Shown one piece after another: positions 1 through 64,000 of a stretch of 64,000 nt of DNA. The notes under the pieces were generated by a model. The model worked only from the letters and a program-made list of their open reading frames with translations, was not told the DNA's origin and searched no databases. Origin of the DNA: Balneolaceae bacterium (lineage in GTDB: Bacteria > Bacteroidota > Rhodothermia > Balneolales > Balneolaceae); NCBI GenBank assembly GCA_017640665.1, contig JAEPQE010000001.1, positions 62,001-126,000 of the forward strand. The letters run 5' to 3'. Each line of letters opens with the position of its first letter. The stretch's first letter is position 1. Both the position numbers and the translations under genes were made by a program.

Positions 1-243
1 GGTTTTATACTTGGCAAGGGCTTTTTTTACCGCTGTACCACTTCTATTCATATAGTTAGTGGGTTTAATCAGGATAATTTTTCGGCCTTTATACCTTCCT
101 TCTGCAACAACAAATGGTCCGTTTCCGGCTCCGAATTCTGTAGAAAGTGTTTCCGCCAATAAATCAACTACATCAAAACCGATGTTATGGCGGGTTCCCT
201 CATACTCTTGTCCAACATTTCCTAATCCTACAATTATGGACAT
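1..243 (-). CDS. pth: Peptidyl-tRNA hydrolase, 3' end cut off by the window
   Basis: Only the first 81 codons are present; the gene runs off the left edge. Pth hydrolyses the ester bond of peptidyl-tRNAs released prematurely from ribosomes, recycling tRNA in the cytoplasm. The visible part starts MSIIVGLGNVGQEYEGTRHN, the family's N-terminal GLGNPG..Y..TRHN signature; the His (residue 19) and Asn20 of TRHN are the catalytic and substrate-binding residues of the family. KPTNYMNRSG near residue 61 is the second family motif (usually KPxTyMNxSG). It lies 30 bases downstream of rplY and is probably the last or a late gene of the tRNA-Gln-prs-rplY-pth transcript, a gene order found widely in bacteria. 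Confidence 0.93.
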   Translation of the reverse strand, partial: MSIIVGLGNVGQEYEGTRHNIGFDVVDLLAETLSTEFGAGNGPFVVAEGRYKGRKIILIKPTNYMNRSGTAVKKALAKYKT

Positions 244-273
244 GATTTCAGGCTCCCGCTAAACAACACCTTT

Positions 274-966
274 TTATTCTTCTGAACTGGATTCTTCGCT
301 TCCGCCTTCTTCAGAACCTTCGCCTTCAGCTCCTTCTTCGCCTTCTGCAGCACCTTCTTCCGCTCCTTCTTCATCCTCATCATCTGTAAGAACATCACTA
401 ACAAGTGCGCCTTTAGGTGGACGAATAGTTACAATGGTTCTACTTAGAGCATCTAGTGGAATAATTCCTTCAAGCTCTAAATCTCCAACATGGAAAGAAT
501 TACCAATATTCAGAGGACTCACATCTACTTCAAATTCTGAAATAATAAATTCAGGAAGAACGCGGATGCGAATGAACTTCATAGGCTGGAATAAACGTCC
601 GCCACCTTCAACTACACCACGGGGCGTTCCTTTAATTCTTACAGGAACACGCAAAGTAACTTTGTGATTATCTGAAAGAACATAGAAATCTGCATGAATA
701 GGTCGGTCGGTAACCGGATCAAATTCTGTTCTCTTTAAAAGCGTCTTATATACTTTACCATCTATGGTAAGCTCCTGAAGCTTAGTTTGAGCTCTACGGA
801 GGATTTTCTCCAATTCAAGCTCATCAATAGAGAAGTGAACATTCTCTTCTACTTCCGGGCCATAAAGTACGGCGGGAACTCTTTTCTCAGCTCTTAAAGC
901 ACGGTTAGCCTGCTTAGAGAGTTCACGTGGAGCTCCTTCCAATTTTACTAATTCTGGGTATGCCAT
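274..966 (-). CDS. rplY: 50S ribosomal protein L25 (CTC/TL5 long form)
   Basis: This 230-residue protein is the long CTC/TL5 form of L25, which binds 5S rRNA in the large ribosomal subunit. The N-terminal half (about 1-95) is the 5S-binding L25 domain, with the conserved run RVPAVLYG near residue 29. The second half (about 100-185) is the beta-rich TL5 C-terminal domain, with HADFYVL at the junction. The last 45 or so residues are a low-complexity tail of Asp, Glu, Gly, Ser and Ala, longer and more acidic than in many relatives. It begins at ATG 966, 21 bases after prs stops, and precedes pth. Identification is firm; what the acidic tail does is unknown. Confidence 0.95.
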   Translation of the reverse strand: MAYPELVKLEGAPRELSKQANRALRAEKRVPAVLYGPEVEENVHFSIDELELEKILRRAQTKLQELTIDGKVYKTLLKRTEFDPVTDRPIHADFYVLSDNHKVTLRVPVRIKGTPRGVVEGGGRLFQPMKFIRIRVLPEFIISEFEVDVSPLNIGNSFHVGDLELEGIIPLDALSRTIVTIRPPKGALVSDVLTDDEDEEGAEEGAAEGEEGAEGEGSEEGGSEESSSEE

Positions 967-987
967 TTTTCGTTTACCTTATAAACA

Positions 988-1920
988 TTAATTATCAAAC
1001 AATGCACTGATGGTATCATTGGTGTGGATACGTTGGATTGCTTCTGCAAAAATATTCGCAACACTCAGCACTTTAATCTTTTCAGATGGCTGGCGAAGCG
1101 GAATCGTATCCGTTACTAATAATTCATCAATGGGCGAATCGTCGATTCGCTGGAAAGCCGGTCCCGAGAGTATCGGGTGCGAACAAATCGCAGAAATATT
1201 CAAAGCTCCACGCTCTTTCATAGCGGTAGCAGCATTTGTAAGTGTACCGGCGGTGTCGATCAAATCGTCAACAATCAACACATTCTTGCCTTCCACTTCA
1301 CCAATAATATTCATGATTTCCGATTCGTTCGGCTTTGGTCGGCGTTTGTCGATAAAAGCCAGGGTAGCATTCAACTTCTTAGAGTAGGAACGTGCCATTT
1401 TTAAGCTGCCTACATCAGGTGCTACCACCACCAAATTCTCAATCGGATGCTCGGTGAAGTGGTCGATAAATACCCGACTCGCATAAAGGTGGTCGAGCGG
1501 AATATCGAAGAAACCCTGAATCTGTGCAGCATGTAAATCCATCGTAAGTACCCGATCGGCTCCGGCTTCAACCAACAGATTGGCCATCAATTTCGATCCT
1601 ATAGATACTCTGGGTTGGTCTTTACGGTCCTGGCGTGCATATCCGAAATATGGGATAACAGCGGTTACTCTTTTTACAGAAGCCCGCTTGGCTGCGTCTA
1701 ACATCAATAAAAGTTCGATGATATTATCGCCTGGAGGAGGAGTAGGTTGGACAATAAAAATATCCTCACCGCGAATGCTTTGCTGAAACTTTACATAAAG
1801 TTCTCCATCAGAAAATTTCTTAATGGTAACCTTACCCAAAGTGGTACCATACTCCTTAGCAATGGCGCGAGCCAAAGCCGGATTACTGGTACCGGAAAAT
1901 ATTGCGAGAGGACTTTCCAA
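988..1920 (-). CDS. prs: Ribose-phosphate pyrophosphokinase (PRPP synthetase)
   Basis: The enzyme makes 5-phosphoribosyl-1-pyrophosphate from ribose-5-phosphate and ATP, feeding purine, pyrimidine, His, Trp and NAD synthesis. Its length of 310 residues is usual for class I enzymes. Visible signatures are FSDGELYVK near residue 37, the cation and ATP loop YFGYARQDRK near 92-101, DLHAAQIQGFF near 126-136, and the PRPP loop VDDLIDTAGT near 217. It follows tRNA-Gln directly and precedes rplY on the same strand. The PyrR-like phosphoribosyltransferase at 3698-4195 would use its product, but it is on the other strand and not in the same transcript. Confidence 0.97.
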   Translation of the reverse strand: MESPLAIFSGTSNPALARAIAKEYGTTLGKVTIKKFSDGELYVKFQQSIRGEDIFIVQPTPPPGDNIIELLLMLDAAKRASVKRVTAVIPYFGYARQDRKDQPRVSIGSKLMANLLVEAGADRVLTMDLHAAQIQGFFDIPLDHLYASRVFIDHFTEHPIENLVVVAPDVGSLKMARSYSKKLNATLAFIDKRRPKPNESEIMNIIGEVEGKNVLIVDDLIDTAGTLTNAATAMKERGALNISAICSHPILSGPAFQRIDDSPIDELLVTDTIPLRQPSEKIKVLSVANIFAEAIQRIHTNDTISALFDN

Positions 1921-1998
1921 ATTAATTTGCTAGCACTGAAAAATTTCAGGATTACATAAAACAAAAGGATGCATCCTTAATCATCCTTCTGAGTGTTG

Positions 1999-2069
1999 TT
2001 GCCCGGGGAGGACTCGAACCCCCACATACTGGACCAAAACCAGGTGTCCTGCCATTAGACGACCGGGCA
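1999..2069 (-). tRNA. tRNA-Gln (anticodon TTG)
   Basis: Read on the minus strand, this 71-base sequence folds as a tRNA. It has a 7-bp acceptor stem (TGCCCGG with CCGGGCA), a D-arm with AATGGCA in the loop, an anticodon loop TTTTGGT with anticodon TTG, and a T-arm with loop TTCGAGT. The T-stem contains one G-U pair and the outer pair of the anticodon stem is a C-T mismatch. The discriminator base is A and CCA is not encoded. It sits 78 bases upstream of prs and probably leads that transcript. Confidence 0.95.
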
Positions 2070-2092
2070 ATATTCGTGTCATCGACAGACAC

Positions 2093-2123
2093 CAAAGATA
2101 GGGACATATTCAAAGCTGATCAA
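2093..2123 (-). promoter_or_regulatory. Bacteroidota-type promoter of the tRNA-Gln/prs block
   Basis: On the minus strand, TTG (2121-2123) is followed after exactly 20 bases by TATCTTTG (2093-2100). This fits the -33 TTTG / -7 TAnnTTTG promoter of Bacteroidota. Transcription would begin roughly 15-20 bases before the tRNA. The -33 element overlaps the stop codon of the DUF2851 gene. Confidence 0.6.
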
Positions 2124-3292
2124 GACGAAATTACTTTTTTTAGTACGATGCATTGATGGCACCGGCGGGGCTCGCAATAAGCCCGTACCTGATGCACAAC
2201 CCCCAATTTATGTGAATAGGTTTCAGGGGATATATGCTGCTGTGAAATAAATGGTTTTGTGAATTGAGATGGAACAACGGTTCTCAAGTTTTTCCATTCC
2301 TCAACTGCCTTATGTTTGATTGCATGAACACCAAATAAGCTTCCAAGCGAGAACATAGCCGGAACAAATACAATACCATATAACATCTTCATTTTGGCAC
2401 TTCCGGAAAGCGCTGCACTGTTTTCCCACTTTTCCCAAAGCGTTAAGGCCGGTACATCAAAAAATAATTCAGTCGGGGTTTGCAGTACTCTGATTGCCAA
2501 ACGAACTACCTGAGGAATGCGCATTTTAGGATGATTTGCAGGGAAAACGCCTTTGTGATTCCACTTCAGATCAGATTTTTTGGTTCCGAATCCGGCAAAT
2601 TGTAAAGCCATTTGAATCAAAGACTCCTCACTATACTCGGCTACCTCCTGCTTCAAAAACCATTTACCTAATTTGACCATGGGTACACGGTTGTGAGTAA
2701 TCCCAAACCCATCAAATAATGAGAGTACCAATGCTTCTTTCCATGCCCGCGAGGGTACCATGTAAGGGTTATAAAACCTCAGAAAATCATTTGTCTTTTT
2801 CTCAAGGTATTCATGATTTGCCTTTTCAATCTGAGCCTGAAAAGCATCTTCTGAAATAAATGTAACTCCGGAAGAACAAGGAAGACCATTAGAACCGATT
2901 ATATTCTCTATAATGTGATGGAGATTTTCATTAAGAAACGGGAGTAGGTTGAGCGTTGGAATTTTCCCTCCATCCTTTCTTCGTACAGAGGCAGGATTAT
3001 TGTCGGCTACCACATGCAGTACTACCTGATTATACTTTTCATCATGATTATGACCATGTTGTTCCCATCCTTTTGCTTGTAAATGAAGTTCTACTGCTCC
3101 AACCCATAGCATTCCATCAATTCGGATTCGTGCATTTAAAAAATCAGGGCCATCGGTCTTATTAAGCGTACCGGGATCAAGAATCTGTATCTCAGATCCC
3201 TCAGAGGTTTTAAGCCTTCTCAAATCAAAAAACTGTTCTTCCCAAATCCACTGAAGAATATCTTCGGAATATGAAAAGTTTGGATCAGGCAT
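2120..3292 (-). CDS. DUF2851 family protein
   Basis: This is a protein of about 390 residues of the DUF2851 family, found mainly in Bacteroidota and relatives. Its function is unknown. Family marks near the N-terminus are GTLNKTDGPDF and the following GAVELHLQAKGWEQHGHN, which together look like a small acidic/His-rich active-site-like cluster. The C-terminus carries a Cys-rich patch (CEPRRCHQC). I chose the ATG at 3292, inside the stop region of the upstream YtxH gene (ATGCCTGA, 8-base overlap), over an in-frame start 48 bases upstream. The overlap implies translational coupling. There is no obvious export signal, so it is probably cytoplasmic. Confidence 0.85.
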   Translation of the reverse strand: MPDPNFSYSEDILQWIWEEQFFDLRRLKTSEGSEIQILDPGTLNKTDGPDFLNARIRIDGMLWVGAVELHLQAKGWEQHGHNHDEKYNQVVLHVVADNNPASVRRKDGGKIPTLNLLPFLNENLHHIIENIIGSNGLPCSSGVTFISEDAFQAQIEKANHEYLEKKTNDFLRFYNPYMVPSRAWKEALVLSLFDGFGITHNRVPMVKLGKWFLKQEVAEYSEESLIQMALQFAGFGTKKSDLKWNHKGVFPANHPKMRIPQVVRLAIRVLQTPTELFFDVPALTLWEKWENSAALSGSAKMKMLYGIVFVPAMFSLGSLFGVHAIKHKAVEEWKNLRTVVPSQFTKPFISQQHISPETYSHKLGVVHQVRAYCEPRRCHQCIVLKKVISS

Positions 3293-3572
3293 CTTCTTCT
3301 GGTTCTTCTTCTTCAAAAAGGATAGATTCTGTAGCTTCATATAAATCAGGGATAATTTCCTTCACATTGCTGGAAATTTTATGGAGCCTCTCTTCACCTT
3401 CCTTTACAATTTTGCTACCATGATCTTCTACCCAATGCTTTGCCCCATCTGTTTGTTTACCTATCCATTCTCTGTTTTCTTTCCCACTTCTTGGAGATAA
3501 TAGTAAACCAAATACCACACCAGCTGAAAAACCTGCAATGGTTACCATTAATGTTTCTAGTGATCTGCTCAT
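3285..3572 (-). CDS. YtxH domain-containing small protein
   Basis: This protein of about 95 residues has one N-terminal hydrophobic segment (TIAGFSAGVVFGLLLSPRSG) followed by a charged, helical tail. GLLLSPRSGKENR matches the glycine-rich helix plus basic turn of YtxH (general stress-type) proteins. The C-terminus is strongly acidic (EEEEPEEDA). The start at MSRSLETL (3572) puts the membrane helix near residue 8, as usual for the family; an in-frame ATG exists 54 bases upstream. It overlaps the DUF2851 gene by 8 bases and shares its transcript. Its molecular role is unknown. Confidence 0.8.
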   Translation of the reverse strand: MSRSLETLMVTIAGFSAGVVFGLLLSPRSGKENREWIGKQTDGAKHWVEDHGSKIVKEGEERLHKISSNVKEIIPDLYEATESILFEEEEPEEDA

Positions 3573-3697
3573 TTCTCTCGGATTTTGTCTTAGGTTAACA
3601 CTGTTAAGATACAGCTTTACATACAATTTAATCTTTCATCATTAAAATAGTAGAATAAAATATTACCTTTCTTTTTTGAACCATAAACCCGATCAAT

Positions 3698-4195
3698 ATG
3701 CCTGAGCAACTCATTCTAATGAATCATGACCGGATAGCCCGAACCCTTAAACGACTTGCCATCCAGATTTGGGAACGCTTAGATGTAAATCAGGAATTGG
3801 TGATTATTGGATTAAACAAACGGGGTTTTGCGACCGCTAAGATTTTACATATTCATCTAATGGCATTCTCAGATAAAGATATTGAACTCTTTCAGTTTGA
3901 TGTGCAAAGTACCGGGCCAAAAACCACATTGCCGAACTGTACTGAGAAGTATGTTCTAATGGTTGATGATGTAATTTTCTCAGGTAAAACTATGTTTAAT
4001 GCCATTTCAACATTATGCTATTCTAATGAGCCGGAAAAAATCGATGTCTTAACTTTGGTGGATCGGGGACACCGAACGTATCCCATACTTTCAGAGTTAA
4101 CAGGCATTGAAGTGCCCACAAAATTCGGAGAGCACATTGAGGTAATTCTGAATGCTGATGAACTGGAACAAGTGGTACTTTTTAAAAATAAATAA
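3698..4195 (+). CDS. PyrR-like phosphoribosyltransferase
   Basis: This 165-residue type I phosphoribosyltransferase has the PRPP loop VLMVDDVIFSGKT near residue 86. TLVDRGHRTYPI near 121 is characteristic of PyrR, the bifunctional pyrimidine attenuation regulator with uracil phosphoribosyltransferase activity. The length (usually about 180) and the ending, with PTKFGEHIEV followed by a final strand, also fit. It is transcribed away from YtxH and is followed 29 bases later by a DUF3078 gene. No pyr genes are nearby, so a regulatory role on pyr mRNA cannot be judged from the context; a plain phosphoribosyltransferase is possible. Confidence 0.82.
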   Translation: MPEQLILMNHDRIARTLKRLAIQIWERLDVNQELVIIGLNKRGFATAKILHIHLMAFSDKDIELFQFDVQSTGPKTTLPNCTEKYVLMVDDVIFSGKTMFNAISTLCYSNEPEKIDVLTLVDRGHRTYPILSELTGIEVPTKFGEHIEVILNADELEQVVLFKNK

Positions 4196-4224
4196 TCAGA
4201 CTAACCATCAATTAATCTATAGCT

Positions 4225-5091
4225 ATGAATAAAAGTATAAAACTAGCGCTAGCCGGATTTTTATTATTTGCTTTAATAAGCCCTATTGCTGCACAACCCA
4301 TAGTAGTACCTGAGGATCAGGAAGCATGGGGACAAACCTGGATTCTGAACCTGAATGGATCTCAGGCCTCTTATGACAACTGGAGTGAAGGTGGAGTTAA
4401 TACCATCAGCGGAACTTTTTCTACGGTATATACCAAACTATACCGTCAGGATAGAACTTCTTTCGGCTTCAGGGTAAATCTAAGATATGGTCAATCCAGA
4501 ATAGATGGAGATACTCGCAAATCTGATGATCTTATTTCGATTAGAAGTAGAGTGACTTATGATTTATCTGATGGAAGCCCGGTTGCAGCTTATGGCGCAG
4601 TTCAATTTAAAACCCAATTTGCAGAAGGATATGACTATGGGGCAGGACCATTCGGTGGAGATGTCCTAATTTCAAACTTCATGGCGCCGGGCTATTTTAT
4701 TGAGGGTGCGGGTATAGAATACAATGCAAGCGAGCATTTACAGATGGCTGGTGGTCTTGCCCTAAAGCAAACCATTGTAACCGACGATGCCTTACTTCCG
4801 GTATATAATATGGATGATAATCTACGCTCTGAGGGTGGTTTAAGTACGGGTATTACCTATCAAAACACCATTGCTGAAAATATTCAGTATTCAAGCAGCC
4901 TCGAAACATTTACTAATTTTCTACTCCCTGTTGATGAAACTGATGTAAACTGGACAAATGAAATCACAGGACAAATTAATTCCGTAGTGAGCGCTTCTTT
5001 TCAGTTTGAACTTAGATACGATAACGACTTCTCAAGTGAAATCCAGCTCAAACAAGTACTCTCAGCTGGGGTAACAGTAAATCTTTATTAG
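4225..5091 (+). CDS. DUF3078 family exported beta-barrel-like protein (copy 1)
   Basis: This 288-residue exported protein has a signal peptide (residues 1-23, ending PIAAQ). The mature part is rich in aromatic residues and short alternating strands, as in outer-membrane barrels. The WGQTWILNLNGSQASYDNWS segment near residue 35 and the following GGVNTISG are typical of DUF3078. The end, SAGVTVNLY, terminates in an aromatic residue, a common outer-membrane barrel ending. It lies 29 bases after the PyrR-like gene and before a clear terminator. The next gene is its paralogue, aligned over nearly the full length. Function unknown. Confidence 0.82.
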   Translation: MNKSIKLALAGFLLFALISPIAAQPIVVPEDQEAWGQTWILNLNGSQASYDNWSEGGVNTISGTFSTVYTKLYRQDRTSFGFRVNLRYGQSRIDGDTRKSDDLISIRSRVTYDLSDGSPVAAYGAVQFKTQFAEGYDYGAGPFGGDVLISNFMAPGYFIEGAGIEYNASEHLQMAGGLALKQTIVTDDALLPVYNMDDNLRSEGGLSTGITYQNTIAENIQYSSSLETFTNFLLPVDETDVNWTNEITGQINSVVSASFQFELRYDNDFSSEIQLKQVLSAGVTVNLY

Positions 5092-5100
5092 GTTTTTCAG

Positions 5101-5141
5101 CTATGCATGCCTAAATCTATGGCATGCATAGTTTTCTCATT
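5101..5141 (+). terminator. Intrinsic terminator after the first DUF3078 gene
   Basis: A perfect 11-bp stem (CTATGCATGCC / GGCATGCATAG) with a 9-base loop is followed by TTTTCTCATTTT. It starts 9 bases after the stop codon at 5091. The T-tract lies on the plus strand, so it should stop transcription from the PyrR/DUF3078 side and separate it from the second DUF3078 gene. Confidence 0.75.
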
Positions 5142-5246
5142 TTCAATATTTTCACTGCCGATCAGATTCCATGCCTTTAGGAATCATTTAGCTTATTGAA
5201 GGACAATCGGCTTTTGTACAATTTACCAATTACGTTTCAGCAAGGA

Positions 5247-6122
5247 ATGAACAAGACCCTCTTTCTGCTCATCTTTACTCTTGGGAGCTTTAGTTTCATC
5301 ACAAATTTATCTGCCCAAATCATCGTTGTATCAGACACACTAAACGGTTGGGATCAATCCTGGATAGCGAACTTTAACGGTGCTCAATCGAGCTTCAATA
5401 ACTGGAGTGAGGGTGGTGTTAATACGCTAAGCGGTACTGCCTCAACGGTATTTACGAAATTTTTCAGAGATGGAAGGTTTACCTATGGGTTTCGGATCCA
5501 TCTCCGATACGGACAATCCAAAATAAACGGAAATGACATTCGTAAAACCGATGATCTGATCTCCATTCGTAACAGGGTAACCTACGAGCTAAGCAAGGAA
5601 AGTATTTATTCAGCTTTTGGAGCTATACAATTCAAAACCCAGTTTGCAGATGGTTTTGATTACGGAAAAGCCCAAGCTGGTGGAGATTCTCTCATTTCGA
5701 GATGGTTTGCTCCTGCATATTTCATAGAAAGTTTTGGGCTTGAGGTAAAACCAAGCGAGACTTTTAGTATGGAAATTGGTGCCGCATTAAAACAAACAAT
5801 TGTCTCCGATAACCGCCTCAACTCCCAATATCAAATTGATCAAGGTAGAAATATTCGTTCGGAAGGCGGTTTAACTTTTGGGGCTCAATACAAACGCGAA
5901 CTTTTAGAGAACACAGAATTCGCCACCAGTATTGAAACATTTACCAACCTTTTAGTCCCTCTTAATCAAACCGATGTATACTGGTCTAACCATATTAATG
6001 GACGAATAAATAGGTACCTGAGCACTATTTTCCAATTTGAACTTCGCTATGATCATGATTACTCTACTGAAGTACAACTCAAGCAGGTATTTGCTGCCGG
6101 GGTAACCGTTAATTTTTACTAG
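5247..6122 (+). CDS. DUF3078 family exported beta-barrel-like protein (copy 2)
   Basis: This is a paralogue of the preceding gene. The shared core is WDQSWIANFNGAQSSFNNWS, then EGGVNTLSGTASTVFTKFFR, and it has the same ending (AAGVTVNFY). I chose ATG 5247 because it gives a normal signal peptide (MNKTLFLLIF...LSAQ); an in-frame TTG 51 bases upstream adds a tail that would bury the signal. It is separated from copy 1 by a terminator, so it probably has its own promoter. The next gene begins only 5 bases after its stop. Probable outer-membrane protein, function unknown. Confidence 0.82.
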   Translation: MNKTLFLLIFTLGSFSFITNLSAQIIVVSDTLNGWDQSWIANFNGAQSSFNNWSEGGVNTLSGTASTVFTKFFRDGRFTYGFRIHLRYGQSKINGNDIRKTDDLISIRNRVTYELSKESIYSAFGAIQFKTQFADGFDYGKAQAGGDSLISRWFAPAYFIESFGLEVKPSETFSMEIGAALKQTIVSDNRLNSQYQIDQGRNIRSEGGLTFGAQYKRELLENTEFATSIETFTNLLVPLNQTDVYWSNHINGRINRYLSTIFQFELRYDHDYSTEVQLKQVFAAGVTVNFY

Positions 6123-6127
6123 ATCTA

Positions 6128-7474
6128 ATGAATAATCAGGCCGAAAAAACACTTCATCAAGCTCTTGAAAACCTGCGATCTTGGAAAGATTCTTTCGGAA
6201 ATCAGGAAACTGATTCTACTCTTTCAGTCCCTGATAGTAACGTTGAAGCCATTTTATTTGATCTCTCAAAACGTTTAAAGGGTAATTACCCATTTCATCA
6301 TCCGGTATATGCTGGCCAAATGTTAAAACCTCCTCATCCGATTGCCTGGGCTGCCTATGCTCTTGCTATGTCCATCAATCCAAATAATCATGCTTTGGAT
6401 GGAGGTCCTCCCTCCTCCGAAATGGAAAAGGAAGTGATGGTTAAACTGTCCACTTTTTTTGGATATGGAGATGAATTCCTTGGTCACTTAACCTCCAGCG
6501 GAACCATTGCTAACCTGGAGGCACTGTGGGTAGCCCGTCAATCGAATCCCGGAAAAAAAATCGCCTTTTCTGAAAACTCGCATTATACCCATGGGAGGAT
6601 GTGTGGGGTGCTTGGCGTAGATTCGCAGACCATTTCTGTGCTTGAAGATGGCAGCTTTGATCTGAATTCCATCAACCCAACAGAAATTGGTACCATTGTA
6701 GTTACTTTAGGAACCACCGGACTTGGCGAAGTAGAACCCTTAGACCAAATACTCCCCTGGGCAAAAAAGCATGGCATCCGTATTCATATCGACGCAGCCT
6801 ACGGAGGGTTTTTCAGAACGTTGAAAGATTCCGGTTTGATTGACGGAACCAGCTGGAAACTTATGCCGGAAGCAGATAGTATTGTCGTTGACCCTCATAA
6901 ACACGGCCTGCAACCCTACGGATGCGGAGCTATTCTCTTCAAAAATCCGGAAGTTGGAAAATACTACAAGCATGATTCACCATATACCTATTTCACTTCT
7001 GAGGAACTTCACCTGGGAGAAATCAGCCTGGAATGCTCCCGAGCCGGAGCTGCGGCCGTAGCACTTTGGGCTACTTTAGAATGCTTTCCGTTAAAAGAAA
7101 ACGAAGGATTTGGCCCGGTTTTAGCAAAATGCAGGCAAGCTGCACTTACAGGTTATTCGTTAATCGTTGAATCAGATAAACTAGAGCCGTACAAGAAACC
7201 TGAGCTGGATATCTTAACATACTTTCCAATTAACAGTTCAACGAATAACGTTTCAGAAATTTCAGCGCTTTCAAAAAAGGTATTCGAAGCCGGAATGAAA
7301 GACCAATCTTTCTACCTCTCTTTGTTCAAAGTCCCTTCTTCAACATTCACCCGGCTCCATCCTCAGTTTACTGCCGATGAAGATCAGGTTACTATTTTAC
7401 GCAGCGTATTAATGCGCCCAGAACAGGCTGATTTTGTGGAAGAGTTGGTTAAGAGGATTGAATCTCATCTTTAA
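6128..7474 (+). CDS. PLP-dependent group II decarboxylase-like enzyme
   Basis: This 448-residue fold-type I pyridoxal-phosphate enzyme belongs to the glutamate/aromatic amino acid decarboxylase and sphingosine-phosphate lyase group. Visible features are the His that stacks on PLP (H152 in SENSHYTHGR), the cofactor-binding Asp (D222 in IHIDAAYGG) and the Schiff-base lysine K258 in DPHKHGLQPYG. The N-terminal HHPVYAGQMLKPPHP motif and the SSGTIANLEAL loop are also typical. The substrate cannot be deduced. It starts 5 bases after the second DUF3078 gene, and its stop codon overlaps that of the convergent RidA gene by 4 bases. Confidence 0.85.
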   Translation: MNNQAEKTLHQALENLRSWKDSFGNQETDSTLSVPDSNVEAILFDLSKRLKGNYPFHHPVYAGQMLKPPHPIAWAAYALAMSINPNNHALDGGPPSSEMEKEVMVKLSTFFGYGDEFLGHLTSSGTIANLEALWVARQSNPGKKIAFSENSHYTHGRMCGVLGVDSQTISVLEDGSFDLNSINPTEIGTIVVTLGTTGLGEVEPLDQILPWAKKHGIRIHIDAAYGGFFRTLKDSGLIDGTSWKLMPEADSIVVDPHKHGLQPYGCGAILFKNPEVGKYYKHDSPYTYFTSEELHLGEISLECSRAGAAAVALWATLECFPLKENEGFGPVLAKCRQAALTGYSLIVESDKLEPYKKPELDILTYFPINSSTNNVSEISALSKKVFEAGMKDQSFYLSLFKVPSSTFTRLHPQFTADEDQVTILRSVLMRPEQADFVEELVKRIESHL

Positions 7475-7995
7475 TTTTCTTCTACTTCTACAATCACTTC
7501 AATCTCCACGGCAAGATTGACCGGAAGAGAATTCATACCTACCGCCGATCGGGCATGCCTACCCTTTTCACCAAAAATTTCAACCATAAAATCTGAATAG
7601 CCATTTATCACCTGGGAATGTTGAGTAAAACCAGAATCTGTATTTACCATACCCAGCACTTTCACAACTCTGACAACTTTTGATAAATCCCCGATCTCCT
7701 TTTTGATTACCGCAAGATGTTGAAGTGCTATACTTTTTGCTGCTTCATACCCTTCTTCAATAGTCAGGTCTACTCCTACTTTTCCTGTTATTCTGGTTCC
7801 ATTTTCATTTCGAGAACCTTTACCGGCTAAGAAAAGTAGATTTCCTGATTGTACTACATCAATATAATTAGCTACTGGCGGTGTTATTTCCGGGAGTTCG
7901 ATTCCAAGCTCATCTAATTTTTGCTCCGGAGTTCTTTCCTGAGCAATCAAATTTACTGAGCAAAACAGAAAAAGAAGAAAGATACTAACCTTCAT
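7471..7995 (-). CDS. Exported RidA/YjgF/UK114 family protein
   Basis: This 174-residue protein has an N-terminal signal peptide (residues 1-19, ending NLIAQ) followed by a RidA fold. Cytoplasmic RidA deaminates reactive enamine/imine intermediates. Family marks are VQSGNLLFLAGKGS near residue 49 and ARSAVGMNSLP near 148, which holds the conserved Arg. An exported RidA is unusual compared with the standard cytoplasmic enzyme of about 130 residues, so it may act on another small molecule in the periplasm. It converges on the PLP enzyme with overlapping stops and has its own promoter region between 7996 and 8033. Confidence 0.85.
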   Translation of the reverse strand: MKVSIFLLFLFCSVNLIAQERTPEQKLDELGIELPEITPPVANYIDVVQSGNLLFLAGKGSRNENGTRITGKVGVDLTIEEGYEAAKSIALQHLAVIKKEIGDLSKVVRVVKVLGMVNTDSGFTQHSQVINGYSDFMVEIFGEKGRHARSAVGMNSLPVNLAVEIEVIVEVEEN

Positions 7996-8033
7996 TACTT
8001 ATGTGATTTTTTATGGGTTGTGTCATAAAGTAC

Positions 8034-8069
8034 AAAAAAAGAAACGCTCCAACGCAGAGCATTGGAGCG
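8034..8069 (-). terminator. Intrinsic terminator of the ALDH-DUF2513 transcript
   Basis: On the minus strand an 8-bp stem (CGCTCCAA / TTGGAGCG, 9-base loop) is followed by TTTC and then seven T residues (8034-8040). It lies about 140 bases downstream of the DUF2513 stop, beyond a palindromic repeat. Confidence 0.7.
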
Positions 8070-8086
8070 AGAAGAAAGAAGAAAAT

Positions 8087-8206
8087 CCTCCCTTGAGGAG
8101 CTTGTACTGAACTTGATTCAGTAAGGTGTCTTTATGAGCGAAGCGAATAAGGGCGGAGGGTGTTTGACACCCCTCCCGCCTTTGGCGTACTCCCCTCAAG
8201 GGGAGA
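8087..8206 (+). repeat. Dispersed palindromic intergenic repeat (CTCCCCTCAAGGGGAG family, copy 1)
   Basis: It opens with CCTCCCTTGAGGAG and closes with CTCCCCTCAAGGGGAG. An inner inverted pair is GGGCGGAGGGTGT / ACACCCCTCCCGCC. The same borders and core recur at 29662-29800. It fills the gap between DUF2513 and the terminator and has no coding potential that I can see. Confidence 0.6.
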
Positions 8207-8207
8207 T

Positions 8208-8573
8208 TTACAAACCTTCAAATAATTTTGTAGCCTGACTCTGAAGAAGGTTCTGAAAAATATTGAATGAAACGGAACCACCTTTCTTCTTAACTATTGC
8301 CAAAGTTTTCTTCCAAACAGTTTCATTTCTTGCATTATCAAGAAATTCATGACCTTGCCAAGTTAACCGATTCAAATAATCTAGCTCGTAACTGCCATCA
8401 GCAAACTTTGTGAATGAAGCTTCGATTAATCCAGCTTCATCCAACAAATAAGAATTAAATGATATTTCTTCATCAGTATATCCAACTAGTTCAATATTAT
8501 AATCTCCAGCTGTAGTCGGAAATTCTTCAATCCTTTCTAAGATTTTCTTTATTAGATCATAGTCTCTCTTCAT
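8208..8573 (-). CDS. DUF2513 family protein
   Basis: This 121-residue protein begins MKRDYDLIKKILERIEE, the standard DUF2513 opening. A middle segment LTWQGHEFLDNARNETVW is also typical, and may be a winged-helix-like module (inference). The function is unknown. I chose ATG 8573 because homologues begin at this point; in-frame codons continue to 8630, but that stretch is made of degenerate heptamer repeats. It follows the ALDH gene by 53 bases on the same strand. DUF2513 genes are often found on accessory DNA, so it may be an insertion into the neighbourhood rather than a pathway partner. Confidence 0.82.
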   Translation of the reverse strand: MKRDYDLIKKILERIEEFPTTAGDYNIELVGYTDEEISFNSYLLDEAGLIEASFTKFADGSYELDYLNRLTWQGHEFLDNARNETVWKKTLAIVKKKGGSVSFNIFQNLLQSQATKLFEGL

Positions 8574-8575
8574 AC

Positions 8576-8624
8576 TATTCCTAATTGAACCATTCCTAAT
8601 TCTTAATTGATCAATTCTCAATTG
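8576..8624 (+). repeat. Degenerate heptamer repeats upstream of DUF2513
   Basis: The spacer can be divided into seven 7-base units: TATTCCT, AATTGAA, CCATTCC, TAATTCT, TAATTGA, TCAATTC, TCAATTG. They resemble each other in 7-base phase but are not identical. They reach to 3 bases before the DUF2513 start codon. They may be relics of a heptamer array like those at 29151 and 38715. Confidence 0.35.
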
Positions 8625-8626
8625 AA

Positions 8627-10135
8627 TCAAACATCAAAAGAAATTCCCTGCGCCAGCGGTAACTCATCCCCCCAGTTTATGGTATTGGTCTGGCGACGCA
8701 TATAAGCTTTCCAGGCATCGGATCCGGATTCTCTTCCTCCCCCGGTTTCCTTCTCACCACCAAAAGCGCCTCCAATTTCAGCTCCACTGGTTCCAATGTT
8801 TACATTGGCGATTCCACAGTCTGAACCGTGTGCACTTACAAAATTTTCAGCCTCACGCATATTCAGTGTAAACATAGCAGAACTTAATCCCTGCTTAACA
8901 CCATTGTGATAGCTCATCGCTTCATCAATGGTTTTGTATTTGATAAGGTATAAGATCGGAGCAAAGGTTTCTTCCTGAACAATTTCGAATTCATTTTTTA
9001 CCTCTGCCAGCGCCGGACGCACAAAATGTCCTTCGCGATCGAGTACTTCGCCACCATAAATTACTTTTCCACCTTCTTTTTTGATTTGCTTGAGTGCCTT
9101 CTGCATGGCATCAACAGCAAGCTCGTCAATTAGCGGACCAACTAAGGTGTCCGGCTCAAGTGGGTCTCCGATGGCTACATTTTCATAAATGCTGATCAAA
9201 CGTTCTTTAACCTGATCGTACACTGATTCATGAATAATCAAACGACGGGTTGAAGTACACCGCTGACCACACGTCCCGACAGCTCCAAATACCGTCGCAC
9301 GGATCGCCATTTCGATATCAGCATTCTCAGAAATAATAATGGCGTTATTTCCACCGAGTTCAAGAATGGTCTTTCCAAGTCTGCCACCTACCGTTTTGGC
9401 TACTTCTTTACCCATACGAATAGAGCCGGTTGCAGAAATAAGAGGGATTCTTTCGTCTTCTGTCATCCACTCTCCTACTTCACGGTCTCCGGTAACCAGA
9501 TTGAAGATCCCTTCGGGCAGATCATTTTCTTTAAGTACTTTTGCAATGATTTTTTGAATTGCCACACCACAAAGCGGGGTTTTTTCAGAGCCTTTCCAGA
9601 TCATCACATCACCACAAACAGCAGCAATCATTGCATTCCAGCTCCAAACAGCGACCGGAAAGTTAAAGGCTGAAATAATTCCAACTATTCCCAGAGGATG
9701 CCATTGCTCGTACATCCTGTGTTGTGGTCTTTCGCTATGCATAGTTAAACCATACAACTGGCGGCTTAATCCTACCGAAAAATCACAGATATCGATCATT
9801 TCCTGTACTTCGCCTAAGCCTTCCTGATTGATCTTTCCCATTTCATAAGTAACAAGCTTACCAAGAGGTTCTTTAAATTCACGAAGCTTCTGACCTATCT
9901 GACGAACAATTTCTCCGCGTTGGGGTGCAGGCATTTCTCTCCACACTTTGAATGCTTCCTGAGCAGTAGCCACCACTTCCTCGTATTGCTCTTTTGTGGT
10001 AACCGATACATTCGCAATCTTCTTCCCGTCTACTGGTGTATGACTGCTAATTGCATCTTTGCTTTCAAAATATTTCTGTCCTGTACTTGTTCCGGCATTA
10101 ACACCTTCTATACCTAGTTTCTTTAAAAAATCCAT
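8627..10135 (-). CDS. ALDH7-type aldehyde dehydrogenase (aminoadipate-semialdehyde dehydrogenase-like)
   Basis: This 502-residue NAD(P)-dependent aldehyde dehydrogenase has general base Glu259 (in LELGGNN) and catalytic Cys293 (in GQRCTSTRR). FNFPVAVWSWN near 158 and the ending AYMRRQTNTINWG fit the ALDH7 family. Those enzymes oxidise alpha-aminoadipate semialdehyde / piperideine-6-carboxylate in lysine breakdown, and some members protect against betaine or lipid aldehydes. No lysine-degradation genes adjoin it, so the physiological substrate remains an inference. It is transcribed away from the TrmH gene and followed by DUF2513 in the same direction. Confidence 0.9.
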   Translation of the reverse strand: MDFLKKLGIEGVNAGTSTGQKYFESKDAISSHTPVDGKKIANVSVTTKEQYEEVVATAQEAFKVWREMPAPQRGEIVRQIGQKLREFKEPLGKLVTYEMGKINQEGLGEVQEMIDICDFSVGLSRQLYGLTMHSERPQHRMYEQWHPLGIVGIISAFNFPVAVWSWNAMIAAVCGDVMIWKGSEKTPLCGVAIQKIIAKVLKENDLPEGIFNLVTGDREVGEWMTEDERIPLISATGSIRMGKEVAKTVGGRLGKTILELGGNNAIIISENADIEMAIRATVFGAVGTCGQRCTSTRRLIIHESVYDQVKERLISIYENVAIGDPLEPDTLVGPLIDELAVDAMQKALKQIKKEGGKVIYGGEVLDREGHFVRPALAEVKNEFEIVQEETFAPILYLIKYKTIDEAMSYHNGVKQGLSSAMFTLNMREAENFVSAHGSDCGIANVNIGTSGAEIGGAFGGEKETGGGRESGSDAWKAYMRRQTNTINWGDELPLAQGISFDV

Positions 10136-10260
10136 TTACTAATCTATGATTCAAATTTCTGATGAAGATAGTTATTTAAGAATTCAGATTTTAGAATACA
10201 GCGTTATTTAGTTCCAGCAAAAGTGCAGTATTCTAAGTTGTAAATTCTTATCCTTTATCT

Positions 10261-11025
10261 ATGAAAGAAGCCTCTAAAGCCCAAATTAAACTCTTGCGGA
10301 AACTCTCTCAGAGAAAGTATCGCGAAAATGAGCAATTGTTTATTGTGGAAGGTGAGCGTGCGGTTGAGCAGGTTTTGGAAAATGGGGTTATTGAAGTTGA
10401 AAGTATTTTCGTGAAGGAGAATAAAACTGACAGCTATAAACAGACAGCTGACTGCTTTATTCTCTCAAAAAGTATATTCCATGAACTATCCGATACTGAA
10501 ACTCCTCAAGGTGTCATTGCTGTATGCAAAATGCCGGATCCTGTTACATTAGAGGAACTACAAAAGTTGAACTCAGGGGTAATCGTTGCTACTGACGCCA
10601 TCCAGGATCCCGGAAACCTGGGCACTATAATTCGTACGGCAAGCTGGTTTGGAAGCGAGGCTCTGCTTCATGGAAAAGGAACAGTGGATGTATTCAATCC
10701 TAAGGTCGTAAGAAGTACCGCCGGAGCTACGGGAGTGCTCCCTTTTATTTCCGGGGATTTGGATTATTTGTTGGGTGAACTAGAGACATCAGGATGGAAT
10801 GTACTTCTTCTGGATGGAAATCCGGGAGCTGCGACAATCACATCCATCCCCAAAAAAGAAAAGACTGTGTTGGTTGTTGGCAACGAAGCGAACGGAGTCT
10901 CTGCATCCCTTATCACCCCAAAAAGAAGACGTACACTAATTCCTTCAGTACGTAATTCCAAAGTCGTTGAAAGCCTTAATGCAGCAGTTGCTTTGAGTAT
11001 CGCTTTGTGGAGTGTGAATAATTAA
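10261..11025 (+). CDS. TrmH/SpoU family RNA 2'-O-methyltransferase
   Basis: This 254-residue SPOUT methyltransferase uses S-adenosylmethionine to methylate a ribose 2'-OH in rRNA or tRNA. The N-terminal SpoU substrate-binding domain begins near residue 5 (AQIKLLRKLSQRKYR, then FIVEGERAVEQ). The catalytic knot has motif 1 (DAIQDPGNLGTIIRTA, about 115-130), motif 2 (VVGNEANGVS, about 206) and motif 3 (IPSVRNSKVVESLNAAVALS, about 225). The exact RNA target (RlmB-like, TsnR-like or another) cannot be read from sequence. It is monocistronic and divergent from the ALDH gene. Confidence 0.92.
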   Translation: MKEASKAQIKLLRKLSQRKYRENEQLFIVEGERAVEQVLENGVIEVESIFVKENKTDSYKQTADCFILSKSIFHELSDTETPQGVIAVCKMPDPVTLEELQKLNSGVIVATDAIQDPGNLGTIIRTASWFGSEALLHGKGTVDVFNPKVVRSTAGATGVLPFISGDLDYLLGELETSGWNVLLLDGNPGAATITSIPKKEKTVLVVGNEANGVSASLITPKRRRTLIPSVRNSKVVESLNAAVALSIALWSVNN

Positions 11026-11194
11026 GTTGATAACTCAGCTTTAAATAGCAGGAATTTACTCATCTGATTTTTTTTTAAATAGTTTTCCACATTCGTTGCA
11101 TGTAGAGTTTTCAATTCATTAATTCAGAGAGCCGTTCTTTAACATCATCTACAGAAGGCCAAAGGTTAAGCTTGAATTTAAACCAGATTTGCCC

Positions 11195-12526
11195 ATGCCG
11201 AAGAAGAAACCGAAGAAGATTTTCGTGCTCGATACTTCCGTTCTTTTATATGACTATGAAGCCATTAAAAATTTTGAAAAAAATGACGTTGCAATACCGA
11301 TAACAGTTCTTGAAGAACTGGATACGTTTAAAAAGGGAAATACAGTAACTAACTTACATGCAAGGGAGTTTATCCGATATCTGGATGGGATTTCTGACGA
11401 CAACATGCTGCTCGATTGGATTCCGCTAAATGGCCGGTCTCATGGTAATTTGAAAGTGATTACAAATGGTGGAGATCATGTGGATGCTAATAAGATGTTT
11501 GGCTCCAAGAAAAATGATCATGATATCATCAATGCCGCACTCAGGCTCAAAACGGAGAACCCGAATGAGAAGGTAATCCTTGTCTCGAAAGATATTAACC
11601 TTCGTCTCAAAGCCCGGGCTCTTAATCTTGACGCCGAAGATTATGAAACTGTTCAGGTTAAAAACATTGAACAGCTTTATAAGGGGAAAACCGAGCTGGT
11701 ACTCGAAGATCCTTCTCTTATTGGTAAGTTTTATGAAAAGGGGAAAATAAAACCCAAAGAATTGATGGAGGTTGCACCCACCAGCAATCATTTTTATATC
11801 ATGAAAAGCCACGGTTCTTCGGCCTTGGGTTGTTTCAATAAGAAATCAGGCTACATCGAAAATATTGAGACCTCCAAAGCTTATGGCATTGTTCCCAAAA
11901 ATGCGGAACAAACTTTTGCCATGCATGCGTTAATGAACCCAAATATTATGCTTGCAAGCGTAACCGGGTCTGCCGGTACCGGGAAAACTTTACTTGCGCT
12001 TGCGAGTGCGCTGGAACAGAGAAGCGAGTTCAAACAAATCTATCTTGCAAGACCTATTGTACCATTAAGTAACAAAGACATCGGGTACCTTCCCGGAGAT
12101 GCAAATCAGAAAATTGATCCCTACATGCAGCCGCTTTGGGATAACCTGAGTTTCATTAAAAACCAGTTTAAGGAAACCAGCAAACAGTACAAAAAAATTG
12201 ATGAAATGCTACAAACCGACAAACTCCGGATTGTACCTTTGGCTTATATTCGGGGGCGGAGTTTGTCGAATGTAATTTTTATTGTGGATGAAGCTCAAAA
12301 TCTTACTCCACATGAAATCAAAACTATCATTACCCGCGCAGGCGAAAATACAAAAATCATCTTTACCGGGGATATTTTCCAAATTGATACCCCCTATCTG
12401 GATGCTCAAAGTAACGGACTTGCCTACCTGGTGGATCGGATGCATAATAATCCGATTTATGCCCATGTTAATCTGGAAAAAGGAGAGCGTTCAGAACTCG
12501 CAAATATCGCCAGTATGCTCTTATAA
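11195..12526 (+). CDS. PIN domain-PhoH family ATPase
   Basis: This 443-residue two-domain protein has an N-terminal PIN-type ribonuclease fold (about 8-140) with its first acidic residue in FVLDTSVLLYD (D13). The C-terminal PhoH ATPase (about 230-443) carries Walker A GSAGTGKT near 260 and Walker B-like VIFIVDEAQN near 362. Such PhoH2/PIN-PhoH proteins have been linked to RNA unwinding and cleavage. I use ATG 11195, within TTGCCCATG; a TTG start two codons earlier would change only two residues. About 170 bases separate it from TrmH, with no clear hairpin but a T-tract near 11067. Confidence 0.92.
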   Translation: MPKKKPKKIFVLDTSVLLYDYEAIKNFEKNDVAIPITVLEELDTFKKGNTVTNLHAREFIRYLDGISDDNMLLDWIPLNGRSHGNLKVITNGGDHVDANKMFGSKKNDHDIINAALRLKTENPNEKVILVSKDINLRLKARALNLDAEDYETVQVKNIEQLYKGKTELVLEDPSLIGKFYEKGKIKPKELMEVAPTSNHFYIMKSHGSSALGCFNKKSGYIENIETSKAYGIVPKNAEQTFAMHALMNPNIMLASVTGSAGTGKTLLALASALEQRSEFKQIYLARPIVPLSNKDIGYLPGDANQKIDPYMQPLWDNLSFIKNQFKETSKQYKKIDEMLQTDKLRIVPLAYIRGRSLSNVIFIVDEAQNLTPHEIKTIITRAGENTKIIFTGDIFQIDTPYLDAQSNGLAYLVDRMHNNPIYAHVNLEKGERSELANIASMLL

Positions 12527-12578
12527 GCAATAATTTGAAAAGAAATTTATTCTTTCAATTCTGATTCTTTTCTAAGAT

Positions 12579-12597
12579 ATTTGATAATTAATCAAAT
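12579..12597 (+). promoter_or_regulatory. Palindrome just upstream of the cellulase operon
   Basis: ATTTGAT - AATTA - ATCAAAT has perfect 7-base arms and ends 6 bases before the start codon at 12604. It could be an operator or an AT-rich hairpin covering the ribosome binding region. No matching regulator is identified. Confidence 0.3.
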
Positions 12598-12603
12598 CAT
12601 TTT

Positions 12604-15228
12604 ATGAAAAAAATCCCTTTACTGTTTTTATCTCTGTTAGTAGTTGTTCTTATTTCAACTCAGGGATTCGCTCAAACCAAAAATTCGAAGCCAAAAGTAA
12701 ATCAGATTGGATATTACCCGGAAGCTATTAAGCTTGCTGTAGTTCCCAATACAGATGAGAGTGTCTTCTATATTAAAGATCTTGATTCAGATGCGATTAT
12801 TTTTGAAGGAAGTTTATCATCTACTAAGCATTATGGTCCTGGGGATGAATCGGTTAAAATTGCTGATTTTTCGAATTTTGGAACATTTGGTAATTTTGTT
12901 TTGGGAATTTATGGTGAAGAGGAGTCCTATCGATTTACAATTGACAATAATATTTACTCAGGTCTTACCGATGCGGTATTAAAAGCATTTTATTACAATC
13001 GGGCATCTACTGCCTTACCTGAAGAATTTGCGGGAGACTGGAACAGAGAATTGGGTCACCCTGATACTAATGTTTTGGTTCATAACTCTGCTGCAAGCAC
13101 AAACCGCCCGGCAAACTCATCGATTTCTTCACCAAAAGGATGGTACGATGCCGGCGATTTCAATAAATATGTTGTACCTATTTCGTCCAGCATAAGTCAA
13201 TTACTCTTTGCCTATGAAGAATTCTCTGAATTTTTCGCCTCACAGAATCTGAATATCCCTGAGAGCGAAAATAGTATTCCTGACATCCTTGACGAGTCTT
13301 TATGGGCTTTACGCTGGTTGTTTACTATGCAGGATCCTGACGATGGAGGAGTATATCATAAGCTCACTACTGAAAACTTTCAGGCAACAGTAATGCCGAA
13401 TATCCCCACTGCAAATAGATACGTGGTTCAAAAAGGAACCGGAGCTACTTATGACTTTGCAGCTGTTATGGCACAAGCTGCTAGGGTATATGAACCATTC
13501 TTACCTGACTTTGCTGACTCTGCGCTTTCCGCTGCTGAAGCAGCATTTGCCTGGGGAAATGCAAATCCAAATATCTCCTACAATCAGGGGGCTTTAAATA
13601 GTCCATCCATCAACACCGGAGTATATGGTGATAATAGCTTTGGCGACGAAAAATTCTGGGCTTCTTCCGAGCTTTACATCACAACTGGTGATGAAAGTTA
13701 CTATATGGATAACGGATGGAATAGTGCAGGCGTAGTGGGTTGGAATAGTGTTCGGGGACTGGGGTTGTTTTCGATGGTAGCGAATCGAGAAAGCCTGACT
13801 GCGGCAGGGCTTGCTGATACAACTTCGATGAAGGAAAAAGTAAAAAGCATAGCCGATTCTTATATTAACGGAGGATCAAGTTCTGCTTATCGATCACCTT
13901 TTGGCTATAGTAATGGTCATTTTTTCTGGGGGTCAAATGGTTTTGCCGGAAATATTGGTCTTGCAGCTATGCTTGCCTACAGAGTTAGCGGCGAGTCTAA
14001 GTATTATAACGCCAGTATCGATGTACTTGATTTCATGATGGGACGTAACCCTCTTGATCAAAGTTATATAACCGGCTTTGGTTCAAATCCACCAATGAAT
14101 ATTCACCATCGCCAATCAGCTGCAGATGGAGTTATTAACCCTGTACCTGGATGGGTTGCTGGCGGGGCAAATCCTGGAAATCAAAGTCAGGATTGTGGTA
14201 CTGCTGCATATAGTTCTTCTTTACCTGCACTTTCATATCTAGATGAATATTGCAGTTACTCTACAAACGAAATTACCACATACTGGAATTCACCATTTAT
14301 TTATGTACTTGCAGGGCTTGAATCTTTAACGCCTGAAGCTACCTCTAATGAAACCAAAACAGGTTTTTTTAAAAGTATTGATACTTCTTTTTTGTATAGC
14401 CCTGGAGATAGTATTGATATTTCCTGGACACTTTTAAATGAAAACTTTACTTCTATAAATCTTTACTATAAAACCTTAGTTAATCCAGGTTCAGTTTTAA
14501 TTGCAGAAAACCTAACCCCTGCTGATACACTTTTTAAAAACTTTCAAATACCTAATAAATTCGGTGAAGAAATAGTATTCCGTATTGAGGATTCACAGAA
14601 CTCTGATTTATGGTTCCAGTCAGGTATACTATCTGTTAAACCTCCTAAATCAATTACATTTACTAGTATAACTACTCCTAATGATTTCCAGCCAAATGAT
14701 CCGGTTTTCTTTGAATGGACTGCAATTGAGGTAGACACAGTTGATTTATTATATCGATTAGAAACCGAGGAAAATTTCACCGTTATTATTGAAGGTAGAG
14801 CCGCGAGTACTGGGGGTTATGCTTTTAGATTCAAATTACCAGATGCCCCAGGAGAGAATATAATTTTCAGAATAAAAGATAATAATGAAGATACCGTGTT
14901 TACTGACTTTGATCCTATCTTGATTGCTACGCCTGTATCGAATGAGCATGATGAACAATTTGTAACAGAATTCAGATTAAATCAGAATTATCCTAATCCA
15001 TTCAACCCAAGTACTTCAATCTCTTTCGCTCTTGAAAAAAGCTCGAAAATCGACTTGAGCATTTACAACGCTATGGGACAACAAGTCGCAGTTCTTGTAA
15101 ATGAGACCAAATCTTCAGGACCACATACCGTACAATGGAATGCTTCAGGCTTTGCAAGTGGAGTATACTATTACAGAATTACTAACGGTGAACAGGTATT
15201 TACAAGAAAAATGACCTTAATAAAATGA
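12604..15228 (+). CDS. Glycoside hydrolase family 9 cellulase with T9SS sorting domain
   Basis: This 874-residue secreted endoglucanase-type enzyme has a signal peptide (1-24, ending GFAQ), then an N-terminal Ig-like CelD_N domain (about 30-115). The GH9 catalytic domain (about 120-575) has the nucleophile-assisting Asp pair D182/D185 in WYDAGDFNKY and proton donor Glu556 in YSTNEIT. Then come beta-sandwich linker modules (about 580-770) and a C-terminal T9SS type A sorting domain (from about 790, NYPNPFNPSTS). It should cleave beta-1,4-glucan at the cell surface or outside. The stop overlaps the start of a paralogous GH9 gene (ATGA). The linker region (14340-14960) is visibly more AT-rich than the catalytic part. 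Confidence 0.92.
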   Translation: MKKIPLLFLSLLVVVLISTQGFAQTKNSKPKVNQIGYYPEAIKLAVVPNTDESVFYIKDLDSDAIIFEGSLSSTKHYGPGDESVKIADFSNFGTFGNFVLGIYGEEESYRFTIDNNIYSGLTDAVLKAFYYNRASTALPEEFAGDWNRELGHPDTNVLVHNSAASTNRPANSSISSPKGWYDAGDFNKYVVPISSSISQLLFAYEEFSEFFASQNLNIPESENSIPDILDESLWALRWLFTMQDPDDGGVYHKLTTENFQATVMPNIPTANRYVVQKGTGATYDFAAVMAQAARVYEPFLPDFADSALSAAEAAFAWGNANPNISYNQGALNSPSINTGVYGDNSFGDEKFWASSELYITTGDESYYMDNGWNSAGVVGWNSVRGLGLFSMVANRESLTAAGLADTTSMKEKVKSIADSYINGGSSSAYRSPFGYSNGHFFWGSNGFAGNIGLAAMLAYRVSGESKYYNASIDVLDFMMGRNPLDQSYITGFGSNPPMNIHHRQSAADGVINPVPGWVAGGANPGNQSQDCGTAAYSSSLPALSYLDEYCSYSTNEITTYWNSPFIYVLAGLESLTPEATSNETKTGFFKSIDTSFLYSPGDSIDISWTLLNENFTSINLYYKTLVNPGSVLIAENLTPADTLFKNFQIPNKFGEEIVFRIEDSQNSDLWFQSGILSVKPPKSITFTSITTPNDFQPNDPVFFEWTAIEVDTVDLLYRLETEENFTVIIEGRAASTGGYAFRFKLPDAPGENIIFRIKDNNEDTVFTDFDPILIATPVSNEHDEQFVTEFRLNQNYPNPFNPSTSISFALEKSSKIDLSIYNAMGQQVAVLVNETKSSGPHTVQWNASGFASGVYYYRITNGEQVFTRKMTLIK

Positions 15229-16967
15229 CGTACATCCGAACTCTCAGTTTTCTGATTATCAGCTTACTGTTCTCGGGTTTATCGATAGCCCAGGATGCCT
15301 CCCCAAAAGTAAACCAGCTAGGATATAAACCAGATTTATCAAAAATAGTAATCACTCCCTATAATGATGCAATGAACTTCTTCCTTAAAAATGCTGAGTC
15401 AGGAGAAGTTGTTTACACTGGAAAGCTTACAGGTGGAGGCTTTAATGAGCCCTCTGGTGAGCAAGTTAAGGTAGCTGATTTTTCTAATTTCAATGCACCT
15501 GGCAATTACATCCTGGAAATTGAAAATGGTGAAACTTCCTTTGAGTTTGATATCAGCAACGACATCTTCAAGAGTGTAACCAAAGCGGTTATGAAAGCCT
15601 ATTATTTCATGCGGGCATCTTCGGCTCTAGAAGAAGAATACGCAGGGGAATGGGCCCGGCCAATGGGGCACCCTGATACATCGGTTATGATTCATCCGTC
15701 AGCTGCAACTGAAAGTCGTCCTGAGGGTGTTATTATCTCTTCGCCTAAAGGCTGGTACGATGCCGGAGATTATAATAAATATGTGGTTAATTCTGGAATC
15801 AGCACCTATACCCTGCTATTTGCTTACGAACAGTTCCCGGAATTCTTTAACACTCAAAATCTTAATATCCCCGAAAGTGATAACTCTATTCCTGATATTC
15901 TGGATGAAGTGCTTTGGAACTTACGATGGTTGCTCACCATGCAGGATCCTGAGGATGGCGGGGTGTATCATAAAGCTACTACGGCAAATTTTGAAGATGC
16001 CTCAATGCCTGAAGACGCTACAAGCCAGCGCTATGTAGTAATGAAGAACACTCCTGCTACTTTAGATTTTGCAGCGATGATGGCTCAGGCCGCACGAGTG
16101 TATAAACCTTTCCTTCCGGAATTTGCTGATTCAGCTCTTACTGCATCACAAAAAGCATGGCAATGGGCCAAACAAAATCCTGAGGTTATGTATCGCCAGA
16201 ATCAAATGAATCGCCAGTACGATCCGGATGTAGTTACCGGTGCTTACGGTGATGGAAGTGCAAGTGATGAATTCTTTTGGGCTGGTTCGGAGTTGTTCAT
16301 TAGTACAGGGCAAAAAGAATACTATGATGAAAGTGGATGGAAAGAAGCCGACGTAACGGTCCCGGGTTGGAATAATGTTCGGGCTCTTGGATTATATTCC
16401 CTGGTACATCACCAGGGCGATCTAGATGGAATCTCAAATCAGGATAAAACTGCCATGAACGAGACACTGATCGCCATCACTGATGAAATGGTTGGTCAAT
16501 CTGTTACGGCTCCTTACCGCTCTCCATTTGGATATGAAAACGGACATTTCTTCTGGGGTTCTAATGGGCATGCGGGAAATATTGGAATGGCTATTCTTCA
16601 GTCGTATCAACTAACGGAGAACCAAAAATATTACGAAGCAGCTCTTCGTGTTGCTGATTATTTACTTGGCGTAAATCCAACGGGATACAGTTATATAACC
16701 GGATTTGGAGATAAACAGGTAATGAATATTCATCATCGTCCCTCAGAAGCTGACAATATTGACGCGCCGGTTCCGGGAATGGTTGCAGGAGGCCCAAATC
16801 CACGAAATTTGAACCAGGATTGTGGTGAAGATAAATATCCTTCAAAACTTCCTGCATTGGCTTTTCTGGATGATTGGTGTAGTTATTCTACTAACGAAAT
16901 TACCATCAACTGGAATGCTCCTGTGGTTTATCTCTTTAGCGGGTTAGAGTATTTAGGGAAGAAATAG
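15225..16967 (+). CDS. Glycoside hydrolase family 9 cellulase without sorting domain
   Basis: This 580-residue paralogue of the preceding enzyme has a signal peptide (1-22, ending SIAQ), a CelD_N domain (about 25-115) and a GH9 catalytic domain to the end. The catalytic Asp pair is D179/D182 in WYDAGDYNKY and the proton donor is Glu558 in YSTNEIT. Long stretches match copy 1, for example NLNIPES then NSIPDILDE, and DFAAMMAQAARVYKPFLP. It ends right after the catalytic domain and lacks the linker and T9SS tail. It is therefore probably periplasmic or otherwise anchored, and may process shorter glucans. The 4-base ATGA overlap makes a translationally coupled operon. Confidence 0.92.
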   Translation: MTYIRTLSFLIISLLFSGLSIAQDASPKVNQLGYKPDLSKIVITPYNDAMNFFLKNAESGEVVYTGKLTGGGFNEPSGEQVKVADFSNFNAPGNYILEIENGETSFEFDISNDIFKSVTKAVMKAYYFMRASSALEEEYAGEWARPMGHPDTSVMIHPSAATESRPEGVIISSPKGWYDAGDYNKYVVNSGISTYTLLFAYEQFPEFFNTQNLNIPESDNSIPDILDEVLWNLRWLLTMQDPEDGGVYHKATTANFEDASMPEDATSQRYVVMKNTPATLDFAAMMAQAARVYKPFLPEFADSALTASQKAWQWAKQNPEVMYRQNQMNRQYDPDVVTGAYGDGSASDEFFWAGSELFISTGQKEYYDESGWKEADVTVPGWNNVRALGLYSLVHHQGDLDGISNQDKTAMNETLIAITDEMVGQSVTAPYRSPFGYENGHFFWGSNGHAGNIGMAILQSYQLTENQKYYEAALRVADYLLGVNPTGYSYITGFGDKQVMNIHHRPSEADNIDAPVPGMVAGGPNPRNLNQDCGEDKYPSKLPALAFLDDWCSYSTNEITINWNAPVVYLFSGLEYLGKK

Positions 16968-17069
16968 AAATATTTTTGTGTGAAGTTGTCATTCCGGGCT
17001 TGCCCCTGAATTTGTATTAGTTAAATCCTTTGTTCAAGATTCAGCAGTCATGAGTCTCATCCTCCACAC

Positions 17070-17112
17070 ATCCTGAACCCTCCGAAAGAGTGCCTTTGGC
17101 TAAGTTCAGGAT
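17070..17112. repeat. Large imperfect hairpin in the gap after the cellulase operon
   Basis: ATCCTGAAC (17070-17078) pairs with GTTCAGGAT (17104-17112), with a weaker inner helix between CCGAAAG and CTTTGG. It lies between convergent genes (16967 and 17151), in a 183-base gap that also contains GTCATTCCGGGCTTG, a motif resembling the repeat at 48462. It has no T-tract and is probably a dispersed repeat that may also act as a barrier between the convergent transcripts. Confidence 0.5.
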
Positions 17113-17150
17113 ATCAACTAAAAAAGCATTTAACAAACGATTCTAACGAG

Positions 17151-19430
17151 TCAATTCGACCATGTTAGATCGGCATCTACCTCATCAGAACCAGTGATGT
17201 CAGGCTGAAGATTTTCGATCAGGTAGCTTAAACGTAGCTTTTGATAATGCTGACCATGCGCTCCCCGAATTCCATGTCGATTTGCTGGATAGGTCATTAA
17301 GTCAAATTTCTTATCGGCTAAAATTAAGGCGTTCTGCAACTGCACCGTATTACCCGGATGTACATTGTTATCAATGGTTCCATGTACAAGGAGTAGTTTA
17401 CCCTTCAGGTTTTCAGCATAGTTCATTGCAGATCCGTTTTCGTACCCCTCAAGATTTGCCTGTGGCGTATTCATGTACCGCTCAGTATAAATAGTATCGT
17501 AACTTCTCCAGTCGGTTACAGGTGCTCCGGCAATTCCCACATGGAATATGTCAGGATAGCGAAGCATGAGTAATGAGGTTGCATATCCGCCATAAGAATG
17601 ACCGTACACACCAACCCGACTCTCATCTGCATAATCCCGCTTTGTAATTTCTTTTACTACATGTGCATAATCATCAATTTCAATGCTTCCAAGCTTTCCG
17701 TAATGCAAGGTCGCGAACTCTTTCCCACGATTTCCTGATCCGCGGTAGTTAGCTCTTACCACAATAAAACCAAGCTGAGCAAGTCGCTGATATGCATCTG
17801 CATTTTTATACGTATTGGAAACATCCTGATACTCAGGTCCACCGTATAATGGTAATACCACCGGGTATTTTTTATTTGGGTCGAAATCTACCGGCTTATA
17901 AACAAGAACCGGAAGATCTTCCGAGCCATCCGCTGATTTAACTGTTACCAGCTCTGGTTTACTCAAGTTGTTTTCTTCGATATTCTCCGTATCTGCTTTT
18001 AACAAATTGCGAACCAGTTTTCCGTTCGCTGAATAAAGGTTCACTTCATAGGGATGATCAAAAGAAGAAAAGCTATCTGTATAATACGTAGCAGCCTCAT
18101 TCATAGAAATGGTATGGCGACCCGGCTCATCGGTTAATTTCTTCATGCTCTTCCCGTCAAAATTGATTGCATAGAAATAGCGATCGAGTCCCATATTTTG
18201 AAATGCCGTGAAGTACACTCTCTTATTCTTCTGATCTACATTTTCGATACTTCCTACAGGCCACTCTCCTTTTGTAATCTGATTGATCAGAGTCCCATCA
18301 AAGTTGTAGTGATATATATGGTTGTAACCGCTTATTTCAGAAGTCCAGATGAACGTTTCGTTATCCTCCAATTGAATAAAATTATCATGCAAACTGATGT
18401 AAGCATCTTCTTTTTCTTCTAAGATGGTTCTCACCGTTTTGTCTTTAAGACCATAGGCTAAAAGCTCCAGATTATCTTGCTTTCGGTTCAGACGACGGAA
18501 GGTCAACTCGCTTCCATCATTTCTCCAGATTGGTCGAACAATGTAGGTGTCTGGTCCACTGTTGGTAGGAACCTGCTCAATTTCACCTGATTCGATATCA
18601 ACGATAAATAGTTTTACGGTAGGGTTTTCTTCACCCGCTTTTGGATATCTCATCAACTCTAAACCTGCTTCAAAATCGGTTTCATGAATCACAGGATATT
18701 GAAATACATCTTTTTCATTGTATTGCAAGTACGCAATCTTGGAGTCATCGGGAGAGAACCAGTATGCTTCACGCTGTCCAAATTCTTCCGGATATACCCA
18801 GCTAGGTTTTCCGTTCATTTGCTCTTCACTTCCGTATGTCAGACGTTTTTCTTCTTTGGTTTCTGTATCAGCGACATATATATCGTAGCCTTTCACATAA
18901 GCAAAGGTTTTGTAGTCATGTGAATAAGTTCCATTCCAGAGCTGACTGGTTTCCATTCTGCGCATCAACTCATCATCGTACTTGAAACGTTCGATTTCTG
19001 GTTTGTAAAGTTTTCTAAGCTCTTTATCAGCCAAATGAAATAGAAAATCAGTTTCATCTATTGTGAAGAAAATGGCTTTATCATCCATTACAAACTCGAA
19101 GCTCTCAAAAGGAAGAGCGTCCAACTCACTCATCGTGGCTTCGTTATACTGTTCAATCAACGCTTGCTCTGTCCTTTCATCAAAAAGAGAAGTGCGCTCC
19201 TGAGACCTGGGATCAACTTTATAAAACTTTACCCCATTCTCGGTATTTTCTGTTTCAAAGTAACCCATATCACCAGGAAGCCAGGAAAGACCTGTAACTC
19301 CTTCATAATTTATAAATCCCCGTTCTCCCATCTCGGTGTACAAATCAAGTCCTACACTTTGAGAAAAACCCTGTTGAGTAATAAGAAGTGCTGTAATCAG
19401 AATAAATGTGCTTTTAACTACTCTTTTCAT
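17151..19430 (-). CDS. Dipeptidyl peptidase IV family serine peptidase (S9B)
   Basis: This exported prolyl dipeptidase-type enzyme of 759 residues has a signal peptide ending GFSQ. The N-terminal beta-propeller (about 60-480) contains PSWVYPEEFGQREAYWFSPD, including the EE-type motif (PEEF) by which DPP4 enzymes hold the free amino terminus. The C-terminal alpha/beta hydrolase has nucleophile Ser612 in GHSYGGY, with Asp in HGTIDNNVHP and His in ANRHGIRG. It would release X-Pro dipeptides from peptides in the periplasm. I chose ATG 19430, which gives the signal peptide; the frame stays open 72 bases further upstream. It is divergent from the amidotransferase gene. Confidence 0.92.
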   Translation of the reverse strand: MKRVVKSTFILITALLITQQGFSQSVGLDLYTEMGERGFINYEGVTGLSWLPGDMGYFETENTENGVKFYKVDPRSQERTSLFDERTEQALIEQYNEATMSELDALPFESFEFVMDDKAIFFTIDETDFLFHLADKELRKLYKPEIERFKYDDELMRRMETSQLWNGTYSHDYKTFAYVKGYDIYVADTETKEEKRLTYGSEEQMNGKPSWVYPEEFGQREAYWFSPDDSKIAYLQYNEKDVFQYPVIHETDFEAGLELMRYPKAGEENPTVKLFIVDIESGEIEQVPTNSGPDTYIVRPIWRNDGSELTFRRLNRKQDNLELLAYGLKDKTVRTILEEKEDAYISLHDNFIQLEDNETFIWTSEISGYNHIYHYNFDGTLINQITKGEWPVGSIENVDQKNKRVYFTAFQNMGLDRYFYAINFDGKSMKKLTDEPGRHTISMNEAATYYTDSFSSFDHPYEVNLYSANGKLVRNLLKADTENIEENNLSKPELVTVKSADGSEDLPVLVYKPVDFDPNKKYPVVLPLYGGPEYQDVSNTYKNADAYQRLAQLGFIVVRANYRGSGNRGKEFATLHYGKLGSIEIDDYAHVVKEITKRDYADESRVGVYGHSYGGYATSLLMLRYPDIFHVGIAGAPVTDWRSYDTIYTERYMNTPQANLEGYENGSAMNYAENLKGKLLLVHGTIDNNVHPGNTVQLQNALILADKKFDLMTYPANRHGIRGAHGQHYQKLRLSYLIENLQPDITGSDEVDADLTWSN

Positions 19431-19541
19431 AAGAATGATGTTTGATAACAATTTGGTTTTAGATTGATAAGATAAACGGACTAATCCTAAAGACGAAATC
19501 AAAAGAAGTAAATTGGAATCAGAAATTAACCGTAAAATATA

Positions 19542-19572
19542 TTGTCGTTAATACGTATGGCTTTTACATTTG
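19542..19572 (+). promoter_or_regulatory. Bacteroidota-type promoter, probably giving a leaderless mRNA
   Basis: TTG (19542-19544), a 20-base spacer, and TACATTTG (19565-19572) fit the -33/-7 TAnnTTTG promoter exactly. The ATG at 19579 lies only 6 bases downstream, where transcription would start, so the message may have no leader. Confidence 0.55.
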
Positions 19573-19578
19573 TCCGCT

Positions 19579-20307
19579 ATGAAACCATTCCTTCTTCTGC
19601 AACATCGTTATTTAGATGAAGCCTCTGACAAAGAGTACGAAGCTATACTGCATTATGGTATGCTAAAGCCGGAAGAATTGGTTAGAATCCGAATGGAAAA
19701 ACAAAGCATTTCGCATATCAATCCGCTGGATTATAGCGGGATTATTACTGGCGGAGGACCTGCAAACATAAGTGATGATGTAGATGATAAACCTGCTTCC
19801 CAACTCCGTTTTGAAGCTGAAATAGTTAAACTTTATGATATCATCTTTCAGAGGGATGTCCCCTATTTAGGAATGTGTTATGGTATGGGCTCCATCACCC
19901 GGTATTTAGGAGGAGAAGTTTCCAGAAAACGTTTTAGTGAGCCTGTGGGAAGTGTTCGAATTCAGTTAGAGGAGAAAGACCCCATCTTGGAAAACGTACC
20001 TTCTTCTTTTACTGCTTTTGTAGGGCACAAAGAATCATGTCAGTCTTTGCCGGATGGGGCGGTTTTGCTGGCAAGTTCCTCTACCTGTCCCATCCAGATG
20101 ATCCGGTGTAAGCAAAACATCTATGCTACCCAATTTCACCCTGAACTGGATGTGAAAGGAATCATACTAAGAATTCGTGCTTACAAAAATCATGGGTATT
20201 TTGATCCCGAAGAGGCAGAGTCGCTGATTGATTCAGTCAAAAATGAACATATTCTTTATCCTCAGAAAATTTTAGAGAACTTTGTTACCTACTACGGTAG
20301 AAAATGA
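19579..20307 (+). CDS. Class I glutamine amidotransferase
   Basis: This 242-residue stand-alone class I amidotransferase resembles the GuaA amidotransferase domain. Catalytic Cys100 is in YLGMCYGMG, and His187 and Glu189 are in QFHPELD, completing the triad; the oxyanion strand ITGGGPAN is near residue 56. It would hydrolyse glutamine to supply ammonia, or hydrolyse a gamma-glutamyl compound. Its acceptor partner is not in the window. ATG 19579 is preferred to a TTG three codons earlier because the promoter fits it. A 115-base gap separates it from the TonB receptor. Confidence 0.88.
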   Translation: MKPFLLLQHRYLDEASDKEYEAILHYGMLKPEELVRIRMEKQSISHINPLDYSGIITGGGPANISDDVDDKPASQLRFEAEIVKLYDIIFQRDVPYLGMCYGMGSITRYLGGEVSRKRFSEPVGSVRIQLEEKDPILENVPSSFTAFVGHKESCQSLPDGAVLLASSSTCPIQMIRCKQNIYATQFHPELDVKGIILRIRAYKNHGYFDPEEAESLIDSVKNEHILYPQKILENFVTYYGRK

Positions 20308-20422
20308 TATAAATCTCATCCAAAGCAGTTTTTGAATTGCACACTTAAAATCAGAACGTTCCTTCGTAAAGTGATGTATTCATTCCTTACAACTTAATTA
20401 AAGCCTTTGTAGCTTATGCCCC

Positions 20423-22510
20423 ATGTTTAAAAATTCCGCGCTCTTTTTTTGGTTTGTCCTAAGTTCAACATTTGTAAATGCACAAGCTCCAATTGATACG
20501 GTTAAAGCTGAACTCGGTAATATAGTGGTGGTTGGGTATCAGGGAAACCGAAGTATTCTTGAAACACCCGGTAGTATTTCTTATATCAATCCACAGACCA
20601 TTTCAGGCTTCGATAATTCTTCACTGATTTATGGGATGAGGACCGTAGCCGGAGTTCGGATGGAAGAACGTGCGCCGGGCAGTTATCGAATCGCTATTCG
20701 CGGCAGTTCCCTTCGCTCCCCTTTTGGAATCCGTAATGTGAAAATCTACTGGAATGAAATCCCACTAACAGAGCCTACAGGAAGTACATTTTTAAACCTT
20801 CTTGACCCATTTAATATACAAGCTCTGGAAGTGATTAAAGGACCGGGTGGAAGCTTGTACGGAGCAGGAAATGGGGGTGTTTTGTTAATCAATAGTACCG
20901 CACCATTTCAAACCGATCAGCTAAGCATGAACTCATCCCTAGGCTCTTTCGGTGCTTTCAATTACGATCTTGCCTATCAGGATAAAGTGGAAAATGGAGG
21001 CCTGTCTTTCAAATACTCCAAAAGTGAAACTGATGGATACCGGGAGCAATCTTTTTTAGACCGTCGGGTAATTGAGGTATCAGGTAAAACCGAATATGCG
21101 TCGGGACGAGAAATAGCAGCCAATATTTTATACAGCGATTTAAACTACGGAATACCCGGCGGATTGAATGAAGCACAATTTCAAAACGACCCAACTCAGG
21201 CTCGCCCGGGAAATCCTTTTGTACTTGGAAGTGTAGATGCAAATTCAAGCATCAAGCACGAATCTTTACTTCTTGGAGTGACTCATACCTATCAAATCAC
21301 CGAGAAGTTTTCAAACGAGGCTTCTGCATTCGGGACCTTTAGTGATTTTGAGAACCCCTTCAATTTTGATTATAAGATTGACAGTCGAAAAAGTGGTGGA
21401 CTCAGGTCTAATTATGCCTATGAAACTCCTCTAGGAGCAGTTAAAGCCAAATTCACACTCGGAACTGAAATGCAGGCTTCCAGCTATGCCGCTCGTAATT
21501 TTGGGAATGATTCCGGAAAAGTAGGCGAACTTAATTTTGATGATGAATTGAAGGTGAAGTCGAACCTGATATTTTTGAATACTCAGCTTGATTTGCCCAA
21601 TGAGTGGTATTTCACTGCCGGAATCAGCTATAATAATCTGGAATACGACATTAATCGGCTCGTGGCTACTGATGGTAATGGCGAGAAAGGATTGGTCGAA
21701 AAGAACTTTGACCCTCAGTTTATCCCAAGGATTGGAATTGCTAAAAAAATCACCCCACAAATTACAGCACATGCCAGTGCGGGACTTGGCTTCTCCCCTC
21801 CTACTATTGAGGAAATCCGAACCAACGAAGGAAGCATTAACCTGAATCTGGAAGCTGAAACCGGAACTAATTATGAGTTAGGATTGAGGGGAAATGCAGT
21901 AGAAGGTAAACTTGGTTTTGATGCTGTAGTATTTCTCTTCAAACTCGATGACTCGATTATTCAGCAAGCCAATCCGGATACGACACGTGATACTTTTGTA
22001 TTCCGAAATGCCGGAAAAACAGACCAGCGCGGGTTTGAATTAAATGCTAATTATCTGCTAATCGATAATTATTCCGGTTTTCTAAGACGAGGTCAGCTAA
22101 ATCTGGCATACACCTATCACGATTTTGAATTCGGGGATTATAATACCAGCGATGGAGATTTCTCTGGCAATGAAATGACAGGAATCCCTCCTCATTCGCT
22201 GTTTTCTTCCCTCAATATTGAAACAGCTCCGGGTTTGTATGCCCATTTATCCTACACGTTTACTGATGAAATCCCTTTAGAGGATGACAACTCCGTCTAT
22301 TCGAATTCCTATCAACTAGTACAAGCTAAAATTGGCTTTCGCATTACCTTTTTAGATGACTTTAAAGCTGATCTCTATTTCGGAATCGACAACCTTTTAG
22401 ATGAAAAATACAGCCTTGGGTATGACATCAACGCATTTGGAGGAAGATATTTCCAGCCTGCCCCGGAGAGGAATTGGTTTATAGGGGTGAAATTAATTTG
22501 CAATATCTAA
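20423..22510 (+). CDS. TonB-dependent outer-membrane receptor
   Basis: This 695-residue outer-membrane transporter is energised by TonB. A short signal peptide (1-20, ending VNAQ) is followed by a plug domain (about 35-150), with RIAIRGSSLRSPFGIRNVKI and the EVIKGPGGSLYGAGNGGVLL loop. A 22-strand type barrel runs to the C-terminus, with the TonB-box2-like ending DNLLDEKYSLGYDINAFGG. It lacks the carboxypeptidase-like extension and the SusD partner of polysaccharide systems, which favours a siderophore or metal-chelate or vitamin substrate. It ends 11 bases before a convergent lipoprotein gene. Confidence 0.92.
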   Translation: MFKNSALFFWFVLSSTFVNAQAPIDTVKAELGNIVVVGYQGNRSILETPGSISYINPQTISGFDNSSLIYGMRTVAGVRMEERAPGSYRIAIRGSSLRSPFGIRNVKIYWNEIPLTEPTGSTFLNLLDPFNIQALEVIKGPGGSLYGAGNGGVLLINSTAPFQTDQLSMNSSLGSFGAFNYDLAYQDKVENGGLSFKYSKSETDGYREQSFLDRRVIEVSGKTEYASGREIAANILYSDLNYGIPGGLNEAQFQNDPTQARPGNPFVLGSVDANSSIKHESLLLGVTHTYQITEKFSNEASAFGTFSDFENPFNFDYKIDSRKSGGLRSNYAYETPLGAVKAKFTLGTEMQASSYAARNFGNDSGKVGELNFDDELKVKSNLIFLNTQLDLPNEWYFTAGISYNNLEYDINRLVATDGNGEKGLVEKNFDPQFIPRIGIAKKITPQITAHASAGLGFSPPTIEEIRTNEGSINLNLEAETGTNYELGLRGNAVEGKLGFDAVVFLFKLDDSIIQQANPDTTRDTFVFRNAGKTDQRGFELNANYLLIDNYSGFLRRGQLNLAYTYHDFEFGDYNTSDGDFSGNEMTGIPPHSLFSSLNIETAPGLYAHLSYTFTDEIPLEDDNSVYSNSYQLVQAKIGFRITFLDDFKADLYFGIDNLLDEKYSLGYDINAFGGRYFQPAPERNWFIGVKLICNI

Positions 22511-22521
22511 AGATCAGCGAA

Positions 22522-23940
22522 TCAGAATCTGAAGATTGCAGTTTTTCCTCTTTCAGAAATTAAGAGAATATCTCCATTTGGCAATATTCCCCACCCTGTT
22601 AATAGCGTCAAATAATTATTTATGCTCAAATTTCCAAAGGAATCTTCGCGCATCAAATTAATGACCCTTGATAGTTTATTAAGCTTTTGATTATAAATTT
22701 GATATGCAATAACTGCTTCATCAATGGTGGGATAAATAAAAAACAAAACTTCCTCACTATTCTTAGATGGAAATGAATAGATTGGGTCATTTGGAACTCT
22801 TGTCAAAAAAGGTTGTCCTGATTTTAAAATACCAACTACCTCTTGATTTCCACTATCAAAGTTATATTTCAAAACTTTTGATTGATTATCTCCAGTAAAG
22901 TTACGGTCAAAAATCAAAACTTCAGTATTGCTTAATACATGAGCTCGTGGATTCTGAAAACCAACTATCAGGTCTTTCAATCTTGTCCAGCTTTTAGTAT
23001 TTAAGTCAAATTTTTCAATATTATAGGATTTACCTTCTTCTAACCTTCCTCCAATTACTAGTGATATATCTTCTTTGACTTTTATTAGTTCATAATTCTG
23101 ATTCATTTCTGGAATATCAGAAACCCGACTTAAAGTCCCATTCACGCTATTAAACAAGTAAGATTCGGAACCCTCTAACACCGTTAAGAGAATATTTTCC
23201 GAATCAAAGTAAGTAGAATAAAAAAATTTATTTAGCTCCCAATTTGTACTATTACTCCAGGTTAAATCTTCTAAGTCGAAAAAAGAATAACCGGTTTTAT
23301 CTAATCTTACAGCACGAGTTTCTGAGATAATATGAGTTCTTGGTATATCATTATTAGGAGGGTTTTGTACAAATTTCCAGGAATTTGTTCTGAAATCATA
23401 AATTTCAGATGTATTATTTACGTATATGGTAGGGTCTGTAACTAATACCCTATTTTCATCAAGTTGTGTTACATCAACTCCCCACCAGTGTTTATCAGTA
23501 TGCATTTCTGGTCCTTGCACAATATGTGAAAAACTTACTTCCCCAAAAGAGTGATTAAATTCATAATCTTCTCGAATAGTTTTTATCTCATACCTGTATC
23601 TACCAGTTTGTGAAATAGTATCATTTAAACTATTAACACCCTTTTTAAATATTCCCAAAACTTCTTCCTGATCATACATATCAACCCTAGAAACTTTGTA
23701 ACTAAAATTATCTCCTTCACTTTCAGGCCATTTCAATGCAATGATTCGTTCAAACGCTTCTACATTTCCCGAACTAGAAATTATAGAAGTCTCTGTAGTA
23801 TTCTGGTTTTCTGAGAAGCTATTTGATGTATCCGGCTGAAAAAATTCAGATTTCGGATCATTATTATTATTTCTTTCAAAAGTGGGTAATTCTGTACAAG
23901 AAAAAATCAGAATAGATATGCCTGCTAGTAAATATTTCAT
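22522..23940 (-). CDS. Lipoprotein with fibronectin-like and kelch-like repeats
   Basis: This 472-residue predicted lipoprotein has signal and lipobox ISILIFSC with acylated Cys15. An Asn/Ser-rich linker follows. A fibronectin III-like segment (about 58-135, IALKWPES... YRYEIKTI) precedes a series of kelch-like blades (about 155-470), visible as recurring descriptions such as NTKSWTRLKDL. Such proteins sit in the outer membrane or periplasm and bind partners. It lies 23 bases downstream of the 1386-residue lamin-tail protein and shares its transcript. I do not recognise a named family; binding is an inference. Confidence 0.7.
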   Translation of the reverse strand: MKYLLAGISILIFSCTELPTFERNNNNDPKSEFFQPDTSNSFSENQNTTETSIISSSGNVEAFERIIALKWPESEGDNFSYKVSRVDMYDQEEVLGIFKKGVNSLNDTISQTGRYRYEIKTIREDYEFNHSFGEVSFSHIVQGPEMHTDKHWWGVDVTQLDENRVLVTDPTIYVNNTSEIYDFRTNSWKFVQNPPNNDIPRTHIISETRAVRLDKTGYSFFDLEDLTWSNSTNWELNKFFYSTYFDSENILLTVLEGSESYLFNSVNGTLSRVSDIPEMNQNYELIKVKEDISLVIGGRLEEGKSYNIEKFDLNTKSWTRLKDLIVGFQNPRAHVLSNTEVLIFDRNFTGDNQSKVLKYNFDSGNQEVVGILKSGQPFLTRVPNDPIYSFPSKNSEEVLFFIYPTIDEAVIAYQIYNQKLNKLSRVINLMREDSFGNLSINNYLTLLTGWGILPNGDILLISERGKTAIFRF

Positions 23941-23963
23941 CTATTTAAAATAATAATAAACTA

Positions 23964-26900
23964 TCAAAACATTCTCGCCAGAACAACCGTCTCCTTAAAT
24001 GTCCGGTCACTTCCGTTTGCACTGTTGTAGGCTTCGAACAGGACGATGTAGATTCCAACCCTGTTTTTCTTTCGGTCGTCGGTAAGTCCATCCCATGTTA
24101 GTGAACCCATAAATCCTGCTTGAGCGTTATTAGCCAGTTCCCGAACCTGTCTACCATAACGATCAAAGATTCGAACCCTGAGCAGATAATCCGGAGCATC
24201 CAATGTGTAGTTGATGAAAAGATTATCTTCAAAGCCATCGTCATCGGGGGAAAAAGGATTGGGGCTAAAGCTGATTCCAGCTGACTCTGGTGGAGCTCCC
24301 GGATCCTGAAAAATGGTGTTTCTGAAATTCGGAGTCCCGCCACTCACATGGGTACTTGAACTCCAGTTACTCTCGTCATTACTTTCACCCAACGGATTAA
24401 TTCGTTCGAGTGCGATGCCATCGGTATCGAACACATTTGGGTTTTGCCAGCTTTCATCAAAAAACACAGAGTCGATGGTTGCACCGGTACTGTCTGCCAG
24501 GTAAATGGCGTCATCGGATGAAGCCAGACTCAAACTGGAACGGTCGACCCGCATAGTAAACTGATCTGATTCTCCCTCAAGCCCAAAATATTCTGCGGTT
24601 TTACTTTCAGAAAAAACAGATGCTTCATCTTCAGAATAAATCAAAAAATACCCACCGGGCTCAATCCATTTATACTGAGTTGAAACCGGCTCAATGCTTT
24701 GGAATTCATTTTCTTCATCGGGTGCATCATGCAAAAAGATCCCTTCTAACGAAATTGCTGCGTTAGACCGATTGTACAGTTCCAGATACTCAGTTTGATC
24801 CGGAAGGTTGTCTTCTGGATCTGCAAGGGGATCGTACATGATCTCGTTGATGATTACATCTCCTTTCGAAGCAGGAGAAGCAATCGGAGAGGATATTTCA
24901 GAAGCTACATTTCCTTTTATGTCCAAAATATCAGAAACAGTAACATCAATATTTGTTGCGTTGAGACTCTTCGGAAGAGCCACTGGAGCAGGAGTCCATT
25001 CAACAATTACTTGATTACCATTCAGCTCTAAAAGTTCAACATCAATCCCATTAACATTAATTATCGTTTGAGTAGAAGTGCGAACGAACTCTGAGAATAC
25101 AATTTGTACAACTGAGTCAATCTGAGTAGCAAATATTATTTCAGGCGGAGTTACATCCTCTTCAAATACAGAACTTTGGGCTCCCGCACTGAATCCACCT
25201 TGAGCAGTGCTTGATGCCCAGTTAGAAGCGTCGTTTGAAGCCCGGCCCGGATCTTTTCGTTCTAAAGAAACTCCCGGGCTATCTCCTCCCCAACTAGCCT
25301 GATAAAACAGGCTGTCAATGGTTATTCCTTCTGCATTTTTTATGATTACCCCATCCCCACTGTCATTCAAAGAAGGAAAATCAGACAGATAGATGGCATT
25401 ACTCAACGTGTTAGCAAAATCCTCCCGATCTGTTAAGATCAGATATTCCCCGGCAGGGAGAAAAATACCCTCAGAGATTTCCGCATCGTTATTACCAGCA
25501 TCAATGAGTTCCCAGCCTGATAAATCAAAATTCTTATTTGTGGGATTGTACAATTCAACAAACTCCGGGGATAACTCATCTTCTCTTCGATAGAGGATTT
25601 CGTTGATAACCACCTCATTCTTAAGTGCGGGAGTAATCTCGAAGTACACAGCTTCAACCAAATCCGAGTCATTGATATTCCCAAAAATATCACGCTGATT
25701 GAGTACTTCGACTGTAAGTTTTTCCCCATCAGAAAGTGCCTGTGCTAATGTGATTGACACTGAATCCTGATTTAGTACTATTTCTGAAGCGGTTTGAGTT
25801 GGGGTAATATTATAGTTCTCCAGATCCAGCGCAAAAGATTCGACTAAAGTCTCGCTGAAATTTAAAATGACAGTTTCGGCATTTATAATAAGAACGCTTT
25901 CCACGAAAGGAGCGACGGTATCCGGCTCGATAGCATTTTGTTGGCCTGGTGTGGCTAATTCAGGAGAAGGACTGTCGCCCCAATTCGCCTGAAATATCCC
26001 TGAAACCTCAACGCTTCTGCGTTCTAAAGAGATTTCATCGCCACCCCATGAACTTGAGTAAGTTAGCGAGTCAATCAAGACTCCATCCGAGTCCCGTAAG
26101 ACAAGATCGTCTGTTGAGTTATTCAGAGCCGGAAAACCTGAAACTCTTAGCAATGGGGTTCCGGGAAAATTTTCTACAATGGTACTATCAGGTGCCAGTA
26201 GTACAAATTGATCTGGTGAAAGCGCGTAGGTTTCAAAAGTTATTGTTCTTCGATTTCCGGAATTATCATTGAACGTCCAATTTTGAAGATTAAACGTTTT
26301 ATTAGTGTGGTTGTAGAGCTCAACAAATTCAGAATAAGCATCGGCTGGATCATACATAAATTCATTAAGAGCCACCTCTCCTTCAAGCGCGGTATCGAAT
26401 TCACGAAATTCAAAATCAAAAGTGAGTTCGTTTGCCGTATTCCCAAAGAAATCTTCCTGATTTTCGATTGTAAGTGAATAGCTCTCCCCATTTCCATCAC
26501 CCTGAAAAGCAGCATTGAAAGCAATGATTACAGTATCAGGTTCGACCAAATCAACGCTTTGAATACCGGGTAACGAAAAATCATTCCCGGAGCCTGCAAC
26601 CAACTCGTAATTGATTAATGTTTCCGCAGGTATTTGTGCAATCGCCTCCGTAAATATAATCTCCAGTGTACTGTCATTCAGGAACTCAAAAGACTCGATA
26701 TCCGGAGGAGTGGTATCTGGTTCGATATCGTTTGTTCTACCCGGTGTACCAATTTTATCGGGAGAATCTCCCCAGTTTGCCTGAAGGGTAGATGCCGCAT
26801 TTTGAGTTCTTCGTTCTAAAGCTACATCTACTCCGCCCCAGTCCGGATTATATTCTAAGGAATCGATCAGCGTTCCTGTACCATCAAACACCCTGATCTG

Positions 26901-28124
26901 ATCGGTGGTATTATTAAGTGCTGGAAGAGATACATCTACATATTGACCAGCACCAAAATTCGTAGTAAGGGCTTCAGGATCTGATGTAACCACCAAAAAA
27001 CTATCCGGAAGAATGACCAAATCCTCCTCAGAAATTGTTGCTAGAGAGTTGTTATCTCCTATTTCCCAATCTTTAAGGTTTAGATATTTGGAACTGGTAT
27101 TCCGCAGTTCAATATATTCGGGTAAATCTGTTCCGGGGGGAGGGTCTTTGAGAAATTCATTAATGATGATGTCTCCCGTTTCAAACTCGTCAAACACAAA
27201 AAAAATAAAACTGGTATCGGTAAGTACGGTGTCGTTAACCGATGATTCTATTCCTGAAACACTCAATTGGTTTTCTCCACCGGGAATTATATCTGTGAAA
27301 GTAATTCTAAGCGCATTACTTCCCTGATTTGAAAACGATTGGGGATTGATACTGTCATTCAGTTCGAAATCTGTGGTGGCTACTGAAGAGAAATCAATAT
27401 CCCGAGAAAAACTGAAATCGATTTCCGTTTCACTAAATACTGAGAAAGAATCCACTAATAGTGGATCTACAATTACGGGAGGGGGATTTACTTTAAAATC
27501 GAAATAATAATCATCCACCCGGGTGCTTGAATAGGTTACCAGTACCCCGAAGAATGCCGAACTGGTATAAGTATTGTCGTTTGCAGTGTTACCTGAATTT
27601 TTTAGCTCCCCGTTGTATCCTTCACCCACTTCTATGCTCCAATTCCCGGATGCATCGCGTGTGACTTTAATTCGGTAAGACCCTCCGGAATCAAATATCG
27701 TTGTATCCTCCAAAACTGTGGTTTGTGCCCCCGCATCTAAGCGGACAATCTTGAAAACATCATCGCCGGTCTGACCAATTCGAACCGCATAACCATTAAC
27801 AGCTCCGGATAAATCCGAAATATCGCTCATCAATACGATCTCAGCTTTATTCCCATTGGATGGAGCTGTTCCATCAATACGAACAAAGAACTCCCACTCT
27901 CCTACTGTGTTCGATGATGGCGTAGACAGATATGAACTCGCTGCCTCATTATCATCAAGCCGAAGTACATTATTCCCATCAAGATCGAAAATCACAAAAT
28001 TACTGTCTGCACCACTCCAGACTGGATTAGCTGTGAAATCACCATCTGAGAAATCATCCTCAAAATTCTGAGCGAAAAGTGACGCCGATATTAATAAAAG
28101 ACTTATAGTAAACAGGAATTTCAT
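23964..28124 (-). CDS. Giant secreted protein with four lamin-tail domains
   Basis: This is a secreted protein of about 1386 residues. After a signal peptide (1-18, ending SLFAQ) comes a LamG/glucanase-like sandwich (about 20-195). Four lamin-tail domains begin at about 320 (NEFLKDPPPG), 587 (NEFMYDPADAY), 841 (NEILYRRED) and 1090 (NEIMYDPLADP). Each has an (E)YIELRN or EFVELYN strand and a GG(D)..SLERR ending. Bacterial Ig-like modules (PPDIESFEF...) lie between them. The C-terminus (from about 1285, SFSPNPFSPDDDG) matches the FlgD-like/gliding-motility T9SS tail. It is probably a surface adhesin or matrix protein. The start is set at MKFLFTIS (28124); the frame extends 96 bases upstream through the leader. 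Confidence 0.85.
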   Translation of the reverse strand: MKFLFTISLLLISASLFAQNFEDDFSDGDFTANPVWSGADSNFVIFDLDGNNVLRLDDNEAASSYLSTPSSNTVGEWEFFVRIDGTAPSNGNKAEIVLMSDISDLSGAVNGYAVRIGQTGDDVFKIVRLDAGAQTTVLEDTTIFDSGGSYRIKVTRDASGNWSIEVGEGYNGELKNSGNTANDNTYTSSAFFGVLVTYSSTRVDDYYFDFKVNPPPVIVDPLLVDSFSVFSETEIDFSFSRDIDFSSVATTDFELNDSINPQSFSNQGSNALRITFTDIIPGGENQLSVSGIESSVNDTVLTDTSFIFFVFDEFETGDIIINEFLKDPPPGTDLPEYIELRNTSSKYLNLKDWEIGDNNSLATISEEDLVILPDSFLVVTSDPEALTTNFGAGQYVDVSLPALNNTTDQIRVFDGTGTLIDSLEYNPDWGGVDVALERRTQNAASTLQANWGDSPDKIGTPGRTNDIEPDTTPPDIESFEFLNDSTLEIIFTEAIAQIPAETLINYELVAGSGNDFSLPGIQSVDLVEPDTVIIAFNAAFQGDGNGESYSLTIENQEDFFGNTANELTFDFEFREFDTALEGEVALNEFMYDPADAYSEFVELYNHTNKTFNLQNWTFNDNSGNRRTITFETYALSPDQFVLLAPDSTIVENFPGTPLLRVSGFPALNNSTDDLVLRDSDGVLIDSLTYSSSWGGDEISLERRSVEVSGIFQANWGDSPSPELATPGQQNAIEPDTVAPFVESVLIINAETVILNFSETLVESFALDLENYNITPTQTASEIVLNQDSVSITLAQALSDGEKLTVEVLNQRDIFGNINDSDLVEAVYFEITPALKNEVVINEILYRREDELSPEFVELYNPTNKNFDLSGWELIDAGNNDAEISEGIFLPAGEYLILTDREDFANTLSNAIYLSDFPSLNDSGDGVIIKNAEGITIDSLFYQASWGGDSPGVSLERKDPGRASNDASNWASSTAQGGFSAGAQSSVFEEDVTPPEIIFATQIDSVVQIVFSEFVRTSTQTIINVNGIDVELLELNGNQVIVEWTPAPVALPKSLNATNIDVTVSDILDIKGNVASEISSPIASPASKGDVIINEIMYDPLADPEDNLPDQTEYLELYNRSNAAISLEGIFLHDAPDEENEFQSIEPVSTQYKWIEPGGYFLIYSEDEASVFSESKTAEYFGLEGESDQFTMRVDRSSLSLASSDDAIYLADSTGATIDSVFFDESWQNPNVFDTDGIALERINPLGESNDESNWSSSTHVSGGTPNFRNTIFQDPGAPPESAGISFSPNPFSPDDDGFEDNLFINYTLDAPDYLLRVRIFDRYGRQVRELANNAQAGFMGSLTWDGLTDDRKKNRVGIYIVLFEAYNSANGSDRTFKETVVLARMF

Positions 28125-28193
28125 GGACTCAGGATAGTTTACCCGAACGACTTTATCAACTTGTGAACTAAGTCTTAATGATGAATTAACTAC

Positions 28194-28229
28194 AAAAAAA
28201 TAGGGTAAAAGGTTATCCACCTTTTACCC
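28194..28229 (-). terminator. Intrinsic terminator inside the leader of the lamin-tail gene
   Basis: On the minus strand GGGTAAAAGG pairs perfectly with CCTTTTACCC (10 bp, 7-base loop), then TA and seven T residues (28194-28200). It faces the lamin-tail gene and lies about 70 bases before its start codon, a position expected of an attenuator. Confidence 0.7.
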
Positions 28230-28321
28230 CTGGAAGGACATTGAGAGTATTAACTCTCAAGGCAATGATTGTCGTCTCTATGCTTGGTAAGTCAGACCGA
28301 TTAGAGAAGAACTCCTTACAG
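28194..28321 (-). ncRNA. Candidate structured RNA or leader with multi-branch fold
   Basis: Read on the minus strand, four helices nest consistently. P1 closes with CTGTAAGGA (28313-28321) against TCCTTCCAG (28230-28238), 8 of 9 pairs. P2 pairs TCTCTA (28302-28307) with TAGAGA (28275-28280). P3 is the perfect hairpin TTGAGAGT-TAAT-ACTCTCAA (28241-28260). A terminator hairpin (28203-28229) plus seven U residues follows. It lies 70 bases upstream of the lamin-tail gene start. It could be a stand-alone small RNA or a transcription-attenuating leader of that gene. I recognise no known riboswitch or RNA family. No convincing promoter upstream was found, which keeps confidence low. Confidence 0.4.
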
Positions 28322-28385
28322 ATTTTTTGTACTTTTTTTGTGAAATTTTTAATACGACTTAACTCACTAATAAACAGGACCTGGA

Positions 28386-28772
28386 ATGCGAAGTTTACCT
28401 TTCTACATGGATGATTTAAACGGCGGCTTTATGAAATTAGAAGGAATTCTGCGCGTTGAGAAGGAAAAATTGTACCTCGAATTCCAAAAAACAGACGCTA
28501 TTCTGGAAACTTATAAGTCTGACGTCAAGGAGATAGAGATCGATATCTCGGAAATATCGATGATGGAATACAAGAAAGGGCTGTTCTCAAGTAAGTTGAC
28601 GATCCACGCAAAACGGGCTATTACTTTTCAGGATTTACCCGGAAACGGATTAACAGAACGGGTACTGAAAGTGAAAAAGAAGCATCGCGAAATTGCAGCG
28701 TCTATTTCTTCTAATATAAATCTTGCTCTCTCCGAACGTCGTTTGAATGAATTAAATGGAGATGATGAATGA
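28386..28772 (+). CDS. Small protein of unknown function, PH-like paralogue A
   Basis: This 128-residue soluble protein has no signal peptide or membrane segment. The predicted pattern is a run of short beta strands and a C-terminal helix (IAASISSNINLALSERRLNEL), as in a bacterial PH-like fold; this fold call is an inference. The next gene is a clear paralogue sharing KGLF..KL.I and the LALSERRL ending. Its stop codon overlaps that start by 4 bases (ATGA). It is the first gene of a short plus-strand set ending with a membrane protein. Confidence 0.7.
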   Translation: MRSLPFYMDDLNGGFMKLEGILRVEKEKLYLEFQKTDAILETYKSDVKEIEIDISEISMMEYKKGLFSSKLTIHAKRAITFQDLPGNGLTERVLKVKKKHREIAASISSNINLALSERRLNELNGDDE

Positions 28773-29149
28773 GCTTTGCATTCAACTATTCTCTGCTTAA
28801 TCCCAATGAGATTCCACCGCTCAAATATGTTAAAGGAGTGCTGAGTATAGAAGGTGAAGAACTTCTTTTTGAATACAAATTATATGATCCACAGGGAAAT
28901 GTTCTAAGTACGCTCAATAAGTTCTCGATTAACGTTGAATACTTGAAAAGTATCGAGTTGATGAAAGGGCTGTTCAAGGCCAAATTGATTATTCGAACTA
29001 CTCAAATGGTTTTTCTGGAACCTTTGCCCGGAAGCAAACAAGGCTCCATCACCTTAGAAATAAAGCGAGAAGATCGAAATCATGCACAGGATTTTGCCAG
29101 TAAACTGAAAATTGCTCTTTCGGAGAGAAAACTTCGGGATTTAGATTAG
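28769..29149 (+). CDS. Small protein of unknown function, PH-like paralogue B
   Basis: This 126-residue paralogue of the previous gene aligns in the centre (KGLFKAKLIIRTTQMVFLEP against KGLFSSKLTIHAKRAITFQD) and at the end (IALSERKLRDL against LALSERRLNEL). The N-terminal part differs more: an FEYKLYDPQGN hairpin replaces LEFQKTD. It has no export signal. Translation is coupled to the first copy by ATGA, so the two may form a heterodimer. A heptamer repeat begins 2 bases after its stop. Confidence 0.7.
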   Translation: MSFAFNYSLLNPNEIPPLKYVKGVLSIEGEELLFEYKLYDPQGNVLSTLNKFSINVEYLKSIELMKGLFKAKLIIRTTQMVFLEPLPGSKQGSITLEIKREDRNHAQDFASKLKIALSERKLRDLD

Positions 29150-29150
29150 A

Positions 29151-29213
29151 TTCGTTATTCGTTATTCGTTATTCGTTATTCGTTATTCGTTATTCGTTAT
29201 TCGTTATTCGTTA
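29151..29213 (+). repeat. Perfect heptamer array (TTCGTTA) x 9
   Basis: Nine identical copies of TTCGTTA lie head to tail (63 bases). The array starts 2 bases after the preceding stop codon and ends 6 bases before the next start codon, with AAGGTG beginning at its last base. Copy-number change would alter the spacing between the two genes without changing any reading frame. Confidence 0.95.
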
Positions 29214-29219
29214 AGGTGA

Positions 29220-29660
29220 ATGTTGGAACAATTTGAAAACATAGAAAAACCGCTTGTGTATCGATTGACTGATCAGTGGGTACCTAAACTTCTTTTTGTT
29301 GAGTTTCTTCTATTGATTTTATCTGGTCTTTATTTATTTGGCTTCTCCGAAAGTATAAGCACCCAAATTAAAGCTTTATTTCTTTCAGCAGGAAGCTATT
29401 TTGGAATTAAGTGGATCCATTATGGTCATGCAAGAAAGAACCCTTCCATGCGAGCTAATATCTTTCGTGCATTCATTGCCTTCTTTTGGGGAGCTGGGCT
29501 CTTCCTTGGTTTCATTGTACCCATTATTGGACTACTAAATTCTGATTCAGACTTAAAACTAACGATTCTCATTTTCTCTTTGTCCGGTTTAGCAACGGCA
29601 TTAGGTGCATCCCACTCTTGGAAATATAGTTTTCAAATTAAAGCTGAAGAAGAAAACTAG
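29220..29660 (+). CDS. Small integral membrane protein of unknown function
   Basis: This 146-residue protein has about four membrane helices, roughly at residues 22-42, 48-66, 84-108 and 115-132. It ends in a short charged tail (KAEEEN). I recognise no family. The start ATG 29220 has a purine-rich sequence AAGGTG five bases upstream, immediately after the heptamer array. It closes the set begun by the two PH-like paralogues. A membrane partner for them is plausible but is inference from position only. Confidence 0.65.
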   Translation: MLEQFENIEKPLVYRLTDQWVPKLLFVEFLLLILSGLYLFGFSESISTQIKALFLSAGSYFGIKWIHYGHARKNPSMRANIFRAFIAFFWGAGLFLGFIVPIIGLLNSDSDLKLTILIFSLSGLATALGASHSWKYSFQIKAEEEN

Positions 29661-29661
29661 T

Positions 29662-29800
29662 CCTCCCTTGAGGGAGGTGGATTCTGATCGACTAGATCAG
29701 AAGACGGAGGGTGTTCTTCGACTCAAAACTTAGTTACCACACAAACACCCCTCAGAATAAATCGGGAACTGCCAATTTATTCATCTCCCCTCAAGGGGAG
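29662..29800 (+). repeat. Dispersed palindromic intergenic repeat (CTCCCCTCAAGGGGAG family, copy 2)
   Basis: It opens with CCTCCCTTGAGGGAGG and closes with CTCCCCTCAAGGGGAG. The inner pair is GGAGGGTGTT / AACACCCCT. It shares borders and core with 8087-8206. It lies between convergent genes (29660 and 29803) and fills the gap. Confidence 0.6.
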
Positions 29801-29802
29801 AC

Positions 29803-30852
29803 TTACTTCAAATAACCTTTACTCTTCAATAATTCCGCATTCAAAATTGCCCCGCCGGCTGCACCACGGATCGTGTTGTGTGCCATGCATACAAAACTGA
29901 TATCGAAAATTTCGGCTTCTCTTAGGCGGCCTATATGTAGCTGCATGCCCCCTTCCTGATTGGCATGAAGTCGTGGCTGGGGATAATTGATACGATCGTG
30001 TAGTTTAATTACTTCTTTAGGAGCTGAAGGTAAATCCAAATCTGCAATTGGGTTGTTGAAATTCAGAACGGCTTCCTTTACCTCATCAATGCTGGAGGGC
30101 TTTTTTGTCAGCTTCACATTCACCGCAGCCATATGTCCATTTAGGGTAGGAACACGAGTGCAAGTCGCATCAACCGGATAAGAAGGTCTCTTAATAACCC
30201 CATTCTTTAGAGCACCTAACAATTTCTGGGTTTCGGGAGCAATTTTTGGTTCTTCTCCACCGATAAACGGAACCACATTTCCGAGAATATCCAGACTTGC
30301 AACTCCCGGATAACCTGCTCCTGAAATTGCCTGCATGGTTGTTACTTGCAGAGCTTCTATTCCAAAAGCATCATAAATAGGTTTGAGAGCCAGAGATAGA
30401 GGAACTGCCACACAATTCGGATTTGTCACAATCCAACCGGAACCGTCTTCAGTAAATGTCTGCGTTTTAATAAGCTCGATGTGATCAGGATTTACTTCCG
30501 GTACTAATAATGGTACCGTTGGGTCCTGTCGGTAATTCTTGGCATTGGAAATCACCGGGATTCCTGCTCTCGCCAAATCGCCTTCAATCTTAGTGGCTAC
30601 GGAAGAATCTAATCCTGAAAACACAAAATCAACTTTCTTGAGTGAATCGGGAGTACAAGTGGATACTGTCATATCAGCGATATAATCCGGCTGATTTACA
30701 TCCTCAATCCAGTTCACAGCTTCTTTGTAAGTCTTTCCTGCTGATCGTTCTGATGCTCCAAGAACTGCTATTTCAAACCAGGGGTGTCCCTGAAGTAAAC
30801 GAATAAATTTTTGTCCAACAGCGCCTGTGGCGCCTAATATTCCAACTTTCAT
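29803..30852 (-). CDS. asd: Aspartate-semialdehyde dehydrogenase (archaeal/fungal-like branch)
   Basis: This 349-residue enzyme reduces aspartyl phosphate to aspartate semialdehyde with NADPH, the branch point to Lys, Met and Thr. The NADP loop GATGAVGQ starts at residue 7, the catalytic Cys147 lies in VTNPNCVAVPL, and RVPTLNGHMAAVNV with its conserved Arg is near 240. The longer central part and the NPNC form resemble the archaeal/fungal branch. ATG 30852 gives the normal N-terminus MKVGILGATGAVG; the frame continues 135 bases upstream through a repeat. It is divergent from glyS, and its upstream sequence contains TTAATTC TTAATTG heptamers. Confidence 0.92.
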   Translation of the reverse strand: MKVGILGATGAVGQKFIRLLQGHPWFEIAVLGASERSAGKTYKEAVNWIEDVNQPDYIADMTVSTCTPDSLKKVDFVFSGLDSSVATKIEGDLARAGIPVISNAKNYRQDPTVPLLVPEVNPDHIELIKTQTFTEDGSGWIVTNPNCVAVPLSLALKPIYDAFGIEALQVTTMQAISGAGYPGVASLDILGNVVPFIGGEEPKIAPETQKLLGALKNGVIKRPSYPVDATCTRVPTLNGHMAAVNVKLTKKPSSIDEVKEAVLNFNNPIADLDLPSAPKEVIKLHDRINYPQPRLHANQEGGMQLHIGRLREAEIFDISFVCMAHNTIRGAAGGAILNAELLKSKGYLK

Positions 30853-30894
30853 GGTACAATTAAGAATTAAGTGAATGAGTGTGAGTCTTAAGAT

Positions 30895-30960
30895 AGGCAC
30901 AAAGGCACTCAGGCACACAGACTTTTTTAACTTTGTGCCTTTGTTCCTCTGTGCCTGAGT
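30895..30960 (+). repeat. Inverted and direct repeat between asd and glyS
   Basis: AGGCACAAAG (30895-30904) pairs with CTTTGTGCCT (30931-30940), and ACTCAGGCAC (30907-30916) pairs with GTGCCTGAGT (30951-30960). The two pairs cross, so the element is built of short repeated words (GGCAC, TTTGTGCCT). A related motif (GCACCTTTGTCCCTCTGTGC) appears at 47824-47843, upstream of dnaK. It is probably a dispersed repeat. Confidence 0.5.
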
Positions 30961-31018
30961 TACTAAATCCTTATCTTCACCGCTCATCTAAAACTCACTA
31001 ACCGAAGATCTGTTTTTC

Positions 31019-32632
31019 ATGTCGAATTTAGACAGCCTGGACAAAATCGTTTCCCTAGCCAAAGCACGTGGCTTTATCTTTCAATCCTCTGAAATTTATG
31101 GTGGATTAAGCGCCGTGTACGATTACGGTCCTTTGGGCGTGGAATTGAAACGAAACATCCGCAATGCCTGGTGGAAAGAAATGACCCAGCGCCATGATAA
31201 TATCGTCGGGATTGATGCGGCCATCTTTATGCACCCAAAGGTATGGGAAGCTTCGGGACACGTTGCCGGATTCAATGATCCTATGATTGACGACAAGCAG
31301 TCTAAGAAGCGGTATCGAGCAGATATGATTATTGAGCAAGAAATTCTTCGAAGACTTAATAAGCTAGAAGCAAAGAATATACCCAGCATCACAAATATTA
31401 TGTCTGCGTTCAGTAGACATCTTCAAGAAAATTATCGTGACAGGGATATTGAGTCTTTTAAAGAAATTGAGTTTGAACGCTTTTACGATAATTATGATGA
31501 GATAATTGAAGATCCATCAGAAAGAGAACAAGTTTTTGAACTGATCTACCTAGACTTTTTAGTTGCAACGGCTGGCACCCGTAAAAGCCTGACGGAAGAT
31601 TTGTACGATATCATCATAGAGAATGAAATCCGTGCGCCGGAATCAGGCGCTTTTGACTGGACTGAAGTTCGCCAGTTCAACCTGATGTTCAAAACTGCTT
31701 TTGGAGCAACTGCATCCGAAGACGATGCCGTGTATCTGCGACCGGAAACTGCTCAGGGGATTTTCGTGAACTATAAAAATGTGATGGACACCAGCCGGGT
31801 TTCGGTACCTTTCGGGATTGCGCAAACCGGTAAAGCTTTCCGAAATGAAGTAGTAGCACGACAGTTTGTATTCCGCATGCGTGAGTTTGAACAAATGGAA
31901 ATGCAATATTTTGTAGAACCAGGAACCGATGCAGACGCCTACAAAGAGTGGAAGGAAAAGCGTGTTGAATGGCATAAAAACATTGGTATCCGCGAAGAAA
32001 ATTTGAGATTCCTTCCCCATCCTGAAGATAAGCTCGCTCATTATGCACTTGCTGCAGATGATATTCAGTATCAATTCCCGATTGGCTGGCAGGAAGTAGA
32101 AGGAATTCATAACCGTTCAGATTTCGATTTAACTCAGCATCAGGAATTCTCCGGGAAAAAACTGGACTACTTCGACCAAAAGAATAACAAACGCTACACT
32201 CCGTATGTGATTGAGACTTCAATAGGACTTGACCGCTGTACCTTGATGGTTCTTTGTGATGCTTATCGTGAGGAAGAAGTGGACGGTGACAAACGAGTCG
32301 TACTAAAAATGCATCCGGAACTAGCGCCAATCCAGGTTGGAGTGTTTCCGTTAATCAAAAAGCCAGAGCTTCAGGACATTGCTCACAAGATAGCCGGAAA
32401 TCTTCGGGAAGATTACTCTGTTCAGTATGATGAAGCTGGCTCCATTGGTAAGCGTTATCGCCGACTGGATGAAGCCGGAACTCCATTCTGCATCACTGTA
32501 GATTTCGATACCATCGAAAAAGATAATCAAGTGACCATCCGATACAGAGATGATATGAGTCAGGTGCGAATTCCTTTAGATAAAATTGCAGATGCTGTTA
32601 GAGATGGAATGAAGGATTGGAAGGCGGAGTAA
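31019..32632 (+). CDS. glyS: Glycine--tRNA ligase, dimeric type
   Basis: This 537-residue class II synthetase charges tRNA-Gly with glycine and ATP. It is the single-chain dimeric type, not the alpha2beta2 type. Family marks are SEIYGGLSAVYDYGPLG near residue 23, RADMIIEQEIL near 101, motif-2 region RNEVVARQFVFRMREFEQ near 275-292 and motif-3 region ETSIGLDR near 400. The anticodon-binding domain (from about 425, LAPIQVGVFPL) is complete. An insert of about 100 residues lies between the first half of the catalytic core and WTEVRQFNLMFKT; its CPISG-type Cys is replaced by APESG. Confidence 0.95.
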   Translation: MSNLDSLDKIVSLAKARGFIFQSSEIYGGLSAVYDYGPLGVELKRNIRNAWWKEMTQRHDNIVGIDAAIFMHPKVWEASGHVAGFNDPMIDDKQSKKRYRADMIIEQEILRRLNKLEAKNIPSITNIMSAFSRHLQENYRDRDIESFKEIEFERFYDNYDEIIEDPSEREQVFELIYLDFLVATAGTRKSLTEDLYDIIIENEIRAPESGAFDWTEVRQFNLMFKTAFGATASEDDAVYLRPETAQGIFVNYKNVMDTSRVSVPFGIAQTGKAFRNEVVARQFVFRMREFEQMEMQYFVEPGTDADAYKEWKEKRVEWHKNIGIREENLRFLPHPEDKLAHYALAADDIQYQFPIGWQEVEGIHNRSDFDLTQHQEFSGKKLDYFDQKNNKRYTPYVIETSIGLDRCTLMVLCDAYREEEVDGDKRVVLKMHPELAPIQVGVFPLIKKPELQDIAHKIAGNLREDYSVQYDEAGSIGKRYRRLDEAGTPFCITVDFDTIEKDNQVTIRYRDDMSQVRIPLDKIADAVRDGMKDWKAE

Positions 32633-32655
32633 TTGACCACGAACGTATGACCTAC

Positions 32656-32688
32656 GACCAAAGAACCGAATATCGGTTATCTTTGGTC
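32656..32688. terminator. Hairpin between convergent glyS and CotH genes
   Basis: GACCAAAGA pairs with TCTTTGGTC (9 bp) and then ACCGA with TCGGT (5 bp), with a 2-base bulge and a 3-base loop. It lies in the 70-base gap between convergent genes. A long T-tract is missing on either side, so it is best seen as a shared bidirectional stop structure of uncertain strength. Confidence 0.5.
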
Positions 32689-32702
32689 TTTGGTACTAAG
32701 CC

Positions 32703-35672
32703 CTACTTCATCAACAACATCTTCTGAGTGGCGACATTATTTCCTGATACTAAGCGATAGAAATAGACTCCACTGGTAAGTCCTGAGGCATCGAAAGTAA
32801 CAAAGTGACTTCCGGCATTCAGGTTTCCATCTACCAGAGTGTGAACTTTCTGTCCCAATACATTAAATACCGTTAATTCAACTTTACTGGCCTGAGGGAT
32901 AGAAAATGAAATATTAGTACTCGGATTGAATGGGTTCGGGTAGTTTTGAGAAAGAGAGAAGTCAGTCGGACTATCTTTTATCTCCTCAATAGAATCCAGA
33001 ATTTGTTGGTTAACCTGACCCGGAGTTCCTCCTCTTGAAAGTGATGCCCCCCAACTTTCTCCTAATTCATTATCAGACTCAGTATCAAGAAGTTCTAAAG
33101 TAAAGCCTTCTCCATCCGGCTCAATTGGCCATGGAGCTTCGTCCTGATATCGTACAAAATCAACCAGCCGGTCATTGGAATTATAGATTCTGACTTCGTC
33201 TGAGCTCCCTCCCAGACCAAATTCAAACTCACCAATTACGTTAGTTACCTGACTGTACCTTTCTGTAAATGCAGCTGCATCGTTTACAACTACTAAGTAT
33301 GCTTCTGATGCAATTGAAGTACCAGCAGGGAATGCAAAAGTATTATCATCACTTTGGTCCCTGAATACCCAGCCTTCCAGATTGATCGTAGTTTCGCCCG
33401 GATTATAAAGCTCAATCCAATCTCCTGTATCGGAATCATCTGAAGAGTTATAATTAATTTCGTTAATCACCAGAATATCATCTACCTCCTGATACCTCGC
33501 TTCTATAGTAAGAGCAGTATCAGTAAGTTCAATTTGATAAACTCTGGATGTACTTACGAGTTCATCATTTATATACCATCCTTCAATTTTGAATCCGGCT
33601 TCTGGTTTAGATCTTACTTCCAGGGTTGTACCCTGAAAGTAAATTCCTTCCCAATCTCCGTTTCGTGCATCTATGATCTCGGAATTTAATTGAGCACGGC
33701 CATTTACTGTCTGCTTCAGCATAACTCCTACCGTATCAACTCCTAAAGAATCTAAAATTTCCTGGTAGAGAAACTGAGGATAGTCTACCGCGTAATCTTC
33801 GGTGATGTCCCGGATGTACTCCATATTATAGTTTGATTCTCCACTGATCGTCATCCAGCCATCCGTCCAGCGCGCGATGTCCCGGTCTATCTCAGGTTCT
33901 ATCGCGGTATCGATAGAATCGATCAAAGCCAAAACATTCTCAGGACGAAATGCGGTATTCAGCATATCCGCCAATCGCTTTAAGAAATATTCTTTATAGG
34001 TTGGATTCTCCATCATTTTTCCAAGAATCCAGAAATCATAGGTACCGGTCTCTAAATAGAATGAAAACTTAGCCAGATATTCTTCCGGTTCCTGCCCCAG
34101 GTTTTGCCACCAATCAAAGTCATGAGAAATGAAATGCCATTTTCCTTCTTCATTTCTTGGGCTCCAATAGCGCAGATTATTCGGATCACCATGCGAAGTA
34201 TACACTTGGTAAATCCAGTGGTCGGTGAAGCTCTCCAAATTGATGTTCGCATCGATAAACTCATAAAACTCCTGTGTTGATGCATCCAGATCAACAATCG
34301 TATCCACCATGTCGTAATAGGCCTCAAAATCTCCGTCTTTTGCTTCATCATAATCGCTTATCATGTCGATATCTTCGAAGCCGTAACGTGACTCTACGAA
34401 GTCATCGTTTTTACGCTCCTGAAGATTATAGATTCCCCAATACTCTCCATTCAGATATAAAATAACCGGGCGATACGCCTGCATGTCATTCCGGTGATTC
34501 CATTTCTGATTAACGGCATACATCAATTCATTCAGAAGTCTTGAACGCTCTTCAGCTCCTGCTCTTAGCCCAAAACCATCGTATTCTTCATAATCGTTTT
34601 CTTCAAAAAGTTTGTACTCCAGTCGGTCTATTCCATACTCTTCGTTGTTGTTAAGAATGAACGACTTTTTGTTGAACGCCTGGCTAAAGTTTCCCCCGAT
34701 TTCTGCTCCCGCATCCATCTCGAATTCAATACTTCCGTTGGTCTCTATAAACTCAATATGTGCAGGGTACTGAAATTCTTCCCAAAAATTAGCCCCTTCG
34801 AATGGCCATTCATCTTCATAATCAGCCGGATCACCAAAAACGTACATTCCAACTTCTTCATCCCACAGGCTGTCTGGTTCCATCACAAAAGAGACAACGG
34901 GAATAGTATGTGTTTCTTCAAAAAGATAGGTGTTGGTTGAAACCGGGCTTGGTGCAAATTCTTCCCCGACTGCAATCGCACGAACTACGGTAGAAGTGTC
35001 CAATGAAATTGGCCCGGTATACAGAGTAGAATTCTCTGTTGGCACCGATGAATTAGTAGTGTACCTGATTTCCGTATTCTCAGAAACGGAAGATATACCA
35101 ATGACCTGCGTTCCGGTATAAAAACCGGTTTCCAATGTAAATGTTGGTGCTTCAGCTGGAACCTTAACTACCTCTCCTGAATTTGTAGCTCCCGGAGTCG
35201 GGCTTTGGAAGGAAAAGGTATCTCCTCCGTCTTCGGTTGCTCCCCATGATATATCCGTTTCCTGTTCTCCGAATTCAACCGAGTGTACTATGGTACTTCC
35301 GTCACTCTCAATGAGAATGGCAAACTCTCCGTCAGCGCTGAGTTTGGGTTCCACGTGGAGTGCTCCGTCATCGGTATCATCATCAAACCAGATTAGCAAA
35401 AACTGCCCTGGAGCGATAGTAGTAGCCGCACTCTGATTAGTCGGAATCTGCCATTTGGTAAGGTTTTCAGGATCGTCAGAAACATAATACCCACCGAAAT
35501 TTACAGATACATCTCCAAGGTTTATGATTTCAATCCAATCGTCATAATCACCTTGTTCATCTTCTATTGTAGATGAATTGGACGCCATAATTTCATTAAT
35601 TCTGATTTGTGCAGATGCACTGGTAGCAAATAACAAGATCAGAATTGCGCTCAGGATATTTCGGATGTACAT
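32703..35672 (-). CDS. T9SS-exported CotH kinase-domain protein with lamin-tail domains
   Basis: This 989-residue secreted protein has, in order: a signal peptide (1-22, ending SASAQ); a lamin-tail domain (about 22-165, DDWIEIINLG); a chitobiase-type C-terminal-like sandwich (about 175-245, SENTEIRYTTNSSVPTENST); and a CotH kinase domain (about 255-600). In the latter NKKSFILNNN, the ILYLNGEYWGIYNLQERK strand and the SHDFDWW metal motif are visible. A second lamin-tail domain (about 735-885) and a T9SS sorting domain (from about 915, NYPNPFNPSTN) follow. CotH domains are atypical protein kinases in spore coats; here it may phosphorylate or bind surface proteins, which is inference. Confidence 0.9.
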   Translation of the reverse strand: MYIRNILSAILILLFATSASAQIRINEIMASNSSTIEDEQGDYDDWIEIINLGDVSVNFGGYYVSDDPENLTKWQIPTNQSAATTIAPGQFLLIWFDDDTDDGALHVEPKLSADGEFAILIESDGSTIVHSVEFGEQETDISWGATEDGGDTFSFQSPTPGATNSGEVVKVPAEAPTFTLETGFYTGTQVIGISSVSENTEIRYTTNSSVPTENSTLYTGPISLDTSTVVRAIAVGEEFAPSPVSTNTYLFEETHTIPVVSFVMEPDSLWDEEVGMYVFGDPADYEDEWPFEGANFWEEFQYPAHIEFIETNGSIEFEMDAGAEIGGNFSQAFNKKSFILNNNEEYGIDRLEYKLFEENDYEEYDGFGLRAGAEERSRLLNELMYAVNQKWNHRNDMQAYRPVILYLNGEYWGIYNLQERKNDDFVESRYGFEDIDMISDYDEAKDGDFEAYYDMVDTIVDLDASTQEFYEFIDANINLESFTDHWIYQVYTSHGDPNNLRYWSPRNEEGKWHFISHDFDWWQNLGQEPEEYLAKFSFYLETGTYDFWILGKMMENPTYKEYFLKRLADMLNTAFRPENVLALIDSIDTAIEPEIDRDIARWTDGWMTISGESNYNMEYIRDITEDYAVDYPQFLYQEILDSLGVDTVGVMLKQTVNGRAQLNSEIIDARNGDWEGIYFQGTTLEVRSKPEAGFKIEGWYINDELVSTSRVYQIELTDTALTIEARYQEVDDILVINEINYNSSDDSDTGDWIELYNPGETTINLEGWVFRDQSDDNTFAFPAGTSIASEAYLVVVNDAAAFTERYSQVTNVIGEFEFGLGGSSDEVRIYNSNDRLVDFVRYQDEAPWPIEPDGEGFTLELLDTESDNELGESWGASLSRGGTPGQVNQQILDSIEEIKDSPTDFSLSQNYPNPFNPSTNISFSIPQASKVELTVFNVLGQKVHTLVDGNLNAGSHFVTFDASGLTSGVYFYRLVSGNNVATQKMLLMK

Positions 35673-35762
35673 AGACTCTAAAAGTTAATTGAAATCTAAG
35701 ATAACTAATTAACTCTATTGGAATAACCCTAATATCATTAGAAACTATTTACTCACCGTTGC

Positions 35763-36440
35763 TTAGTCTTCTTCATTGTTTTGAGAGGAAGGTTCCATTT
35801 TTTTAAAAATTAAATACGAATAAACGAAAGGTACACCAGCAAGTATTACTACTATTACAAATATAAAGTCAGAAATAAAATCTGTCGGAATGATGAATGG
35901 GGCACCCATCAGAAGCAGACCTCCAACAACCCAAAGCTTGCTTCCCAGCCTATGAGTTCTTTTCCAAACTTCGGAGTTTTCCAATGCCCAGGGAGTTCGC
36001 AAGCCAATAAAATAATTTGGCTTAACGGAGTTCATATAATTTCCAATAATTACGAACAACACTCCAACTCCCAGGTATACATATTGAGAAAGATTTACTT
36101 CAATATTCATTGAAACGGTCATTACAAGAGCATAAATCACTACAAAAAATATAGATGTGAAAATCCGGATAGCTGAAATTGGTTTTTGTGCATTGGAAAT
36201 CTTTTTCTTGGGATCTATGAGGGGAAGAACCAATAATAGCAGGTATGTTGCTATACCTATTGCCGGTAACATAATTGCGTTTATCCATTTTGGACCCCAG
36301 TCGTCGGCTTCTCCCTTTGCATTAAAGTGGGTAGGAACTTCCTCAGGAAGCTGATCCCATAGAAAAATGGATACTACAAATGGGGCTAGTAAAATTGGCC
36401 AAACAAACCATTCTTTTTTTAGATTTTGTGTGATATTCAT
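35763..36440 (-). CDS. SdpI family membrane protein (DUF1648)
   Basis: This 225-residue membrane protein has about six helices. The N-terminal DUF1648 segment includes LPEEVPTHFNAKGEADDWGP near residue 31. The second half has NYMNSVKPNYFIGLRTPWAL and WKRTHRLGSKLW, which are SdpI signatures. In Bacillus subtilis SdpI is the immunity protein against the toxin SdpC and also sequesters the repressor SdpR. Here it starts 4 bases after the ArsR-type repressor gene, the same sdpR-sdpI order. No SdpC-type toxin gene is visible. Confidence 0.9.
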   Translation of the reverse strand: MNITQNLKKEWFVWPILLAPFVVSIFLWDQLPEEVPTHFNAKGEADDWGPKWINAIMLPAIGIATYLLLLVLPLIDPKKKISNAQKPISAIRIFTSIFFVVIYALVMTVSMNIEVNLSQYVYLGVGVLFVIIGNYMNSVKPNYFIGLRTPWALENSEVWKRTHRLGSKLWVVGGLLLMGAPFIIPTDFISDFIFVIVVILAGVPFVYSYLIFKKMEPSSQNNEED

Positions 36441-36444
36441 AGCT

Positions 36445-36705
36445 CTATTTTGAATTTAAAAGGTTGAACAACCATTGAGTTGCTTCTTCTAATACCGTCG
36501 TTTCCAGCGAGTACTTGATAAACTGACCATCACGTTCTGTAGAAACTAAACCTGCTTGTTTTAATGCATCTAAATGATGTGAAATACTTGGCTTTGAGAT
36601 GTTGAATTCCTCCGCAATTTCACCGGCAGTTAAATCCTTCTCTTTAAGCAGATCCAGAATCTCTCTTCGGGTGGAATCATTAAGCGCTTTAAATAATTTA
36701 TTCAT
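36445..36705 (-). CDS. ArsR/SdpR-type winged-helix repressor
   Basis: This 86-residue repressor of the ArsR superfamily has winged-helix features: LNDSTRREILDLLKEKDLTA near residue 8 and the recognition helix ISKPSISHHLDALKQAGLVS. No metal-binding Cys motif is visible, so it is closer to the SdpR/autorepressor branch than to arsenic sensors. It leads a two-gene operon with the SdpI-like protein. A near-perfect palindrome covers its 5' end (36710-36733), which fits autorepression. Confidence 0.93.
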   Translation of the reverse strand: MNKLFKALNDSTRREILDLLKEKDLTAGEIAEEFNISKPSISHHLDALKQAGLVSTERDGQFIKYSLETTVLEEATQWLFNLLNSK

Positions 36706-36709
36706 TTAG

Positions 36710-36733
36710 ATATTTAGATAATTGTCTAAATAT
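36710..36733 (-). promoter_or_regulatory. Operator palindrome of the SdpR-like repressor
   Basis: ATATTTAGA - TAATTG - TCTAAATAT has perfect 9-base arms around a 6-base centre and ends 4 bases from the start codon of the repressor gene. ArsR-family operators are typically AT-rich dyads of this size. Binding there would block translation-start-proximal transcription of both genes of the operon. Confidence 0.7.
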
Positions 36734-36769
36734 AACAAAGAATGGTTAATCTGCAACACCAGAACGAAA

Positions 36770-37156
36770 TTATTCTAAATCACGAAGTTGGATATTGAGG
36801 GCATCCACGCTTATTTGTATCTCAATAATCGAAAGCCCCAAGGAGATAAGGAGCATAATCAGGCTAATACCAAAAAGGATTTTACCGAGAATTATTAATC
36901 CCGCAAACAAAGCCACCATGCAAAATACAGAAACGAACAGAGAGCCAATGCCAAGTAACTGCATGTTTTTGATAAGCGAAACTCTTTTTTCAAGGTTCTG
37001 AATTTGATCTTTCTTCTTTTTATCTCCGGTCTCCGCATACTGATCGTGAAGCGTTCTGATCAAATTGGCTAATGTCAAAAACCGATTAGTGTAAGCCAGA
37101 AGTAACAGAGAGATCGCAGAAAATAGAAGTCCGGGAGTGGTGAGTGTAATTTCCAT
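36770..37156 (-). CDS. DUF2721 family membrane protein
   Basis: This 128-residue membrane protein of the DUF2721 family has helices near residues 8-24, 68-90 and 92-112. Between the first two is a charged coiled-coil-like loop (TGDKKKKDQIQNLEKRVSLI). The family is of unknown function. It lies 24 bases after the GT39 gene and 64 bases before the repressor gene, all on one strand, so it may share a transcript with GT39. Confidence 0.85.
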   Translation of the reverse strand: MEITLTTPGLLFSAISLLLLAYTNRFLTLANLIRTLHDQYAETGDKKKKDQIQNLEKRVSLIKNMQLLGIGSLFVSVFCMVALFAGLIILGKILFGISLIMLLISLGLSIIEIQISVDALNIQLRDLE

Positions 37157-37180
37157 TTCTAAAGATACGGCTTAACGGAA

Positions 37181-38716
37181 TTAATTCCTGTAGAGCTTCC
37201 AAACCGTGGCTGTTTGCAGAGGAGATTCAAACTGAGCCCTGAGAAAATTATGAAGTCCAGCTTCTCTATACTCAAAGGGGGAATAAGAAAATACGGGCAC
37301 AAAAGTAATTCCTTTCCATTCAAAAGGCTGCTGTCCTTTAATCTCCGGCCAGAGAGTTTGGGTATAATCGAAGGGGGCGTTATACGATGTTATATAGCTA
37401 ATTTCTTTTGATTCGATTGCATAAGCAATGAAGTCTTCCTCACTTTCTGTATTACGGATGGATTTTGGAACGAGCCTATCCGATGATATAAACCAGTTTG
37501 GATTCCGATCACTTTCAACTATGGAAACGGCTAGGTCGCTCCAGATCAAATCACTGCCTTGCACATTCTCTTTAATCCATTCGCCAGCTTCTTTTCTCGG
37601 CTGAAGGGAATATTGCCTATAATAAGGAACTACTAACTGAATCAGACTAATCCCAATAAAAATAAAAATGACTTTTTTAGTAACGAACTCTTTGAAATAA
37701 CCCCTGTTCTGTACATTGAAAAACCAAATAATTGCAAACGGAATGGTAAGAATAAACATCCTTGGATCGGGATAGGCAATAATCTTAAACTGAGCCAGAA
37801 AGATAAACGTCCAGTGTGTCAGAACCAGAAATCCAGCTAATAAAATCCAATGATTCCTGTCAGTTTTATTTTTTAGCGAGGGTCTTCTAATCCAAAGAAA
37901 TAAAAGTAACAATGGAAAAGCTTGAACCAACGAACTTAAAGGAGTCAATAAATATTCTACCCAGAAATTACCGGTATCTGCATAAAATGCCGTACTCGAA
38001 GTTGTACTTTGAAAGCGGTTAAGTAACCAGCTTAAAGGATTTCCTGAATTTAAATACGCCCACCAAGACCAAATCCCTAATCCAAGGATTAATCCGCTTA
38101 TCGAGTATCCTACCGCTTTATAATTTTTAAAATAGAGTAGGAATAGTGTAGATATTCCAATCAGAAAGGTAATTTCTTCTCTCGTTAAAGCACCAAGAGC
38201 TGCGCAAAGTACTACTAACCAATGATTGTTCTTGTATAAACCATAAAACCATCCCAAAAGTAAAAGTGCACCTAGCATTTCCGGCATACTTGTATAGCTG
38301 AATACCATCATATAAGGCATAATAACGGCTGTCAATCCACTAAATAATCCGGTTTTTGGATTGATTAGTTGTGCCCCAATCCAGGCAGTTATTGAGGCAA
38401 CTAATGCTCCAATCAAGGTGTTCGCAATATTGATAACAACCAAAGAATAAGAACCAGTAAGTAATAGTACCAGGCTTCCCCAATAGCGATACAATGGCAA
38501 CCACGCTACTGCTCTGTCCTTAAAATCAGTATAGATAAACCCATTCTCAAGTGTGAGCTTACTCATAATCAGATTGTGATGAGCATCTCCCCAGTAGTCA
38601 ACAAATCCTACAGCTAGTAAGAGCAACCTTAGCGACAGGGCAATAAGAAAAATCGAAATGAATGGATAACGCTCAACCGGAGCTAAGAATAAAGCGTAGT
38701 TGGATATGGACTTCAA
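37181..38716 (-). CDS. Glycosyltransferase family 39-like membrane protein
   Basis: This 511-residue integral membrane protein has about 10-12 helices and a short globular C-terminus. After the first helix (about 20-38) comes a luminal loop with DYWGDAHHNL near residue 39, like the acidic catalytic loop (often DE or ED) of GT39/PMT-type enzymes. Those use lipid-linked sugars to glycosylate lipid A or proteins. The only start in frame before residue 50 is TTG 38716, whose first two bases belong to a heptamer array. No GTG or ATG alternative gives the first helix, so either TTG is used or the original start was displaced. sodC lies upstream and DUF2721 downstream. Confidence 0.75.
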   Translation of the reverse strand: MKSISNYALFLAPVERYPFISIFLIALSLRLLLLAVGFVDYWGDAHHNLIMSKLTLENGFIYTDFKDRAVAWLPLYRYWGSLVLLLTGSYSLVVINIANTLIGALVASITAWIGAQLINPKTGLFSGLTAVIMPYMMVFSYTSMPEMLGALLLLGWFYGLYKNNHWLVVLCAALGALTREEITFLIGISTLFLLYFKNYKAVGYSISGLILGLGIWSWWAYLNSGNPLSWLLNRFQSTTSSTAFYADTGNFWVEYLLTPLSSLVQAFPLLLLFLWIRRPSLKNKTDRNHWILLAGFLVLTHWTFIFLAQFKIIAYPDPRMFILTIPFAIIWFFNVQNRGYFKEFVTKKVIFIFIGISLIQLVVPYYRQYSLQPRKEAGEWIKENVQGSDLIWSDLAVSIVESDRNPNWFISSDRLVPKSIRNTESEEDFIAYAIESKEISYITSYNAPFDYTQTLWPEIKGQQPFEWKGITFVPVFSYSPFEYREAGLHNFLRAQFESPLQTATVWKLYRN

Positions 38717-38824
38717 TCGTTAATCGTTAATCGTTAATCGTTAATCGTTAATCGTTAATCGTTAATCGTTAATCGTTAATCGTTAATCGTTAATCGTTAA
38801 TCGTTAATCGTTAATCGTTAATCG
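38715..38824 (+). repeat. Heptamer array (AATCGTT) x 15.7 touching the GT39 start codon
   Basis: Fifteen full copies of AATCGTT (38715-38819) plus AATCG are arranged head to tail without error. The array fills most of the space between sodC and the glycosyltransferase gene. Its first two bases are part of the TTG start codon on the minus strand, so the untranslated leader is made of repeat only. The unit differs in one base from the 29151 array (ATTCGTT register). Confidence 0.95.
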
Positions 38825-38866
38825 AAGGTAAACCGATTGAAGCTTAATCCACAAAAGAAAATTGTG

Positions 38867-39397
38867 CTACTGCTGTACAACCCCAATTACTCCACATGCA
38901 ATCCTTGATCCGGCTGCTCCCGATGGCTGAGAAGTTAAATCGTCTTCTCCGGCATGTACAATAACTCCACGACCAATAATCTGATCGATAGTGATTGAGC
39001 CATCTGTATAACTTAATGAAGCTTTCCCATCGGAGTTCGCAGATATGTTCCCCATATCTCCCATGTGTCGGTTTACAGCTTCAGGACTACTATGCTCATT
39101 CCCTCCCGGATTAAAGTGACCTCCGGCAGAAATACCATCAGAAGCTGTGCAATCGCCATACTGATGGATATGAAAACCATGATTTCCTTCTTCAAGCCCT
39201 GAAAGCTCTGCAGTTACTTCCACTCCTCCTGTAACCGATTCAAATCTCACAGTTCCTGAAACCCCGCTTTCTCCAATTGGATGAACGGTTGAAACAGCCA
39301 TTGTAACCGATGGAGCCTTCATACCCTCAGCATGTTCGTTTGAAGGTTCACAGGCAATCAGAAAAAAAAGTAGTACTGGTAGAAAAGAAAACTTCAT
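38867..39397 (-). CDS. sodC: Cu/Zn superoxide dismutase lipoprotein
   Basis: This 176-residue copper/zinc superoxide dismutase converts superoxide to peroxide in the periplasm. The signal ends with lipobox LIAC (Cys16), so it is a lipoprotein. Metal ligands are all visible: H76 and H78 (GFHIH), H94, H102, H111, D114 and H148. The disulphide pair is Cys83 and Cys168. It begins 30 bases after the acyltransferase stops and is the last gene of the BASS-acyltransferase-sodC string, before the heptamer array. Confidence 0.93.
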   Translation of the reverse strand: MKFSFLPVLLFFLIACEPSNEHAEGMKAPSVTMAVSTVHPIGESGVSGTVRFESVTGGVEVTAELSGLEEGNHGFHIHQYGDCTASDGISAGGHFNPGGNEHSSPEAVNRHMGDMGNISANSDGKASLSYTDGSITIDQIIGRGVIVHAGEDDLTSQPSGAAGSRIACGVIGVVQQ

Positions 39398-39427
39398 GGG
39401 ATTTTTTTAGCTTGATAATTCAGCTAT

Positions 39428-40699
39428 TTAAAGTACTTCTGACCTGAATTCGTTCAGAATTTTAATGCCATTTATAAACTCTTTGTATTCTTCAGGGTGA
39501 GTTTTTGAAAATTCTTCTAGTTGCCTTTTTTCTTTGGCTTCACGCACAATCAGGTTGGCATTTTTGAAGAGTACTGAAGTAGCTATACTTAATCCAAAAT
39601 ATCCTATAACAAACTCAACAGGTACGCCTGAAAGCCATAATATGGATGAAGCTAAGATCCAGAAAAGTGGAAATAGAATTAGTCCCAGTAGAAACTTAAT
39701 GGATGCATCAAACGCGTGGTCTTTAATTACTTTTGAGGTTATTCTTCTGACTGCCTGATAAGGAATCAAATTGTTTAACCAACTAAAAAGGCATAAAGGA
39801 AACAATAAAATAAGAGCAAGCACAGGCTTTTTCCTACCGTGAATAGTTTTAACATTAAAGTCATTCTTCTCTGCCAGTTCATACACTTTTTTAGCTATTT
39901 CGTAAAGTTCAGAAGTAGCGTTTTGTTCAATTTTTTCTACATTTTTATTGGCGGTTTCGGGATCAATGAGTTTTTTCGGGTCATCCTCAAGGTCGTCCAG
40001 AATAATCTTGCTTAGTGGATAATGATCAAGATTCGGAACATGCATCACCAGTTTCTTCATCTCATCACTAACCTGCTTCTTTAAGGCATTGGCTGCTGCC
40101 CTTTCGTCTTTTTCATACAGCTCCTGAAATTGTTTCATAAGAATAGGTTCTCCAAAAACAACTTTCACTGCATTTCTTGATCTTTGGTGTTCTGTATAAT
40201 TAAGCCCGACAGGAATAATTTGTAAATCCATATTCCAGTTTTCTTGGACTTCTGCATCAAAGGCAATCCGGGTAAATCCTTTACTTAGTGGACGGATTCT
40301 TCGCTTTAAATCGTGATTTGCTTCCGGGAAGATCAGAATGGCATCATTGCGTTTCAGGTATTGAATACATTCATCAAAAATGGCATTGTTTTTAGTGACC
40401 GAGCTTAAACCATCTCTAACTCTATAAACCGGAAGCATATTCAAACTTCTCAAAAACTTAGCAAGCAATGGAGGGTTAAATGCCTGTGCTCGTGTTAAGA
40501 AATAAGTAAAGGGTTTGGTATGAACTACCACCAGAAAAGCATCCATAAATGAGTTCTGATGATTTGGCACAAACAGTATTGGTTTGTTTCTGGGGATGTG
40601 TTCTTTCCCTTCAATAATAATTTTCTTATAAAAAAAATACAGTCCTGATTTAACTAAAGGAAACCGAAAGAACTGATACCATAACCAATTTTTACGCAT
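39428..40699 (-). CDS. PlsC-type 1-acylglycerol-3-phosphate acyltransferase
   Basis: This protein of about 423 residues has an N-terminal acyltransferase domain with the HX4D motif at His47-Asp52 (NHQNSFMD) and the LIFPEAN substrate motif near 125. A C-terminal half of two or three membrane helices (LALILLFPLCLFSWL, LIPYQAV) is unusual for PlsC, which normally ends after about 250 residues. The ATG at 40699 overlaps the symporter stop (ATGCGTAA, 8 bases); an in-frame start lies 33 bases upstream. Its acceptor (lysophosphatidate or a lipid A/ornithine lipid precursor) is unknown. Confidence 0.85.
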   Translation of the reverse strand: MRKNWLWYQFFRFPLVKSGLYFFYKKIIIEGKEHIPRNKPILFVPNHQNSFMDAFLVVVHTKPFTYFLTRAQAFNPPLLAKFLRSLNMLPVYRVRDGLSSVTKNNAIFDECIQYLKRNDAILIFPEANHDLKRRIRPLSKGFTRIAFDAEVQENWNMDLQIIPVGLNYTEHQRSRNAVKVVFGEPILMKQFQELYEKDERAAANALKKQVSDEMKKLVMHVPNLDHYPLSKIILDDLEDDPKKLIDPETANKNVEKIEQNATSELYEIAKKVYELAEKNDFNVKTIHGRKKPVLALILLFPLCLFSWLNNLIPYQAVRRITSKVIKDHAFDASIKFLLGLILFPLFWILASSILWLSGVPVEFVIGYFGLSIATSVLFKNANLIVREAKEKRQLEEFSKTHPEEYKEFINGIKILNEFRSEVL

Positions 40700-41618
40700 T
40701 ACTAAATACTCTTTGTAAACTTGCTTTTCCAACCGACCAATACCAGCCGATCATAAATCCCATAATTATATGCCAAATACCCCACCAGGCAGCGATTAAT
40801 GCCATACCACCTAGACCATCAAAAAAGTTGAAAATCAATAACAAACCTAAACCCGAATTCTGTATACCTGTTTCTATGGCAATGGATTTTCGATCCTTAA
40901 ATGCCAGTTTTAACAGGGCTGCAATACTATACCCTCCAAATAAAGCGAATGCATTATGTATGAATACAAAGCCAATTACATGATGTACGTAATTCAGAAA
41001 GTTATCAAAGTTAAGCGCAAAAGTGACCAGAATAAATGCCCCAAAAAAGACAATCCCAAAAATCTTTATTCCCTTAGTCAACTTAGCCGCGTATTCAGGC
41101 TTATAATGCCGAACAAGCATCCCGAAAATGAGTGGAATTCCAAGAATCAAAACCACAATTTTGAAAACTTCGAAAATATTGAGGCTGACTTCCTGAAGGA
41201 TTGCATTCGTAGGGCCATACATACTTGCCCAAAAAGTAAAATTCAGCGGGGTTGCTACAATAGCAAGTAGTGTTGCAATAGCAGTCATACTAACAGAAAG
41301 TGCTGTATTTCCTCCTGCAAGTTGAGAAAAGAAGTTGGAAATATTCCCTCCCGGGCATGCAGCCACCATCATCATACCAAGAGCCAGGCTGGGCGCAGGT
41401 TCTAATATTACCACTAACAAAAAAGTAACGGCCGGGAGAAAAATAAACTGTGAAAACACTCCTCCCATGGTGGATTTCGGGTTCTTTGCCAAATCTTTGA
41501 AATCCTGGATCGTAAGCTCAAGCGCTACCCCAAACATGATGAAACACAGTGATATGTTCATCACCATGAGCCCCGGTCCGCCTAAATTTAACTGCAAAGC
41601 ATCAATCGATTCCGCCAT
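40692..41618 (-). CDS. Bile acid:sodium symporter family transporter
   Basis: This 308-residue membrane transporter of the BASS family has about 9-10 helices. MMMVAACPGGNISNFFSQLAGG near 80-100 and the later ETGIQNSGLGLLLIFNFF near 240-257 are the conserved crossover regions that bind sodium. It carries an organic anion with sodium; the substrate in bacteria is mostly unknown. It leads the acyltransferase and sodC genes with an 8-base overlap. A dispersed repeat (41654-41742) lies between its start and the tsaD gene upstream on the same strand. Confidence 0.9.
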   Translation of the reverse strand: MAESIDALQLNLGGPGLMVMNISLCFIMFGVALELTIQDFKDLAKNPKSTMGGVFSQFIFLPAVTFLLVVILEPAPSLALGMMMVAACPGGNISNFFSQLAGGNTALSVSMTAIATLLAIVATPLNFTFWASMYGPTNAILQEVSLNIFEVFKIVVLILGIPLIFGMLVRHYKPEYAAKLTKGIKIFGIVFFGAFILVTFALNFDNFLNYVHHVIGFVFIHNAFALFGGYSIAALLKLAFKDRKSIAIETGIQNSGLGLLLIFNFFDGLGGMALIAAWWGIWHIIMGFMIGWYWSVGKASLQRVFSNA

Positions 41619-41653
41619 GAAGACAATGTAGTAATTTTGGATGATTTTCTTTC

Positions 41654-41742
41654 TTTGTCATTTCGAACAAAGAGAGAAGTCTAACGTGCTTATCATTAGC
41701 TCTTTAGATTTCTCAGTCGACAAGCTCCTTCGAAACGACAAA
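41654..41742. repeat. Dispersed inverted repeat (GTCATTTCGAA family)
   Basis: TTTGTCATTTCGAA and TTCGAAACGACAAA are near-complementary arms 60 bases apart, with AGAGAGAAGTCT and AGATTTCTC as inner repeats. The same type of element is common in Bacteroidota intergenic DNA. It lies between tsaD and the symporter gene. Confidence 0.5.
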
Positions 41743-41759
41743 TAATGCTTTGAGAGAAT

Positions 41760-42743
41760 CTACAGAGAAGCAAAAGGCTTCATTGCCAGATCGTCAAACT
41801 GCTCGAGTTCTGCTTTCATCTTTCCTGTAATGGCAATCATAGCAGCATTATCAGTACAATAACTCAATTTTGGGACGTGAAGTGAAAGGTTCATTTCTTC
41901 CGCAAGTTTCTCTGCCTTTTCGCGAAGCACAGAATTCGCTGAAACTCCTCCTGCCAGTGCAATAGTTTTAACTCCGGTTTGCTTTACGGCTCGTTTCAAC
42001 TTTTTGATGAGCACTTCGGTTATTGCCTCCGAAATACTGGCACATAAATCATTAAGGTGTTCTTTGATCCAATCTTCCTTTTTGTCCTGCACAAAATATA
42101 ACGCACTTGTTTTGAGCCCTGAAAAACTGAAATCCAAGCCTTCGTTTACTAACGCCTGTGGGAATTTATGAAACCCTGTATCTCCATCTCTGGCTAGCTT
42201 ATCCATAATAGCACCAGCGGGATAAGGAAGACCAAAGATCTTCCCGATTTTATCAAAAGCCTCCCCGGCTGCATCATCCCTGGTTTTTCCCAGAATTTCA
42301 TGGTCAAAGGGTGATTTAACATAAACCAACTGAGTGTGCCCACCTGAAACGGTAAGGCATACAAATGGAAACTTTGGCTCCGAATCGATGAAATTGGCGT
42401 AAATATGGGCATCCATATGATTCACTCCAACAATTGGAATGCTTCTCGAAAGCGCGAGACCTTTTGCAAAGCACAGTCCAACTAACAATGATCCCATCAA
42501 CCCCGGACCCTGAGTCACCGCTATTACATCGATTTCTTCAAGAGAAACTTCCGCTTCTTCTAGTGCCTGTTCTACGGTTTGAGTGATGGTCGTTTGGTGA
42601 GCTCTCGAGGCCAACTCCGGAACAACTCCTCCAAATTTGACGTGGATAGATTGAGAGGCAATCACATTGGATTGAACTCCCTCAGCGGTTAATACCGATG
42701 CTGAAGTGTCATCACAAGAAGATTCAATTCCTAAAATATTCAT
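41760..42743 (-). CDS. tsaD: tRNA N6-adenosine threonylcarbamoyltransferase
   Basis: The 327-residue Kae1/YgjD family enzyme transfers threonylcarbamoyl to A37 of ANN-decoding tRNAs, together with TsaB and TsaE. Metal-binding His109 and His113 lie in NHMDAH. MNILGIESSCDDTSASV begins the actin-like ATP fold, and VSGGHTQLVYV (about 133) and FDKIGKIFGLPYPAG (about 164) are the phosphate and substrate loops. It has no membrane segments and is cytoplasmic. It is divergent from the TPR regulator across a 94-base gap. Confidence 0.97.
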   Translation of the reverse strand: MNILGIESSCDDTSASVLTAEGVQSNVIASQSIHVKFGGVVPELASRAHQTTITQTVEQALEEAEVSLEEIDVIAVTQGPGLMGSLLVGLCFAKGLALSRSIPIVGVNHMDAHIYANFIDSEPKFPFVCLTVSGGHTQLVYVKSPFDHEILGKTRDDAAGEAFDKIGKIFGLPYPAGAIMDKLARDGDTGFHKFPQALVNEGLDFSFSGLKTSALYFVQDKKEDWIKEHLNDLCASISEAITEVLIKKLKRAVKQTGVKTIALAGGVSANSVLREKAEKLAEEMNLSLHVPKLSYCTDNAAMIAITGKMKAELEQFDDLAMKPFASL

Positions 42744-42837
42744 CTTTCAAAAATACAGAAATTCTATACATTATGGACCGGGTCATTATTATTAAAATTC
42801 ACATTGCTTGCAGGCTAATTCCAATGAATTATTCACC

Positions 42838-44595
42838 ATGAGAATTGTATCCATATCACTCTGCATAGCATACCTGATTACGGGATGCCAACAAGTTTCA
42901 ACTAATGAATCTTCTAATCCGGTGTCTGCTTTTCCTGATACAGAAAGTCATCCCGGGTTTAAGGATTATGAACTAGCTCAAAATTATCTTGATGATGCAG
43001 ATTATGATTCCGCTCGGTTTTATGGGTTCAGAGCAATGGTTTCCGCTGAGAACTCACCAGACCAGTTGTTTCAAGGCAATATTCAAATGCTTCTTGCTAA
43101 TGCTCATTATTTCCAAAGTGATTATGAGGAAGCACGAACATTTGCTGATGAAGCCTTGAGCATAGGAAATGAACTACAGTCTGATTCCCTGACAGCGTAT
43201 GCCTTACACAGAATCGGAAATATTTATAGGAGACAAGGCTATTATCAACAAGCTACACAGTATATGTTTGAGGCCATTAAACTAGCTGAGACTCTGGAAA
43301 ATCCTCTTTTACTCGGAATGGCTTACGAGGATCTCGCGAATGTATATGACCACGACGCCGAATATGGATTTGCTGAGGAATATTACTTGAAAGCGAAAGA
43401 AATTTATGAAGAACTGAATGATGTAGGAAACATTGCAGGCGTAATTGGAAATCTTGGTGCAATGATTTACGAAACCGGAGATTATGAAGGAGCTCTCGCC
43501 ATGCACAAAGAATCGCTGAGGATGCTGCTCGAAGCTAATCATAAACGGTATATAGCAAATACTTATAACAACATTGCGGTCACTTATCGGGAAATGGGTA
43601 ACTATGACTCCACTTTGCATTACATTCAAAAAACGCTGGAGATGGATATCGAAGCGGGATTTAAACGTGGAATTGCAATGGATTACGAAATGATGGGTAC
43701 AGTTAATCTTCTTACGGGAGATTATTCTGAGGCAAAAGAAAATTTGATTAAAGGAGTTGAACTTGCAGAACAAATTGGAGTGATAAGCCGACAGCGTAGT
43801 ATGTATTATCGCTTATTCCGGGCAGACAGCAGCCTTGGTAATTATCAACAAGCTTTGAGTTGGCTGAGCAAGTCTTATGTGCTTCGGGATTCTATCTATT
43901 CTGAAGAGAAAGGTCGTGCCATGAATGAAATGAGAGAGCGTTACGAAACAGAAAAGAAAGAGCAGGAAATTGAATTTCTAACGCAAAAAAGTGAACTCGA
44001 ACAAACACGAAATGCAGCTATTGGTTTTTCATTGCTTTCTATCATTGGGATTATTTCGTTGGTGTGGGCGAGACAGCGAACGGCGCAGAAAAAGGAATTC
44101 GAAATCCTGGAAAAGGATAAAATTATTACTGAAAAGGAATTAGAAGCATCAAAAACAGAAGCAGAGTATTTGAAAAAAGAGCTTACCAATTATGCACTTC
44201 ATATAGCACAAAAAAATGAGTTTCTAACTCAGATTAAAAAAGAGATGGCAGAAGTACGTTCAAAAGTTTCTAATCAGGAAGCGCTGAAACACATCAATCA
44301 CATGGGCTCAAAAATATATCAAAATACTTCTGTAAATAAAGAAATGGAAGAATTCGAAGCTCATGTGGAACAAGTCTGCGAAGGCTTCTTCAAACGACTG
44401 GATGAGAAGTTCCCGGAGCTAACTGATCAGGAAAAACGACTCGCTGCCTTGGTTCGCTTAAATCTATCATCGAAAGATATTGCCAGTATTTTCAGTATCT
44501 CCCCTAAAAGTGTCGATCAGGGGAGATATCGATTGAGAAAAAAACTCAACATGAACGGAGATAGAAACCTTTCAATCTTTTTAAACAGGTTATAA
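42838..44595 (+). CDS. Membrane-anchored TPR regulator with C-terminal helix-turn-helix
   Basis: This 585-residue predicted lipoprotein has a signal and lipobox LITGC (Cys17), then about eight TPR units (about 45-370; AYEDLANVYDHDAEYGFAEE is one). A membrane helix (about 391-413) is followed by a long coiled coil (about 415-520) and a LuxR-type effector HTH (about 527-585, LTDQEKRLAALVRLNLSSKD and SPKSVDQGRYRLRKKL). The plan suggests TPRs outside the inner membrane and a DNA-binding domain inside, a one-component membrane transcription factor. I use ATG 42838, which gives the lipobox. It converges on DUF4412 with 3 bases between stops. Confidence 0.82.
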   Translation: MRIVSISLCIAYLITGCQQVSTNESSNPVSAFPDTESHPGFKDYELAQNYLDDADYDSARFYGFRAMVSAENSPDQLFQGNIQMLLANAHYFQSDYEEARTFADEALSIGNELQSDSLTAYALHRIGNIYRRQGYYQQATQYMFEAIKLAETLENPLLLGMAYEDLANVYDHDAEYGFAEEYYLKAKEIYEELNDVGNIAGVIGNLGAMIYETGDYEGALAMHKESLRMLLEANHKRYIANTYNNIAVTYREMGNYDSTLHYIQKTLEMDIEAGFKRGIAMDYEMMGTVNLLTGDYSEAKENLIKGVELAEQIGVISRQRSMYYRLFRADSSLGNYQQALSWLSKSYVLRDSIYSEEKGRAMNEMRERYETEKKEQEIEFLTQKSELEQTRNAAIGFSLLSIIGIISLVWARQRTAQKKEFEILEKDKIITEKELEASKTEAEYLKKELTNYALHIAQKNEFLTQIKKEMAEVRSKVSNQEALKHINHMGSKIYQNTSVNKEMEEFEAHVEQVCEGFFKRLDEKFPELTDQEKRLAALVRLNLSSKDIASIFSISPKSVDQGRYRLRKKLNMNGDRNLSIFLNRL

Positions 44596-44598
44596 GAT

Positions 44599-45516
44599 TC
44601 ACTTACTGGAAGAACCAATGGTTGGGTAATCACTCATAGTGAAGCCCATCCTGGTACTCTCATCAACTTTTGTCATTTTCATAGTCATCTTTTCGTCGGT
44701 CTCTTTGTTCATCGAAGTCATTTCCATTACCGTTGCCGACGAGTTGAACATCATTGTTCTTCCTTGAAAATATCTTGTATTTCCGTTGGCATTCATCATT
44801 TCCTGATAGCCTGAGTCAGTTTCTTCAGTTACCCAAAACTCGGTGGAAGAATATTCATCTTCAGTTTTATACCCCTTGCACTCATAACCCAGAATGGTTC
44901 TGGTTCCTAATTCTTCATATTCTGAAAATTCTTCGTAATCAACACGTTCACTTTCTTCATAATCTATAGTGGCTGTTGGTTGAGCCCAATCGTAAGCAAA
45001 CGAAGCTTTACCATCTTCGCTATTCATAAGCATGACCATAGCTTCATTCTTATAGTCGTATACAATAAATACTTCCTCGTTATTCTCAAGCGATTCCTCA
45101 TTGATGAATGATGTCCCTGAATATTCCCCATTATTATTAAAAAACATCTTCATCAATGTAGGTTCAGAGTTACTTCCATTTTCATCAGTCGTGATTATCT
45201 CCATTTCAGAAAACCTGCTAAAAGAATACTCTTCTTCAGTATTAACATTGGAATTGAGAGTGAATGGCAAGCTCCTTGGAGACGCTCCTTTTGTTTTTGT
45301 CTCTGACTCTGATTCTTGACCAAAAACCGACTCCCAGGTTCTATCTACCATTTTATTAGCTGCCTCTTCAAGCTTTTGATCAATTTTATTTTCAATCTTC
45401 TCATTAACACGATCTTTAGCCTTGTTCTTTAATCGTTTTAGTAGTTGAGCATTTACATCAACACTTACTGCAGAAATAACGAAAAGTGCCAGAAGTACCT
45501 TAATTCCCTGTTTCAT
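44599..45516 (-). CDS. DUF4412 family exported protein
   Basis: This 305-residue secreted protein has a signal peptide (1-24, ending VNAQ) and a helical, charged stretch (about 25-65). The DUF4412 region (about 100-290) includes ILGYECKGYKTEDE near 207, where the Cys is a family hallmark; DUF4412 proteins resemble lipid-binding LolA/LppX-like sandwiches. The ending is Ser-rich (GSSSK). Function unknown. It is transcribed leftwards from the long gap at 45517-45828. Confidence 0.8.
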   Translation of the reverse strand: MKQGIKVLLALFVISAVSVDVNAQLLKRLKNKAKDRVNEKIENKIDQKLEEAANKMVDRTWESVFGQESESETKTKGASPRSLPFTLNSNVNTEEEYSFSRFSEMEIITTDENGSNSEPTLMKMFFNNNGEYSGTSFINEESLENNEEVFIVYDYKNEAMVMLMNSEDGKASFAYDWAQPTATIDYEESERVDYEEFSEYEELGTRTILGYECKGYKTEDEYSSTEFWVTEETDSGYQEMMNANGNTRYFQGRTMMFNSSATVMEMTSMNKETDEKMTMKMTKVDESTRMGFTMSDYPTIGSSSK

Positions 45517-45828
45517 CCCTTTTAATTTGGTGTTAGTTACTGTGTTAAACCTTGAGAGGTTGTCACTTTATTTTATCAGAAAAATAAATCTCTGAATCCG
45601 AAAAACAAATCGAAGATATCTGGGTAGCTCGGTCTTAATCCGTAGTCTTAAAAATGTTTTGACCTGTAGACTTACTTTAACAAAGAATTGACTCCTCACA
45701 AAGATCCCGGAACCTGTGCTGAACCTGATTCAATATCAAGTCTGGGATGACACCTCATATAGAGATATAAAAAAAGCCCTGCACAAAATTGCACAGGGCT
45801 TTGAATTCCTAAAGAAGTAAGTCTGATC
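45517..45828. other. 312-base gap between DUF4412 and dnaK
   Basis: The DUF4412 promoter must lie near its left end. The centre (about 45700-45752) has a dispersed repeat of the TCCCGGAACCTG...CTGGGATGACA type, related to 48462. The right end holds the dnaK terminator (45769-45802). No open frame of useful length or other RNA is seen. Confidence 0.6.
45769..45802 (-). terminator. Intrinsic terminator of dnaK
   Basis: On the minus strand AAGCCCTG pairs with CAGGGCTT (plus inner pairs around TGCA), followed by at least seven T residues (45769-45775). It lies 27 bases after the dnaK stop. Confidence 0.8.
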
Positions 45829-47757
45829 TTACTTCTTGTCGTCTTCGTCGTCTACCACTTCGAAGTCGGCATCTACAGCTTCATCACTTTCAGATGACGC
45901 ATCCTCAGCAGAAGCTTCTCCATTTGCTTCTGCTCCGCCTGCTGCTGCCTCTTCCTGACTAGCGGCATAGATTTCCTGCGAAGCTGCAGACCAAGCTGCA
46001 TTTACTGCTTCAATGGCTGTGTCGATTTCTTCGAGGTTTTCTGCTTTATGCGCTTCTTCAAGCTTAGTAATTGCTTCTTCGATGGCTGTTTTATTTCCTT
46101 CAGAGATTTTATCGCCATACTCATCCAATTGCTTCTTGGTAGAGAAGATCAGACCATCAGCCTGATTCATTTTCTCTACCTTCTCACGAAGTTTCTTGTC
46201 TTCTTCTTCGTGGTCTTTGGCAGCTTGCTTCATTTTTTCGATCTCCTCATCAGATAATCCTGAAGAAGATTCGATTCGAATAGTTTGCTCTTTACCGGTT
46301 CCTTTATCCTGTGCTTTAATGTTAATTACACCATTAGCATCAAGATCGAAGGTCACTTCGATTTGCGGCATTCCACGTGGTGCCGGTGGAATTCCATCTA
46401 AGTGAAAACGTCCAAGCGTTCTGTTTGAAGCAGCCTGAGCACGCTCTCCCTGAAGTACGTGGATTTCCACGCTGCTTTGGTTATCAGCAGCGGTTGAGAA
46501 CACCTGTGACTTACTGGTTGGGATGGTGCTGTTTGCTTCGATAAGCGGAGTCATAACACCACCAAGCGTTTCAATACCCAATGTTAGTGGAGTTACGTCT
46601 AAAAGAACAACATCTTCCACATCACCGGAAAGAACACCACCCTGAATCGCAGCACCAACAGCAACTACTTCATCAGGGTTTACGCCTTTGCTTGGCTCTT
46701 TACCGAAAAATTCTTTTACTGCTTCCTGAATTCTTGGAATTCGAGTTGATCCACCCACCAGAATTACCTGATCGATATCACTCTTGCTCAATCCCGCATC
46801 TTTAAGTGCTTTTTCACATGGCGTGATAGATCTCTTCACAAGAGCATCAGAAAGTTGCTCGAACTTTGAACGACTGATATCCACATTCAAATGCTTTGGG
46901 CCTTCCTGAGTTGCAGTAATGAATGGAAGGTTCACGTTGGTCTTCTGCGAACTTGATAGCTCAATTTTAGCTTTCTCAGCAGCATCTTTCAATCGCTGCA
47001 TCGCCATAGCATCATTTCTTAAATCAACGCCTTCTGATTTTTTGAATTCATCAGCTAAGAAATTGATGAGTAGTTGATCAAAGTCGTCTCCACCAAGATG
47101 GGTATCACCATTGGTCGATTTCACTTCAAATACACCATCACCTAATTCCAGAATAGAAACATCAAATGTACCACCACCGAGGTCATATACCGCGATGGTT
47201 TGGTCTACGTCTTTCTTATCCAATCCATAAGCAAGTGCTGCTGCGGTAGGCTCGTTAATGATTCTCTTTACTTCAAGTCCGGCAATTTTACCGGCTTCCT
47301 GAGTTGCTTTACGTTGAGCGTCGTTGAAGTACGCAGGAACAGTAATTACTGCTTCAGTCACTTTCTCGCCCAAATACTCTTCAGCAGTTTGCTTCATTTT
47401 CTGAAGAACCATAGCTGAAATTTCCTGTGGGGCATATTTACGGTCTTCAATCTCAACACGAGCAGTACCGTCATCGCCTTTAACCACTTTATAAGCAACC
47501 TGCTTGGTCTCTTCTTTCACTTCGTTGAACATGCGTCCCATAAAGCGCTTTACCGAAGCAACGGTTTTATCGGGGTTAGTGATCGCCTGTCGTTTTGCAG
47601 GTGCGCCAACTAAACGCTCTCCATCTTTACTGAAAGCCACTACGGATGGAGTTGTACGTCCACCCTCAGCATTCTGAACCACTACGGGCTCGTTACCTTC
47701 CATTACGGCAACGCATGAGTTTGTAGTTCCTAAGTCAATTCCTATGATTTTTCCCAT
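45829..47757 (-). CDS. dnaK: Chaperone DnaK (Hsp70)
   Basis: This 642-residue Hsp70 has an N-terminal ATPase starting [17 protein letters not shown], with [17 protein letters not shown] (about 135-151) and [18 protein letters not shown] (about 336). The [11 protein letters not shown] linker (about 390) leads to the substrate-binding domain (about 395-505). The helical lid ends in the conserved [15 protein letters not shown] tail. It prevents aggregation of unfolded proteins with DnaJ and GrpE, which are not in the window. The 93-base leader region has a short repeat like 30931-30960. The hsp20 gene lies upstream in the same direction and may be co-transcribed. Confidence 0.98.
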
Positions 47758-47850
47758 TGGTCTAAATCTTTTTATGTCTGTTTACTGTTTTCTTGTTTTG
47801 ATATTCTTTTGAGGGTCAGCTTAGCACCTTTGTCCCTCTGTGCCTTGATT

Positions 47851-48297
47851 TCAATTCACCGGAATAGAAGTCGTGTCTTTCAGCTTGTCTGATTTTGGCA
47901 TAGACACGGTTAATACTCCATTTCTGAAGCTTGCGCTGATCTCTGCAGAGTTCACATTTTCAGGAAGTGCAAAAGAACGGGCAAATGCTCCGCGTTTTCT
48001 CTCCTGACGTTTAAATTCCTCGCCTTCTCCGGCAGTGATTTCACGCTCGCCTTTCACGGTAAGCACGTTATTCTTCAGAGCAATTCCGATCTCTTTTTTT
48101 GCAAGTCCCGGAAGATCCAGAAGAATCTTGTATTCGTCATCGCTTTCCACGATGTCGCAGTCAGGGGCAAAGTCTTTATCCTCGTTTGTAAGAGGAACAA
48201 CTTTTTCCATAAACTGTTGTACATCTTTTCCAATCTTAGAAAGATGCTTTTCAATTTCGATTCCAAATTCTGTGAAGTCTGACATAGCGCTCACCAT
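47851..48297 (-). CDS. Small heat shock protein (Hsp20/alpha-crystallin)
   Basis: This 148-residue small heat shock protein has an alpha-crystallin domain (about 48-140), with YKILLDLPGLAKKEIGIAL, then FARSFALPENVNSAEISASF and the FRNGVLTVSMPK signature near 127. The C-terminal extension ends with SIPVN, the short I-x-V motif used for oligomers. It holds unfolding proteins for DnaK. ATG 48297 is used; a second start at 48285 (MSDFTEFG), preceded by GGTGAG, is also possible. It is followed 93 bases later by dnaK. A sigma-54-like promoter is seen upstream. Confidence 0.92.
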   Translation of the reverse strand: MVSAMSDFTEFGIEIEKHLSKIGKDVQQFMEKVVPLTNEDKDFAPDCDIVESDDEYKILLDLPGLAKKEIGIALKNNVLTVKGEREITAGEGEEFKRQERKRGAFARSFALPENVNSAEISASFRNGVLTVSMPKSDKLKDTTSIPVN

Positions 48298-48319
48298 TAG
48301 TTAAATTCATAGTGAGTAA

Positions 48320-48336
48320 AGCAAGCACAATGCCAA
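48320..48336 (-). promoter_or_regulatory. Sigma-54-like promoter before hsp20
   Basis: On the minus strand TTGGCATTGTGCTTGCT matches the -24/-12 consensus (YTGGCACGRNNNTTGCW) at 15 of 17 positions, including both invariant GG and GC at the correct 10-base spacing. The transcription start would be near 48309, about 12 bases before the 48297 start codon. Confidence 0.5.
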
Positions 48337-48461
48337 GAAAGGATCGGTTTTGAGAAACTGACGTATTGACACCTTGACATGCAAAGCATGGAATTAAGAG
48401 TATAGAACAATGAATGGAGAGATGAGGAGTATGCTTTTATCCTTGAGGGAGTCCCCAAGTT

Positions 48462-48566
48462 GTCATCCCGGACTTGATCCGGGATCTGTGCAATTTGATA
48501 CTTTGATATAAATAGATTCAGATTTCAGGTTCACACCCTACAGATACTGAATCAAGTTCAGCATGA
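48462..48566. repeat. Dispersed repeat between hsp20 and aroA
   Basis: TCCCGGA-CTTGA-TCCGGGA (48466-48484) is a perfect 7-bp hairpin; at the other end ACTGAATCAAGTTCAGCATGAC mirrors its GTCAT border. Similar words appear near 8105, 16988 and 45716. It forms most of the 284-base gap 48298-48581 with no gene. Confidence 0.5.
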
Positions 48567-48581
48567 CAACGAGCTTAGATA

Positions 48582-49868
48582 TTAAGAGACCAAAATGTCC
48601 AAATCATCCCAGAAACCTTTGTAGGAAACTCCGGCACATTCTGCATCTTCGATTTGGGAATCGTCGCTTCCTTTGAGAGATAGAATAGCAGAAGCCATAG
48701 CAATGCGATGGTCGTGGAAACTTCGGAAGCGGCCTGATTTAAATTTGAAATCAGGATTCCCGCGAATTACTAAGCCATCTTCCATTTCTTCATAGTTTGC
48801 TCCTACTGCTTTCAGCATTTTTGCTATAGCCATAATCCGATCAGTTTCTTTATGACGAAGTTCTCCTGCACCGGAGATCACTGAAGTTCCATAGGCAAAA
48901 GTCATTGCTACTGCGATGATGGGAAGCTCATCAATGCAATTCGGAATAAGTTCTTCTTCAATCTGAATAGATCGCAGTTCAGCAGATTTGACAATAATAT
49001 CACCAACCGGTTCCGCCCCTTCCATTCTCTCATTTTCGATGGTGATGTCAGCACCCATTTTCTTCAGAATTTCCAACAAAGCATTTCTGGTTGGGTTTAA
49101 TCCTACTGCTTCCAGTTTGATTTCCGAGTCTTCGACAATAGAACCTGCCACTAACCAAAACGCCGCAGCGGAGAAATCAGCTGGCACGGTATAATTTTGG
49201 TTTGGAATCTCATCTTTCAAAGAAGCCGAAATTATTTTTTTCCCACCTTTCTCTTCAATATTTAAATCGAGAAGTCGCTCAGTGTGATCGCGACTTGGAA
49301 GTGTCTCAATAACTCTTGTAGGAGTTTCACCAAACAATCCTGCAAGCAGAATACATGATTTTAGCTGAGCACTCGCGATTGGCAGTTCATAATCCATAGG
49401 AACCAATGGGTCTTCCCGGGTTACGAATAATGGGGCGTAAGCCCCATTTCTGGCCAGAATATGTGCCCCCATATCTTCTAAAGGATCTATAATTCGCTTC
49501 ATTGTCCGTGCAGAAAGAGAAGGATCACCAATCAACTTTACTCCGGTTCCTGCTCCAACCAGCACTCCCGCAAGTAACCTCATTGCTGTGCCCGAATTCC
49601 CGCAATCAAGTTCATCCGACAATGGACGAATTCCATACCTACCGGTTCCTTCAATAGAAACCACATCATCAATCTGAGAAACTTCTGCTCCGAGTTGTTC
49701 CACACATGCCAATGCACTCTGAGGGTCCTGCGCCGGGGAGTAATTTTTAATAACCGAAACTCCATCGTGCAATAAAGAAAAAATAGCAGCCCGCTGAGAG
49801 ATAGATTTATCCGGCGGTGGAGTAATAGTTCCTCTTAAAGAATCGGCTGGGGCAACGCTTTTAATCAT
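48582..49868 (-). CDS. aroA: 3-phosphoshikimate 1-carboxyvinyltransferase (EPSP synthase)
   Basis: This 428-residue enzyme joins shikimate-3-phosphate and phosphoenolpyruvate in aromatic amino acid synthesis. Marks are PPDKSISQRAAIFSLL near residue 18 (usually KSxxxR), DCGNSGTAMRLLAGVL near 89, SAQLKSCILLAGL near 166, and RHKETDRIMAIAKML near 345 (usually LRxKExDR). A final DHRIAMASAIL near 390 completes the family set. No other aro genes adjoin it. It is monocistronic; the upstream gap has palindromic repeats, not a clear promoter. Confidence 0.97.
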   Translation of the reverse strand: MIKSVAPADSLRGTITPPPDKSISQRAAIFSLLHDGVSVIKNYSPAQDPQSALACVEQLGAEVSQIDDVVSIEGTGRYGIRPLSDELDCGNSGTAMRLLAGVLVGAGTGVKLIGDPSLSARTMKRIIDPLEDMGAHILARNGAYAPLFVTREDPLVPMDYELPIASAQLKSCILLAGLFGETPTRVIETLPSRDHTERLLDLNIEEKGGKKIISASLKDEIPNQNYTVPADFSAAAFWLVAGSIVEDSEIKLEAVGLNPTRNALLEILKKMGADITIENERMEGAEPVGDIIVKSAELRSIQIEEELIPNCIDELPIIAVAMTFAYGTSVISGAGELRHKETDRIMAIAKMLKAVGANYEEMEDGLVIRGNPDFKFKSGRFRSFHDHRIAMASAILSLKGSDDSQIEDAECAGVSYKGFWDDLDILVS

Positions 49869-49975
49869 TGATGAATATGGTGGACTTTCTCGTTTATTGG
49901 GCGGGTGAATTTAGCGAATTTGGGAAAGGAATGTTGCAGAGAAATAGTATTTACTTTCTATTGCTAATCAGGCCG

Positions 49976-50084
49976 TCTCCCTCCAGAGGGAAGATCGTAG
50001 TGGCACCAAACTCAGTACTTGTGCACCTTCCTCTCCCTGTTTTACACTCAAACGTATGAACCTGTCCCTCTCCGAAGAGGGACA
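49976..50084. repeat. Palindromic intergenic repeat (TCCCTCT...AGAGGGA)
   Basis: It starts with TCCCTCCAGAGGGA (49978-49991) and ends with the perfect hairpin TGTCCCTCT-CCGA-AGAGGGACA (50063-50084). A further copy of CTTCCTCTCCCTG lies in the middle. It fills the 236-base gap between aroA and the TPR gene (49869-50104). The last hairpin may help end the TPR operon but lacks a T-tract. Confidence 0.5.
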
Positions 50085-50104
50085 TTCTTTCTGGTCATTT
50101 CTAA

Positions 50105-53098
50105 TTAAGAATCCGTCTGCTCTATGAGTGTTTGAGCTTTTTGGGCAGCTTCGGTACCGGGATAGGTTTCGATTATTTCATTAAGAATGGCCAATGCATC
50201 TCCCCGGTTACCGAGTAAAATATTACATTCGGCCGAATTGTACATCCCGAGAGAAACCCAGCTATCGAAAGCTTCGAAAAGAACTTTTACTTTGGCGTAT
50301 TCAGCAATTGCTGCTTCGAAGTTGTTTTGATCCTGTTGAAGTCTGCCCAGATAGAATTGAGCCTCAGCTCCAATATCAGTGGTGTTTCGTTCTGCGATTG
50401 GCGCTAAGATTGTTTGTGCTTCCTCATAATTTGCTTCAGCGCGAGCAACTTTGCCCAAACCAACACTAGCTGCTTCATTTCCGGGATTCACTTCCAGTGC
50501 ACTTTCATATTCTTCTCGGGCAGTTTCCAACTCATTCTGAGCCAGGCTTGCATTTCCCATCCCGATATAGGCCTCCTGTGCAAAACGACTTGCCGTTCTC
50601 AATAATTGATCGAAATAACCGTGCGAAGTTTCGTATTCGCCTTGCTCATAGTACAGTAGTCCAAGAGAAGTTAATGCTGATGGCACCTGACCGTCATTCG
50701 GATAATCGTCAACTATAGTTTGATAGGAGCTGATTGCGCGATCAATTTGACCTAGTTGTCGATAAGACTCTCCAAGGTTAGAATAAGCTTCCGGAGCAAG
50801 CGCATCAGAATTAGTTACTCTGAGATACTGTCGGAATTCCCTAATTGCTCCTTCATAATCTCCGGTTTGGAATACCGTTTCTGCCTGCCGATACCGAAGA
50901 CGATCGGCAGTGGAACTTTGCGGATTATCCCCAAGAAAATCTTCCAGAATTACGGAACTAGAATCCTGCCCACCTGAGGAAAGCTGCGCATATTGAATTC
51001 CATTGATGGCCTCAATGATATAGCGACTCCGCGGATAGTTATCGAGTACTTTTTTATAAGCACCGATTGCACGATCGTATTCTCCGGCATTATAATAAGC
51101 ATCCCCTATATTGTATTGAGAACGAGCTGCCCAATCTGTTCCAGGATATCGGTTTATCACCGTTTGAAATTCCTCAATCGCCTGAGAATAGTTCGAGGTG
51201 TTTAAATAAATGTAAGCGACATTATATTGTGCTTGCTCCCGAAGTCGGCTAAATGGATAGATTCTGAGCATTCTTCGGAAGTTACTTACTGCCTCAAATG
51301 TCCGGTTTGAGCGGTAATAACTGTTTGCAACCTGAAACATGGCGTAATCGCCTCCTGGTTCTGCTCCAATAGCTTGATTATAGAATCGAATCGCATCCCG
51401 ATATTCTCCAAGTGCATAGTACGCATCTCCAATTCTCAGCTGAGTATCAATGTCATAAGGAAAAAGAGCAATTGGTGGTGCCTCATAATTGTTCAGGAAA
51501 TCCTCAAGTGGACCTACAGCTAAATCATACTGCCCGGTTTTGAAATAACTCCATCCCAAAGAATATTTAGCCGCTCCAACCATTTCGTTATCTGGATAGT
51601 TTTTGATAAACATATCAAAGCGACGAGCTGCATTTGAGAACTGATCGAGCTTATAATAGCTGTCGGCGCTCCAGAACAGAGCTTCTTCTCCCAGTTCAGT
51701 ATCAGGTGCTTCCGCATATACTGATTCAAAGATGGGCTGTGCTTGTTCATATGCTTGATTTCTGAACAAAATCCATGCTTTTTGAAATCGTGCTTGTCGC
51801 TTCAGCGCCGGATCAATATCACCTACTCTTTCGGCTTCTTCGAAGGCTTGTGTTGCCCGGGTGAATTCGTTGTTTGCAAAGTAGGCTTCACCTAACATCG
51901 TGTAAATCTTACCCGGATCTTTTAACGATTCCTGATTACGAACTAACGTCAATAAAGTCTCAATTGATTCTCCATAACTCCCTCCTTCAAAAGCCGAAAT
52001 CGCCCACTCATAATAGGCTTCTTCAACCCAAAGTCCTGATTTATAGTTGTCTCCGAACTGCTGGAACGTATCCATCGAACGCTGAAAATTGCCCGCCAGT
52101 TTGTGGTTTACAGCTTCATAATAAGTTGCCTTCCTCGATAGCTCATTATCCCGGGTAATGGCCTTCTCGAATGATTGAGCCGCCCAGTGGTAAACACCTT
52201 GTCTGTGATAGAGCCATCCCAATCCATAGTGTGCCGCGGCCTCTAATTCCGTTCCTTTTGTCAGGTTGATGTATTGCAGATAGTCTTTGGTTGCCTCATC
52301 ATAATTACCCAGATAATTATGCGCTTCAGCCATCAGGAACAATGCCTTTATTTTGGATTGATCATCCAGATAAGGCATCTGTGCATTTAAGGCTTCAATA
52401 GCTTCCGGAAATCTGCCTTCTTGATAATAAGATTCACCGAGAGCTGTACCTACTCTTCTGGTTACAGGATTATTTGGATACCTGGACTTGAGTAATTCAA
52501 AAGCAATCGCTGAGGAATCGTATTCATTTTCGGTGAGATATAACCTCCCACGAGCATAAAGAGCTTTTGGAGCCCAATGTGATTGTGGATATTCATCAGC
52601 TAATTTTAAAAAATAGCTTCTTGATTGGCTGTAATCTTGTTTTTCAGCAGCTGCCTCTGCTACCCAATAAAGCGTTTTGGCAGCTTTCGTTTTCCCCATC
52701 CACGAATCTACTGCCTGATTGTAGTAATCGATAGCTTCATCATAATTGCCGTTATCCGTAAAACGGTGCCCTAAATCTTTAAGTAGAATCACTGAAAGGT
52801 CGCTTCCGGGATATTCCAGAATAAATTCCTGGTAGTATGATTCTATGTTTGATGAATCCGCCCCTGTTTTGGCCCGTGCAATGTAATAGTCTGATGAGAT
52901 TCCCAATTCATGTTTTGGGTGCTGACCATTAAATTCATCGAGTTGAGCTACTGCTTCTTCGAAGAAACCTTCATTATAAAGAGAAATCCCTCGTTCATAA
53001 TGGGAAGTAGATGCTTTTTGGAGATCCTGAGCCTGGACAGGATTTCCTATCAAAAAAAAGAGATAAAGTAAGAAGCTGCTTTTGACAACGAAGCGCAT
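50105..53098 (-). CDS. Exported protein made of tandem TPR repeats
   Basis: This 997-residue exported protein has a signal peptide (1-23, ending PVQAQ) and then about 25 TPR-like units of 33-37 residues to its end. Recurrent patterns are A-x-Y-x-L-G and YP.S.. endings (for example FLNNYEAPPIALFPYDIDTQL, and IGDAYYNAGEYDRAIGAYKK). Such proteins are periplasmic or outer-membrane scaffolds in Bacteroidota. It is the last gene of the operon BatA-membrane protein-hflX-CBS-TPR, with 32 bases after the CBS gene. No enzymatic domain is visible. Confidence 0.85.
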   Translation of the reverse strand: MRFVVKSSFLLYLFFLIGNPVQAQDLQKASTSHYERGISLYNEGFFEEAVAQLDEFNGQHPKHELGISSDYYIARAKTGADSSNIESYYQEFILEYPGSDLSVILLKDLGHRFTDNGNYDEAIDYYNQAVDSWMGKTKAAKTLYWVAEAAAEKQDYSQSRSYFLKLADEYPQSHWAPKALYARGRLYLTENEYDSSAIAFELLKSRYPNNPVTRRVGTALGESYYQEGRFPEAIEALNAQMPYLDDQSKIKALFLMAEAHNYLGNYDEATKDYLQYINLTKGTELEAAAHYGLGWLYHRQGVYHWAAQSFEKAITRDNELSRKATYYEAVNHKLAGNFQRSMDTFQQFGDNYKSGLWVEEAYYEWAISAFEGGSYGESIETLLTLVRNQESLKDPGKIYTMLGEAYFANNEFTRATQAFEEAERVGDIDPALKRQARFQKAWILFRNQAYEQAQPIFESVYAEAPDTELGEEALFWSADSYYKLDQFSNAARRFDMFIKNYPDNEMVGAAKYSLGWSYFKTGQYDLAVGPLEDFLNNYEAPPIALFPYDIDTQLRIGDAYYALGEYRDAIRFYNQAIGAEPGGDYAMFQVANSYYRSNRTFEAVSNFRRMLRIYPFSRLREQAQYNVAYIYLNTSNYSQAIEEFQTVINRYPGTDWAARSQYNIGDAYYNAGEYDRAIGAYKKVLDNYPRSRYIIEAINGIQYAQLSSGGQDSSSVILEDFLGDNPQSSTADRLRYRQAETVFQTGDYEGAIREFRQYLRVTNSDALAPEAYSNLGESYRQLGQIDRAISSYQTIVDDYPNDGQVPSALTSLGLLYYEQGEYETSHGYFDQLLRTASRFAQEAYIGMGNASLAQNELETAREEYESALEVNPGNEAASVGLGKVARAEANYEEAQTILAPIAERNTTDIGAEAQFYLGRLQQDQNNFEAAIAEYAKVKVLFEAFDSWVSLGMYNSAECNILLGNRGDALAILNEIIETYPGTEAAQKAQTLIEQTDS

Positions 53099-53130
53099 TG
53101 AGATTGCGAAATATGGGTTAGGTTTACTCC

Positions 53131-53793
53131 TTATATGTCAAGATACCGAATAAGTTCGTCAGCTCTGTCAGAAAAATCTTTTTCCATAGTAGCGCTGCTT
53201 ATTTGGGATGTTACCACATAGCCGTAACGTTGTAATGCTAAACTTACTGCAGAAGAATCTTCGATACTTAGTTTTACTGAAACCCTGTAAAAGTCGTTTG
53301 TTTCACCGGGTTTTTGAACAGCTACACCGAGAATTTTAGCATTTTCTGATTCTATAATCCGGATCACCTCAGAAAGCGTAAAATCATAGGGCATCATTTC
53401 AATAGTCAGAACTGATCCGAAGGATTCCAGATTGAACAGATTTCCAAGTGCTTCAAGGACTTCCCGTTTCTTAATCACTCCCAGAAAATTATTCTCGCCA
53501 TCAACTACAGGGAGAATAAATAACTCGTGGGATAACATCTTGCGGGTAGCTTCGAACAGATGCTGTTCCTGAGGCAGAGATATATTGTCATCGAGAGGTA
53601 CTTGTTGTATAAGAACTTCTTCGTTCTCAACCTCAATCAAAGTCTCCAAAGAAACCATCCCGACCAGTTTACCTTCATCTACTACCGGAAACTTGGTGGT
53701 ATGAAGTAAATCCAACTTAGTTAATGCCAGAGCTATTGCATCTGTAGTCTTAAGTGGGGCGATTTCTGTATTTAGAATTTCACGTACTTGCAT
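53131..53793 (-). CDS. CBS-pair and ACT-like domain protein
   Basis: This 220-residue cytoplasmic protein has a CBS pair: module 1 (about 1-55, with LHTTKFPVVDEGKLVGMVSL) and module 2 (about 65-118, with LFILPVVDGENNFLGVIKKR). It continues with an ACT-like ligand-binding region (about 128-200, LTIEMMPYDFTLSEVIRIIE). CBS pairs bind adenosyl nucleotides, and ACT domains often bind small ligands. It is 2 bases after hflX and 32 bases before the TPR gene, so it belongs to their operon. A nucleotide-sensing role is inference. Confidence 0.85.
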   Translation of the reverse strand: MQVREILNTEIAPLKTTDAIALALTKLDLLHTTKFPVVDEGKLVGMVSLETLIEVENEEVLIQQVPLDDNISLPQEQHLFEATRKMLSHELFILPVVDGENNFLGVIKKREVLEALGNLFNLESFGSVLTIEMMPYDFTLSEVIRIIESENAKILGVAVQKPGETNDFYRVSVKLSIEDSSAVSLALQRYGYVVTSQISSATMEKDFSDRADELIRYLDI

Positions 53794-53795
53794 GC

Positions 53796-55085
53796 CTAGA
53801 TAACTTCTTTTTCCTCACCAATAGTATTTAACAAATGAGATAATTGCTTAAAATCTTTTTTGGCGATATTGAAGGTCAATTTCACATCGCTTCCCACATA
53901 TTCTTCGTGCTCAACCGTCGCATTCTCATGAATAAAAGCAACTGCTTTATATTTAGAAGCCGGAATCTGAAGCGTTTCTGTGATATAATTATCTTCGATT
54001 AGATCTTCGATTTTACTTTCCAATTCTGATAACCCAATCCCTCGTTCAGCAGAAACAAAACAAGCATCCGGGTATTCGTCGCGCATATATGCAACTTGTT
54101 CTGCATCCATTTTGTCTACCTTATTGAGCACTAAAATGGTACGTGTGTTGGTAGCATCGAGCTCTTCCAGTGTGGTATCGACTACATCGATATATTCGTG
54201 CGCCATGTTTGATGAGCCATCAACCACATGGAGCAAAATATCTGCTTCCCGTACCTCATCCAGCGTAGATTTGAAACTCTCAATCAAATTGTGAGGGAGT
54301 TTTCTTATGAATCCAACGGTATCTGATAGAAGTACTTCATGGTTTTCGAGTTGATGTCTCCTTACGGTAGAATCGAGTGTAGCAAACAAGCGGTTTTCTG
54401 CAAGCACGTCGCTTTCTGTGAAAGCATTCATCAAAGTAGATTTCCCCGCATTAGTATATCCAACCAATGAAATTCTCGTCATCCCTTCACGACTCTTACG
54501 CTGTGTTGTTCGCTGGCGATCTAATTTCTCCAGCTTACTCTTTAATACTCCAATGCGCTGACCGATAATTCTTCTATCTGTCTCGATCTGAGTTTCACCG
54601 GGACCTTTTGTTCCGATTCCACCACTTTGACGGGAAAGGTGAGTCCAATAGCGAGTCAACCTGGGAAGCAAGTATTGAAGCTGCGCCAACTCAACCTGTG
54701 TTTTAGCTGCTGAGGTTTTAGCGCGAGAAGCAAATATATCCAAAATCAGTGCACTTCGATCAAGAACCTTGGCATCGGTGCCTGCTTCTACATTCCTGAT
54801 TTGGGTTGGAGAAAGATCATCGTCAAAAATAATAGTCCCGATGTTCAGACCTTTCATCTGCCCTTTTAACTCCTGTAGTTTACCCTTTCCCACATAGGTA
54901 GAAACATCAGGGCGTGTACGATTTTGAAGTACTTTTTCAACGGTTACTCCACCTGCCGTATCGGTGAGCATTTCCAGCTCTTCTAAATATTCTTCGGCTT
55001 GGCGGCGGGAAGTATCAGGACCATAAAGCCCAACCAGCATTACTCGTTCTTTCTCTATATCTGAATTTTTAACGTCGTCTAGCAA
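53796..55085 (-). CDS. hflX: Ribosome-associated GTPase HflX
   Basis: This 429-residue GTPase binds 50S or 70S ribosomes and helps split stalled or hibernating ribosomes. The N-terminal HflX domain (about 1-190) has TRPDVSTYVGKGKLQEL near 57 and GPGETQIETDRR near 161. The Obg-like GTPase has G1 GYTNAGKS (209-216), G3 DTVGF (255-259) and G4 NKVD (about 326). The C-terminal region ends with a short helical segment. It is the third gene of a five-gene operon and is 11 bases after the preceding membrane protein gene. Confidence 0.96.
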   Translation of the reverse strand: MLDDVKNSDIEKERVMLVGLYGPDTSRRQAEEYLEELEMLTDTAGGVTVEKVLQNRTRPDVSTYVGKGKLQELKGQMKGLNIGTIIFDDDLSPTQIRNVEAGTDAKVLDRSALILDIFASRAKTSAAKTQVELAQLQYLLPRLTRYWTHLSRQSGGIGTKGPGETQIETDRRIIGQRIGVLKSKLEKLDRQRTTQRKSREGMTRISLVGYTNAGKSTLMNAFTESDVLAENRLFATLDSTVRRHQLENHEVLLSDTVGFIRKLPHNLIESFKSTLDEVREADILLHVVDGSSNMAHEYIDVVDTTLEELDATNTRTILVLNKVDKMDAEQVAYMRDEYPDACFVSAERGIGLSELESKIEDLIEDNYITETLQIPASKYKAVAFIHENATVEHEEYVGSDVKLTFNIAKKDFKQLSHLLNTIGEEKEVI

Positions 55086-55096
55086 TCAGTATCCTT

Positions 55097-55681
55097 TTAT
55101 TCTTCTTGAATTCTCCTGAGATCAATTTTGGGAAGTGATTCTTCCTCAAAGCGTGATTTCAGCTTCAAAGATACCACTTTTTTGAATGCTTTGCGTTTTG
55201 CAACAGGTACAAAGAGTCGTAACTGCTTATAGCCTTTGGTAAGCGTTTTATTCATCTCTGAATAGGTAAAAGTAAATTCGGAACCCTGAAGGCTTTCGCG
55301 CTCCACAAAGTCCATGACCTGAAACCATGGGATCGTTTGAGATGGCTCATTCATGTTCTTTACAATTCCATAATCAGTTATATAATGTTTTGAGGCAAGG
55401 TAGCTTGAAATGAACCACATGCATCCAATCCAAAAGTAAGCAGCAAAAACTGTATAGTTCGCTGTATCACCGATTAAATATACCACAGAGCCAAGTGCCC
55501 CGATCAAACCAAGAAACACCGTAGCGAACAAGGGATAACCTCTCATTTTACCTGCGCGCCAATTTAGCCTCACATTTCTTAAACGGAATTTATTCTGAAG
55601 AGAATATCCGGCAAGTAAAGTGGATGCAATGGTAAAGAGTACCACGGTTCCGTAAAAAAATATGAGAAGTATTTCTTTCAT
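55097..55681 (-). CDS. Membrane protein of unknown function next to BatA
   Basis: This protein of about 194 residues has three predicted helices (about 5-27, 54-75, 83-103) followed by a soluble C-terminal domain of alternating strands. That domain (KHYITDYGIVKN and QTIPWFQVMDF) resembles bacterial PH-like domains that sit after membrane helices; this is a weak structural call. The ATG at 55681 overlaps the BatA stop by one base (TAATG), so it is translated with it. The frame extends 87 bases upstream inside the BatA gene, which I ignored. Confidence 0.7.
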   Translation of the reverse strand: MKEILLIFFYGTVVLFTIASTLLAGYSLQNKFRLRNVRLNWRAGKMRGYPLFATVFLGLIGALGSVVYLIGDTANYTVFAAYFWIGCMWFISSYLASKHYITDYGIVKNMNEPSQTIPWFQVMDFVERESLQGSEFTFTYSEMNKTLTKGYKQLRLFVPVAKRKAFKKVVSLKLKSRFEEESLPKIDLRRIQEE

Positions 55682-57774
55682 TAGGTTATTTTTTCTGCCT
55701 TGTAAAGTACGGAAAGCAAAGATTCTATCACTAAAAAAAGCAATCCTGCTAACATAAACCAACTCCATATTTCGCGACCGAATCCGGAAGCTTTAATTTC
55801 TGCTTCTAACGATTCGTCACCTAAATCGGATGCATCCACATAAGCTATATCTTCAAGTATTGATTCTATGTTTCGGCTAGCAAAGTCAGATTCATTCCGT
55901 TCCAGATTAACTGCCACAGAATATTCACGGTTTTCATCCGAAATAGTTACCCATCCTGGTCTCCATGCCTCCGCCGGGTAAGTTAACTGAGCTCCCATTG
56001 CTGCAACCCGCGCATCAGGAATAACGGTTTCTTCATCTACCCTTATCGAAACATTTTCTGCGTCTACATCGCCTGACCAACTAAACGTTTCCCCGAGTTG
56101 ATGAGTAGCAAATCCGCCTTCATCTGATGACGCTGCGTACAATAAAGCTCTATAGTATAACGGAGCGTACAATGGTTTTACAGCAAAATTAGACCAGCCA
56201 GGGGAGTTCCCAATACTGGATATAATCAACTTTCCTTCTCCAAAACGTTTGTCCCGGATTAATGGATCACCCGTGTTGAGCGTAAGAATATTAAATCCAC
56301 CGGGAGATGAAGATGGTTTTAGTTTGTAGTAGTAATACACATCCGGATCTGCAATTCTGAGGTCTTCATTTTCATCTCTCTCGAACAGGCCTGCAAAAAT
56401 AGGATGATCTTCCTGAACTTCATTTCCTTTAGCTACTGAGTTGAATGAAGCATATTCTCCCATTATTCCTTCAAATTCGCCTACATTAAATTGGCGTAGA
56501 AAACTATTGTAGTTTCGAATATCCCCACTTTCTGATGGATAAAAAACAAGACCTCTTCCTCCCTGCACGAACTCCAAAAGGTTATTAAAAGCAAATTCAG
56601 GAATTGTTTTTATTCCATCTAAAATAATCGCGTCATACCCTGAAATTTCGTTTGTTCCAAGTATTTCAACTCCTGATTCTTCATAGCTTAGTTGAGCATC
56701 GTTATTTCCAGAAGCTTCAAGAACCACCCCGGTATATGATTCCAAAGAAGCTATTGCCGGTGTTTCTTCTTTTACCCATAAAATTCGCCGGGTTTCCGGT
56801 ACCTGAACTGTAAAAAAGTACTCGTTATCTTGGGTAAACTCATCCCCTTCGATGATTACTTTTCCGTTAGATGAACCCACTTTTTGTGGCACAACTTCAA
56901 AACTAAATGTCCTGCTCGAATTCGCTTCCATAGAAAGGGAATACTGCCCAACTAAACTCCCGGAGAATTCTAACGACACAAATTGATTAGCAATGGGAAC
57001 CTCCCCCTTATTCTCAACAGTTACCGTAAGATTAACCGGTAAACTAGCTCCGATCATATTTGTAGAAGATTCCAGATTAGTTACCACTGTATTCTGGACA
57101 TTCACTTCGCCCAGATTGATATAGCTGGTCGTAATCGATCGATCATCAGTTTCAGGAAATTCTCCATTGAACTGGCTTGATTGACCATCACCGAGAATAA
57201 ATAGTCGTTTGTTTTGATATGGAGCCTCGCTCAGCACTCCATACAAGTTTTCAATTCGATCGGTGGTATAATTCCCGCTTGAAATAACATCAATTTCTTC
57301 GATCCTGCGTAACAACTGGTTGTGCCCCACAATGGTCGAATACTGGGCCGCCCCGTTAGTTACCTGCAAAATAAACCGATCGTCTTCTTTTGATGAAGCT
57401 TCAATCGACTTCACAATGCTTTTAGCTTGTTCAATCAAAGGGCCCTTATCTCCGATTCTGCTCATACTAATGCTGTTGTCAATCAAAATGGCATTCAACG
57501 CAGGAGCCTGACTGTTAGCCGACCCGCTTAATCCCGGAGGCAAAAAAGGGCGTGCCAAAACCAACGCTAAGCAGGCGATTGCCAATAATCTTAGAAGCAG
57601 TAATAAGTAACGTTTAATCCTTATTTTACGAATGGTAGTTTTTTGTAGCTCCTTAAAAAATGCCAGTGTGGAGAATTCAACCCGCTGAGGTCTTCTTAAA
57701 TTCAAGAGATGAATTATGAGCGGCAACCCAATGGCTGAAACTGCAATCAAAAAAAGCGGGCTTAAAAAACTCAT
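55681..57774 (-). CDS. BatA N-terminal/VWA domain membrane protein
   Basis: This 697-residue protein has the BatA N-terminal domain (1-80: helix, then HLLNLRRPQRVEFSTLAFFK near 23, helix). A von Willebrand A-like domain (about 90-220) has its MIDAS-like DNSIS at about 97-101. It continues with a Ig-like segment and a glutamine-amidotransferase-like domain (about 340-560), and a C-terminal membrane helix (about 672-690). Large BatA proteins of this plan are common in Bacteroidota and are linked to envelope stress or MoxR-type systems. No moxR gene is adjacent. It leads the hflX operon. Confidence 0.85.
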   Translation of the reverse strand: MSFLSPLFLIAVSAIGLPLIIHLLNLRRPQRVEFSTLAFFKELQKTTIRKIRIKRYLLLLLRLLAIACLALVLARPFLPPGLSGSANSQAPALNAILIDNSISMSRIGDKGPLIEQAKSIVKSIEASSKEDDRFILQVTNGAAQYSTIVGHNQLLRRIEEIDVISSGNYTTDRIENLYGVLSEAPYQNKRLFILGDGQSSQFNGEFPETDDRSITTSYINLGEVNVQNTVVTNLESSTNMIGASLPVNLTVTVENKGEVPIANQFVSLEFSGSLVGQYSLSMEANSSRTFSFEVVPQKVGSSNGKVIIEGDEFTQDNEYFFTVQVPETRRILWVKEETPAIASLESYTGVVLEASGNNDAQLSYEESGVEILGTNEISGYDAIILDGIKTIPEFAFNNLLEFVQGGRGLVFYPSESGDIRNYNSFLRQFNVGEFEGIMGEYASFNSVAKGNEVQEDHPIFAGLFERDENEDLRIADPDVYYYYKLKPSSSPGGFNILTLNTGDPLIRDKRFGEGKLIISSIGNSPGWSNFAVKPLYAPLYYRALLYAASSDEGGFATHQLGETFSWSGDVDAENVSIRVDEETVIPDARVAAMGAQLTYPAEAWRPGWVTISDENREYSVAVNLERNESDFASRNIESILEDIAYVDASDLGDESLEAEIKASGFGREIWSWFMLAGLLFLVIESLLSVLYKAEKIT

Positions 57775-57885
57775 TTAGCTCAGAAAAAATGTTATTTTGT
57801 GGAAATATTAACGAAGGAACTTTTTGGATTTCCATGCATTAACGATGTATTGTAATATTCAAAAAACGACGGTCTAATTCCATTC

Positions 57886-60522
57886 ATGCAACGTACTCAT
57901 TGCTCAATCATTACCTTTTTTTGCATTGTCATTCTATGGGGATGTAATGCTATTCCTGAACGAAGCTGGGTCAGGTTAATTCCCGAGGAATCTACTTTTC
58001 TAATTGTTCCTAAAGCCGGAGTGGAACTCAGCGACATTTCTCAGACCGAATACGCTCCTATTTTAGATGATTTAACTCCCACTGCCCTTCAGCAGGTACT
58101 GGAAATTGATTCCATGATTACTCAGAACCTGGATTTGAAAGCATTGGTTCTGTATCCGGCCGCCTCAACAGAGTCACAGTTTCTTTGGATTAGCGAAACC
58201 GAGCAGGAAATTGAGGAATGGGTTTCTGCTTTTTATGAACCTTTTGAGCAAAATAATTATTCTTTTTCCGGTATCAATATTCACAAAATAAACATTCGTG
58301 AGTATCAACTTTTTGTAGCCCAGATCCATGACTGGCTGGTTGCTTCCCCATCAAGCCGGGCAGTAGAAAACTCATTGAGAGCGTATTCCGGAATCAGCAG
58401 AAGCATGGAAGTTGAATCAGAACCTACTCCAGGACAGCTTATTGTAAATTCGGAACATCTGGATCACTGGGTGCAGCAGTTTACTCAGGTAACATTTCGT
58501 CCATCGGTGATGGGAGCATTTACCGGAGTACACCCGACTTCTTTAAGCTATACTCCCTCAGAAAATACTAATCCTGCCTTTGATTTTACCGGAACACTGG
58601 ATTTAAAAGACACCACAAGATCAGAGTTAATTCAGGCGCTTACTTCAGAGAACAGAACGATCACTCTGGATCGGTTCATCGCAAGTAACGCTGCCGCTTT
58701 TGGGATTTTCAGACTCCAGCCCAAACTTATTCCTAAAAATCTGGATGGAACTCTTTCACGTATTGATTCTCTTTTAATTTCCGATTCAGATACCTATCGT
58801 GACCTTGCACTTGCTACCGATCATGAGTTTGCTGTGGTAACCTTTCCTGAATCGGGCTTACTTGCGACCGGAGAGTATTTATTTCTCAGAAAATTGCAGA
58901 GTGTAAATGCTTTTAGAAATAACATTGAGGGTTTTGCCGAACAAGGATTAATTGAAAAAACCGGAAACTCATATTACATCCAAAGTGAAATACTGGCCCA
59001 ACTTGTTGGGTCTGAATTGATTCCATTCACCGATTTCTACCTTTCTTTTTCAAGAGATGTAGCTATAATCTCGAAACGAAGAGGACTTTCGGAGAGCGTG
59101 GAATCTGACAGGAACAGACGTCGGGTTATTTATTATAATGAAACTTATTCTACTTCCCGAAGGAATATGCCTTCTGATATCAGTGGTTTTGTTTGGTCAT
59201 ACACGAACGATTTTCTGAAGTTCATCGAACCTTACCTGATGCCACGCACTACCCTTACAGGGCTTATCGGGCAATATGATATTACTGCAATGTCATTTTC
59301 CCGGGTTCCAAATTCAAACTCGGTGAATTTCAATTTTAAATCAATTACTGAAGAAGGCTCTACTCAACCTTACGATGAATTGTGGGTTCTTCCTATAAGT
59401 GGTGAGGAGCTCTCGGGCACTCCTGTGTTGGCAAATATTGTTGGGAGTTCTACGGAGGAAATCATCTTTTCAACAAGAGCCGGAAATGTTCGCGCTCTTG
59501 CATTTGATGGGACGGTGGTGATGAACGCGAATACCAATGGTGATGTCCCAGTTGGAAGCCCTGTACTATATGATTGGTATGGAAATGGACAACCTATTAT
59601 TCTACTTGCGGCTGGAACTAAAATTTATGCCTGGAATGAAGGCGGAAACCTGCTCCCACAATTCCCATTAGAGATTGGAGAACGAATAAGTGCTCCTATT
59701 GTGGTTACTGATGTGCTCAGAAATGGGATTCCTGAAATTATTGTGGCTACTGAAAACCGAAGAATTCATGTGCTAGATGGTCGTGGACAAAATGTGCGTG
59801 GCTGGCCTCAATTTACAAATACAATAGTGAACGCTACGCCCGTATTTACCGAAGTTGACGGAACATGGTCTATATGGGCATACTCCCAAAATATTCTGCA
59901 CAGCTGGTTACGTAGTGGAGGAATTCGCCCTGGCTATCCAACCTTTACCAATGCCAGCTTCACTAGTTCACCTTACATTTTTGAAAACCAGGTATTGGGC
60001 TCAGCCACAGATGGATATGTTTATTCCATTGGAAAACAACCTAGTTTTAAAGATTCTCTGGCAATAAGTATCCAAATGGATTCGATTTCTATAAAGTCTG
60101 TGTACGCCACAAATAATCAACTCACAAGCTTTTCGGTAGAACCAAATGTTCTATTAAGAGACAGCGTACGTTTTTACCGTTCCGATTTATATGTTACTCA
60201 AAGTGCTAACGGTTCTATTTTCATGTTCAATCCAATCGGGGAGCTGAAAGTTACTCATAGCCTTGGGCAGCCTGCTTCTAATACTATGGCTCCGCAAATT
60301 ATAGACATCAACGGAGATGGTGATATGGAATTAGTTGCTTTAGCTGATTTCGGAAGACTATTTGCCTGGGAGATTTTAACAGATCGAAGAATTTTCAACA
60401 TCCCAACTTCCGGAATGAAGTACCCGATCATAGCTGATCTTAATGGTGATGGGCAAAAAGAGCTGATCGCTCAAACCCGGGAAGGCCTTCGTTGCTGGAC
60501 AATAAATAAGATTGAAGAATAG
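57886..60522 (+). CDS. Large lipoprotein with DUF3352-like and VCBS-like repeat regions
   Basis: This 878-residue predicted lipoprotein has a lipobox ILWGC (Cys20) with an unusual Trp at -2. The N-terminal region (about 30-480) resembles DUF3352: AAFGIFRLQPK, then EFAVVTFPESGLLA are typical hydrophobic strands. The C-terminal region (about 500-878) is a propeller of VCBS/FG-GAP-like repeats. Calcium-type loops IDINGDGDMELVAL and ADLNGDGQKELIA are at the end. I do not know its function; a periplasmic binding protein or scaffold is likely. It is divergent from the BatA operon across 111 bases, and 42 bases before the ABC-F gene. Confidence 0.75.
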   Translation: MQRTHCSIITFFCIVILWGCNAIPERSWVRLIPEESTFLIVPKAGVELSDISQTEYAPILDDLTPTALQQVLEIDSMITQNLDLKALVLYPAASTESQFLWISETEQEIEEWVSAFYEPFEQNNYSFSGINIHKINIREYQLFVAQIHDWLVASPSSRAVENSLRAYSGISRSMEVESEPTPGQLIVNSEHLDHWVQQFTQVTFRPSVMGAFTGVHPTSLSYTPSENTNPAFDFTGTLDLKDTTRSELIQALTSENRTITLDRFIASNAAAFGIFRLQPKLIPKNLDGTLSRIDSLLISDSDTYRDLALATDHEFAVVTFPESGLLATGEYLFLRKLQSVNAFRNNIEGFAEQGLIEKTGNSYYIQSEILAQLVGSELIPFTDFYLSFSRDVAIISKRRGLSESVESDRNRRRVIYYNETYSTSRRNMPSDISGFVWSYTNDFLKFIEPYLMPRTTLTGLIGQYDITAMSFSRVPNSNSVNFNFKSITEEGSTQPYDELWVLPISGEELSGTPVLANIVGSSTEEIIFSTRAGNVRALAFDGTVVMNANTNGDVPVGSPVLYDWYGNGQPIILLAAGTKIYAWNEGGNLLPQFPLEIGERISAPIVVTDVLRNGIPEIIVATENRRIHVLDGRGQNVRGWPQFTNTIVNATPVFTEVDGTWSIWAYSQNILHSWLRSGGIRPGYPTFTNASFTSSPYIFENQVLGSATDGYVYSIGKQPSFKDSLAISIQMDSISIKSVYATNNQLTSFSVEPNVLLRDSVRFYRSDLYVTQSANGSIFMFNPIGELKVTHSLGQPASNTMAPQIIDINGDGDMELVALADFGRLFAWEILTDRRIFNIPTSGMKYPIIADLNGDGQKELIAQTREGLRCWTINKIEE

Positions 60523-60564
60523 GTTCGTATCTACTTCCAATCAAACAAAGACCGAGTATTTTAG

Positions 60565-62448
60565 ATGACCTATCTTTCCACAGAAAATCTGAGCAAAAAA
60601 TATGGGCTGAAGCTCCTGTTTGAAGGACTTACTTTTGGCATTTCCAAAGGAGATAAGACAGCTCTGATTGCCCAGAATGGAACGGGGAAATCCACGCTAC
60701 TGAAAATTCTTGCAGGTATGGAACAACCTGATTCCGGTGAAGTGATGATCCGAAATGGAATTCGTGTAAGTCTCCTTGAACAAGAGCCGGAACTAGATGA
60801 TGCAATGACCATCAACGAGTTCATCACACACGGCGATAACGAAATGGTGAAGGTAGTGCGGCGTTACGAAAAAGCCGTTGAAGCTCAATCTGAAAACTAT
60901 TCCGAAGAAACTCAGAAAGCCTTTGACAAGGCCCTTGCACAGATGGATGCAGCCAATGCCTGGGATTATGAGCAACGGCTCCAGCAAATTCTTGGACACT
61001 TAAATATTCACGGTTTAGACCAGTCTATCTCTTCTCTTTCAGGTGGACAGCGAAAGCGGGTAGCTCTTGCATTTGCCTTATTGGACGAACCCAACTTATT
61101 GATTCTGGATGAGCCAACTAACCATCTTGATGTTGAGATGATCGAATGGCTCGAAGCTTACCTCTCAAAAAGTACGATGACTTTGCTGATGGTAACACAT
61201 GATCGTTACTTTCTGGACCGTGTGTGTAATCATATCCTTGAGATTGAGGATGGTCAATTATATCACCATAAAGGGAATTATAACTACTTCCTTTTGAAAA
61301 AAGCTGAACGGGAAGAAGTGTATGCTACCGAAGTAGCGAAAGCGGGAAAGCTTGCAAAGAAAGAACAGGAATGGATGCGTCGGCAACCAAAAGCGCGGAC
61401 TACGAAATCCAAATCAAGGATCGATGCTTTTTACGAAACCGAGAAAAAAGCCAAGTCAGGAAAAGTTAAACAGGAGATTCAGCTTGATGTGAGTGTTTCC
61501 CGGATAGGCGGACAAGTTTTGGAACTCAAAAAAGTGACCAAAAAATATGATGATCTGGTTATTCTGAACGATTTCGAATATTCCTTTAATAAAGGTGAGA
61601 AAATTGGAATTATCGGAAAGAACGGAGTTGGAAAAAGCACATTCCTGAAAGTCATTACCGGTGAAGAAAAACCTGATTCCGGGGAAGTTCTGACCGGACA
61701 AACTATTATTTACGGTCACTACAAACAGCAGGGAATTTCTTTTAAAGAGAGTGAACGTGTTATTGATGTAATTAAAGAAGTGGCTGAAGTGATTCAGCTT
61801 GCGAATGGAGATACCATTTCTGCATCTCAGTTTCTCGAACATTTTATGTTCGATTCTAAAATGCAGTATACCCCGGTTGCTAAACTTAGTGGTGGCGAAA
61901 AACGCCGACTTGGATTGATGATGGTGCTTATTAAGAACCCAAACTTTTTAATCCTGGATGAGCCTACCAACGATCTCGATCTAATCACTTTAGAGAAACT
62001 GGAGTCTTTTCTGGCGGATTTTGGAGGCTGTTTAATTATCGTATCTCACGATCGATATTTTATGGATAATCTGGTTGACCATTATTTTGTGTTTGAAGGA
62101 AATGGTGTAATCAAAGACTTCAACGGAACTTACCAAGAGTATAAAGATCAACTGGAAGCTACCGTAGCTGAATCAAAGAAACCTGTAGTGAAAAAAGAGG
62201 ACAGGAAAACTACAGAACCTTCTTCCAGTAAGAAGAAGCTGAGCTTTAATGAAAAAAAGGAATATCAGAAGCTTGAAAAAGAAATCGAGCAGCTTGAAAC
62301 GAAAAAATCTGATATTGAAGATCAAATGAATGCCGGGCAGGATTATGAAAAGCTTCAGGAACTATCGCAATCTTATGCCAATATAAAAGACGAAATCGAA
62401 GAGAAAGAACTCAGGTGGTTGGAGCTTGCTGAGAAAACGGATAACTAG
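60565..62448 (+). CDS. ABC-F family ATPase (Uup/EttA-like)
   Basis: This 627-residue cytoplasmic ATPase has two nucleotide-binding domains and no membrane part. Walker A motifs are at about 36-44 (AQNGTGKST) and 352-360 (GKNGVGKST); signatures are LSGGQRKR near 159 and LSGGEKRR near 441. Walker B motifs end in DEPTNHLD and DEPTNDLD. The C-terminal tail (about 545-627) is a Lys/Glu-rich coiled coil like that of Uup. ABC-F proteins act on ribosomes during translation. It sits downstream of the lipoprotein gene by 42 bases and may share its transcript. Confidence 0.92.
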   Translation: MTYLSTENLSKKYGLKLLFEGLTFGISKGDKTALIAQNGTGKSTLLKILAGMEQPDSGEVMIRNGIRVSLLEQEPELDDAMTINEFITHGDNEMVKVVRRYEKAVEAQSENYSEETQKAFDKALAQMDAANAWDYEQRLQQILGHLNIHGLDQSISSLSGGQRKRVALAFALLDEPNLLILDEPTNHLDVEMIEWLEAYLSKSTMTLLMVTHDRYFLDRVCNHILEIEDGQLYHHKGNYNYFLLKKAEREEVYATEVAKAGKLAKKEQEWMRRQPKARTTKSKSRIDAFYETEKKAKSGKVKQEIQLDVSVSRIGGQVLELKKVTKKYDDLVILNDFEYSFNKGEKIGIIGKNGVGKSTFLKVITGEEKPDSGEVLTGQTIIYGHYKQQGISFKESERVIDVIKEVAEVIQLANGDTISASQFLEHFMFDSKMQYTPVAKLSGGEKRRLGLMMVLIKNPNFLILDEPTNDLDLITLEKLESFLADFGGCLIIVSHDRYFMDNLVDHYFVFEGNGVIKDFNGTYQEYKDQLEATVAESKKPVVKKEDRKTTEPSSSKKKLSFNEKKEYQKLEKEIEQLETKKSDIEDQMNAGQDYEKLQELSQSYANIKDEIEEKELRWLELAEKTDN

Positions 62449-62643
62449 TTAACCCAGATTCCGCACCTGCTGAGTTACTTATTAGAAAGTTACCCCGAAA
62501 AAAGGCCTTCATCGTATTACTTAAAATACACAAACCCGGCCAGGCTCACTGCAATTCATTAGCTGTATACTGCAAAATAGAATAGAATCTTTATCAGGCT
62601 AATTACTTTGTGTTTGAGATTGCAACCTCAAGAAACTCACAAA
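62449..62643. other. 195-base gap before the M28 peptidase
   Basis: No gene, hairpin terminator or tandem repeat is obvious. It must hold the 3' end of the ABC-F message and the promoter of the peptidase. TTACTTTG (62604) is a near match to the -7 element, one base shorter. Confidence 0.4.
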
Positions 62644-63954
62644 ATGATGATCCTCAGACTTTTTCTATTTTTCATTCTTTTTTTAGTCCACTGTTCTCTA
62701 TTCGATTCTAATGCTCAAAACTCTCCAAGAGACCCATTCGTACCTGATGATATTGTTTTGAACCCTGAAGCTAATTTCCCCGCAACGGTTCAGAATATTC
62801 AAACCGTTATTGATCAGGAAAATAAACGCCTGATTATCGAGTATGAACTTCTTGATTCGGAAGACGATGACATTGAAATTGGCATCATCCTGGTGAGTTC
62901 AGAAGGAAATGAGCTTCCCATTTCCGAGAATTTTCTCAGCGGTGATATTGGTTTTCCTTTAAAACAAGGGATGAAGAAAAAGGCAATCTGGAGTTTTGAA
63001 AATGACCCTGTGTACTCTTCGATACAAAATAAACCGATACATCTTAAAATTATAGCTGATGATAAATATTCGGATCAATTGACTGACCTTGTTGATTTAG
63101 TAAGCGCTGAAAGAATCAGTAAGGATATCCTGGAAATACAGGGAGTTCGGCATCATAATTCAAACCCAGAGAGGTTGGAGAGCACAAGAACTTATATTAA
63201 GGCTAGCTTCTCAGCCTATGGCGTCCCCTATTTTGAACAAAAATTTTCCAATACACGCGGTACGGGAATAAATATTATTGGCTCTAAACCAGGTATGCTT
63301 AGTGAACGCTTTTACATTATTGATGGGCATTATGATACTGTTAGCTCAACTCCGGGCGCGGATGATAACGCAACCGGAACTGTTGGAATGCTCGAAGCTA
63401 TGCGGGTACTTTCGCAGTTTAATTTTGATTATGGAATAGAGTTTATCGGTTTTGATATGGAAGAACTGGGACTTCTTGGTAGCAGGAATTATGCTCAGTC
63501 AATTACCCACCCGGAAAATGTAAATGGAGTTTTTAACTTTGAGATGATTGGATTCACATGTAAGGGAGAGCCTAACTGTAGAGACTTTCCAAATGCTGAC
63601 TCCTCTATCTATAACATATACAGCAGCTTCTCCGACTCTCTAAGCAATGCTTTTGTTAGAAATGGAAACAACTATGTTCCGGGTCTTAAAATTACTCCTG
63701 TAAAAGATAATGGGGATCCGAATTTCAGGCGTAGTGACCACGCTCCCTTTTGGGATAAAGGGATAGACGCCCTTTTTCTAACCGATGGAGCAAACTTCAG
63801 AACACCACATTATCATCGTTCTACCGACCTATATGAAACTCTTGATATTGAGTTCATGACAAAAATTGTTCAAACAACGGTTGCAACTATAGCTGACTTA
63901 GCGAATGTTACTCATACCTCAGCAACAATAAGCAACTCATTAATTATCGAATGA
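62644..63954 (+). CDS. Exported M28 family metallopeptidase
   Basis: This protein of about 436 residues has a signal peptide (about 1-25, ending SNAQ). The N-terminal domain (about 30-140) is a beta sandwich. The M28 zinc aminopeptidase domain (about 150-430) has metal ligands His229 and Asp231 (GHYDT), Asp240 (ADDNA), the Glu pair 273-274 (DMEELG) and His389 (PHYHRS). These are all the expected co-catalytic residues. It would release N-terminal amino acids from peptides outside the inner membrane. ATG 62644 is used; ATG 62647 is equally possible and a TTG 36 bases upstream is unlikely. Confidence 0.9.
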   Translation: MMILRLFLFFILFLVHCSLFDSNAQNSPRDPFVPDDIVLNPEANFPATVQNIQTVIDQENKRLIIEYELLDSEDDDIEIGIILVSSEGNELPISENFLSGDIGFPLKQGMKKKAIWSFENDPVYSSIQNKPIHLKIIADDKYSDQLTDLVDLVSAERISKDILEIQGVRHHNSNPERLESTRTYIKASFSAYGVPYFEQKFSNTRGTGINIIGSKPGMLSERFYIIDGHYDTVSSTPGADDNATGTVGMLEAMRVLSQFNFDYGIEFIGFDMEELGLLGSRNYAQSITHPENVNGVFNFEMIGFTCKGEPNCRDFPNADSSIYNIYSSFSDSLSNAFVRNGNNYVPGLKITPVKDNGDPNFRRSDHAPFWDKGIDALFLTDGANFRTPHYHRSTDLYETLDIEFMTKIVQTTVATIADLANVTHTSATISNSLIIE

Positions 63955-64000
63955 TTTATTAATCAATCCAAATCAATAATCCTGCCGGGTGTCCATGGAG
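63955..64000. other. Right window end
   Basis: Only 46 bases follow the peptidase stop. No feature can be supported. Confidence 0.5.

What the first reader, a model, noticed from the sequence alone, without database searches (positions are those of the whole stretch)
28194..28321. Unrecognised multi-branched RNA with its own terminator ahead of a giant surface protein gene
Seen: on the minus strand a closing helix (8 of 9 pairs), two internal hairpins (one a perfect 8-bp stem) and a 10-bp terminator followed by seven U residues, all within 130 bases, 70 bases before the lamin-tail gene. Known: such stem-junction-terminator layouts are typical of attenuating leaders, riboswitches and some small RNAs. 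Inference: either a stand-alone small RNA or an attenuator controlling the large lamin-tail protein and the lipoprotein behind it. I cannot assign it to any RNA family.
Basis: partly seen in the sequence, partly recalled or inferred. Interest (0 to 1): 0.62.

Follow-up and report, generated by a model that had tools for sequence, protein, structure and literature searches.

The report
Small RNA in a DNA-uptake regulon

Summary
The first ~37 bases (28321-28285) are a promoter, not RNA: TGTAAGGA-N16-TCTNAC occurs exactly 15 times in this genome (0 in the reversed control), ahead of comEC, comM, recA, ssb, radC, a recN operon, small nucleases and this RNA. The same site follows the stop codon of a divergent ECF sigma gene across the family, and the site changed in parallel at both places in one genus. 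The transcript is therefore ~91 nt (about 28285-28194): variable 5' part, covarying hairpin, invariant GUCCUU linker, covarying terminator with U run. It is found, usually once, in 46 (strict) to 61 (lenient) of 92 Balneolaceae genomes. Its first internal hairpin is not conserved. The lamin-tail gene has its own promoter after the terminator and is absent beside the RNA in two genomes, so the RNA is not its leader. Best reading: a stand-alone sigma-dependent sRNA of a competence/DNA-repair regulon, acting in trans through its linker. Transcription, sigma recognition and targets are not shown; target searches failed.

The parts
28321..28340 (-). A-rich stretch upstream of the -35 box (AAAAAAAGTACAAAAAATC), possible UP-like element
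   Evidence: conserved in most homologous loci; A-rich tracts also precede many other sites of the motif. Role inferred.
   Evidence: first 7 bases invariant in 45 loci; the same two-box motif 15 times in the genome with 0 in the reversed control
28291..28296 (-). -10 box TCTGAC (consensus TCTNAC), 16 bases after the -35 box
   Evidence: fixed spacing in all homologues; changes to TCATAC in genus g19, both here and behind the sigma gene
28284..28288 (-). probable transcription start of the RNA
   Evidence: inferred: start codons cluster 3-6 bases after the -10 box (13 of 50 motif sites with a usable ATG, none at 7-13), which points to the start point of such transcripts
28194..28285 (-). small RNA gene, about 91 nt
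   Evidence: covariance models R1/R2 match in 46 (E up to 0.01) to 61 (E up to 0.1) of 92 family genomes, none convincing outside the family
28241..28260 (-). hairpin 1, TTGAGAGT-TAAT-ACTCTCAA
   Evidence: 7 of 8 pairs with changes on both sides, 56 such cells against 14 +/- 4 in shuffles, on an alignment not fitted to structure
28231..28240 (-). linker UGUCCUUCCA between the two hairpins; proposed seed for base pairing
   Evidence: GUCCUU identical in all 45 aligned loci; hairpins on both sides in 44 of 45 single-sequence folds, though fully unpaired in only 14
28194..28230 (-). intrinsic terminator, 12-bp stem GGGGTAAAAGGT/ACCTTTTACCCT, loop GGATA, then A and seven U
   Evidence: 29 distinct stems of 10-14 bp among 45 loci; covariation; predicted by the scan
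28131..28159 (-). separate promoter of the lamin-tail gene, TTGATA-N17-TATCCT
   Evidence: scan hit 9 of 12; TA[TC][TC]CT lies 4-9 bases before the ATG in 15 of 40 loci against 0.7 expected in shuffles
23964..28124 (-). lamin-tail surface protein gene (ATG at 28124-28122), separate transcription unit, not part of the RNA gene
   Evidence: ORF; start codon placed by homologues; absent next to the RNA in G032 and G088
28386..28772 (+). divergent conserved gene upstream of the promoter, function not assigned; neighbour only
   Evidence: ORF; divergent neighbour in most homologous loci

Best explanation
It is the gene of a stand-alone small RNA of about 91 nt, transcribed from an ECF-sigma promoter (TGTAAGGA-N16-TCTGAC) that also drives the DNA-uptake, recombination and repair genes of Balneolaceae, and ended by its own terminator 70 bases before the independently transcribed lamin-tail gene. 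When the sigma factor is active, the RNA is made together with ComEC, ComM, RecA, SSB and RadC. It most likely acts in trans as an antisense regulator: the invariant GUCCUU linker, presented between two hairpins, pairs with purine-rich stretches of other mRNAs and represses them, giving the sigma factor, which by itself only activates, a repressing arm. Shown by comparison: that it is conserved, its conserved boundaries, two helices, the promoter motif and the genes that share it. Inferred: that it is transcribed, the exact start, and which sigma reads it. Speculative: antisense mode and targets.
For: Single full-length copy in the genome, homologues at the same place in most of the family; all 28 matches among 296 genomes drawn from the phylum lie in this family. 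Promoter motif: 15 exact sites in G000, 0 in the control, about 10-30 per genome in the rich genera; downstream genes identified by Pfam as ComM type (Mg_chelatase/ChlI), ComEC (Competence), RadC, 23S_rRNA_IVP, DUF559, GIY-YIG, and read as RecA, SSB and RecN from their sequences. ECF sigma: ortholog L115 is above the TIGR02937 cut-off, the family profile hits RpoE of entry 2q1z; the motif follows the sigma stop codon within about 20 bases in 28 of 30 loci, 24 by pattern and 4 as near matches by eye, and in further genera. In g19 the -10 box changed to TCATAC both at the RNA and behind the sigma gene. Covariation of hairpin 1 and terminator.
Against: No transcript evidence. The perfect 8-mer seed complement GGAAGGAC before ATG is rarer than its reversed control in five genomes. 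Pairing of the linker with regulon leaders is not better than chance (p 0.06; 67 of 200 shuffled linkers as good). No Hfq in the genome. The linker is partly paired in many single-sequence folds and has diverged in some extra copies in G060 and in parts of g19. Genera g2, g3, g8, g9, g16 and g20 have the sigma-site module but gave no RNA match.
Confidence: 0.7

Rival explanations
1. It is an attenuating leader of the lamin-tail gene: transcription starts at the ECF promoter and usually stops at the terminator, and read-through in some condition makes the surface protein.
For: The lamin-tail gene follows the RNA in at least 40 of 45 loci, and stays next to it where the divergent gene is not seen (L162, L163).
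Against: A separate promoter lies after the terminator, with the ATG 4-9 bases behind its -10 box in many loci. In G032 and G088 the RNA, promoter and terminator are intact although another gene follows. No conserved alternative structure that would undo the terminator was seen; the 5' part is variable. The wider neighbourhood (asd, divergent gene, RNA, lamin-tail gene) is syntenic, which explains the neighbourship.
Confidence: 0.1
2. The RNA acts through a protein (sequestering or scaffolding it) rather than by base pairing; the GUCCUU linker is a protein-binding site.
For: Linker invariance without detectable mRNA partners; conserved terminator loop UGGA/UUGA; no Hfq.
Against: No candidate protein was identified; the two modes cannot be told apart with these data.
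Confidence: 0.15
3. It encodes a tiny peptide (AUG UCC UUC CAG GGG UAA) or is only the leader of a lost gene.
For: In the window and several relatives the linker reads as a 5-codon frame.
Against: The AUG is absent in 12 of 45 loci (column 113) and the frame loses its stop in g6, while the RNA structure is kept.
Confidence: 0.03

Closest known systems
sigma-E-dependent sRNAs of Escherichia coli (MicA, RybB, MicL); from own knowledge
   Same: short RNA with its own terminator behind an ECF-sigma promoter of a regulon whose other members are protein genes; would give the sigma factor a repressing arm
   Different: no Rfam match; no Hfq here; the regulon is DNA uptake and repair, not envelope stress; targets unknown
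C-rich-motif sRNAs of Firmicutes (RsaE/RoxS, FsrA); from own knowledge
   Same: invariant pyrimidine-rich stretch suited to ribosome-binding sites
   Different: different promoter control and architecture; predicted seed matches before ATG are not enriched
competence regulons (ComX/SigX of streptococci, Sxy-CRP of gammaproteobacteria); from own knowledge
   Same: comEC, comM, ssb, radC, recA type genes in one regulon
   Different: driven here by a putative ECF sigma with a two-box promoter; includes an sRNA and several small mobile-looking nuclease genes
LexA/SOS regulon of Balneolaeota (PMC7739468)
   Same: recA belongs to both
   Different: LexA motif there is TTACACATATTTTWTACATA with translesion polymerases; the motif here is TGTAAGGA-N16-TCTNAC with comEC, comM, ssb, radC

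Membership tests
any described Rfam family | score above a family's gathering threshold | tested here: not met
   no hit at gathering level in the interval; best lenient hits all far below threshold, e.g. aspC 18.6 against 100 bits
trans-encoded bacterial sRNA | own promoter and own terminator, separate from the genes it neighbours | tested here: met
   promoter motif and terminator conserved in 45 loci; by sequence only, transcription not tested
trans-encoded bacterial sRNA | conserved secondary structure | tested here: met
   covariation of hairpin 1 and terminator
trans-encoded bacterial sRNA | base-pairs with target mRNAs | tested here: inconclusive
   invariant linker, but no enriched targets
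Hfq-dependent sRNA | Hfq in the organism | tested here: not met
   no PF17209 match in the genome; control genomes ring
riboswitch or attenuator of the downstream gene | downstream gene depends on the same transcript | tested here: not met
   separate promoter after the terminator and RNA kept without that gene in G032, G088
ECF-sigma regulon member | promoter shared with the sigma factor's own module | tested here: met
   same motif behind the sigma gene, co-varying in g19
ECF-sigma regulon member | transcription by that sigma factor | not testable with these tools
   needs in vitro transcription or a sigma deletion

The most novel reading that the evidence does not exclude
Balneolaceae control natural transformation and recombinational repair by a dedicated ECF sigma factor with a TPR membrane partner, and this regulon contains its own small RNA, a regulatory RNA built into an ECF-driven competence programme that limits or times competence.
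Probability: 0.38. Interest if true: 0.8.

Novelty: new member of a known kind. Interest (0 to 1): 0.62.

Why it matters
That makes two points directly testable in cultured Balneola or Gracilimonas relatives: what switches on DNA uptake there, and whether an RNA restrains it. An ECF sigma factor as the master of competence would be unusual compared with the known regulators.

Tried and rejected
Closing helix P1: present in the sequence but its 5' arm is the -35 box; no compensatory change. First internal hairpin: not conserved. Rfam membership: none. Dispersed repeat: only the promoter part recurs. Attenuator of the lamin-tail gene and tiny peptide: see rivals. Seed targets at ribosome-binding sites: GGAAGGAC-N1-14-ATG not enriched in five genomes. 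Pairing of the linker with regulon leaders: not significant. Viral occurrence: none. One genome-contig hit in a candidate division FCPU426 record lacks the terminator structure and looks like chance. My first alignment mixed strands and was discarded. Literature: no paper found that joins ECF sigma, competence and Balneolaceae; the library holds only open-licence papers.

Full report
1. What is in the sequence. The stretch folds better than all 200 shuffles (z -3.9). The DNA occurs once at full length in its own genome. There is no Rfam match at gathering level in this interval, and weak ones are far below threshold.

2. Relatives. A DNA search in 58 relatives found full-length or long partial homologues in about a dozen Balneolaceae genomes, 74-92% identical over most of the length. 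A covariance model of the transcribed part only (A4) found the RNA in 46 of 92 family genomes at E up to 0.01, and a second model from 45 sequences in 61 of 92 at E up to 0.1, the weakest of these being uncertain. In 296 genomes drawn from the phylum all 28 matches fell in this family; the single match in another family of the order is weak, E 0.08. It is normally single-copy; G060 has five matches, of which most have the promoter. Named records include Balneola sp. EhC07, Gracilimonas mengyeensis and several Balneolaceae MAGs.

3. The 5' part is a promoter. Pieces of the first 45 bases also turned up alone, ahead of ssb and comM genes. The motif TGTAAGGA-N16-TCTNAC has 15 exact sites in the genome and none in the reversed-pattern control; genomes of the rich genera have about 10-30, controls 0-1. 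All 15 point at a gene or the RNA, one of them (L071) only at what looks like a remnant. The proteins were identified by Pfam as ComM-type Mg-chelatase, ComEC, RadC, 23S_rRNA_IVP, DUF559 and GIY-YIG; RecA, SSB and RecN were recognised from their sequences. In other genomes the same motif precedes radC, recA, ssb, RecQ-like helicases and integron-integrase-like recombinases. In 13 of 50 motif sites with a usable ATG the ATG lies 3-6 bases behind the -10 box and none lies at 7-13, so these messages are probably leaderless and start about 5-6 bases after the motif. By the same rule the RNA starts near 28285.

4. The sigma factor. One site lies between an ECF-sigma-like gene and a TPR membrane protein. 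The sigma protein is divergent: Pfam misses it at 0.001, NCBIfam ECF models match it (TIGR02989, 4.7e-10), an ortholog exceeds the TIGR02937 cut-off, and its profile finds RpoE of PDB entry 2q1z. In 28 of 30 sigma loci the site sits within about 20 bases behind the sigma stop codon, 24 by pattern and 4 as near matches read by eye, and it does so in further genera. In genus g19 the -10 box behind the sigma gene reads TCATAC in most genomes looked at, and the RNA promoters of g19 show the same change. This co-variation is the best evidence that this sigma factor reads the RNA promoter. It remains an inference; no biochemistry was possible.

5. Structure of the RNA. On a MAFFT alignment not fitted to a structure (A5), hairpin 1 has 56 cells changed on both sides against 14 +/- 4 in shuffles, 0 of 500 as high, and beats all slid versions. 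On the model-fitted alignment both helices are strongly supported (128 against 40 +/- 6); that alignment leans to the structure. The terminator shows 29 distinct stems, all 10-14 bp, with a T-rich tail. The linker GUCCUU is identical in all 45 loci. Single-sequence folds place a hairpin on both sides of it in 44 of 45, but leave it fully unpaired in only 14. Its first internal hairpin is at the level of slid controls.

6. Not a leader of the lamin-tail gene. The synteny is wide (asd, divergent gene, RNA, lamin-tail gene), so the neighbourship is weak evidence. A separate promoter follows the terminator: TTGATA-N17-TATCCT here, and TA[TC][TC]CT 4-9 bases before the ATG in 15 of 40 loci against 0.7 expected. 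In G032 and G088 a different gene follows, and the RNA with promoter, hairpin and terminator is kept.

7. How it probably works. An RNA with its own ECF promoter and terminator, an invariant pyrimidine-rich linker and no conserved coding frame fits a trans-acting regulator. The sigma-E sRNAs of E. coli give the model of a repressing arm (own knowledge). Direct tests for targets failed: no enrichment of the perfect seed complement at start codons, no significant pairing with regulon leaders, no Hfq. The function is therefore the weakest step.

8. Known or new. A LexA regulon is described for this phylum with another motif and mostly translesion genes (PMC7739468); the regulon here is distinct, with recA in both. 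I found no paper on a competence regulator or sRNA in Balneolaceae, within an open-licence library. As a kind, sigma-dependent sRNAs are known; this is a new family, in an unusual regulon.

Noticed in passing
G000:C1:1024568-1025209 (-), locus L065: Divergent ECF sigma gene followed by its own promoter motif and a TPR/membrane partner; candidate master regulator of DNA uptake and repair in the family.
   Followed up: partly
loci L068-L070, L072, L075, L076, L079, L083 (own genome), L044, L046, L049, L050 (relatives): Small GIY-YIG, DUF559, REP-transposase-like and integron-integrase-like genes, often multi-copy, carry the same promoter, many with the ATG 4-6 bases behind it: mobile-looking genes that ride on the competence promoter.
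   Followed up: partly
loci L091-L112, between the promoter site and the TPR gene: A conserved hairpin (TCAGAATGTAT..ATACATTCTGA and variants) in the leader of the TPR gene behind the sigma gene.
   Followed up: no
L220 (G002:C1:2445840-2445936): A second RNA-like element with the same linker ATGTCCTTCCAGG and its own terminator but without the ECF promoter.
   Followed up: no
L223-L227 (G060): Five paralogous matches of the RNA in one genome, some with a changed linker (ACATTCC).
   Followed up: partly
window 50028-50085 (-): Match to Rfam whalefall-1 (RF01762), 37.7 bits against a gathering score of 37.
   Followed up: no
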